Shown here piece after piece: positions 1 to 30,580 of a stretch of 30,580 nt of DNA. The notes beneath the pieces are model-generated. The model did not search any database, had not been told where the DNA came from, and saw nothing but the letters and a program-made list of their open reading frames with translations. The number at the start of each line of letters is the position of its first letter. Position 1 is the stretch's first letter. The stretch is from a virus: the IMG/VR virus record IMGVR_UViG_3300048008_000233, positions 1-30,580 of that record, one strand, 5' to 3'. Position numbers and translations under genes: made by a program.

Positions 1-18
1 TGCGTATTATATCTGCAA

Positions 19-312
19 CTAGTATTTCGCTCTTATTTGGTCGGCTTGACAATATGCCCACATTACTTTATTTATAAAGGTTATCCATTCAACCGAAACT
101 TTCTCGATCGGAAAGGTGTATAGCATGGTTTCGTAGAACTCAAATAATCCAGGGTCATTCTCTGCACACTGTGATTTGAATACACCGTATTCGTCACCTT
201 GCATGAAATTCATACCGCATATTTTATTTTGTTCGTTATACTCTAGGTATACCCACCGATCATCCGATTCACACCATCTGTGTTCTATTTTAATTGTTTT
301 CATAGTATTCAT
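19..312 (-). CDS. Hypothetical protein, leftward unit, 97 aa
   Basis: I do not recognise this protein. It is acidic and aromatic-rich (many W, Y and E), with no evident membrane segment or signal peptide, so it is probably a small soluble cytoplasmic protein. The start at 312 (MNTMK) follows the local leader pattern TAAACTATG; a second in-frame ATG lies at 303. It is the last gene seen in a leftward series (903, 616, 477, 312) with gaps of only a few bases, so it is probably co-transcribed from the promoter at 934-986. Position in the leftward small-gene block suggests an early, possibly host-directed role, but that is inference. Confidence 0.75.
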   Translation of the reverse strand: MNTMKTIKIEHRWCESDDRWVYLEYNEQNKICGMNFMQGDEYGVFKSQCAENDPGLFEFYETMLYTFPIEKVSVEWITFINKVMWAYCQADQIRAKY

Positions 313-315
313 AGT

Positions 316-477
316 TTAGTTATTTTGTATTTTAGTTCTTGCGGTATTTACCGCTTCAATTCTTAAGTTATAAGTGTCTTCGGTTATACAACCGTCTTGT
401 TCAATAGCTTCAAGGTGTTCTTCCATGTGATCTAGAGCTACCAATATCACATTCTTTTCGTAGTTACTTAATTGCAT
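316..477 (-). CDS. Small hypothetical protein, 53 aa
   Basis: A complete small ORF from ATG at 477 (MQLSNYEKN...) to TAA at 316-318. The stop lies just upstream of the next gene's start at 312. The protein is acidic and predicted helical, with a heptad-like stretch around residues 10-30 (LVALDHMEEHLEAIEQ). The leader reads AAAACTATG, the pattern used by the neighbouring genes. No family is recognised. Tight packing between the genes starting at 616 and 312, the same leader type and a protein-like composition support it as real. Confidence 0.6.
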   Translation of the reverse strand: MQLSNYEKNVILVALDHMEEHLEAIEQDGCITEDTYNLRIEAVNTARTKIQNN

Positions 478-481
478 AGTT

Positions 482-616
482 TTATTGGGCTAATTTTATT
501 TCGATTAATATTTCACTTAATTCTGCGGTTGACATTTCACATAGGTCGGCGTAGTCTTGCTCGTTGTGTGTTCGGTGGCAACGCACCCATATTTCTTTAA
601 TTAGTTGTTCTCTCAT
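482..616 (-). CDS. Small hypothetical protein, 44 aa
   Basis: ORF from ATG at 616 (MREQLIKEIWVRCHRT...) to TAA at 482-484. The leader is again AACTATG. The sequence is charged and helix-prone and carries one Cys-His pair (RCHRTH), too little to call a metal site. It lies two bases after the stop of the gene at 619-903 and four bases before the gene starting at 477, which fits one polycistronic mRNA. Function unknown. Confidence 0.6.
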   Translation of the reverse strand: MREQLIKEIWVRCHRTHNEQDYADLCEMSTAELSEILIEIKLAQ

Positions 617-618
617 AG

Positions 619-903
619 TTATATATTTTTACTTAAGATCCATTCTGGGTTTTGACAGTTATTGCGGTCGAATGCGTATAGCAAACGTAGTCGATCGAGT
701 TCATTATATAGTAATTCTCTAGTGTAATAGTAGTTACTACGTTTTGCGTTATAATTAGTGCGTTTAGTGTTAATTTGGTATAATCTTTTATTATTATGTT
801 TTAGAGATACTCTAACATAACCGGATCTATAGGTGTAACCTAATCTTCCATCACTCATTTTACATTTAATTGTACCGTTTTTACTGATGTTTAATACTTG
901 CAT
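619..903 (-). CDS. Hypothetical basic protein, 94 aa
   Basis: A basic, Tyr- and Asn-rich protein. Residues about 9-35 look like short beta strands (GTIKCKMSDGRLGYTYRSGY, then VRVSLKHNN), which could be an SH3-like or AP2-like nucleic-acid-binding fold. A helical C-terminal half follows (RELLYNELDRLRLLYAFD). I cannot assign a family. It is the first gene of the leftward unit whose promoter-like motif lies at 934-986; the -10-like box ends about 40 nt before the ATG. The leader AACTATG matches its neighbours. Confidence 0.7.
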   Translation of the reverse strand: MQVLNISKNGTIKCKMSDGRLGYTYRSGYVRVSLKHNNKRLYQINTKRTNYNAKRSNYYYTRELLYNELDRLRLLYAFDRNNCQNPEWILSKNI

Positions 904-933
904 AGTTATTTATTATTTATTAGTTAATTTATT

Positions 934-986
934 TATCACTTTTAATATCTTTTTATAGTCGTAATTTGTCTGCAACTCTATGACAA
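934..986 (-). promoter_or_regulatory. Leftward promoter motif, copy 1
   Basis: Read on the minus strand, GCAGACA is followed by exactly 17 bp and then GATATT, with TGA downstream. This is the most diverged of five copies; spacing and flanks (plus strand TATCACTTTTAATATC) align without gaps to the others. It sits 40 nt upstream of the ATG at 903, the first gene of a four-gene leftward unit. Confidence 0.55.
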
Positions 987-1052
987 GGTGTCGGTACACT
1001 ATGTCATGTCGAATCGTCATACCCTTTTTACCAAAATAATCTTTGATTTCCA

Positions 1053-1085
1053 GTAGCTTTCCCCAAAAACACGTAATTATAATAG
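1053..1085 (+). promoter_or_regulatory. Rightward promoter motif, copy 1 (orphan)
   Basis: GTAGCTTT at 1053-1060, a 17-bp spacer ending in CACGTAAT, then TATAAT at 1078-1083. It aligns without gaps to the motifs at 3135, 10190 and 25312. Unlike those, it has no rightward gene after it and points against the leftward genes, so it may drive a non-coding transcript starting near 1090. Confidence 0.5.
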
Positions 1086-1089
1086 TATT

Positions 1090-1180
1090 TATAAAAAACT
1101 CTAGTTATTAGTGTAACTTCATTAGTATAGTTCAATTATAGTACACTACTAATAGAGAGTGTCTTCACTCTACTATCTTA
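1090..1180 (+). ncRNA. Candidate structured small RNA
   Basis: Downstream of the orphan rightward promoter motif. TATTAGTGTA (1106-1115) can pair with TACAC...TAATA (1142-1154) around a 3-nt bulge. Alternatively ATTAGTA (1121-1127) can pair with TACTAAT (1147-1153). A hairpin AGAGTG-TCTT-CACTCT follows at 1156-1171. No convincing ORF is seen on either strand. No intrinsic terminator is visible, so the 3' end is a guess. The RNA itself is inferred from the motif and the pairing only. Confidence 0.25.
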
Positions 1181-1242
1181 AGTTTTAAACAACTATACTT
1201 TAGTTTATTACTTAAATTACTCTAATGGGATCTACTTCTTCG

Positions 1243-1470
1243 TTAAATTACATCGTATTCTTTAATATAGTAGTTAATTAGAGATTTTGCGGTGAACTTC
1301 TTATTCCACTGTGTGGTTTGCTCTATATACCCATCTTCCCATTCTTCTACATTTCCATCATTTACCCAATTTTCAAATACATCGACCATATAGTTGCGGT
1401 TTTCTTTAGTTAGATCTCCTACTTTATTATATAGGTAGTTAGAGTATTCTTCTTTAAGTTCTATATTCAT
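1243..1470 (-). CDS. Hypothetical acidic protein, 75 aa
   Basis: An acidic protein rich in Asn, Tyr, Glu and Trp, probably all-helical (for example residues 22-40, NRNYMVDVFENWVNDGNVE). No membrane segment or known motif. Small acidic early phage proteins often act on host enzymes or mimic DNA, but nothing here proves that. The start at 1470 has the local AACTATG leader, and a leftward promoter motif lies at 1503-1555 with its -10-like box ending 42 nt upstream. It appears to be a single-gene unit, because the next leftward gene starts beyond the gap at 1021-1242. Confidence 0.7.
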   Translation of the reverse strand: MNIELKEEYSNYLYNKVGDLTKENRNYMVDVFENWVNDGNVEEWEDGYIEQTTQWNKKFTAKSLINYYIKEYDVI

Positions 1471-1502
1471 AGTTTATTTATTTAATTATTAGTATTTTTT
1501 AT

Positions 1503-1555
1503 ATTCACTTATATTATCTATTTAGGTGCGTGTTTCGTCTGCGATGCTATACACG
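1503..1555 (-). promoter_or_regulatory. Leftward promoter motif, copy 2
   Basis: On the minus strand GCAGACG, 17 bp, GATAAT, then ATAAGTGAAT, preceded by GTGTATAGCAT. It aligns without gaps over 53 bp with the copies at 2061 and 2859. It precedes the ATG at 1470. Confidence 0.65.
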
Positions 1556-1566
1556 AACCGTCTGCA

Positions 1567-1626
1567 ATCGGTGAGATTTGCCTACGGAACATAGGTATGC
1601 TATACACCCGTGGTAGATTCACCGAT
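1567..1626 (-). other. Structured inverted-repeat element
   Basis: Perfect arms ATCGGTGA (1567-1574) and TCACCGAT (1619-1626) enclose a smaller hairpin CCTA-7 nt-TAGG (1581-1595), a possible ACC-CGT-GGT hairpin, and an extra copy of ATGCTATAC (1597-1605) that also occurs in the leftward promoters. It lies between the stop of the gene at 1656-1973 and promoter copy 2. It could be a 3' UTR or terminator structure, or a protein-binding site. Confidence 0.35.
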
Positions 1627-1643
1627 GTTTTGGTTAGTTAGCC

Positions 1644-1679
1644 GAAGCTATAAGCCTACTTTTTAGTAGACTTAGCTTC
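1644..1679 (-). terminator. Hairpin at the 3' end of the 1656-1973 gene
   Basis: GAAGCTATAAG and CTTAGCTTC can pair around an inner CTAC/GTAG stem with an A/T loop. The stem spans the stop codon at 1656-1658. There is no U-tract after it on the leftward RNA, so it is not a canonical intrinsic terminator; it may stabilise the 3' end instead. Confidence 0.35.
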
Positions 1680-1973
1680 AGTTATAGTTGCCAGATGTCT
1701 GACAGTGCTCGGTAAGTTAGTACTTTGTGACCAGTACTTTCTTTTGATCCAGCAAGCCTGTAATTGTAGCTTAGGCAGCATTGCATTTAGTATTGTGTCA
1801 TGACAGTACGTCACAGTTTGATTTTTATTGTTGATGAAAGTTATTTGTTGATTGCGGCCGAGCCAGCTTTCTCTCACAACAAAGTTCTTTCTAGTTAGCG
1901 GAGGCCAGATCGCTGCTTTTTCTTTGTTGGACATAGTTTTTAGAGCCTTTTGCATTAATTCATTTGTAGTCAT
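1656..1973 (-). CDS. Hypothetical basic protein, 105 aa
   Basis: Not recognised. The N-terminal 25 residues look helical (MTTNELMQKALKTMSNKEKA). The middle is beta-prone with aromatic and basic residues (WLGRNQQITFINNKNQTVTY), and the C-terminus is Lys/Ser/Thr-rich. The net charge is positive, so nucleic-acid binding is possible but unproven. The start at 1973 follows an A/T-rich leader (AAATCTTATG) containing a long ATA-type triplet repeat. Its promoter motif at 2061-2113 is about 98 nt upstream, the longest leader of the leftward units. An opposite-strand ORF at 1852-2049 is a shadow. Confidence 0.65.
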   Translation of the reverse strand: MTTNELMQKALKTMSNKEKAAIWPPLTRKNFVVRESWLGRNQQITFINNKNQTVTYCHDTILNAMLPKLQLQACWIKRKYWSQSTNLPSTVRHLATITEAKSTKK

Positions 1974-2002
1974 AAGATTTAATTTTAAGTTTATATTTAT
2001 TA

Positions 2003-2047
2003 ATTATTATTATTTATTTTTATTATTATTATTATTATTATTATTTT
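2003..2047. repeat. TTA/TAT triplet repeat in a leader
   Basis: An uninterrupted (TAT)8 tract at 2021-2044, preceded by imperfect TTA repeats. It lies between promoter copy 3 and the ATG at 1973, so it would be transcribed as an A/U-only 5' leader. Confidence 0.8.
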
Positions 2048-2060
2048 AGTTAATTTCTTT

Positions 2061-2113
2061 ATTCACATATATTATCTAATATACAACGTATTCCGTCTGC
2101 AATGCTATACGCG
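2061..2113 (-). promoter_or_regulatory. Leftward promoter motif, copy 3
   Basis: On the minus strand GTATAGCATTGCAGACG, a 17-bp spacer, then GATAATATA and GTGAAT. It matches the copies at 1503 and 2859 without gaps. Two further ATGCTATA elements lie just upstream (2128-2143), possibly activator sites. It precedes the gene starting at 1973. Confidence 0.65.
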
Positions 2114-2144
2114 ATCCAGCTGTAAAAATGCTATATGCTATACA

Positions 2145-2210
2145 CGCCGGACCCCGGCTGGTTACCTCCGAGGTCAATTAGCTGAGATCATCCCATCTCA
2201 CACCAGGATC
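2145..2210 (-). other. Cluster of small hairpins in an intergenic gap
   Basis: On the leftward RNA: TGAGAT-GGGATG-ATCTCA, ACCT-CGG-AGGT and GCCGG-GGT-CCGGC, in that order. They lie after the stop of the gene at 2219-2371 and before promoter copy 3, so they probably end or protect that transcript. No tRNA cloverleaf can be closed here. Confidence 0.4.
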
Positions 2211-2218
2211 CGTGTGCT

Positions 2219-2371
2219 TTAGACTGACGCCCAGAACAGATCTTGCTGCTCTGGACTTAAGCCCTTTAGATTATCCTGCCCGAACATATCTTGGCAGATT
2301 TGTGTGCGTCTGATAGACTCGTCATACTTTGCTGAGATCCTGTCCCAGGCTTGTGAATTTGTTTCGTACAT
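2219..2371 (-). CDS. Small hypothetical protein, 50 aa
   Basis: ORF from ATG at 2371 (MYETNSQAWDRISAKYDES...) to TAA at 2219-2221, with leader AATTAATTATG. The protein is helical and amphipathic (SQAWDRISAKYDESIRR) with a C-terminal LSPEQQDLFWASV segment. Codon use is richer in C and G than in the genes to its left. It is the third gene of a unit with starts at 2554, 2475 and 2371, nearly without gaps. Function unknown. Confidence 0.6.
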   Translation of the reverse strand: MYETNSQAWDRISAKYDESIRRTQICQDMFGQDNLKGLSPEQQDLFWASV

Positions 2372-2373
2372 AA

Positions 2374-2475
2374 TTAATTGTTTTGAGTTAGTGAGTTAAG
2401 GTATTCGACAGCCAGTGCCAGTTCATAGTCGTAGTTCAGTGCCTGAGTGTACAGGTATTCTTCGTTATAGTTCAT
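2374..2475 (-). CDS. Small acidic hypothetical protein, 33 aa
   Basis: ORF from ATG at 2475 (MNYNEEYLYTQALNYDYE...) to TAA at 2374-2376. It begins one base after the stop of the preceding 25-aa ORF and ends two bases before the next start, an arrangement expected of translationally coupled phage genes. It is acidic and Tyr/Leu-rich, a single probable helix. Its small size keeps confidence moderate. Confidence 0.5.
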   Translation of the reverse strand: MNYNEEYLYTQALNYDYELALAVEYLNSLTQNN

Positions 2476-2476
2476 T

Positions 2477-2554
2477 TTAGTTTCGTATTGCGGCAGCAGC
2501 TGCGGCTCCCAGGTTAGACATTACTTCGTTGATTTTTGTTAAGATTGCTTTCAT
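2477..2554 (-). CDS. Very small Ala-rich ORF, 25 aa
   Basis: ORF from ATG at 2554 (MKAILTKINEVMSNL, then GAAAAAAIRN) to TAA. It encodes one helix with a poly-Ala end. It is the first ORF after promoter copy 4, has a good local leader (AACTATAATATG), and is followed one base later by the next gene. It may be a leader peptide or a true small protein; the evidence is its position only. Confidence 0.4.
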   Translation of the reverse strand: MKAILTKINEVMSNLGAAAAAAIRN

Positions 2555-2571
2555 ATTATAGTTTTTATTAG

Positions 2572-2624
2572 TTACACATTTATTATCGGGGGATCAGCGT
2601 GGTTCGTCTGCGCCGGCCCCCCTG
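2572..2624 (-). promoter_or_regulatory. Leftward promoter motif, copy 4, with overlapping hairpin
   Basis: On the minus strand GCAGACG, exactly 17 bp, then GATAAT. The upstream GTATAGCAT element is absent and replaced by a G/C block. A GGGGG...CCCCC inverted repeat (2588-2592 with 2617-2621) covers the -35 region and spacer, so the same DNA could end the transcript from 2820 while starting the unit at 2554. Confidence 0.5.
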
Positions 2625-2637
2625 GTTGAGGCTGAGG

Positions 2638-2820
2638 TTATTTAATTATTTTAAATTTTAAGTAGTTTGAGTTGAATATTTTATTAACTTCTTTATAATC
2701 TTTTTTATTAATTATAAGTAATTTATTATTAAGTTGTATTGGGTGTTGTAATATATTTTTATTTATTATAATATTTAAAATGTTTTTAGGTTGAGAAGTT
2801 TTTAATTTTAAAAGTTGCAT
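2638..2820 (-). CDS. Hypothetical basic protein, 60 aa
   Basis: A Lys-, Asn- and Ile-rich small protein (MQLLKLKTSQPKNILNIIIN...), probably soluble and of unknown function. The start at 2820 has leader AATTAACTATG. Promoter copy 5 lies upstream, with its -10-like box ending 48 nt before the ATG. The extreme A/T content means an ORF this short could occur by chance, but the promoter and leader argue for a gene. It would be the first gene of the leftward half. Confidence 0.5.
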   Translation of the reverse strand: MQLLKLKTSQPKNILNIIINKNILQHPIQLNNKLLIINKKDYKEVNKIFNSNYLKFKIIK

Positions 2821-2858
2821 AGTTAATTAATTTAAAGTTTATATTATTATTATTTTAT

Positions 2859-2911
2859 ATTCAACTATATTATCTAGTAAGCAACGTGAACCGTCTGCAA
2901 TGCTATACGCG
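2859..2911 (-). promoter_or_regulatory. Leftward promoter motif, copy 5
   Basis: On the minus strand CGCGTATAGCATTGCAGACG, a 17-bp spacer, then GATAATATA and TTGAAT. It is gapless with the copies at 1503 and 2061 over 53 bp. It faces the gene starting at 2820 and marks the right limit of the leftward region. Confidence 0.65.
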
Positions 2912-3110
2912 CTACGCTGCGCTGCGCTGCTGCTAGCTGTCACGCCATGCTAGTGCCTAAGCAAAAGGCTAATGCCTGGGCCTAAACCCCGGGGAAAAGG
3001 CAAAACCTTTTTTCGAAAACCCAAAAAGGGATAGGGGCCCTTCGATATGAAATGCGTTTTCGTTTAGAAAATAGATTTTAGAATATACATGTAGCCCATA
3101 GCCCCTATTT
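2908..3110. other. GC-rich divergent intergenic region with nested inverted repeats
   Basis: No credible ORF lies between 2821 and 3193. The block starts with GCTGC-type repeats (2908-2938). It then holds a symmetric structure GCCT-AAA-CCCC-GGGG-AAA-AGGC (2980-3001), the palindrome TTTTCGAAAA, CCC-AAAAA-GGG (3020-3030), and a long-range pair ATAGGGGC (3031-3038) with GCCCCTAT (3101-3108). Such a region between divergent modules could be a replication origin or packaging-recognition site; this is inference. Confidence 0.4.
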
Positions 3111-3134
3111 ATGCAACAAACTTTTTTTCGGGTT

Positions 3135-3169
3135 GTAGCTTTTCTAAAAAACGCGTAATGATATATAAT
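3135..3169 (+). promoter_or_regulatory. Rightward promoter motif, copy 2
   Basis: GTAGCTTT at 3135-3142, a 17-bp spacer ending in ACGCGTAAT, then GATATATAAT. It aligns without gaps to the copies at 1053, 10190 and 25312. It lies 25 bp upstream of the first rightward gene (ATG 3194) and is therefore the likely promoter of the fibre gene block. Confidence 0.65.
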
Positions 3170-3193
3170 TAAATAACGTATAAATTAGGTTTA

Positions 3194-3493
3194 ATGGCAT
3201 CTAAACAAAAATTGAGCCCTAAAGCTGCTGCTGCAAAGAAGAAGCGTGATTTGGCTTATGCTAAGACGTCAGACCGTAAAAGAAAAAAAGCACATGCTCA
3301 GAGAGAAAGACGTAAAGCTAAAAAAAGTGGGCGTAATGTTAAGGGTATGGATTGGGATCATAAAGATGGTCGTTGGGAAAAGATTTCCCGCAATAGAGCT
3401 AATGATGGAGAAGGAACAAAGAAAGAAGGCAAAAAGAAATATAAGGTACCTAAGCGCAAGCGAAGAGCTAAAACTAAAAAGAAAAAGAAATGA
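3194..3493 (+). CDS. Small highly basic protein, 99 aa
   Basis: A Lys/Arg/Ala-rich protein with no membrane segment. Three zones are visible: a basic N-terminal half (SPKAAAAKKKRD...), a short conserved-looking core KGMDWDHKDGRW near residues 50-61, and a C-terminal Lys/Arg tail. The 'DHKDG' core resembles a signature seen in small basic proteins of many marine phages; their function is not established. Nucleic-acid binding, perhaps inside the virion, is a reasonable inference. It is the first gene after a rightward promoter motif, and its stop overlaps the next start (ATGA at 3490-3493), implying coupled translation. The ORF at 3246-3497 is a frame shadow. Confidence 0.75.
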   Translation: MASKQKLSPKAAAAKKKRDLAYAKTSDRKRKKAHAQRERRKAKKSGRNVKGMDWDHKDGRWEKISRNRANDGEGTKKEGKKKYKVPKRKRRAKTKKKKK

Positions 3494-5439
3494 GTAGAAT
3501 TACTACATACCCTAAGATAACTGAAATATCCCCAGAGGATTTACTTGTTATTTCCGATGTTAGCACTCCTTACACGTCCACCCGGACTGTAACTGTTCAG
3601 GATTTGGTAGGGGGAAGTACTGCACCTTTAGCTTTGACTACTTTTGGAACGTCGGGGGAAGCTACTTTAATAAACAATGTTTTAAACGTACCTAACTATA
3701 GCAGTGGTACTATGAGCTCTTGGAATGCGGGAGCAGGGGGTGAAGGAGGCTTTGAAGTTTCAGATGGAGAACTTGTTTCATTTATAGGTGGAACCAAGCT
3801 TTCATCTGCTGTTACTTCAGAAACCAGTTCAATTACATTTGATCATAATCCTACGACCAGACAAGATACCACTTCGGCTGTTGCTCCTGGAAGTGATGGT
3901 ACTTTTACTGTAATCGATTCAATAACCCAAGACTCTACTGGACATACTACAGCTGTAAACGTTAAAACTGTGACTATGCCTACAACTGGAGGTGGTGGGG
4001 GTATGACTCAATGGAGAGTAGATGACGGCGGCGCCGGTGGTTTCGTAGTACAAAACAATGATGCTGTTCTTGTTCAACCCGGTGCCAAAATTGATCTTGT
4101 AACCTCGGCTGCGTTCAAAAGAATAACATGGAGTCACGAGGACACAACTAGGAACGATACAACAAGTACGGCGGCTCCAGCAGCAGGCGCTACGTTTACC
4201 GTAATAGATTCTATAACACAAGATGCTACAGGTCATCCCACGGCGGTTAATGTTAAAACTGTAACTATGCCAGCAGGTGGGGGAGGTGGTACAACTTATG
4301 ATTTAGCATCGGCTCAAGATGGTAATAATGTCGATATTACTCTAACACCAGCTACCGGTGCTGTAGACACCGTGCAATTAACGGCTGGTTCGGGCATAAC
4401 CCTAACTGATAACGGTAGTAACAACATTACAATAGATGCGGCTGCTGGTGGCAGCGGTTTATGGACTGCTACTGGAAATGACATTTACAATAACAATTCG
4501 AATGCAGTGGTAATAGGTAAAACTACTGCAGCTGCAGATGCTACATCGGCTTTAGAAGTAAGCGGCAGAGTATCTCAGGTAGGGTTAGGGGATAGTACAT
4601 TTTTTGGCTATGGAGCAGGAAGTAGCACTAGTATATCTAATAAACGCTGCGCAGCCTTTGGTAATTTTGCGCTGTACCTCAATGTTTCATCTTTTGATAA
4701 CACCGCTATAGGGTACCAGGCTTTATTCCGTACTACAGGTAGTGGCAATACAGGGGTTGGGTCTACAGCAATGTCAAACAACACTTCTGGTAATAACAAC
4801 GTAGCAATTGGAGATGACGCGTTAAGAGTTAGTGCAACAGGATCTTCTAATGTTGCTGTTGGCGCGCAATCTCTATACTCTGTAACGTCTGGCGCAAATG
4901 TTGGTGTAGGCTATAGAGCTTTGGAAGGAGGCACCACTGGTACAGGAAATACAGGTTTAGGAGCTTACTCTCTTAAGTCCGTTGATACTTCTAGTTACAA
5001 CACCGCTGTAGGTCAATCTGCACTGGAATTTCTCGCGTCTGGAGATGGTAGAAATATAGCAATTGGTTTGATTGCTGGAAGTAATTATGGGACAGGTGCA
5101 AGTGTTCCCCTTACTGCGTGTAGTGATTCTATATTTATTGGAGATAATACTAGAGCTTTAAGCAATGGAGGAAGTAATGAAATAGCTATAGGATCAGGCG
5201 TACTAGGTAACGGCTCTAACACTATAACTTTAGGTAATGCAGATAATGCGGAAACTCATTTAACAGGGGTTATAGTATTAGAAGGATATACATTTGCTAC
5301 GTTACCTGCAAGTCCTGTAGTAGGTATGAGAACTTATATAACTGATTCAGCATTTCCTACTTATTATACAAATGCAGCGGGAGGAGGAACTTATAAAGCG
5401 CCGGTGTTTTATGACGGCAGTAATTGGTTATGGGCATAA
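3490..5439 (+). CDS. Tail fibre-like protein with duplicated domain and beta-roll repeats, 649 aa
   Basis: Residues 1-42 form a compact module (TTYPKI...EDLLVISD...TRTVTV..LVGG) shared with the protein at 5460, probably the virion anchor. Residues about 75-165 and 172-262 are a tandem duplication; both copies contain TFTVIDSITQD, and both end in a VKTVTMP segment followed by a Gly linker. From about 365 to 600 there are many N-x-A-[IV]-G-type repeats (for example SSNVAVGAQSLYSVTSGAN), like trimeric autotransporter or hyaluronate-lyase fibre beta-rolls. The C-terminus (ASPVVGMRTYITDS...VFYDGSNWLWA) is a common phage fibre end. No S74 domain is present. Probably a trimeric receptor-binding or adhesion fibre. 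Start fixed by overlap with the upstream stop. Confidence 0.75.
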   Translation: MSRITTYPKITEISPEDLLVISDVSTPYTSTRTVTVQDLVGGSTAPLALTTFGTSGEATLINNVLNVPNYSSGTMSSWNAGAGGEGGFEVSDGELVSFIGGTKLSSAVTSETSSITFDHNPTTRQDTTSAVAPGSDGTFTVIDSITQDSTGHTTAVNVKTVTMPTTGGGGGMTQWRVDDGGAGGFVVQNNDAVLVQPGAKIDLVTSAAFKRITWSHEDTTRNDTTSTAAPAAGATFTVIDSITQDATGHPTAVNVKTVTMPAGGGGGTTYDLASAQDGNNVDITLTPATGAVDTVQLTAGSGITLTDNGSNNITIDAAAGGSGLWTATGNDIYNNNSNAVVIGKTTAAADATSALEVSGRVSQVGLGDSTFFGYGAGSSTSISNKRCAAFGNFALYLNVSSFDNTAIGYQALFRTTGSGNTGVGSTAMSNNTSGNNNVAIGDDALRVSATGSSNVAVGAQSLYSVTSGANVGVGYRALEGGTTGTGNTGLGAYSLKSVDTSSYNTAVGQSALEFLASGDGRNIAIGLIAGSNYGTGASVPLTACSDSIFIGDNTRALSNGGSNEIAIGSGVLGNGSNTITLGNADNAETHLTGVIVLEGYTFATLPASPVVGMRTYITDSAFPTYYTNAAGGGTYKAPVFYDGSNWLWA

Positions 5440-5459
5440 AATAATATAAAAACAAACTA

Positions 5460-6731
5460 ATGAGTATAATAACTACATACCCACGAATTTCAAGTGTGTC
5501 CGGTGAGGACCTACTAATAATTGCTGATATGAGTGTTTTGGGTACACCTACACGCACAGTAAAAGTTAGTCAGCTAGTCGGAGGCGGAGGGGGAGGCTCT
5601 GGAACAGTGCTAGAAGTAAACGGCGGCAATAGCAATTTCATTAATATAACTGGGGGGCCTATTACAGTATCAGGTACTCTTACCGCAACTTTAAGTGCTG
5701 AAGGAACCCCAGGCCCATCAACATATCTAAGAGGGGATAATCAATGGGCAACTATACCGGGAGGTGGAAGCGGCACCGTAACGAGTGTATCCTATTCAAC
5801 TAACATAGCGGCATTTACGGCTAGTGTAGCAGATGCAACTAGCACACCTTCTTTGACACTAAATTTAAACGGAGGAAGTACAGGACAATTTTTAAGACAA
5901 GACGGCACGTGGGCTACAGTGCCAGGAGGTAATGCAGGAACGGTAACCGAAGTGGGGATATCTAGTAACTATTTAACAATAGGTAACACACCTATTACAT
6001 CGAATGGCACTATATCAGTAAATGTACCTGTACAATCTAATTTAACTCCGGGAGCTTACACTAATGCTAATATTACCGTAGATGACTACGGATTTGTAAC
6101 AAATGTTGCGAATGGTAGTTCAGGTAGTGGCGGAACAGTTACGTCTGTTACCGGAAATGACGGTATAGTTATGACAGGATCGGCTACAGACCCTGTGGTA
6201 AATGTAGACTATTTAGGAACTGATAATTATATACTTACAGCAGCTAATCCGGATCCTTTAATTCCTGTGAGTAGAGATTCAAGTATGAATTTCAGTACGG
6301 AGCGTATCACAAAGCAAATTTATCATACTACATTAGCAGATATAGTAGATACAGGTAATGGCTATAAGATGACGGCGTTTAGACTAAATGTAGCCTCTGC
6401 TGGATCAACACCTACAATAACAATGATAAATAATAATATAGGTGGTACCTGGTCGATTACTAGAACAGGAGTGGGAGAGTATAATATTACAAATTCTAAT
6501 GGGAGTATTTTTACAGATAATACAATAGGCTATATAAATAACCCAAACATAACAGGAACAGTGGGAGCAACTACCAATGTATTCCCGCAGGCTACTAACA
6601 TACGGCGCAAAGCGGCTACTTTAATTTCTATCGAATGCTTTGAGGTAGGAACTACTACAGGCAACAGAGGTACTTCAGCTGACCTAGGAACAGCAAATCC
6701 TATATATGTAGAAATAAAAATTTACGATTAA
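5460..6731 (+). CDS. Tail fibre-like protein, 423 aa
   Basis: The N-terminus (MSIITTYPRISSVSGEDLLI, then IADMS...TRTVKVSQLVGG) is a clear paralogue of the anchor module of the protein at 3490. Behind a Gly-rich linker come repeated fibre motifs: LRGDNQWATIPGG near residue 90, LRQDGTWATVPGG near 145, and several GTVTSV segments typical of phage tail-fibre shafts. The last 150 residues are a different, probably globular beta domain ending in YVEIKIYD. It likely sits on the same baseplate or tail site as its paralogue, either as a co-fibre or an alternative. The leader is AACTAATG with no Shine-Dalgarno. Confidence 0.7.
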   Translation: MSIITTYPRISSVSGEDLLIIADMSVLGTPTRTVKVSQLVGGGGGGSGTVLEVNGGNSNFINITGGPITVSGTLTATLSAEGTPGPSTYLRGDNQWATIPGGGSGTVTSVSYSTNIAAFTASVADATSTPSLTLNLNGGSTGQFLRQDGTWATVPGGNAGTVTEVGISSNYLTIGNTPITSNGTISVNVPVQSNLTPGAYTNANITVDDYGFVTNVANGSSGSGGTVTSVTGNDGIVMTGSATDPVVNVDYLGTDNYILTAANPDPLIPVSRDSSMNFSTERITKQIYHTTLADIVDTGNGYKMTAFRLNVASAGSTPTITMINNNIGGTWSITRTGVGEYNITNSNGSIFTDNTIGYINNPNITGTVGATTNVFPQATNIRRKAATLISIECFEVGTTTGNRGTSADLGTANPIYVEIKIYD

Positions 6732-6762
6732 AAAAAAATAAAAAAATAATAAAAAATAAACA

Positions 6763-7053
6763 ATGGGACAATACGCAAATCAACCAGATTTTGGAACTAT
6801 AGCGGTAGCGGTAGCAGCTAGCGACACAATAAGCAATGCAACTAACATAGATAGCTCCTGCTTGTTCATTGGAACAGGTGGTGATGTAAAAGTAATACTA
6901 TCAGGAGTAACCGGAGCGGGTGGCTCAGGAAGACCTACTGCAGCACAAGCTGTGGTTTTCAAAGGTTTGCCGGCGGGGTCTTTTTTACCAGTTATAGTAG
7001 ATTACGTACTAGCTACTGGAACAACTGCTGCTGATTTAATAGCTGTTAAGTAA
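6763..7053 (+). CDS. Spike-base-like virion protein, 96 aa
   Basis: A short all-beta protein. It follows a pattern known from small phage 'spike base' or decoration proteins: D-F-G near residue 10, a central LFIGTGGDVKVIL (about 33-45), and a C-terminal FKGLPAGSFLPV followed by VLATGTTAADLIAV. It lacks a signal peptide or helices. Families with this layout are small virion components encoded beside fibre genes, which fits its place between two fibre genes. The leader is very A-rich (AATAAACAATG). Its stop overlaps the next ATG (TAATG at 7051-7055). Confidence 0.6.
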   Translation: MGQYANQPDFGTIAVAVAASDTISNATNIDSSCLFIGTGGDVKVILSGVTGAGGSGRPTAAQAVVFKGLPAGSFLPVIVDYVLATGTTAADLIAVK

Positions 7054-7187
7054 TGGGTGGACAATCTATAGGCAACGGTATATGGTGGCCCTCTAACTAT
7101 GGCGGTGGTGGTGGCCCGTTTATTATAGCAGAGAATGGCGACTTCATATTATCTGAAGCGGGAGATAACTTAACCCCCGAAAATTAA
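7053..7187 (+). CDS. Small Gly-rich protein, 44 aa
   Basis: ORF from ATG 7053 (MGGQSIGNGIWWPSNYGGGG...) to TAA 7185-7187, coupled to the upstream gene through a TAATG overlap. It has an aromatic segment (IWWPSNY), a poly-Gly hinge, and an acidic end (FIIAENGDFILSEAGDN). The last part resembles the short strand repeats at the ends of phage fibre accessories. Probably a minor virion or fibre-associated peptide; no family recognised. Confidence 0.6.
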   Translation: MGGQSIGNGIWWPSNYGGGGGPFIIAENGDFILSEAGDNLTPEN

Positions 7188-7206
7188 AAATATAAAATAA
7201 TAAACA

Positions 7207-9558
7207 ATGGCAAATATAAAATTTTCAGAATTTACTGAAGCAACTGCAATAGGAGACATAGCTTTTGTTGTAGGATATGATGGATCAACCAATAAAAGAA
7301 TACTAGCTACCGATCTATTGGGGAATTATCTTCCTTTAGCTGGTGGTACAATGACTGGTAATACTCTCCACGGAGATAACGTAAAAAGTATTTATGGAGC
7401 TGGTGGAGATCTTGAAATTTATCACACTGGAACCCACAGTATTATAAAAGACGCTGGTACTGGTAATTTACAACTTAATGCTGGTAGTTTTGTATTAAAC
7501 AATTCAGGTGATACTCAAAATATGATTATTGCAATTGATGGGGGTGCTACTACGCTTTTTTGTGCAGGCGTTAATAGATTAGCAACTACATCCACGGGTA
7601 TCACTGTTGCTGGTAATGGTATATTTTCAGGTAACGTAGGGATAGGTACAACTAATCCTGGAGCTAAATTGCAAATTGGTTCTGCAACACATGCACCAAG
7701 TGGTAATTTAGCTAACAATCTTTTACAGATTAAATCGGCTTCAGGCTACGCTTACTTAACTATTGGTAATGGTGACGCTTCAAACTCCACATCTTATATC
7801 GGTGGTGCTTCTGGATTTACAGTAATTGGGTCGGTAACAGATGCTGGGACTTTATCAGAATATATGCGTATAACCAATACAGGTAACGTAGGTATAGGAA
7901 CTTCTAGTCCTAGCGATAAATTATCTGTTGTTTCAACAGTTGGTATAGTAGGTGATGGTACAAATCACGGTTTATTAAAACTTTATTGTGAAGCAGGAAC
8001 TCCCCACTACGTAGGGCTAAAAGGACCTAATCATTCTGGAGGTAGTAGTTATACATTACAACTACCAAACACATTACCTAACGTAGCTAATCAAATACTT
8101 GAGTCAAATGCAGCGGGAACCTTATCTTGGATTGCTACCCCTGGTGGAGGTGGCGGGGGCGCTACTGAATTAAATGATTTAACAGATTGTTTTGTTGCTA
8201 CGGGTGCATCAGGAGGAGTATCGTTAGCAACCATACCATTTTCTGGAAGTGTAGGCGATCGTAATACAATAATAGGAAACAGAGCAGCAAACTTTTCTAC
8301 GACATCCTTAGTAGGTGCGACTATTATGGGACATTTTGCAGGCTATAATCAAGTTGGAGGTAATGGTTCTACATATATTGGTGAATTTGCGGGCTATAAC
8401 CAAACAAGTACTTCTTCTATTTCTAATATTTTTGTTGGGCCAAGTGCAGGTCGTGGAGCGGTTGGTGCATCGGGATCTGGGAATGTTGGAGTAGGAAAAG
8501 ATACTATGTATAATATTACTAGTGGCTCAAAAAACATGGCTATGGGTTATAGATCTCTCCGTTTTCTTGAGTCAGGATCATCAAATATAGCTATTGGTCA
8601 AGACGCAGGAAAGGGTATTACTACACAGTGGAATAATGTTTGTGTTGGACAAGAAACCTTAGAAAACAGTAATAGTAGTAGTTGTGTTGCTATTGGGAAT
8701 CAAGCTATGGATACATCTTCCAATGTCGGTGGTTTCTGCGTAGCTGTAGGCTATCAGGCAGGAAGAAACTTTGTTACACAACAGGGATTAATCGCTATGG
8801 GATATCAAGCATCTTATTCTCATACATCAGGTGCTGATTGTGTTACTATAGGTCGATCTGCGGGATATAGTAATACTACGGGGCAACACAGGGCAATTCT
8901 AGGAGCTTTTGCAGCGCAATATAATACAGGTAGCGGAAATACAGCAATGGGTTATAATGCTTTAAAGGGGCCATCCAGTGGAACTGTAAACGGAGGTTAT
9001 AATGTTGCTATTGGCCGTAATGCCATGGATGTATTAACTACGGGTAGTTTTAATACTGCTATAGGTAACGATTCAGCGGAAAATCTTCAAAGTGGATTTT
9101 TTAACACGTATTTAGGTAGGGATTCTGGTACTGGGCATATAAATGGAACTAATTGCACTTTTGTAGGAAACGATTCCGCTCCAAGTACCTCCGGCGCAAG
9201 TAATGAAATAGTATTAGGTAATGCTTCTATTTCTGCTTTAAGATGTCAAGTAACATCAATTACAGCACTTTCAGACAGAAGAGATAAAACAAAAATAGAA
9301 GATTCTAATTATGGCTTAAATGTCATAGACAAACTTAAACCAGTTACTTTTGATTGGAACACAAGAGATGGTGCTAAAGTAGGCGTTAAAGATTTAGGAT
9401 TTATAGCACAAGATCTACAAGAAGTAGATGATGAAAATTTAAAATTGGTATATGATACAAACCCAGAAAAGTTAGAAGCATCTTATGGTAGATTAATACC
9501 AGTTTTAGTTAAAGCAATACAAGAATTAAAAGCAGAAATAGAAATATTAAAATCTTAA
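7207..9558 (+). CDS. Tail fibre/spike with C-terminal S74 intramolecular chaperone, 783 aa
   Basis: The N-terminus (IKFSEFTEA...GDIAFVVGYDGS..KRILATDLLG) is a third, divergent version of the short anchor module. YLPLAGGTMTGN (about 41-52) and GNVGIGT segments are typical of fibre shafts. Residues about 330-675 are beta-roll repeats (N-x-A-[IM]-G-x-x-A). The last 95 residues are a Peptidase S74 domain (PF13884): ALSDRRDK carries the Ser689-Asp690 autocleavage pair, followed by GLNVIDKLKPVTFDW and DLGFIAQDLQEV, and ends in a coiled coil. In the endosialidase family this domain trimerises the fibre and is then cut off. This gene is therefore the best candidate for the main receptor-binding protein. 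Confidence 0.85.
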   Translation: MANIKFSEFTEATAIGDIAFVVGYDGSTNKRILATDLLGNYLPLAGGTMTGNTLHGDNVKSIYGAGGDLEIYHTGTHSIIKDAGTGNLQLNAGSFVLNNSGDTQNMIIAIDGGATTLFCAGVNRLATTSTGITVAGNGIFSGNVGIGTTNPGAKLQIGSATHAPSGNLANNLLQIKSASGYAYLTIGNGDASNSTSYIGGASGFTVIGSVTDAGTLSEYMRITNTGNVGIGTSSPSDKLSVVSTVGIVGDGTNHGLLKLYCEAGTPHYVGLKGPNHSGGSSYTLQLPNTLPNVANQILESNAAGTLSWIATPGGGGGGATELNDLTDCFVATGASGGVSLATIPFSGSVGDRNTIIGNRAANFSTTSLVGATIMGHFAGYNQVGGNGSTYIGEFAGYNQTSTSSISNIFVGPSAGRGAVGASGSGNVGVGKDTMYNITSGSKNMAMGYRSLRFLESGSSNIAIGQDAGKGITTQWNNVCVGQETLENSNSSSCVAIGNQAMDTSSNVGGFCVAVGYQAGRNFVTQQGLIAMGYQASYSHTSGADCVTIGRSAGYSNTTGQHRAILGAFAAQYNTGSGNTAMGYNALKGPSSGTVNGGYNVAIGRNAMDVLTTGSFNTAIGNDSAENLQSGFFNTYLGRDSGTGHINGTNCTFVGNDSAPSTSGASNEIVLGNASISALRCQVTSITALSDRRDKTKIEDSNYGLNVIDKLKPVTFDWNTRDGAKVGVKDLGFIAQDLQEVDDENLKLVYDTNPEKLEASYGRLIPVLVKAIQELKAEIEILKS

Positions 9559-9560
9559 AT

Positions 9561-9815
9561 ATGAAACGTAATACAGTAACAGAAGAAAAAGGATACAATG
9601 AAAGTGACATATTAAATATACAAACTCAATTGCCCACTCAGTTACAAGAAATTTCTGATGTTACTTTTGAGAGTGAGGTGTATTTAGAAATTCAAGAACA
9701 TTTTTTGTTTGTTTTAGCAAATGATTTTTACAAAGATGAATTAACAGCTGAACAAATAACTGAAATGGAAAGTTACCTACCTGAAAATTATCAGGAAATT
9801 TTTTATACTAATTAA
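9561..9815 (+). CDS. Small acidic protein, 84 aa
   Basis: An acidic, helical protein (many E, D and Q) with no membrane segment. It starts two bases after the S74 fibre gene stop (AAATATG leader). No family recognised. Small acidic proteins encoded directly behind S74 fibre genes sometimes act as fibre-assembly chaperones, which is a reasonable but untested guess. The sequence ends in LPENYQEIFYTN. Confidence 0.65.
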   Translation: MKRNTVTEEKGYNESDILNIQTQLPTQLQEISDVTFESEVYLEIQEHFLFVLANDFYKDELTAEQITEMESYLPENYQEIFYTN

Positions 9816-9842
9816 TAATAGAAATATTAAAAAATTAAAATT

Positions 9843-10193
9843 ATGATTACTTACGAATGGAATTGCAAAACAGTTGACTGCTATGTTGAAACAGAGGGAG
9901 AATCTGATGTAGTGTATAATGTGCATTGGATTGTTACTGGAGTTTCAGATACATTAAACCCACAAGGGGATCCTTACACGTCAACTAGCATTGGAACACA
10001 AGAATTAAAAATTGATGATATTACAAACTTTATACCTTTTGATCAACTTACAAACGATGAGGTAGCAGCGTGGACTAAAAGCACAATGGGAGATGAACAA
10101 GTAACATATATTGAAGCAGATATCGCGTCAGCTATTGAGTTACTTATAAACCCAGTTTCTGTTACTTTACAAGTTGGGGCCGATAATCTGTAG
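9843..10193 (+). CDS. Conserved virion-associated protein, DUF7936-like, 116 aa
   Basis: The N-terminal half is beta-rich (YEWNCKTVDCYVETEGESDV, then VYNVHWIVTGVSD). It is followed by FIPFDQLTNDEVAAW and an amphipathic helix to the end. The order 'short strands, FIPF-x-x-L-T-x-E/D-x-x-x-x-W' is familiar from small proteins encoded near tail genes in cyanophages and other marine phages (DUF7936 type); their exact role is unknown. It is the last gene of the fibre block. Its 3' end nearly abuts the promoter motif at 10190 in front of groEL. Confidence 0.55.
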   Translation: MITYEWNCKTVDCYVETEGESDVVYNVHWIVTGVSDTLNPQGDPYTSTSIGTQELKIDDITNFIPFDQLTNDEVAAWTKSTMGDEQVTYIEADIASAIELLINPVSVTLQVGADNL

Positions 10194-10222
10194 CTTTATA
10201 AAATTACGCGTAATTATATAAT
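10190..10222 (+). promoter_or_regulatory. Rightward promoter motif, copy 3 (groEL)
   Basis: GTAGCTTT at 10190-10197 overlaps the TAG stop of the upstream gene. A 17-bp spacer ending in ACGCGTAAT follows, then TATATAAT. It shares all invariant positions with the copies at 1053, 3135 and 25312. The -10-like box ends only 15 nt before the groEL ATG, so the leader would be very short. Confidence 0.65.
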
Positions 10223-10235
10223 AAAATCTAATTTA

Positions 10236-11771
10236 ATGAATCAAATAGTAAAAGAATTTCACTTCGGAACTGAGGGGAAAGAAAAACTGTTTAAAGGTAT
10301 TGACACTTTAGCAGGAGCCGTAGCTTCTACATTAGGGGCAGGCGGAGAAACGGTAATTTTTGAAGATAATGCGGGGGTGCCTGTAATAACAAAAGATGGT
10401 GTAACAGTTGCTAACTTGTGTATCATGGAAGATCCTGTAGAGAATATGGGTGCATCTATGGTTAAGCAAGCAGCACAAAGAACAGTGCAAGATGCAGGAG
10501 ATGGGACAACTACCGCTACGGTATTAACACATTCTTTATTGCATGCTTTAGTTGACAACAAAGATATAAACAAAAGAGAAGTAGCAGAAGCTATAAATAC
10601 AGTAGTAGGCAAAGTTACTACGTATTTAGATAAGGTAAGTAAAGTGGTTGACGATTCAATGATTGAAGAAGTGGCCACTATATCTACTAATAATGACGTT
10701 GAGCTAGGCAAGTTGATTGCTGACGCTTATAGAGCAGTGGATTTAACCGGTATAGTTATGATGGAAACATCAAAGACTGGTGAAACAGGTTTAGAGGTTG
10801 TTGAGGGAGTTCAGTATGACAAAGGATTTATCAATAACCATTTTGTAAACAATCAAACAAATAATTCTTGCGAACAAGAAAACCCTTTAATACTTCTGAT
10901 CGATTCTCAAGTAGATACAGTAAGACAAATACAAACTGTACTCGAGCACGTTATAAAAAACAAAAGATCATTCCTAATCATAGGGGACGTCGACCCGAAA
11001 GTGGCAGCGACTTTAGCTATGAACAAGAATAAAGGTAATATTGATATTAACATCGTTCCAGCACCTACACATGGTGTAAATAGAAAAGAGATGTTTGACG
11101 ATTTAGCATTATTAACAGGTGCAACAGTTATAAGTGAAAACTTAGGAGACGATTTAGATTTAATTGATCTTGATCATTTAGGTACTTGCACAAAAGCTAC
11201 TTCGACATTTGCGGATACAGTTATACAAATTAATAACGATGCTGCTGAACGAGTTACAAAAATCGTAACAAACTTAAAAGAAAAGCTAAGTAACGAAACA
11301 AATCCTAACAGAGTAGTTAAGATTGAAAAGAGATTAGCTATGTTATCCGCTAAGGTTGCAATAGTGCAAGTTGGTGGTAATTCAGATATAGAATTAAAAG
11401 AAAAGAGAGATCGTGTAGAAGATGCAATATGTGCAACTAAAGCAGCGATTAAAGAAGGTGTTGTTGCAGGCGGAGGTGTTGCATTAGCTCAAGCTACTGT
11501 AAAGATTAAAACTAAGACACAAGCCGAAAAAATTGTTATGGAAGCGCTTATTGCTCCTTACAGAATTATATTACAGAATGCAGGACTATTAGTTGATATT
11601 GTAGATCGTAAAGATTGGGGTATTGACGCAAGAACAGGCAAAGCAGTAAATATGTTTAAAGCTGGTATTATAGATCCAGTGCTTGTTACAAAGTCAGCAT
11701 TAAGGAATGCAGCGTCAGTAGCTTCAACTATATTGTCTACTAACTGCATAATGTCTAATCTAAGAGCGTAA
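10236..11771 (+). CDS. groEL: Phage chaperonin GroEL (Cpn60), 511 aa
   Basis: A full-length group I chaperonin: a ring-forming ATPase that folds proteins in a closed cavity with GroES. The nucleotide-site motifs are intact: TKDGVTVA with Asp54, GDGTTTATVL (88-97), VED with Asp396 (equivalent to E. coli D52, D87 and D398), AGGGVAL (411-417), and the C-terminal GIDARTGK and AGIIDPVLVTKSALRNAASV. It lacks the GGM-rich tail and is about 37 residues shorter than E. coli GroEL. In the apical domain, by-eye alignment shows changes at substrate/GroES-binding positions: L234 to Gln233, L259 to Ala257, V263 to Ala261 and Y203 to His202, while F204 and L237 are kept. It is followed one base later by groES and preceded by its own promoter motif. 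It probably serves phage capsid or tail protein folding. Confidence 0.95.
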   Translation: MNQIVKEFHFGTEGKEKLFKGIDTLAGAVASTLGAGGETVIFEDNAGVPVITKDGVTVANLCIMEDPVENMGASMVKQAAQRTVQDAGDGTTTATVLTHSLLHALVDNKDINKREVAEAINTVVGKVTTYLDKVSKVVDDSMIEEVATISTNNDVELGKLIADAYRAVDLTGIVMMETSKTGETGLEVVEGVQYDKGFINNHFVNNQTNNSCEQENPLILLIDSQVDTVRQIQTVLEHVIKNKRSFLIIGDVDPKVAATLAMNKNKGNIDINIVPAPTHGVNRKEMFDDLALLTGATVISENLGDDLDLIDLDHLGTCTKATSTFADTVIQINNDAAERVTKIVTNLKEKLSNETNPNRVVKIEKRLAMLSAKVAIVQVGGNSDIELKEKRDRVEDAICATKAAIKEGVVAGGGVALAQATVKIKTKTQAEKIVMEALIAPYRIILQNAGLLVDIVDRKDWGIDARTGKAVNMFKAGIIDPVLVTKSALRNAASVASTILSTNCIMSNLRA

Positions 11772-11772
11772 T

Positions 11773-12033
11773 ATGAAAGCAATAGGATATAACATATTAA
11801 TCAATAAAAAAAAAGAAGGTATCAAGGCTACTAAAGGTGGCCTGTTACTTTCAGAGAGTCAAAGGCAAGATATAAGATACGTTAAAGCAAAGATACAATC
11901 AGTTGGTGATCTTTGTGCAGGTTTAAACGCAGGAGATGAAGTTTATTACGATAGGCACGCAGGTCACAGGATAGAAGTTGACGGTGATGATTATCAAGTT
12001 ATCAAGATGCAAGATGTAGTATTTGTTTTATGA
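11773..12033 (+). CDS. groES: Phage co-chaperonin GroES (Cpn10), 86 aa
   Basis: The lid of the chaperonin cavity. It shows the Cpn10 beta-barrel pattern: a first strand (KAIGYNILINKK), a mobile loop (about 15-31, with GGLLLS in place of the bacterial GGIVL tripeptide region), then KAKIQSVG, AGDEVYYDRHAG, and the terminal DDYQVIKMQDVVFVL. It is about 10 residues shorter than E. coli GroES. The order EL then ES is the reverse of bacterial groESL operons. It starts one base after the groEL stop, so the two are surely made together. It is unlike T4 gp31, which works with the host GroEL; here the phage brings both partners. Confidence 0.9.
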   Translation: MKAIGYNILINKKKEGIKATKGGLLLSESQRQDIRYVKAKIQSVGDLCAGLNAGDEVYYDRHAGHRIEVDGDDYQVIKMQDVVFVL

Positions 12034-12476
12034 GAAAACTAACCGGGCAAGATTTAAGAGAGCTAGGTTTACTAAAACATTACAGAGTTGTACGCAGATG
12101 GGCTTGCAAAAATAATGATCTTACTAGTTCAGATATTGAACTACTTATTTATTTTGATTGTATAGGAGAGTTTAAACGAACAGATTTTGAAGAAGGTACG
12201 CTAACATATAGTTGGGACAATCGGAGATGGAATAAGCTAGTTAAAAACGGTTGGGTGAAGATCTGGCGTAAAGCAAATAATGGAGATAAACAGTATAGTT
12301 TATATAAAATTAGTCATAAAGCAAATTGTTTGATACAACAAATGTATCGTATAATGCTTGGAGAAGAAGACATTCCAATGTCTATTAGACGTAACAAAGT
12401 AATGAAAAAAGAATCATACTCAGACAAATTAGATGCTAGAGCTATGAAATTAGTTAATAAAGATAAAACAAGATAA
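12030..12476 (+). CDS. Winged-helix-like protein, 148 aa
   Basis: A basic helical protein. Residues about 30-85 read like a MarR-type winged helix: helix (LTSSDIELLIYFDCIGEF), linker, helix (NRRWNKLVKNGWV), then a two-strand wing (KIWRKANNGDKQYSLYKISH). A helix follows (KANCLIQQMYRIMLGEEDI), then a basic tail. Similar proteins are common beside virion genes of marine phages, with no proven role; DNA binding is inferred. It overlaps groES by 4 bp (ATGA), so it is translationally coupled to the chaperonin pair and may be a late regulator or DNA-associated virion protein. Confidence 0.6.
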   Translation: MRKLTGQDLRELGLLKHYRVVRRWACKNNDLTSSDIELLIYFDCIGEFKRTDFEEGTLTYSWDNRRWNKLVKNGWVKIWRKANNGDKQYSLYKISHKANCLIQQMYRIMLGEEDIPMSIRRNKVMKKESYSDKLDARAMKLVNKDKTR

Positions 12477-12478
12477 TT

Positions 12479-13066
12479 ATGAGTTGGGCAATGGCAGCCG
12501 GAGCAGGCATAGCGGGTAAATTAGCTAGAAAATCCCAGACAGGATATCAAGATTCAAGTACCAATAACGCGGTAGGACCGGCAATTCCTCAGGCAATGCA
12601 AAATTTTATGGGTGTAGGAATGCAGCGTCTTAATGATAAAATAATGGCAGATCGTCAAACCCAAGCACAACGAGCAGCCGCTAACGCAGGAACCGCTTCG
12701 GGCAATAGCATTGCGGGAGCAGTAGCCGGAGTTGGGGGAGTAGGTATAATGGGTAATACAAATAGAGGTTACGCGCGATCTACAGGGGGTAGCCAATACA
12801 TGCCAGGTATGGAACAAAGAACTGCTATTGGAATGAATGGATCAAGAGGTTTTAGAAGAAGACAAGAGGTTCAAGCGACTCCTGAAAAAGTATATGAAAC
12901 ACAAGAATTTGCGGGTAGCGATTTTCAAAGCCAAACAGGCTACGCTACACCACCACCCCCAGGTTTTGAACACAATATGACACCGGCTCATGCAGCTCAA
13001 AGAGCGATGGGTATAGCTAGGGGATGGGATAAAGAAAAAGCTGCTGCGCAAGGAGTAGTTATATAA
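12479..13066 (+). CDS. Ala/Gly-rich probable virion protein, 195 aa
   Basis: A low-complexity protein. The N-terminus is short and hydrophobic (MSWAMAAGAGIAGKLA). Residues 45-75 form a helical Gln/Ala-rich stretch, followed by a flexible Gly/Ala region (AGAVAGVGGVGIMGN). The second half is Gly-, Arg- and Gln-rich with PPPPGFEHN and AHAAQRAMGIARGW near the end. This is typical of internal virion or tail-tube-associated proteins in podovirus-like phages, but no motif settles it. The leader is AATTATG. Confidence 0.6.
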   Translation: MSWAMAAGAGIAGKLARKSQTGYQDSSTNNAVGPAIPQAMQNFMGVGMQRLNDKIMADRQTQAQRAAANAGTASGNSIAGAVAGVGGVGIMGNTNRGYARSTGGSQYMPGMEQRTAIGMNGSRGFRRRQEVQATPEKVYETQEFAGSDFQSQTGYATPPPPGFEHNMTPAHAAQRAMGIARGWDKEKAAAQGVVI

Positions 13067-13082
13067 TAATAAAATAATAGAT

Positions 13083-13256
13083 ATGAAAAACGGAAACACA
13101 GGAGCATCAGCATTATGGGACGGGCCATTAAATATGGAAGGTAGACCAACCGCTAAAGGCAATTCGCGTAATCACATGGAAATATCAAAAGCTCATTGCG
13201 GCTGCGGTATGGAACCAGGTAAACCTATTACTCAGTGTGCTAAAGAGGGTTATTAA
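13083..13256 (+). CDS. Small Cys-containing protein, 57 aa
   Basis: ORF from ATG 13083 (MKNGNTGASALWDGPLNMEG...) to TAA 13254-13256, overlapping the next start as TAATG. It has HCGCGMEPG and a later ITQCAK, a cluster of one His and three Cys that could hold a metal ion. An opposite-strand ORF (12842-13162) is a shadow. The dense packing and coupled stop/start support a real gene. Function unknown; it sits directly before the endolysin. Confidence 0.6.
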   Translation: MKNGNTGASALWDGPLNMEGRPTAKGNSRNHMEISKAHCGCGMEPGKPITQCAKEGY

Positions 13257-13642
13257 TGAAGTTAACCAATAACTTTAATAAATCAGAATTTGAATGTAAA
13301 TGCGGTTGTGAGATGCCTGCCGATGTACTTATAGAAGTAACTAAGCTAGCTAGTCAATTACAATATATTAGGGATTTTGTAAGAAAGCCTATTAAATTAA
13401 CAAACGCATACAGATGTCCTGAGCACAATAAAGAGGTTGGTGGGGTTTCAAACTCTCAGCATATTTTAGGTAAAGCTGCTGATATTCAAATAAACGATTT
13501 AGATCCGTCTGAGGTTTACAAAACCATAGATAACTTAACTGAGCACGGACATATATTACAAGGAGGTCTCGGCAAGTATAACACATTTACTCACTACGAT
13601 ATAAGAAAGACTAGAGCCCGTTGGGATAAAACATTAGAATGA
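13256..13642 (+). CDS. M15-family peptidoglycan peptidase (endolysin), 128 aa
   Basis: A single-domain Peptidase M15A-type zinc peptidase that cuts peptide cross-links of peptidoglycan. The fold order is intact: FNKSEFECKCG (an N-terminal pattern common in phage M15 enzymes), LTNAYRCPEHNK, SQHILGKAADI with His69 and Asp76, and FTHYDIRK with His113. These supply the zinc ligands (His69, Asp76, His113); the usual 'FVHVD' is FTHYD here. There is no signal peptide or cell-wall-binding domain, so it needs a holin for release; a holin candidate lies at 14205. Overlap TAATG with the upstream gene fixes the start. Confidence 0.9.
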   Translation: MKLTNNFNKSEFECKCGCEMPADVLIEVTKLASQLQYIRDFVRKPIKLTNAYRCPEHNKEVGGVSNSQHILGKAADIQINDLDPSEVYKTIDNLTEHGHILQGGLGKYNTFTHYDIRKTRARWDKTLE

Positions 13643-13773
13643 TGGCTACAAAAAAATTTAAAGTACATAAGATGTACAAAGGTAAAGTTATAAAAACAGC
13701 TAAAACTATGGCTCAACATAACGCGCTAAAAAAACAGGGGTACACGCATACTAAACCTAAAAAGAAAAAGTAA
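13639..13773 (+). CDS. Small Lys-rich protein, 44 aa
   Basis: ORF of 44 codons from ATG 13639 (overlapping the endolysin stop as ATGA; a second in-frame ATG follows at 13642) to TAA 13771-13773, which overlaps the next ATG. Very basic (TKKFKVHKMYKGKVIKTAK ... KPKKKK), with a helix at residues 18-32. It is one of four Lys/Arg-rich small proteins in this window and probably binds nucleic acid; no family recognised. Confidence 0.6.
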   Translation: MMATKKFKVHKMYKGKVIKTAKTMAQHNALKKQGYTHTKPKKKK

Positions 13774-14087
13774 TGGCAGTTAAGAAAAAAGCAGCACCTA
13801 AGAAAAGAGGTAAGGCACCTTCGCGTAAGAAATCAAAAGGAAACTACGCAAAAGTAAAAAAGGGAAGGGGTACAGGTAAGAAAGCTGGTGGTGGAATGAC
13901 TGCTAAAGGAGTTGCCAAGTATCGTAAAGATAATCCTGGTAGTAAATTAAAAACTGCCGTGACTACACCTCCTTCAAAATTAAAGAAAGGTAGTAAAGCT
14001 GCCAAAAGACGTAAATCATTTTGTGCAAGATCTAAAGGCTGGTCATCAGAAAGAGGATTAGCAGCGCGAAGAAAATGGAACTGTTAA
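13773..14087 (+). CDS. Basic protein with DUF6321-type domain, 104 aa
   Basis: A Lys/Arg-rich N-terminal tail (1-40) is followed by the recognisable module GGGMTAKGVAKYRKDNPGSK, LKTAV, KGSKAAKRRKSFCARSKG, ending in AARRKWNC. This pattern (DUF6321) is known from small proteins of T4-like cyanophages and other marine phages. The last part carries two conserved Cys (FCAR and the terminal Cys). The biological role is unknown; a DNA- or RNA-binding virion protein is plausible. Coupled to neighbours by TAATG on the 5' side. Confidence 0.75.
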   Translation: MAVKKKAAPKKRGKAPSRKKSKGNYAKVKKGRGTGKKAGGGMTAKGVAKYRKDNPGSKLKTAVTTPPSKLKKGSKAAKRRKSFCARSKGWSSERGLAARRKWNC

Positions 14088-14088
14088 T

Positions 14089-14202
14089 ATGAAAGGAAAA
14101 AAGAAATCAACACCTTGCTGGACTGGATACGTTAAGAAAGGTACAAAGATGAAAGGTAACCGCAGAGTTAATAACTGTGTAAGAGTTACACGAAAACGAT
14201 AA
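14089..14202 (+). CDS. Small basic protein, CWxGY...NCV type, 37 aa
   Basis: ORF MKGKKKSTPCWTGYVKKGTK... to TAA at 14200-14202. The pattern 'K-x-P-C-W-x-G-Y ... N-C-V-x-V' matches a short two-Cys motif seen at the ends of many phage structural or internal proteins; as a stand-alone gene it is one of the smallest forms. It directly follows the DUF6321 gene and precedes the holin. The role is unknown. Confidence 0.65.
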   Translation: MKGKKKSTPCWTGYVKKGTKMKGNRRVNNCVRVTRKR

Positions 14203-14204
14203 TT

Positions 14205-14696
14205 ATGAGTAAGAATCCAAACGCAAAGAAAAACGGTGGTGAAGGAACGGCTGTAGGAAAAGCCTTAAGATTCTTAGCCGCTCAAGGAAAAAAGTTTGCG
14301 CCAGAACTGCTAGATATGGCAGGATCATTAACTGGTGTTGAAGCATTAAGTAAATTAGGTGATGCTATTAAAGGCGATCCTGAATTATCTGAATTAGATA
14401 AAAGAATATTACTCGCGGAGCTGGAAACAGATGCAGTAAGAGAACAAGAGATAACTAAACGTTGGGAAGCGGATTTGCATTCAGATAGTTGGTTATCAAA
14501 AAACGTACGGCCATTAACATTGTCATTTTTATTAGTATGCATGTTCCTGTTCGTTATATTAGATAGCACAGATTCGATACCGTTTAATATAGATGCGGAA
14601 TGGATCGACCTCCTTAAAGCACTTATGATAACCGCCGTTGGTGGTTACTTTGTCGTGAGGTCAGGAGAAAAAATAACAAACAAACTAAAAAAATAA
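14205..14696 (+). CDS. Holin, 3TM/GTA-type, 163 aa
   Basis: The N-terminal 95 residues are soluble and helical, including KLGDAIKGDPELSELDK and a charged stretch EITKRWEADLHSDSWLSKNV. Two clear hydrophobic helices follow: about 103-120 (PLTLSFLLVCMFLFVILD) and 134-152 (DLLKALMITAVGGYFVV), ending in a basic tail. The 'RWEADLHSDSWLSKNVRPL' hallmark is that of 'Holin of 3TMs, for gene-transfer release' (PF11351). It would form membrane lesions that let the M15 endolysin (13256) reach the cell wall. Leader AATTATG. Confidence 0.8.
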   Translation: MSKNPNAKKNGGEGTAVGKALRFLAAQGKKFAPELLDMAGSLTGVEALSKLGDAIKGDPELSELDKRILLAELETDAVREQEITKRWEADLHSDSWLSKNVRPLTLSFLLVCMFLFVILDSTDSIPFNIDAEWIDLLKALMITAVGGYFVVRSGEKITNKLKK

Positions 14697-14698
14697 TT

Positions 14699-15007
14699 AT
14701 GGCATACAATCAACCAAAGGGAGTCTTAAATGACCCAGTAAAAGCAAGAGTAGCAAAAACACAAGAAAACGAAACAGTTTCAAGCGTAGATAGAACTAAT
14801 ACTAACCAACGTTTAACAGACATGCCTGTGGAAGATAGACCAATGGGCAACGGAGAGGTTTACAGTAAATCAGACGCAGCGACTAGGTCTACAACTGGAA
14901 CTATCGGAGGCAATAAGCCTTTCAAATACAAGAGCGGTAATAAAATATATAATTACGTGCCAGGTGTTCAAAACGATAACCCAACAACAGGGATTAGACT
15001 AAATTAA
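14699..15007 (+). CDS. Hypothetical protein, 102 aa
   Basis: A hydrophilic, probably disordered protein (Asn, Thr, Lys, Asp-rich) with no hydrophobic core in the first 70 residues. The short C-terminus NKPFKYKSGNKIYNYVPG may fold. It lies between holin and a similarly disordered protein at 15025; both begin with short N/D/P-rich segments (NDPVKARV here, TDPVKKVT there), perhaps distant relatives. Possibly a virion-internal or connector accessory; no family recognised. Confidence 0.6.
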   Translation: MAYNQPKGVLNDPVKARVAKTQENETVSSVDRTNTNQRLTDMPVEDRPMGNGEVYSKSDAATRSTTGTIGGNKPFKYKSGNKIYNYVPGVQNDNPTTGIRLN

Positions 15008-15024
15008 CTAAATAAAAAATAATT

Positions 15025-15792
15025 ATGCCAAATCCAACAGACCCAGTAAAAAAAGTTACAAGAGGAAAAACAAAAACCACGACTACAACCAGACGAGGAA
15101 CAAACGATAGAGGAATGTCAGGTACCTATACGGATACTACAAATATAACTCCCGTTACTACAGATACAACAAGTGAGGGTGGCGGTAGCATCCCATTTCA
15201 AAAAGCTTTTGGAAAAGCAAAAAAAGCAGGTTTACCTACGTTTACTTTTGGAGAAAAAGAGTATACTACTGAAACTAAAGACAGCAGTACGAGTAATGAA
15301 ACTTCTACAACTTCTACGTTTAAAAGAGACATGCTAAAGCCTTTAGCTCCATTAAATACATCAGGCATTAAATTTTCAAAGCAATCGTATGAAATGGGTA
15401 AGACTCAAGATATCCAACGCCCTGGAGAAGACGCTATGCACGTTATGAAGGTCGGACGAAATAGTCCCAAGGGTGGAACTAGAGACTATCACTTGGTAAC
15501 AAAAAGGGGTGATGGCCCAGGTTATTTTCAAGGTAAACAAGCAATTACTCAAGATTATAGAACGATGACTTTGAAACAAAAGGAAGGTCTAGTTAAAAAT
15601 GTGGATCTTCACAACAAACTTTTAAATGATAAATACAGCGCAGAAAATATCACTAAAACTATTCAATCTCGTCAAGAGCCAACAAACGATCCAAGAGTTC
15701 TCAAAAGGCGTGAACAGCATTTACAAGCACAAATTGCAAAAGGGCAAACGCTAATAGAGGGCAACAAAGCATGGTACAAAACTCCGGAATAA
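15025..15792 (+). CDS. Thr-rich probable virion protein, 255 aa
   Basis: Residues 1-55 are Thr/Lys/Arg-rich and likely disordered. At about 58-80 there is FQKAFGKAKKAGLPTFTFGE followed by KEYTTE, close to a short motif (FGxAFxxARKAG...TFxWxGKxYTTE) that I know from phage structural proteins of unknown role. The rest is basic with helices near the C-terminus (RREQHLQAQIAKGQTLIEGN). No catalytic motif. The gap to the next gene (15793-15829) is a repetitive ATTAACAATT / AAATT leader. Confidence 0.6.
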   Translation: MPNPTDPVKKVTRGKTKTTTTTRRGTNDRGMSGTYTDTTNITPVTTDTTSEGGGSIPFQKAFGKAKKAGLPTFTFGEKEYTTETKDSSTSNETSTTSTFKRDMLKPLAPLNTSGIKFSKQSYEMGKTQDIQRPGEDAMHVMKVGRNSPKGGTRDYHLVTKRGDGPGYFQGKQAITQDYRTMTLKQKEGLVKNVDLHNKLLNDKYSAENITKTIQSRQEPTNDPRVLKRREQHLQAQIAKGQTLIEGNKAWYKTPE

Positions 15793-15829
15793 ATATTAAC
15801 AATTATTAACAATTAAATTAAATTAAATT

Positions 15830-16087
15830 ATGGCAAAAGCTAAAAAGATTACAAAGAAAGAATTAACTGAAATCAATGAACAACAAAATTCAATGAGTCA
15901 ACTACTTATTGCGATTGGCGCTTTAGAAGCACAAAAAAGTTCAGCTATACTACAGTTAAGACAGCTAGAGCAAGCCTTAGAGGCTAGCAAACTTAAAATT
16001 GAAGAGACTTATGGTCCGGTCAATATAGATCTTAAAACAGGTGAATATACTGTTATTGAGAAAAAGCCTGAACTGGAGACTGTGTGA
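15830..16087 (+). CDS. Coiled-coil protein, 85 aa
   Basis: Residues about 10-62 form one long amphipathic helix (ELTEINEQQNSMSQLLIAIG ... LRQLEQALEASKLKIEE). It is followed by a conserved-looking end, YGPVNIDLKTGEYTVIEK. This 'helix plus YG-x-[IV]-[ND]-[IL]-x-x-G-x-Y' layout is common in small proteins encoded upstream of the terminase in marine phages; function unknown. The stop (16085-16087) is two bases before the next ATG. Confidence 0.7.
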   Translation: MAKAKKITKKELTEINEQQNSMSQLLIAIGALEAQKSSAILQLRQLEQALEASKLKIEETYGPVNIDLKTGEYTVIEKKPELETV

Positions 16088-16089
16088 TA

Positions 16090-16314
16090 ATGAATATTAT
16101 AAGGAAAATAAGTATCGGGGCTGACTATAAGAACGAAGCAATGCATTACTCTGTTAATCAGAAAGTTTACGGCGGCCACGAAATTTCTCATATAATCTTT
16201 GAAGAAACCGATAAGTCTTATAATATATTCATAACAAAAAACAACGAGAGCATGCCATGGAAGAAATTTAATTCTAACATGGCTATCTCCGTTGAGTATG
16301 ACTTAGAGTACTAA
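16090..16314 (+). CDS. Conserved small protein, 74 aa
   Basis: Begins MNIIRKISIGADYKNEAMHY. An upstream in-frame GTG at 16084 overlaps the preceding stop; I prefer the ATG at 16090 because every other start here is ATG with an A-rich leader. The protein is a mix of strands with 'RKISIG-x-DYK-x-AMHY' and 'MPWKKFNSNM-A-[IV]-S-[IV]-E-Y', a pattern seen upstream of terminase genes of marine phages, role unknown. The stop overlaps the next start (TAATG at 16312-16316). Confidence 0.65.
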   Translation: MNIIRKISIGADYKNEAMHYSVNQKVYGGHEISHIIFEETDKSYNIFITKNNESMPWKKFNSNMAISVEYDLEY

Positions 16315-16919
16315 TGAGAAGCATATACGATTTTATCGTTGAGCCTCTCGGCGAAAGATATGATAATACAGCGAAGGTTGGTGAAGTGAACCTTATAACA
16401 AACACTTCTATAGAGAGTTGGAAACACGTAAACAAGTATGCAAGAGTCTTAGAGACTCCAGTTGGCATTCACACACCTATAAAGAAAGGTGATACTATAG
16501 TCGTGCATCAGAACGTGTTTCGTACTTTTTATGATATGAAGGGAAAAAAGAAGAACTCGCGTTCATTCTTAGAAGATAATAAGTTTTTATGTGCGGTAGA
16601 TCAAATATATTTATACAAAACGCACGGACCTTGGAAAGCATTAGGCGATAGATGTTTTGTAGCTCCAATTGTCAATACAGACGATTTTAGCTTAGATAAA
16701 ACAGAAGCCCTTGTTGGAATACTCAAAATAGATAATAGCTCCTTAAACGAGCTTAAAATGAGTACAGGCGATACAATAGGATTTACACCAAACAGCGAAT
16801 GGGAATTTGTTGTTGATAATCAGCTAATGTACTGCATGAGGACAAAAGATATTGTAATTAAATATGAGCACAAACAAAACCAAAAAGAGTATAATAGAAG
16901 CTGGGCGAGCGGCTGTTGA
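16314..16919 (+). CDS. Double GroES-like (Cpn10-fold) protein, 201 aa
   Basis: Two halves have the same order of landmarks. Half 1 (about 1-95): IYDFIVEPLGERY, then ARVLETPVG, then IKKGDTIVVHQNVF. Half 2 (about 105-190): WKALGDRCFVAPI, VGILKID, then STGDTIGFTPNSEWEF and the YCMRTKDIVI end. 'F-[IV]-x-P-L-G-[ED]-R', a variable loop and 'K-G-D-x-[IV]' are Cpn10 barrel traits, so this looks like a fused pair of co-chaperonin barrels. The typical mobile-loop GGIVL is not evident. It is distinct from the GroES at 11773. It sits just before the terminase genes. The function is unknown. Confidence 0.55.
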   Translation: MRSIYDFIVEPLGERYDNTAKVGEVNLITNTSIESWKHVNKYARVLETPVGIHTPIKKGDTIVVHQNVFRTFYDMKGKKKNSRSFLEDNKFLCAVDQIYLYKTHGPWKALGDRCFVAPIVNTDDFSLDKTEALVGILKIDNSSLNELKMSTGDTIGFTPNSEWEFVVDNQLMYCMRTKDIVIKYEHKQNQKEYNRSWASGC

Positions 16920-17136
16920 AGAACTAATTAAGGTAGCAAAAGAAAAGATCGTAGACTCTGGAGAAGATATTACTGCAGACAGACTTAAGAATGCTGCCGC
17001 TACAAAAAAGCTAGCAATCTTTGATGCATTTGAAATTCTATCAAGAATTGATGAAGAAGAGAACTTATTAGAACTAGAAGCTAAAGGGCCAAGCAAAAAG
17101 CAATTTAAAGGTTTTGCAGAAGGGAGATCTAAATAA
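16864..17136 (+). CDS. Putative terminase small subunit, 90 aa
   Basis: A helical, charged protein (IIEAGRAAVEELIKVAKEKI; RLKNAAATKKLAIFDAFEIL; then EEENLLELEA). Position, size and helicity fit a small terminase: it lies directly before the large subunit, whose ATG overlaps its TAA (17134-17138). I see no classic HTH, so the assignment rests on context. The first 56 nt overlap the 3' end of the upstream gene in another frame, and the leader in that coding sequence is AATTAAATATG, which fits the local start pattern. Confidence 0.55.
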   Translation: MSTNKTKKSIIEAGRAAVEELIKVAKEKIVDSGEDITADRLKNAAATKKLAIFDAFEILSRIDEEENLLELEAKGPSKKQFKGFAEGRSK

Positions 17137-19349
17137 TGGCATACGAACAAACATTATATAGAGTAGTCAAAGACTACATCAAACCTGCTACTATAAAGAA
17201 AAAGAATCGCTACGCTAAATGGAATTATGGTTACAACGCAGATTATGATGTTGTTGTAATTAGCAAGACAGGTAAGATTGGTGAAATATACGAAATTGGT
17301 AATGTAATGATTGCATTACCTAAAGTGGAAAACACTAAAGATTTAGGTGACAACAAGTGGCAAGCTGTTGAATATCCTAAGGAATTAAAAAAAATTAAAA
17401 GTGTACAAGAATGGAACACTTACCCCAATACCTTTAGAGAACAATGGCATCCATATATAGATGAAGAGTTTAATAGACGCGAAGAAGGCTTTTGGTTTAT
17501 CAATAAAGGTAAGCCTACTTATATTACTGGTACTCACTACATGTACTTGCAGTGGTCCAAAATTGATGTTGGATTACCAGACTTTAGAGAATCAAATAGA
17601 TTATTCTATATATTCTGGGAGGCCTGTAAAGCGGATACAAGATCGTACGGTATTTGTTACCTTAAAAATCGACGCTCTGGATTTTCATTCATGTCGTCGG
17701 GAGAAACAGTTAATTCGGCTACGATATCTTCAGACTCTAGATTCGGTATACTGTCCAAATCAGGGGCTGACGCTAAAAAAATGTTTACGGATAAAGTTGT
17801 ACCAATCTCGGTAAACTATCCGTTTTTCTTTAAGCCAATACAAGACGGTATGGACCGTCCAAAAACAGAGCTAGCATATCGAGTACCTGCTTCTAAATTT
17901 ACTAGAAGAAAATTAGAAGATAATCAGATAGCTCAAGAGCTAGATGGATTAGACACAACTATTGACTGGAAAAACACAGGTGATAATAGTTATGATGGTG
18001 AAAAATTAAAACTATTAGTGCATGACGAAAGCGGTAAATGGGAAAAACCTTCAAACATACTTAACAACTGGAGAGTAACTAAGACTTGTTTAAGATTAGG
18101 TAGTAGAATTGTAGGTAAGTGTATGATGGGATCAACATCAAATGCTTTAGATAAAGGAGGAGCAAACTTTAAGAAAATATACGATGGATCAGATGCGTCG
18201 TCAAGAAATAAGAATGGGCAAACTAAAACAGGTTTATACAAATTGTTTATTCCTATGGAATGGAATTATGAGGGTTTTATTGATCAGTACGGCCATCCTG
18301 TGTTTGATGTTCCAAAAAAAGAAACATTAGATCCCCAAGGTAATTTAATTACAGAAGGCGTAATACAACACTGGGAAAATGAAGTTGAAGGATTAAAAGA
18401 CGATGCTGACGCCTTGAACGAATATTATAGACAATTTCCCCGTACAGAACAACACGCTTTTAGAGACGAGGCTAAACAATCTATATTTAACCTAACAAAA
18501 ATATATCAGCAAATTGATTTTAACGAGGAGTTAAACAATAAGCAGATGGTGACTACCGGAAGTTTTCAATGGGAAGGGGGGATTAAAGACACAAGAGTTA
18601 TATTCTATCCAAATAAAAACGGCAGATTTAAAATATCGTGGATACCAGAACAATCGCTTCAAAACAACATAATATTAAAACGAGGTAACAAATATCCAGG
18701 AAATGAACACATGGGAGCTTTTGGATGTGATAGTTACGATATTAGCGGTACTGTTGGCGGCGGTGGAAGTAACGGGGCATTATCTGGATTGACTAAGTTT
18801 TCAATGAGTGATGCACCCCCTAACTATTTCTTTCTTGAATACATTGCAAGACCTTCAACGGCAGAAATGTTTTTTGAAGATGTGTTAATGGCTATTGTGT
18901 TTTATGGTATGCCAATATTATGTGAAAATAACAAACCCAGATTACTTTATTATTTAAAGCGTCGTGGTTATAGAGGCTATTCTATGAATAGACCTGACAA
19001 AAGTATAAATAAGTTATCTGTATCTGAAAGAGAAGTTGGGGGCATACCTAATTCAAGTGAAGACGTGAAGCAAGCGCATGCCGCTGCTATTGAAACTTAT
19101 ATAGAAGATTTTGTAGGCGAGAAAGAAGACGGATATGGAAATATGTATTTTCAGCGTACATTAGAAGACTGGGCTAAGTTTGATATAAATAATAGAACAA
19201 AGTTTGATGCATCCATTAGCACGGGTTTAGCACTTATGGCTTGCAATAAACATAGGTACAGACCAACAAACGAAATAAAAAAGAAGTCGTACGATTTAGG
19301 ATTTAAAAAATACAATAACAAAGGGAATTTTTCCAAAATAATTAAGTAG
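17136..19349 (+). CDS. terL: Terminase large subunit, 737 aa
   Basis: The DNA-packaging motor: an N-terminal ATPase and a C-terminal nuclease. The Walker A position has a degenerate form KNRRSGFSF (about 177-185), preceded by a YGICYL strand. Walker B is LLVHDES with Asp297-Glu298, and the coupling motif is MGSTSN (331-336). The nuclease domain has FGCDSYD with Asp532, a likely second acidic residue near ILCEN (Glu597), and FDASISTGLAL with Asp691, the expected three-acid RNase H-like set. At 737 aa it is longer than most TerL proteins, with insertions, like crAss-like and flavophage enzymes. The stop is directly followed by the portal ATG. Confidence 0.9.
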   Translation: MAYEQTLYRVVKDYIKPATIKKKNRYAKWNYGYNADYDVVVISKTGKIGEIYEIGNVMIALPKVENTKDLGDNKWQAVEYPKELKKIKSVQEWNTYPNTFREQWHPYIDEEFNRREEGFWFINKGKPTYITGTHYMYLQWSKIDVGLPDFRESNRLFYIFWEACKADTRSYGICYLKNRRSGFSFMSSGETVNSATISSDSRFGILSKSGADAKKMFTDKVVPISVNYPFFFKPIQDGMDRPKTELAYRVPASKFTRRKLEDNQIAQELDGLDTTIDWKNTGDNSYDGEKLKLLVHDESGKWEKPSNILNNWRVTKTCLRLGSRIVGKCMMGSTSNALDKGGANFKKIYDGSDASSRNKNGQTKTGLYKLFIPMEWNYEGFIDQYGHPVFDVPKKETLDPQGNLITEGVIQHWENEVEGLKDDADALNEYYRQFPRTEQHAFRDEAKQSIFNLTKIYQQIDFNEELNNKQMVTTGSFQWEGGIKDTRVIFYPNKNGRFKISWIPEQSLQNNIILKRGNKYPGNEHMGAFGCDSYDISGTVGGGGSNGALSGLTKFSMSDAPPNYFFLEYIARPSTAEMFFEDVLMAIVFYGMPILCENNKPRLLYYLKRRGYRGYSMNRPDKSINKLSVSEREVGGIPNSSEDVKQAHAAAIETYIEDFVGEKEDGYGNMYFQRTLEDWAKFDINNRTKFDASISTGLALMACNKHRYRPTNEIKKKSYDLGFKKYNNKGNFSKIIK

Positions 19350-21761
19350 ATGAAAATAAGCACAAGCTATAATAGTTCGTTTCCAGATCAGGTGGTACCA
19401 GATGAAGAAAAAGCAACTGTTGAATATGGTTTAAAAGTTTCTAGGGCTATTGAGCAAGAATGGTTTTCATTCGGAGGTAGCACTTCAAATAGATTTAATT
19501 TAAACTACAAGACTTTTAACATGCTAAGGCTATACGCCCGAGGTGAGCAACCTATGGATAAGTATAAGAATGAATTAGCGGTTAACGGAGATTTGTCTTA
19601 TATGAACATAGACTGGGCACCTGTTCCGGTGTTAACTAAATTTTCTAATATTGTTTGTAATGGTATATCTCAGAAAGAGTTTGATCTTAACGCTTATGCT
19701 CAGGATCCAGAATCTATAGCTAAAAGAACAAGACAACAGGAAGCTATATTGTATGATATGACAATGCAACAAGATATCGCTGTAGCTGCTCAAGTGTTTG
19801 GAAAAGATATATCTAAGTCAGGTATGGACGATCAGCAATTGCCTGATACTCCCGAAGAGCTAGAGTTATTCATGCAGTTAAAACCTAAAATGGCTATTGA
19901 AATAGCTGAAGAGGAGGCTATAAATACTGTTTTGGATCAAAACAAATTTGAAAATATAAAAGAAAGAGTTGATCAAGATCTTGTTAATATAGGTATTGGT
20001 ATAACTAAAACATCATTTAATAAGTCAGAAGGTTTAGTAGTTGACTATGTAGACCCTGCAAAATGCGTTTGGTCATATACAGAAGATCCCTATTTTAGCG
20101 ATTTATATTATTTCGGTGAAGTAAAACAAATAACACTATCAGAACTTAAAAAAGAGTTTCCTAATATAAGCGATAGCGATTTAGAAAAAATACAATCGAG
20201 CCCAATTAACGGATCTAACGTTACAGGGTTTATGAATAATAATAGAGATACGGTTCAAGTATTATATTTTGAATATAAAACTTTTATGAATCAAGTATTT
20301 AAAATCAAAAGAACAGATACAGGTTTAGAAAAAGCTATTGAAAAAACGGATGAATTTAATCCTCCGCCAAACGATAACTTCGAAAGAGTATCAAGAACGA
20401 TAGAGGTATTATACCAGGGAGCTAAAATAATGAACACCGATATAATGCTTAGATGGGAGTTAGCTGAAAACATGACTCGCCCTATGGCAGATACAACCAA
20501 AGTTGTAATGAGTTATGCAGCAGCAGCACCTAGAATGTATAAAGGTAAAATACAATCACTTATAAGTAAGTGCATAGGCTTTGCCGATATCATTAACTTA
20601 ACAAATTTAAAGTTACAACAAGTATTATCTAAGATGGTACCAGATGGGGTGTACTTAGACGTAGATGGTTTAGCAGAAGTTGATTTAGGTAACGGTACAA
20701 CATACAACCCAGCAGAAGCACTTAATATGTACTTCCAAACAGGTTCGGTTGTAGGTAGATCACTTACACAAGAAGGCGACATGAATAGAGGTAAAATACC
20801 TATTCAGGAATTACAAACTGGGAGCGGATCAAGTAAAATACAATCTTTAATTGCAGCATACAATTATAACTTGCAAATGATTAGAGATGTAACAGGACTC
20901 AACGAAGCTCGTGATGGTAGTCAGCCAGATGCTAATGCTTTAGTAGGATTACAAAAGATAGCGGCTAACGCATCTAATACTGCTACAAACCATATATTAA
21001 AAGCATCTTTATTTTTAACGTTAAGAACTGCAGAGATAATCTCTTTAAAGTTAACAGATGTAATAGCTAATCCATTAACTGAAAATTCCCTTAAGAATTC
21101 GATATCAGCATTAAACGTTAATACGTTGAGGGAGTTAGCAAATTCAAATTTATATGATTTTGGCATAATGTTAGAGTTAGAACCCGATGATGAAGAAAAA
21201 GCTGAATTAACAAACAATATTAATACATCGTTGCAGCAAGGGGGTATAGATATTGAAGATGCAATTGATATTAGAAATATCAAGAACATACAGCTAGCTA
21301 ATCAAATGCTAAAATTAAAGCGTCAGAAAAAACAACAAGCAGCACAACAAGCTCAAGCTGCTCAAGCGCAAGCACAAGCGCAAGCAAATGCTCAGGCTCA
21401 AGAACAGATTGCAATGCAGGAAGTTCAAAAGCAACAAGCGCTGACAGCTGAGAAAATAGCAATAGAAAAAGCTAAAGCTGATTTTGAAATACAAAGAATG
21501 CAGATGGAAGCTCAAATGAAAGAAATGCTTATGGCGAAAGAGTTTGAGTATAACATGCAGTTATCACAAGGAAAAGTGCAAGCTGAGCAATCTAAGTTGA
21601 GCGAAACTGAAGATCGTAAAGACAAGCGAACAAAAATGCAGGCTACACAGCAAAGCGAAATGATACAGCAAAGACAAACAGATGGAATGCCTAAGAATTT
21701 TGAGTCACAAGGCAATGACGTTATGGGTAGCTTTGATTTAAGCTCATTTGAACCTAGCTAG
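19350..21761 (+). CDS. Portal protein, 803 aa
   Basis: The dodecameric portal at the capsid vertex. The N-terminal part (YEDP-like 'PVPVLTKFSNIVCNGI', 'VDYVDPAKCVWSYTEDPYF', 'YYFGEVKQITLSELKKEF') matches the long portals of crAss-like and marine Bacteroidota phages. The middle helical region includes LQKIAANASNTATNHILKAS. From about residue 655 to 780 the protein becomes a Gln/Ala/Lys/Glu-rich coiled coil (QAAQQAQAAQAQAQAQANAQ). It could be a barrel extension or an internal tail. Start ATG touches the terminase TAG with no gap, and the gene lies between terminase and scaffold as in such phages. Confidence 0.85.
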   Translation: MKISTSYNSSFPDQVVPDEEKATVEYGLKVSRAIEQEWFSFGGSTSNRFNLNYKTFNMLRLYARGEQPMDKYKNELAVNGDLSYMNIDWAPVPVLTKFSNIVCNGISQKEFDLNAYAQDPESIAKRTRQQEAILYDMTMQQDIAVAAQVFGKDISKSGMDDQQLPDTPEELELFMQLKPKMAIEIAEEEAINTVLDQNKFENIKERVDQDLVNIGIGITKTSFNKSEGLVVDYVDPAKCVWSYTEDPYFSDLYYFGEVKQITLSELKKEFPNISDSDLEKIQSSPINGSNVTGFMNNNRDTVQVLYFEYKTFMNQVFKIKRTDTGLEKAIEKTDEFNPPPNDNFERVSRTIEVLYQGAKIMNTDIMLRWELAENMTRPMADTTKVVMSYAAAAPRMYKGKIQSLISKCIGFADIINLTNLKLQQVLSKMVPDGVYLDVDGLAEVDLGNGTTYNPAEALNMYFQTGSVVGRSLTQEGDMNRGKIPIQELQTGSGSSKIQSLIAAYNYNLQMIRDVTGLNEARDGSQPDANALVGLQKIAANASNTATNHILKASLFLTLRTAEIISLKLTDVIANPLTENSLKNSISALNVNTLRELANSNLYDFGIMLELEPDDEEKAELTNNINTSLQQGGIDIEDAIDIRNIKNIQLANQMLKLKRQKKQQAAQQAQAAQAQAQAQANAQAQEQIAMQEVQKQQALTAEKIAIEKAKADFEIQRMQMEAQMKEMLMAKEFEYNMQLSQGKVQAEQSKLSETEDRKDKRTKMQATQQSEMIQQRQTDGMPKNFESQGNDVMGSFDLSSFEPS

Positions 21762-21789
21762 AATTATTTAAACAATTATATATTATTTT

Positions 21790-22902
21790 ATGGAAAAAAC
21801 AGAAGGAACTTTTAAGATCCAACAAAAGAAAAAGCCGGAGGTCGTACAAACAGATGATCAAAAGCGAGCGGCTATTAAAGAGCCGTTGATTGACACTAGT
21901 ACAGATATACCTAAGGTTACGTTAAATAAAAAAAGCACAGAACCAGATATAGCTAAAGTGGTTATACCTTCAGAACCTGCACAGGTTGTTAAAGAAGTTG
22001 TAGAGGAAACACCTACATTAACGGAAGTTACCAAAGAAGAGGTTGCTGTAGAAACACCCGTAGCTAAAACTGCTCCAATACAACCAACATTGCCTGAAAA
22101 TATTGAGAAGTTAGTTAACTTCATGCAGGATACAGGCGGAGACATACAGGACTATGTAAGATTAAACACAAATTACGACGATGTTGATAAAAACGTGCTA
22201 GTAAAAGAATATTATAAACACACTAAGCCACATCTTAGCGCTGAGGAGATTGCTTTTGTTATCGATGATAACTTTGCATTCGACGAAGACATAGATGAGG
22301 ATAACGAAATACGCAAGAAAAAGATTGCGTATAAAGAAGAAGTTGCAAAAGCTAAACAGTTTTTGGAAGAAACTAAGAACAAATACTATGATGACATCAA
22401 GTTGAGGTCTACCGGTAGTTCTAATCAAACCGAAGCAGAAAGCTTTTTCAATAGATTCAAGGAGAATGAGGCGCAAGCCACCAAAAACCAAGAAATATTT
22501 AAAACAAACACTAAGCAATTATTTTCACAGGAATTCGAAGGTTTCGATTTTAACGTAGGAGATAAGACATTTAGAATGAGTGTTCCAAATGTGGAAAAGG
22601 TGTCCGAAAGGCAGCAGGATATAGGCAATTTCATCAATAAGTTTACTGGTGATAGCGGAGTTCTGGAAGATACAGCAGGTTATCACAAAGCTTTATATGC
22701 GGCAAGCAACCCTGACAAAATGGCAAACCATTTTTATGAGCAAGGTAAAGCTGATGCAATTAGAGAGATAACTAATAAGTCAAATAACGTATCAACTGAA
22801 GCCCGCCAGGCTGCTCCAAAAGGAGATGTCAAGCTGGGTAAATGGACAATAAAAGGTGTAAGCGACGGAAATTCTTCAAAATTAAAAATTAAGAAATTTT
22901 AA
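21790..22902 (+). CDS. Scaffold-like head assembly protein, 370 aa
   Basis: An acidic, hydrophilic protein with a Lys/Glu/Val/Pro/Thr-rich disordered N-terminus (1-100). A helical middle follows (NVLVKEYYKHTKPHLSAEEI; KEEVAKAKQFLEETKNKYYD), and the C-terminus is short and basic (GKWTIKGV...SKLKIKKF). Placement between portal and major capsid protein, disorder, helicity and the basic tail are features of scaffolding proteins, in which the basic end binds the inner face of the capsid protein. No protease triad is seen. Direct sequence similarity is not claimed. Confidence 0.65.
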   Translation: MEKTEGTFKIQQKKKPEVVQTDDQKRAAIKEPLIDTSTDIPKVTLNKKSTEPDIAKVVIPSEPAQVVKEVVEETPTLTEVTKEEVAVETPVAKTAPIQPTLPENIEKLVNFMQDTGGDIQDYVRLNTNYDDVDKNVLVKEYYKHTKPHLSAEEIAFVIDDNFAFDEDIDEDNEIRKKKIAYKEEVAKAKQFLEETKNKYYDDIKLRSTGSSNQTEAESFFNRFKENEAQATKNQEIFKTNTKQLFSQEFEGFDFNVGDKTFRMSVPNVEKVSERQQDIGNFINKFTGDSGVLEDTAGYHKALYAASNPDKMANHFYEQGKADAIREITNKSNNVSTEARQAAPKGDVKLGKWTIKGVSDGNSSKLKIKKF

Positions 22903-22914
22903 AATAATTAAAAA

Positions 22915-24372
22915 ATGGCAATAACACCAGAATTTGGGAGTTTAATCCCAACACAAACCACGCAAGCACTTGCGACAAACTATTTACAATGGAACAACAA
23001 CGGCGGAGCCGCTGGAATTCCTGACAATTTCGCTGACTTTGCTCAGCAGTACTTACCAGAAGTATACGAAGCTGAAGTAGAACGTTATGGAAACAGAACA
23101 CTAAACGGATTCTTACGTATGGTAGGAGCAGAAATGCCAATGTCTTCTGATCAAGTTATTTGGTCTGAACAAAACAGATTGCATATATCTTACGACGGTG
23201 TAGAGCAAGTATCTACTGGTACTACTTCAGTTATTGAGGTTAATCCAGCCGCTACTGCAGGAGTACAAAATGTAATCTCTGTAAACGATACAGTAGTAGT
23301 TTTAGATCCAGCAGGATTAGAGGCTAAAGGTATCGTAACTGCATCTACACTTGGAGCTGCAGGAACAATTACTGTTCAGCCTTTTGCTGGTACTTCTTTG
23401 ACAACTCAAGGATTTGCTGCTACCGGATTGAAAGTATTTGTTTACGGATCTGATTACTCTAAAGGAACTAGTTTAGAAGCTGGTGGCCCTGGTAACTCAG
23501 CTGCACGTAATTCTATCAACCCAGTAATGACTCAGTATGTTAACTCTCCAATCATTATTAGAGATCAGTTCGTTGTATCTGGTTCTGATACTGCGCAAAT
23601 CGGATGGGTAAACGTTGCAACTGAAGATGGAACTGACGGATACCTTTGGTATTTGAAAGCTGCATCTGAAACTAAATTACGTTTCGACGATTATTTAGAA
23701 ATGGCAATGGTAGAAGGAGAACTTAATCAAGTAGCTGCTACACAATTAACTCAGCCAGGGACTCAAGGTTTATTCGCAGCTATTGCTGACAGAGGGAATA
23801 TTGAAACTGGATTTACTGCAGCGAATGGTTTAGCTGAATTTGATAACATTCTTAAGAACCTTGATAGTCAAGGGGCTATTGAAGAAAACATGTTATTTAA
23901 TAATAGACAAACTTCTCTTGACTTTGATGATATGTTAGCTGGTTTATCAGCTGGAGCAAACGGTGGTGTTGCTTACGGTTTATTTGATAACTCTTCTGAC
24001 ATGGCGTTAAACTTAGGATTCACAGGTTTCCGTAGAGGATCTTACGACTTCTATAAGACTGATTGGAAATACTTAAACGATGCATCTACTCGTGGAGCTA
24101 TCGATGGAGTAGCTTCTATTGAAGGTGTTATGGTACCTGCTGGAACTTCAACTGTTTACGATCAAGTTTTAGGAACTAACATTCGTCGTCCATTCTTGCA
24201 CGTACGATACAGAGCTTCTCAAACTGATGACAGAAGAATGAAGCAATGGGTAACTGGATCAGTAGGTGGAGCACAGTCTTCAACTCTTGATGCAATGGAA
24301 ATTAACTTCTTATCAGAAAGATGTTTAATTACTCAAGGAGCTAATAACTTCGTATTATTCAAAGGAATCTAA
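22915..24372 (+). CDS. Major capsid protein, HK97-type, 485 aa
   Basis: The predicted main shell protein. The N-terminus (NYLQWNNNGGAAGIPDNFAD) has conserved aromatic and polar residues known from capsid proteins of marine Bacteroidota phages. The early helix (FAQQYLPEVYEAEVERYGNR), the beta-rich P-like domain (110-170) with a small-residue segment resembling an Ig-like insertion, and the long C-terminal segments fit the HK97 fold. Codon use stands out: many C-ending Asn, Tyr, Phe and Asp codons and GGA/GCT use, consistent with high expression. It is followed by a double hairpin terminator. It belongs to the order portal, scaffold, capsid, adaptor. Confidence 0.85.
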   Translation: MAITPEFGSLIPTQTTQALATNYLQWNNNGGAAGIPDNFADFAQQYLPEVYEAEVERYGNRTLNGFLRMVGAEMPMSSDQVIWSEQNRLHISYDGVEQVSTGTTSVIEVNPAATAGVQNVISVNDTVVVLDPAGLEAKGIVTASTLGAAGTITVQPFAGTSLTTQGFAATGLKVFVYGSDYSKGTSLEAGGPGNSAARNSINPVMTQYVNSPIIIRDQFVVSGSDTAQIGWVNVATEDGTDGYLWYLKAASETKLRFDDYLEMAMVEGELNQVAATQLTQPGTQGLFAAIADRGNIETGFTAANGLAEFDNILKNLDSQGAIEENMLFNNRQTSLDFDDMLAGLSAGANGGVAYGLFDNSSDMALNLGFTGFRRGSYDFYKTDWKYLNDASTRGAIDGVASIEGVMVPAGTSTVYDQVLGTNIRRPFLHVRYRASQTDDRRMKQWVTGSVGGAQSSTLDAMEINFLSERCLITQGANNFVLFKGI

Positions 24373-24420
24373 GGATTCCAATATTAGAGGTGAGGGCCTT
24401 CGGGTCCTCCCTTTATTTTA
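24364..24420 (+). terminator. Tandem hairpins / intrinsic terminator after the capsid gene
   Basis: First, GGAATC-TAAG-GATTCC (24364-24379) spans the stop codon. Second, a stem of 7 pairs plus 4 more around one mismatch, closed by CC-TTCG-GG (loop 24399-24402), is followed by TTTATTTT. A UUCG tetraloop stem with a U-rich tail is a classic intrinsic terminator, partial or complete. Confidence 0.8.
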
Positions 24421-24441
24421 ACTATTTAATTATATCATATT

Positions 24442-25308
24442 ATGGCAAATAAAAAACCAGCAGCTAAAAAGAAAGCGGCTAAAACGGAGCCTATTGCAGA
24501 AATAGCTTCAGCACAAGTAGAAACAGTAGAAACAGTTAAACCTGTATTTACTAAACCAGTAGAACCTGCGAAACCAGAATGGGAAATTAAAGACAGGGTA
24601 TATTTTTTAAAAAATGATGCCGAACCATTAACCCATACAATCCCAGGTAAACATACTCCAAAGCATTCTTTATTATATTTTGACGAAGAAACAGGAGTAC
24701 AAAAAGAAATTAGATATGCAACCAATCACTCATCCCCTTTCAAACAAGATCAAAAAGGTGAAGCAACAATGGGACATATTGTATTTAGAGAAGGTGTATT
24801 GACAGTGCCTAAAGAAAAACAAAACTTACAAAAGTTATTATCTTTGTATCATCCATTAAAAGATCGTATATACGAAGAGTATGACTCAGTTGAAGAAGCG
24901 GAAGACGACATAGATGTACTTGATATGCAGGTTGATGCAGCTATTATTGCACGAGAAATGGATGTTGACGAAGCTGAAGCAATACTAAGAGTTGAGGTTG
25001 GAAGCAAAGTTAACAGCTTATCCTCTAAAGAAATTAAAAGAGATCTTAGATTGTTTGCGCGTCGTAATCCTCAGTTATTCCTAGAATTAGCTCAGGATGA
25101 TAACGTACATTTACGTAATGTAGCAATAAAAGCTACTGAAGCAAATATACTGAGTTTATCTCAGGACCAGAGAACATTTTCATGGGCATCAACAGGCCGA
25201 AAGCTTATGAATGTTCCTTTTGACGAAAACCCATATTCAGCAATGGCTGCGTACTTCAAAACAGATGAAGGTATGGAAGTTTTCAGATCCATAGAAAAGA
25301 AGTTTTAA
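24442..25308 (+). CDS. Capsid-associated protein, 288 aa
   Basis: The first 45 residues are Ala/Lys/Pro/Val-rich and likely disordered. Next comes a beta-rich part with EIKDRVYFLKN, HTIPGKHTPKHSLLYFDEE and MGHIVFREGVLTVPKEKQNL. The C-terminal half is a helical acidic region (EEYDSVEEAEDDIDVLD) with helix pairs (LFARRNPQLFLELAQDD; EANILSLSQDQRTFSW). The layout and place right after the major capsid gene recall crAss-like head auxiliary proteins and T4-like head proteins. Exact function unresolved. The leader is ATATTATG. Confidence 0.6.
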   Translation: MANKKPAAKKKAAKTEPIAEIASAQVETVETVKPVFTKPVEPAKPEWEIKDRVYFLKNDAEPLTHTIPGKHTPKHSLLYFDEETGVQKEIRYATNHSSPFKQDQKGEATMGHIVFREGVLTVPKEKQNLQKLLSLYHPLKDRIYEEYDSVEEAEDDIDVLDMQVDAAIIAREMDVDEAEAILRVEVGSKVNSLSSKEIKRDLRLFARRNPQLFLELAQDDNVHLRNVAIKATEANILSLSQDQRTFSWASTGRKLMNVPFDENPYSAMAAYFKTDEGMEVFRSIEKKF

Positions 25309-25311
25309 TTA

Positions 25312-25344
25312 GTAGTTTTTTATAAAACTATGTAATTATAATAA
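25312..25344 (+). promoter_or_regulatory. Rightward promoter motif, copy 4
   Basis: GTAGTTTT at 25312-25319, a 17-bp spacer ending in ATGTAAT, then TATAAT at 25337-25342. It aligns without gaps to the copies at 1053, 3135 and 10190, and box spacing is identical. It precedes a strong hairpin and the connector gene at 25406. Confidence 0.6.
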
Positions 25345-25352
25345 GTAGACTA

Positions 25353-25386
25353 TATTAACCGGATTCGTAACTGAGTCCGGTTAATA
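25353..25386 (+). other. 14-bp hairpin at the predicted 5' end of the connector mRNA
   Basis: TATTAACCGGATTC pairs with GAGTCCGGTTAATA (one G-U pair) around the hexaloop GTAACT. It starts about 10 nt after the -10 box of promoter copy 4, so it would begin the mRNA. There is no U-tract, so a 5' stabilising structure or regulator site is more likely than an intrinsic terminator. Confidence 0.6.
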
Positions 25387-25405
25387 ATATATAAAACAAA
25401 ATATA

Positions 25406-26329
25406 ATGGCAATAAATGTAAATACAGTTTATAGAACGGTTTTACTTATATTAAATAAAGAACAACGGGGAATGTTAACCCCTGATGAATTTAATAAGGT
25501 AGCTACACAGGTTCAATTAGAAATATTTGAGGGTTACTTTAATACACTAGATCTTCAAGTTCGTAAGCCTGACAATATTACTGAATACGGTGATAAAATA
25601 AAAAACACTAATCAGGATATATCTATATTCAAAGAATACGGTGATTGCACATTTAACGCGGCAGAAGGCAAGTTTATTTTGCCTGTAGAAAACAGCGGCT
25701 CTGTTTACTCACAATCTTTTTTGGGTACAGGTACACAATCTTCGTTTGTATTTACATCAATTACAGCAGCTCAATTAAGTTCAAGCGTTATATATGTTTA
25801 TGTTAACGGAGAACTTTTATCTTCAAATTCCTACAATATAGGAGGCGGCGCTATTTCATTTAACACAATCCCATCTTTAAACCAAACTATATTAGTTACA
25901 GCAAAGCCTAATAGCTTCTACACATTAGGGTCTGTATTTTACAAAAACGAAAAAGAATTACAGCTTGTTCAAAGGAATGAACTGCCTTATTTAAAAGGCA
26001 ATCCACTTATAGCTCCCACCGTTAACTATCCAGTATTTTTATATGAAAACGAAAAAATACAAGTCTTACCAGAGGCTATTACTTCGGATATAGCTGTTAG
26101 TTATTTAAGAAAGCCTATGGACGTAAGATGGAACTTTACTGTGCCTACAGGTCAAGCATATTATAGTTATACCGCTGCAGGATCTATTGATTTTGAATTG
26201 TCTAAAAAAGAACAATCTAATATAGTAACCAGAATACTTCTTTATGCGGGAGTAGTAATTAAAGACCCTACTATAATACAAGTAGCTCAACAGCAGGTAC
26301 AAGCAGAGACAATTAAAGAAACATTATAA
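25406..26329 (+). CDS. Head-tail connector (ring protein-like), 307 aa
   Basis: The helical N-terminus (TVYRTVLLILNKEQRGMLTP, then DEFNKVATQVQLEIFEGYF) is characteristic of a connector/ring protein family found in crAss-like and marine flavobacterial phages. Residues about 100-165 look like an inserted beta domain (YVYVNGELLSSNSYNIGGGA, then ISFNTIPSLNQTILV) of the type used in tail fibres. The end is again helical (SKKEQSNIVTRILLYAGVVI). It is followed three bases later by a second connector protein. It probably sits under the portal. Confidence 0.65.
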   Translation: MAINVNTVYRTVLLILNKEQRGMLTPDEFNKVATQVQLEIFEGYFNTLDLQVRKPDNITEYGDKIKNTNQDISIFKEYGDCTFNAAEGKFILPVENSGSVYSQSFLGTGTQSSFVFTSITAAQLSSSVIYVYVNGELLSSNSYNIGGGAISFNTIPSLNQTILVTAKPNSFYTLGSVFYKNEKELQLVQRNELPYLKGNPLIAPTVNYPVFLYENEKIQVLPEAITSDIAVSYLRKPMDVRWNFTVPTGQAYYSYTAAGSIDFELSKKEQSNIVTRILLYAGVVIKDPTIIQVAQQQVQAETIKETL

Positions 26330-26332
26330 GAT

Positions 26333-27553
26333 ATGGCAATACCTAACGGCGGCTTAATAACCGAAACTAACGAACAATATTACGCGGGATCGCAAAGATT
26401 TTTATGCGAAGATGCAGGCGGAACTAGCGTTTTTGTAGCAACTTTTAATACAGATTTAATTTTTGGATCTTATGATCCGTCAAGTACAGATTATGCATTA
26501 AATAATTTTGCTCTTTACACTAGTCCCACCAGTTTACCAGGATCTTATACAGAGTATACCTTAGAATTTACTGTAAAAGACAATGTTATCACCACTACCA
26601 CACCTATACCCGTAAACACCTACGTTGTAGTGCAACTAAAAACTTTAGATGGCGGAAAATATGGTGATGAAAATGCATACGGAGATATTGTACAACAAAA
26701 TCAAGGAGGTTATGCTTATACGTCTTTAAGCGATATTATAGATGCTTTTATGACTATATATGTAGGAGAAGGTAAATTAATACTTGATGTTAAACGCACG
26801 GATGTTATATTTCACGCTAAGCGAGGATTACAAGAGTTTAGCTACGACACTTTAAAAACTATTCGTTCTCAAGAGCTTACGGTTCCCGCTAACCTTAATC
26901 TAGCTGTACCTCAAGATTATGTAAACTACACGGCTATATCTAGAATAGACAGTACAGGAGTTAAACGTCCAATTTTTCCAGCTAATACATTACATGTTTC
27001 ACCTTATCAGGTTCCATTACAAGATGGGATTGGACAAATTACTACAGATAACTTCGGGGATCAATTAGAGGGTTCCTCTATAACGAATGAAAGATGGGCA
27101 AACGCTAATGCTAGCTTACTTGCTGGAAACATAAGCAGACAACAGTATAATGACATTGTAGATACATTAAGTTTTGATTTAGCCGCAGGACAGAGGTATG
27201 GGGGAGACCCACAATATATGCAATCAGGAGGTTGGTTTAATATGAATGAAAGAGACGGCACTATAATGTTTTCATCTAACCTTAGAGACAAACTAATTGT
27301 ATTGGAGTATATATCCGATGGGCTAGCCTACGAGGGATTGGATTTTAAAGTACCTAAGATGGCCGAAGAGGCATTATATGCTCATATATCTCACGCGATC
27401 ATTTCGACACGAATGGGGCAGCCTGAGTACATTGTACAGCGACTTAAACGAGAAAGATACGCTAAGTTAAGAAATGCAAAGATAAGACTGTCAAACATTA
27501 AACTATCGGAGATAGTACAAGTAATGAGAGGTAAATCTAAATGGATTAAATAA
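26333..27553 (+). CDS. Head-tail adaptor / structural protein, 406 aa
   Basis: Residues about 1-125 are a beta-rich domain (EQYYAGSQRFLCEDAGGTSV; ALNNFALYTSPTSLPGSYTE). A helical core follows, with AYTSLSDIIDAFMTIYVGEG and VKRTDVIFHAKRGLQEFSYD, a family signature of connector proteins in marine Bacteroidota phages. It ends in a conserved helix pair (EEALYAHISHAIISTRMGQP; LRNAKIRLSNIKLSEIVQVM). The N-terminal domain looks like an addition to the helical core. It is almost directly followed by the long tail protein, which supports a head-tail joining role. Confidence 0.65.
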   Translation: MAIPNGGLITETNEQYYAGSQRFLCEDAGGTSVFVATFNTDLIFGSYDPSSTDYALNNFALYTSPTSLPGSYTEYTLEFTVKDNVITTTTPIPVNTYVVVQLKTLDGGKYGDENAYGDIVQQNQGGYAYTSLSDIIDAFMTIYVGEGKLILDVKRTDVIFHAKRGLQEFSYDTLKTIRSQELTVPANLNLAVPQDYVNYTAISRIDSTGVKRPIFPANTLHVSPYQVPLQDGIGQITTDNFGDQLEGSSITNERWANANASLLAGNISRQQYNDIVDTLSFDLAAGQRYGGDPQYMQSGGWFNMNERDGTIMFSSNLRDKLIVLEYISDGLAYEGLDFKVPKMAEEALYAHISHAIISTRMGQPEYIVQRLKRERYAKLRNAKIRLSNIKLSEIVQVMRGKSKWIK

Positions 27554-27560
27554 GAATTAA

Positions 27561-30500
27561 ATGGCACAAGAAATAAAAAATACTTTCCTTAAAGCTAAGA
27601 TGAATAAAGACTTAGACGATAGGATTATACCTAATGGCGAATACAGAGATGCATTAAACGTAAGTGTTGGTCGTTCGGAGGCTGATAATGTAGGAGCTGT
27701 AGAAAACATTATAGGTAATTCTTTAATAACTCAAACAGATTTAGGTGACATTGAAATAATAGGCCAACTCGTAGATTCATCTAACGACAGAGTTTTTGTT
27801 TTTCTTACAGATTATTCAGATCCTAATCCTGAAAATCCTACCGATGCGCCTTTTGGAACACAACATTATATATATGTTTTTAATACCCGTTCTGGAGACT
27901 ACACTAAATTAGTGCAAGGAGAGTTTTTAAATTTCTCTACAACTAACAGAATTATAGGAGTTAATCTTATAGAAAGTTTATTATTTTGGACGGATGATAG
28001 AAACCAGCCTAGAAAAATAAATATTAACTTAGCTAGTACTATAGTTCAATCAGGCAGGTCCTCTTCTAATGATGAAGACACGGAATATTATACCGAAGAA
28101 CATCAAATATCTGTAGCTAAATATTCTCCATACCAACCCATAAATTTAGTAAACAAATTAAGAGTAGTAGCTTCAGGTGGAGCCTCAGGTTATATTACTG
28201 TAGAAGGAAATAGAGTTGAAGAGCTAGAGCCTTTTATAGGTGGCATTTTGGTATCCCCTGAAGATAATTTAAGCGGAGAAGATTATTTGACAATAACAAA
28301 CGTAGTTTTTGTAGCTAGTAAAACAAGAATAACTTTTGAACCCGATATACCAGGAGGTAATACACCGACCCCGGGATCTTATTATACTTTGTTTGCTTCT
28401 ACAATGACTAACAAAAAAGATGATCCTAGTTGGCCGGGAGATCCTGATTACTTAGAAGATAAATTTGTGAGGTTTAGTTATAGGTTTAAGTACGACGACA
28501 ATGAGTACTCCCTTATGGCTCCCTTTACTCAGATAGCTTATATACCTAAGCAAAAAGGTTATTTTGTACATGGACAAGAGGATGCAGCTTATCGGTCAAC
28601 AGTTCTTGATTGGTTTGAAAACAATGTTCAAAATATTGAACTTAACATTCCTCTACCTTGCCCTGGCAATAGATTAAACTCTCACTACAAAGTTTCTGAA
28701 CTAGAAATTCTTTTTAGAGAATCTGATTCCGTTGCCGTGAAAGTTCTTGAGTCTGTTTCTGCTAGTGAGGTGAGCACTTTTTCAAAAGGCAATAACATAT
28801 ATACGTATGACTATCAATCACGTAAGCCTTATAGAACATTAGCAGAAGCTCAGACCGTTAGAGTTTTTGACAAAGTGCCTGTAAGAGCTCAGTCTCAAGA
28901 AGTCTCAGGTAATAGAGTTATTTACGGAAACTATAGGGATCAACATACTCCTCCCACGGCATTAAATTATAATTGTAGGATAAACCGTAAACTAGAAACA
29001 GGCAAGTATAATAACTTTGTAGAGTATCCTACCCATACAGTAAAAAGAAATAGAAATTACCAAATTGGGTTTGTGTTATCGGATAAGTTTGGTAGAACTT
29101 CCCCTGTTATATTATCTAATGTTGATTTAGGAGCTACCGAAGGTGATAAGTTTTTTTCAGGATCAACTATATATAGCCCATACGATTCCGGACCTGACGA
29201 TACTCCTAACATTTTAGAATGGTTTGGAGATACTATTCAAGTTTTAGTTAACGAAGCAATTTCATCTACTAAAAACTTAAGCGCAGGTACGCCCGGACTT
29301 TATGCAATAGAAAACAAAAGGGATACTTCAGGCGAAGGTTATGCAGTACTACCGGATGACATACTTATAAACGGCAATGTATATCAGTTTAGATGGGATT
29401 CTAGTTATACTAATAATAAAAATTTACCAGCTGAAAACGATTATTTAAGAGGACAATTCGAAGATTTTGTAGAGGTTAAATCTATTGATCAAATTGATCC
29501 TGCTCTAAACCTTTATCAAGTTATAACTGATGGTCAGGTAAACGAAAGTTATTTAAGAGAAGAAAATTTACCAAGTAATAGTCCTGATTTAAAATTTTCG
29601 TATAGATTAAATGACTTAGGCTGGTACAGTTATAAAATAGTTGTGAAACAAACACAGCAAGAATATTATAATGTATACTTGCCCGGAATACTTAACGGAT
29701 ATCCCGGCCAGGCTTATAAATGGACTGAGTTATCTACCACCGATGATGATACCGGAAAAATAGTAGGAGATTTTACACTTACTTTAAGTGGATATAAATT
29801 CCCTAACGAATTAGATGTGACTGCGCATACCGTGCTTTTTAATGACAATATTAACAAAATACCTAGGGATTTAGCAGAAGTAGGTCCTGATCAAAAACAG
29901 TACAGATCTTCGGTAGTTTTGTATGGTAGAGTTACAAATATAATGACACCAGCTTATGGCCCTACTTGGGGAGAGCCAGGAACCTCTTACAATTTAGGAA
30001 GAGAACATTTATCTAAACCTAAAAATATACAATATTACCCAAGAACAATTGCTTCTGGAGTCAACGCCGTTAAGCATGTTGCAACTCAAGTTGGTAACGC
30101 TAGAGATATGCAAATGGGCTTAGACGATTTATCACCTAGTGCTTTGAAATTACCTATAGTAGGTTTATATGGAGAGGATTCAGGCGGCGAAGGGGGTCAA
30201 GACGTGTTTTATAGTTTAGACTCTAATCCTTTAATAGCAAAAATTTCAACGGAAGATAAATCAATTGGTTGGCCAAATACTAGATCTCCTTATAATTTTG
30301 ATACTTGGGCACCAGGACAGGAGGATCTTCCAGAATTTTTATTTCCTCAAAACATGCTTCCGGGATTGGCCGTTTATGAAACTGAGCCAGTTGAATCTAA
30401 TTTGGATATATATTGGGAAACATCGTCTACTGGCTTAATAGTTGATCTTAACGCAGACATTAATGGGTTTGCAGGAGCAGCTTTAGCTTTAGATGGTTAT

Positions 30501-30580
30501 TCTTGGGCTTTTAACGAGGGAATGACAAAAGGTGATGTTGTTACTACACCTTTTAGGCCGATTGATAGTGAGGGTAATCC
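27561..30580 (+). CDS. Tail nozzle/muzzle-like protein, partial, at least 1006 aa
   Basis: The reading frame is open from ATG 27561 to the right edge, so the 3' end is missing. It begins AQEIKNTFLKAKMNKDLDDR, then IIPNGEYRDALNVSV and VGAVENIIGN. These N-terminal motifs are typical of the long tail 'muzzle' or stabilisation protein of crAss-like phages, which forms the tail tip below the ring proteins. Later parts are beta-rich (YSLMAPFTQIAYIPKQKGYF; YQIGFVLSDKFGRTSPVIL). It lies seven bases after the adaptor gene, as expected in these genomes. Probably two thirds or more of the gene is present. Confidence 0.65.
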   Translation, partial: MAQEIKNTFLKAKMNKDLDDRIIPNGEYRDALNVSVGRSEADNVGAVENIIGNSLITQTDLGDIEIIGQLVDSSNDRVFVFLTDYSDPNPENPTDAPFGTQHYIYVFNTRSGDYTKLVQGEFLNFSTTNRIIGVNLIESLLFWTDDRNQPRKININLASTIVQSGRSSSNDEDTEYYTEEHQISVAKYSPYQPINLVNKLRVVASGGASGYITVEGNRVEELEPFIGGILVSPEDNLSGEDYLTITNVVFVASKTRITFEPDIPGGNTPTPGSYYTLFASTMTNKKDDPSWPGDPDYLEDKFVRFSYRFKYDDNEYSLMAPFTQIAYIPKQKGYFVHGQEDAAYRSTVLDWFENNVQNIELNIPLPCPGNRLNSHYKVSELEILFRESDSVAVKVLESVSASEVSTFSKGNNIYTYDYQSRKPYRTLAEAQTVRVFDKVPVRAQSQEVSGNRVIYGNYRDQHTPPTALNYNCRINRKLETGKYNNFVEYPTHTVKRNRNYQIGFVLSDKFGRTSPVILSNVDLGATEGDKFFSGSTIYSPYDSGPDDTPNILEWFGDTIQVLVNEAISSTKNLSAGTPGLYAIENKRDTSGEGYAVLPDDILINGNVYQFRWDSSYTNNKNLPAENDYLRGQFEDFVEVKSIDQIDPALNLYQVITDGQVNESYLREENLPSNSPDLKFSYRLNDLGWYSYKIVVKQTQQEYYNVYLPGILNGYPGQAYKWTELSTTDDDTGKIVGDFTLTLSGYKFPNELDVTAHTVLFNDNINKIPRDLAEVGPDQKQYRSSVVLYGRVTNIMTPAYGPTWGEPGTSYNLGREHLSKPKNIQYYPRTIASGVNAVKHVATQVGNARDMQMGLDDLSPSALKLPIVGLYGEDSGGEGGQDVFYSLDSNPLIAKISTEDKSIGWPNTRSPYNFDTWAPGQEDLPEFLFPQNMLPGLAVYETEPVESNLDIYWETSSTGLIVDLNADINGFAGAALALDGYSWAFNEGMTKGDVVTTPFRPIDSEGN

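Follow-up and report, generated by a model that had tools for sequence, protein, structure and literature searches.

The late-type promoter copy at positions 1053-1081 (+ strand) of the window, which is the whole 30.6 kb virus record IMGVR_UViG_3300048008_000233 (30,580 nt), precedes a conserved, structured and non-coding element. We read this element as a phage-encoded small RNA gene, expressed late and probably acting in trans, and consider this reading to have about an even chance of being right. It builds on a promoter match, non-coding conservation and two covarying helices, all obtained by sequence comparison, and is in line with the original prediction that the region holds a candidate regulatory RNA. 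We infer that the late-promoter copy would start a rightward transcript of the plus strand at about 1085-1090, and that its body of about 150 nt would fold into an outer helix (P1), a hairpin with a tetraloop or triloop (P3) and another hairpin towards the 3′ end. The conserved part ends beside the stop codon of a convergent small gene; the RNA itself would end near 1237 and, in the late stage of infection, would act in trans by pairing with an mRNA of the phage or the host.

The rightward genes of the window encode tail proteins, GroEL, GroES-like proteins, an M15 endolysin, a holin, terminase, portal and virion proteins, and small leftward genes occupy positions 1-2820. The best match of the terminase (737 aa) is a spring podovirus (63%), followed by Flavobacterium, Cellulophaga, Tenacibaculum and Maribacter phages. 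This podovirus thus has relatives that infect flavobacteria, and its own host is likely to be flavobacterial as well. The phage carries GroEL together with two GroES-like proteins (10236-12033 and 16314-16919), and GroEL is served by a late promoter of its own. Upstream of small leftward genes lies a repeated leftward element, TTGCAGACG...AGATAATATA (1474-1567, 2032-2125, 2830-2923 and about 915-975; direct-repeat families D1/D8/D9, the copy at 915-975 being identified by eye), which is probably an early promoter. A strong hairpin (GAAGCTATAAGCCTACTTTTTAGTAGACTTAGCTTC, 1640-1685), also present in the related phage L041, lies directly past the stop of the leftward gene 1656-1973 and is followed by a T run on neither strand.

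A late-type promoter with no gene behind it

In the window, direct-repeat family D2 occurs four times (at 1052, 3134, 10189 and 25311), and a collection-wide pattern scan found the corresponding motif, GTAGYTTT-N12-YGTAATTATA, in many related contigs, mostly before a late-type gene. A position weight matrix (PWM) trained on 23 sites from other loci, a few of them from unrelated genomes, picks exactly four sites in the window, with a next-best score of 9.2 bits and a null maximum of 11.4. Three of these, all on the plus strand, precede the first late operon (3135-3163, ORF 3194, 37.2 bits), the GroEL gene (10190-10218, ORF 10236, 39.1 bits) and a virion structural gene (25312-25340, ORF 25406, 37.4 bits), with the ATG at +59, +46 and +94 nt, respectively. 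The fourth, at 1053-1081, consists of GTAGCTTT (-33 region)-N12-CGTAATTATA (-7 region) and scores 32.2 bits. It had been judged as good as the others; it is indeed one of the four real sites, but the weakest of them (32.2 vs 37-39 bits). No rightward ORF follows it among the ORFs of the window, as had been noted before.

The assignment of these promoters to a late class comes from the genes that the shared motif precedes. The flavobacterial host -7 consensus is TAnnTTTG (PMC9723704). The phage -7 motif, GTAATTATA, does not fit this consensus, the flavobacterial host itself being deduced, and since the two are unlike, the late promoter is likely to be phage-directed. Neither the late motif nor the covariance model described below gave a match in the first 50 kb of the elemoviruses MT497017 and MW202828, and scanning genome contigs for the site returned unrelated sites only. 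Within this phage group, the motif GTAGYTTT-N12-YGTAATTATA can serve as an annotation tool.

The leader of gene 25406 contains, behind its late promoter, a hairpin of the AACCGG...CCGGTT type (25345-25395), which is kept in related contigs with compensatory changes, e.g., GACCGG/CCGGTT and TAGCCGGC/GCCGGTTA. We also considered a leftward, protein-like ORF that covers the 1053 promoter (925-1107) and rejected it as a gene: its first usual start codon is an internal ATG at 1020, it runs across the apparent early promoter of gene 619-903, and the frame is not conserved in L003, L004 and L038.

Conservation and folding of the RNA body

Downstream of the promoter, the conserved RNA body extends over about 1085-1237 (+ strand; both ends are approximate, and the start is deduced). 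A covariance model (R1), built on seven sequences, scores 144.8 bits in the window and 104-151 bits in ten other IMG/VR phages; searching whole records with R1 gave two additional homologues (122 and 104 bits), and pattern scans combined with R1 gave two further ones (114 and 105 bits). The module of about 150 nt is present at 11 homologous loci including the window, i.e., in at least ten related phages, which represent only about four independent sequence groups. Its sequences fall into three types: A (window, L004 and L038), B (L003, L008 and L037) and C (L049, L138, L139, L144 and L146). A promoter copy lies upstream of the RNA body in all 11 homologues, whatever their type, and in the first three relatives the alignment with the window runs from the promoter to about 1237. 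Motif and hairpin are both kept in the relatives that carry the locus, the loss of both having been named at the outset as an argument against the RNA; some close relatives (L041, L042 and L050) are without the module. Across the 11 loci, identity drops steeply rightward beyond about 1250; leftward it remains moderate, since the stretch as far as the divergent early promoter shows some conservation of its own. In every homologous RNA, each of the six frames is interrupted by stops (at most 27 codons stay open), and we conclude from these reading frames that the element is non-coding. Weak R1 matches in L140-L143 (15-20 bits) were not accepted, and matches of L148-L153 to the hairpin and 5′ patterns were chance hits in unrelated contigs.

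Folded as a single sequence, the RNA is moderately better than shuffled versions (z -2.2, 5/200), and comparison of the homologues yields a more specific structure. The outer helix P1 joins AAAACU (1095-1100) to AGUUUU (1181-1186); it is paired in 100% of alignment cells, with one pair compensatory in five sequences. Hairpin P3 (1152-1176, one bulged base) is paired in 94% of cells, and three of its pairs are changed on both sides. In the window, its core is AGAGTG(TCTT)CACTCT (1156-1171, loop at 1162-1165), and the loop is a tetraloop or a triloop among the homologues. A 3′ hairpin, P4 (1197-1218; 79% of cells paired, two pairs changed on both sides), is less certain. In the MAFFT alignment A3, P1 and P3 line up in each of the seven sequences, three pairs being changed on both sides, and shifting the partners by one to three columns lowers pairing from 91% to 36-50%. 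The 11-sequence alignment A5 has six pairs with changes on both sides; having been fitted to R1, it is biased in favour of P1 and P3. Of all column pairs scanned, five were fully paired, doubly changed and within a helix, three of them belonging to P1 and P3, compared with a mean of 0.7 after column shuffling (1 in 1000 shuffles reached five). The comparison thus supports P1 and P3 as covarying helices, and the TCTT-loop hairpin that had been predicted is present, strengthened by its homologues and enclosed by an additional outer helix.

The original prediction had also described two mutually exclusive stems and proposed covariation as a check of the hairpins. Both stems exist in the window (within 1109-1153): TAGTGTA (1109-1115) can pair with TACACTA (1142-1148), and ATTAGTA (1121-1127) with TACTAAT (1147-1153), so that they share 1147-1148. 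They are confined to type A and are not conserved beyond it; of the predicted hairpins, it is the TCTT hairpin (P3) that covaries. Inner stems of this kind (P2) were rejected as established helices, their register shifting between types. The sequence AGUGUA (1110-1115 in the window) is invariant in all 11 RNAs, and each of them also contains a complementary UACACU, whose position differs by type: ahead of P3, overlapping with P3 or P1, or downstream of P1. Alternative pairing of AGUGUA may therefore be general, with a partner that moves.

The consensus fold is strong on either strand (z -5.4 to -6.2), and since the minus strand folds equally well, the strand is not given by the fold alone. The locus might accordingly be a minus-strand or DNA element, i.e., the 3′ structure or terminator of a leftward gene, a binding site or an origin, with an incidental promoter match. 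Besides the fold, a T run after P1 on the minus strand in types A and B and the abundance of inverted repeats would suit this explanation. The T run is missing in type C, the promoter is conserved at all 11 loci, and the GC skew of the window becomes positive near 2.4-3.0 kb, away from the RNA locus. Moreover, G-U outnumber A-C cells five to zero on the plus strand, which together with the promoter favours transcription of that strand, and we regard the minus-strand explanation as very unlikely.

Pairing partners and known RNAs

RNAduplex was used to pair the RNA with every translation start predicted in the window. The best start was that of the endolysin gene (13256-13642, + strand), at -37.3 kcal/mol, compared with -25.9 for the second best, and none of 440 shuffled RNAs reached -37.3 kcal/mol at any start. 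In the predicted duplex, positions 1114-1127 of the RNA pair with 13251-13264 through 14 contiguous pairs, one of them G-U, which cover the AUG. A lysis gene as the top candidate, with its start codon inside the duplex, raises the possibility of a lysis timer, in which a late small RNA made together with the capsid genes would restrain translation of the endolysin mRNA in type A, the other types having drifted to other lysis or host targets. If this were true, a late small RNA of a lytic phage would set the time of lysis. L004 is identical to the window at the pairing site, and the two therefore count as a single observation. No pairing signal of this type was seen in L038, which has another endolysin, or in the type B and C phages, and no target conserved across the types was found. 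Because types B and C do not keep the pairing, it stays a lead, and we consider endolysin control by the RNA distinctly unlikely. As the pairing is not conserved across types, it is more cautious to regard the RNA as a trans-acting regulator whose targets are type-specific or belong to the host.

Conservation of the structure and of the boxes AGUGUA and AGUGAGAUCC, but not of targets, would also be expected of a protein-binding RNA, whose fold would serve a protein of the phage or host as scaffold or decoy (e.g., the ribosome, RNA polymerase or the small protein encoded next to the RNA), base pairing being irrelevant. The family of the convergent gene 1243-1470 adjoins the RNA at all 11 loci, which fits the last of these partners, but L050 has a gene of this family and lacks the RNA, and the element matches neither 6S RNA, phage pRNA nor any other Rfam family. 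Protein binding as the sole function is in our estimate unlikely, and pairing in trans is the function we keep for the proposed small RNA.

In Rfam 15, which includes 6S RNA and phage pRNA, nothing matched at the gathering score, and relaxing to E values of up to 10 gave chance-level, unrelated matches only; no tRNA was found. The phi29 packaging RNA is likewise structured, comes from a podovirus and is of similar length, but the present element has no Rfam match, and the window terminase (737 aa) is of another type. Like the element, 6S RNA is a structured RNA (150-200 nt), and a polymerase decoy could, as an idea only, benefit a phage late in infection, but here too an Rfam match is lacking. 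A closer likeness is found in the lytic Pseudomonas phage PAK_P3, whose sRNA1 and sRNA2 are intergenic, about 100 nt long and strongly expressed late, with unknown function and presumed base pairing (PMC4933390). These are small non-coding phage RNAs of the same kind, from another phage group and host; their expression was measured, while that of the element is deduced, and what the element has in turn is a defined late promoter together with covariation among 11 phages. The band C and D RNAs of phage T4, stable small RNAs of a virulent phage for which PMC4933390, in citing them, gives no known function, resemble the element in kind only, being set beside it by description and not by sequence.

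The small RNAs of virulent phages described so far are few; those named in PMC4933390 were of unknown function according to that paper, and a literature search turned up no RNA of this type for flavophages. Judged from its sequence, the element belongs in kind to the late phage small RNAs, but is a separate family absent from Rfam 15. With its defined late promoter, its covarying helices and eleven natural variants of three types, this conserved family would be open to tests of expression, structure and target given one cultured host-phage pair.

The convergent gene and the edges of the module

As judged from tblastn and the stop codon positions, a small gene (1243-1470, - strand) stands tail-to-tail with the RNA at all 11 loci; its family has no Pfam or PHROG match. 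In the 10 homologues where it could be placed, the stop codon of this neighbour lies at RNA position 133-171, so that the RNA overlaps its last codons at most and in some homologues no coding sequence at all. This bears on the proposal, made in the original prediction, that the RNA shuts off early leftward expression as an antisense transcript. In its fullest form, the transcript would run rightward through the leftward early genes for a late shut-off, and the structured part would be a leader. The promoter does point into 1243-2820, and the 3′ end of the RNA shows no evident intrinsic terminator. Against this, the conserved RNA ends by the stop codon of the neighbour, leaving no conserved overlap with the coding sequence for cis-antisense control of 1243-1470, identity falls away just beyond, and a leader could do without conservation of its fold. 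The proposal is not borne out by the comparison, and we consider antisense control quite unlikely; the small RNA acting in trans is retained.

Left flanks and forms of the neighbour gene vary in their combination with the RNA types, which suggests that the module has recombined as a unit. L050 has the neighbour gene without the RNA, and L041 and L042 have neither, with a 79-aa gene in their place. In L003, L037 and L038, the neighbour protein ends in GETCRNGKEW(N/D)RCNCC, which is also the C-terminus of the unrelated 79-aa early protein of L041; this suggests that recombination has taken place at the boundary of the RNA module. The three RNA-less phages have another inverted-repeat element between early genes: GTGACAATAGC...GCTATCGTCGCAC in L041 (5461-5510, minus strand), with counterparts in similar places in L042 and L050, the arms being altered in L050 and still able to pair.

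Follow-up and report, generated by a model that had tools for sequence, protein, structure and literature searches.

The window analysed here is an entire virus record of 30,580 bases from an uncultured phage. Judged by its predicted proteins, this is a tailed phage related to flavobacterial podoviruses and carrying a crAss-type muzzle. Its TerL is 63% identical to that of MW202828, 44% to those of Flavobacterium phages of the elemo group (Elemovirus), 36-38% to those of Cellulophaga phages (among the matches listed) and 31% to that of Tenacibaculum phage Gundel_1, and the crAss muzzle profile is matched (30.9 bits against a cut-off of 27, E 1e-7) by the start of the final ORF, which is truncated. 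The ORF list holds no ORF of at least 60 aa between positions 2821 and 3193. To the left of this gap, five of the six ORFs of at least 60 aa run leftward, the nearest at 2638-2820, and the remaining one, of 65 aa, runs rightward from a TTG codon; to the right, large ORFs run rightward from 3194. The rightward block opens with a basic protein of 99 aa, followed by tail-fibre-like genes, groEL, holin, terminase and portal. The absence of genes and the position between leftward and rightward genes were both part of the original prediction for this stretch, and both hold. A search of phages with the 99-aa protein returned no relative, and blastn of the junction region against phages gave no useful match. 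The features discussed below are collected in Table 1.

Table 1. Features of the divergent junction and related sites, in window coordinates
Feature	Position	Strand	Basis or remark
Leftward promoter-like motif, GTATAGCA-TTGCAGACGG-N-ACG-N-TAGATAATATA	2861..2908	-	Faces small leftward ORFs; putative function
GC-rich, poorly conserved stretch	2909..2996	.	Holds part of the predicted palindromes; GCCT..CCCCGGGG.. begins at 2980
Palindrome GCCTAAACCCCGGGGAAAAGGC	2980-3001		Motif confirmed in window
Palindrome TTTTCGAAAA	3010-3019		Motif confirmed in window
Palindrome CCCAAAAAGGG	3020-3030		Motif confirmed in window
Long-range pair, ATAGGGGC with GCCCCTAT	3031-3038 with 3101-3108		Motif confirmed in window
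Conserved noncoding element, ~131 bp	2997..3127	+	Profile matches in relatives; core of the finding
Block A, G-box and dyad, AAATGCGTTT	3031..3059	+	GGGG 3034-3037, dyad 3050-3059
Block B, TAGCCC..TAGCCCCTATTTATGCAACAAA, then T-tract	3092..3128	+	Alignments
Rightward promoter-like motif, GTAGCTTTT..AAAA..CGCGTAATGATATATA	3134..3180	+	Recurrence; putative promoter
Rightward motif, second copy	10188..10220	+	E 0.0046; immediately upstream of groEL
Rightward motif, third copy	1053-1081 (within 1048..1240)	+	E 0.012; inside leftward module
Rightward motif, weak copy	25312-25340		E 1.2
First gene of rightward block, 99-aa Lys/Arg-rich protein	3194..3493	+	PHROG 6437 (unknown function)
groEL	10236-11771	+	Rightward block

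The palindromes that had drawn attention to this site are all present. The GC-rich block said to contain them, at 2908-3110, is real but shifted: it occupies 2881-3045, where GC reaches 54.5% compared with a window mean of 36.6% (the top 0.007% of 165-nt windows), and the remainder of the gap, 3046-3193, is AT-rich at 27.7% GC. Three palindromes of at least 8 bp are found in the stretch against 0.85 on average, and hairpins with 5-bp arms are modestly enriched (six against a mean of 2.2), a count that 7.2% of 203-nt windows reach. As structure, however, the supposed dense stem-loops do not exceed chance, the single-strand fold of the stretch giving z -0.84 as DNA and -1.08 as RNA against dinucleotide shuffles (34 and 30 of 200 shuffles, respectively, fold as well). 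Nor did the structures reappear when they were sought in relatives. None of the four is kept whole in 16 close relatives, with the exception of the 3-bp CCC/GGG stem, which is whole in one of them, L003. This relative, the 99-aa protein of which is 97% identical, also keeps seven of the eight pairs of the long-range helix; its sequence differs over the CCCCGGGG palindrome and over most of the poorly conserved stretch in Table 1.

The conserved part of the junction is a noncoding element that the original prediction had not singled out. When the element as it stands in the window was run by BLAST against 11 records, only the window itself gave a reliable match, and a profile was therefore used, derived from an alignment (A1) of 17 close sequences, namely the window and 16 of the 22 close loci L003-L024. 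Left out of A1 were L008 and L018, which have almost no upstream sequence, and L013, L017, L021 and L024, the junction sequences of which are the same as in loci used. Columns 61-228 of A1 are gap-free. The first round of searching gave 42 records at E<=0.01, and after iteration the element was found at the same threshold in 61 of the 72 loci carrying the 99-aa gene, plus the window, the later-round E-values being not independent of the profile. Among the 11 loci missed, four lie on contigs with at most 16 nt ahead of the gene, two have weak matches (E 0.03 and 0.18) at the contig's first bases, and two have weak internal matches, L050 (0.042) and L074 (0.054), the former matching at E 1.1e-5 when the whole record is searched with R1, a sequence-only model. 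L059, L063 and L067 gave no profile match to the element better than E 1. A further alignment, A3, comprises 32 of the 62 profile matches, hand-picked for coverage and spread.

The same element is reached from the opposite flank. The leftward 105-aa early gene retrieved 22 loci, 20 of which carry the element, always on the strand opposite the gene and 115-1647 nt away; in the nine other close loci the distance is 716-1647 nt. The two remaining contigs extend 681 and 626 nt past the gene and end before the element is reached. Fourteen of the 20 element-bearing loci are on contigs outside the 99-aa-gene retrieval. A pattern scan gave six stretches, three more contigs with the element among them; a stricter regular expression for the element matched none of 50 loci, and another pattern scan gave zero. 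Each of 22 family records (the window and 21 contigs searched whole) has one strong R1 match (E 1.1e-5 or better), and the other R1 matches in the family fall on the additional block B copies of L025 and L026 or, in nine cases, off the element at E 0.0056-0.18. Thirty-nine loci have over 1 kb of sequence upstream of the element; in every one, ORF coverage there is greater on the minus than on the plus strand, and the first rightward ORF of at least 50 aa starts 28-281 nt past the element. Downstream, a mechanical count gave plus over minus in 58 of 63 loci, the exceptions being L007, L014, L022, L065 and L071. Across relatives, then, the element lies between divergent modules and can be found starting from either flanking gene. 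Conservation, noncoding character, one strong copy per record and retrieval from both sides together support a functional cis-acting site at the junction. To this extent the prediction of a functional site is supported, though not with the stem-loops as its working part, and the locus illustrates that conspicuous palindromes can adjoin a truly conserved signal without belonging to it.

In the alignments the element is composed, in order, of an A/C-rich lead, GGGGnnTGGG, an AAA-N4-TTT dyad, a spacer, a CCC...TATnTnTAACAA box and a T-tract. The second G-box is TGGG in relatives and degenerate in the window. The spacer is about 30 nt long, free in sequence and almost fixed in length, and the C-box that follows it has the consensus (A/G)CCCn(A/T)TACCTCTATATATGTAACAAA ahead of the T-tract. 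Block B stands two or three times in tandem in L025 (4619-4821) and L026 (4081-4253), and the other family records searched have it once each. The TAnnTTTG consensus is that of a host-type promoter; block B was considered as such and rejected, six of the 32 A3 sequences fitting by eye. Among the matches listed in the literature, titles and abstract openings do not name these boxes (G-box, AAA-N4-TTT, CCC..TAACAA).

The element is neither folded nor translated in any way that its sequence betrays. Mean fold z across 51 sequences is -0.09 for the core and 0.40 for the extended region on the plus strand, and 0.39 for each on the minus strand. No compensatory pairs occur in the close alignment, where the long-range helix between G-tract and C-tract has six pairs with zero compensatory changes, and no helix emerged when 57 sequences (effective number 38.9) were scanned for covariation. 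Only two of the 40 top pairs in that scan, 3-94 and 3-100, have a standard-pair fraction above 0.7; they share column 3, are present in part of the sequences and stand outside any helix. No Rfam family matches the window at gathering score. The stretch therefore lacks what marks a structured noncoding RNA, namely folding better than shuffles, compensatory changes and a described family, and the element presumably works in double-stranded form, or in any case not through a fold. A 20-aa frame at 2972-3034 (MPGPKPRGKGK...), peptide-like at first sight, was rejected as coding, with no frame stop-free in all 17 close sequences; all six frames contain stops across this set, single sequences being open in one frame or another. 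Phage N4 is the model for a virion RNA polymerase with hairpin promoters. A system of this kind was also considered and set aside, the giant protein of MW202828 having no Pfam match and the N-terminal part in the window matching the crAss muzzle.

Directly 3' of the element is the rightward promoter-like motif, which can also be written GTAGCTTTT..AAAA..CGCGTAATnATATA. Other genes of this phage are preceded by it as well (Table 1), and in relatives it is positioned before groEL or in the early module. The leftward motif, in the form TTGCAGACGG..ACG..TAGATAATATA, recurs by eye in the early module near 2060-2113 and 1500-1565, and 2084-2113 matches 2882-2911 at 90%. From their recurrence and placement, the rightward and leftward motifs are probably promoters. 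The element was sought at the other copies of the rightward motif, before groEL and in the early module, and was not found there, so the motif does not need the element.

Further noncoding features were observed. About 170 nt of conserved noncoding sequence follows the motif copy at 1053-1081, inside the early module, and is a candidate small RNA; motif copy and sequence together lie at 1048-1260 (+) in the window, L003 2096-2310, L019 2712-2925, L014 3247-3460, L006 100-310, L011 2093-2305, L010 2105-2315 and L004 2741-2952; RNAalifold on eight sequences gave 28 pairs, seven with compensatory changes, and a covariation term of -0.44. In distant loci an oriented inverted repeat with an AT-rich centre, GTGACnnTAG-N24-CTAnnGTCAC (block C), is positioned between the element and the start codon, for example in L026 (4324, 2264, 2399), L034 (4887, 2304, 2439) and L041 (4912, 3659); at least 16 loci have a further plus-strand copy within the early module (second match E<0.01). 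In the more distant relatives, block C was seen in 37 by regular expression and in 44 loci at E<=5. The regular expression found none in the 20 close loci and the window, and block C was left out of the element core. Downstream of the early block C copies, L026, L060, L034, L039 and L033 have in common a noncoding stretch resembling TGTAGGACGGAGTCTACTCTTCCGAC, noted by eye and slightly variable; it is possibly a small RNA or terminator.

We favour, at a probability of about one half, a reading of the stretch as a control hub between a leftward early-type module and the rightward structural operon, in which a putative protein-binding site starts the virion-gene operon. A phage-encoded DNA-binding protein, or two, would recognise the G-box and the AAA-N4-TTT dyad and also the CCC...TATnTnTAACAA box about 60 bp (six helical turns) beyond, with the almost fixed spacer keeping the two sites in phase. 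The bound complex would then activate the promoter-like motif at 3134-3180 and so start the operon. What was observed directly is that the element is conserved, almost fixed in its spacing, placed at the junction, free of folding and present in one strong copy in each record, and that the promoter-like motif recurs; from these facts we infer protein binding, activation, timing and the identity of the motif as a promoter. In its favour, the promoter-like motif that the element immediately precedes is also seen ahead of groEL and at other sites, and block B is repeated in tandem in L025 and L026, as binding sites are. It is weakened by the other copies of the promoter-like motif, which do without the element, by the single copy per genome, which fits an origin or a packaging site equally well, by the degenerate second G-box of the window, and by the five of 63 loci in which downstream coverage is not plus-dominated.

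A replication origin, at which a phage initiator would bind the element and open the AT-rich spacer or the T-tract, is possible but rather unlikely. One strong copy in each record searched is what such a site would show, the tandem block B of L025 and L026 is iteron-like, and relatives have genes for DnaA_C-type HTH proteins and for a primase-type protein (in MW202828, two DnaA_C HTH proteins and a BT4734-like_N/PriCT_1 protein). The predicted change in GC skew was also seen, with a switch of sign at the junction in the window and a cumulative-skew minimum near the junction in MW202828. However, both skew features are confounded by the switch of coding strand with which they coincide, the cumulative skew of MW202828 is almost flat on one arm, beyond the junction, and block B is not repeated in the other family records searched.

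The evidence of a single conserved junction site is shared with a further alternative, which we regard as unlikely: block A would be the recognition signal of the terminase, and a cut close by would place direct terminal repeats at the divergent junction. Gundel_1 has its sole R1 match (E 0.005) inside a 322-bp DTR at a divergent gene junction, and many contigs end shortly before the 99-aa gene (26 of 72 within 1 kb upstream, compared with 0 of 72 within 1 kb downstream). The Gundel_1 match is weak, though, and covers block A only, and the background is equally strong: an off-element match in family record G005 has E 0.0056, others are at 0.015-0.023, and three other named phages give 0.03-0.09. 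The contig ends, which are only a proxy for virion ends, define no fixed point; read as a terminus they were suggestive at first, but they are scattered over several hundred bases and continue into the early module. Among the 22 early-gene loci, seven stop no more than 1.1 kb past the gene, on the side away from the element, and two stop between the gene and the element, and of four long contigs examined at their far ends, three end about 4, 1.2-1.3 and 8-10 kb upstream of the element. The fourth (L101 and L102, at its two ends) has the early region twice, as two variants that share 88-98% aa identity across three ORFs. Such variation suggests hypervariability of the early module between strains, the simplest explanation of the contig breaks. 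No exact end repeat was present in the three contigs tested. A structured RNA or DNA hairpin element with the stem-loops as its working part is very improbable and largely refuted, the palindromes of the window and the modest excess of short hairpins being outweighed by the chance-level folding, the want of compensatory pairs, covarying helix and Rfam match, and the loss of the palindromes in the 16 relatives.

Taken as a control junction, the site may be compared with those of known phages. R1 reached E<=0.01 in two of nine named phages, MW202828 (0.006) and Gundel_1; four others gave 0.03, 0.05, 0.09 and 1.1, and three had no match. These E-values are rough, and the off-element match in G005 indicates that chance reaches such a level. 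MW202828 (Podoviridae sp. ctfjg026, circular, 60,850 bp) is the closest named relative, and its match, at 42838-42937, is positioned about 1 kb inside the rightward side of a divergent junction, upstream of groEL. Unlike the element of the window, the match is weak (0.07-0.19 by nhmmer) and shares bases with the end of a small CDS in the annotation, and a relative of the 99-aa gene was sought in this phage and not found. In Gundel_1 (Pachyviridae, NC_062747), for which PhageTerm predicts short direct terminal repeats (PMC8776804), the likeness is a block A-like GGGGGGTG..TAAATGAAAA at 22-71, with a second copy at 78534-78582, on the minus strand. Here the C-tract is about 17 nt closer by eye, and other genes lie on both flanks. 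Because of its place inside the 322-bp terminus, we treat this match as a lead and not as proof. That block A is a terminase cleavage or recognition signal common to this uncultured phage group and Pachyviridae is quite improbable on present matches; if it were so, a junction of about 130 bp would join the packaging terminus to structural-operon control, and genome ends would be readable from sequence alone in this crAss-related flavophage clade. The finding itself provides a searchable signature by which the control junction can be recognised in a phage group that is largely uncultured, together with a recurrent promoter-like motif. Divergent early/late control regions of tailed phages consist of a gene-free junction of opposite operons, with promoter-like motifs facing both ways and conserved sites between them. 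The window has this layout in common with them, and its specific boxes lie in a stretch that has no Rfam match.
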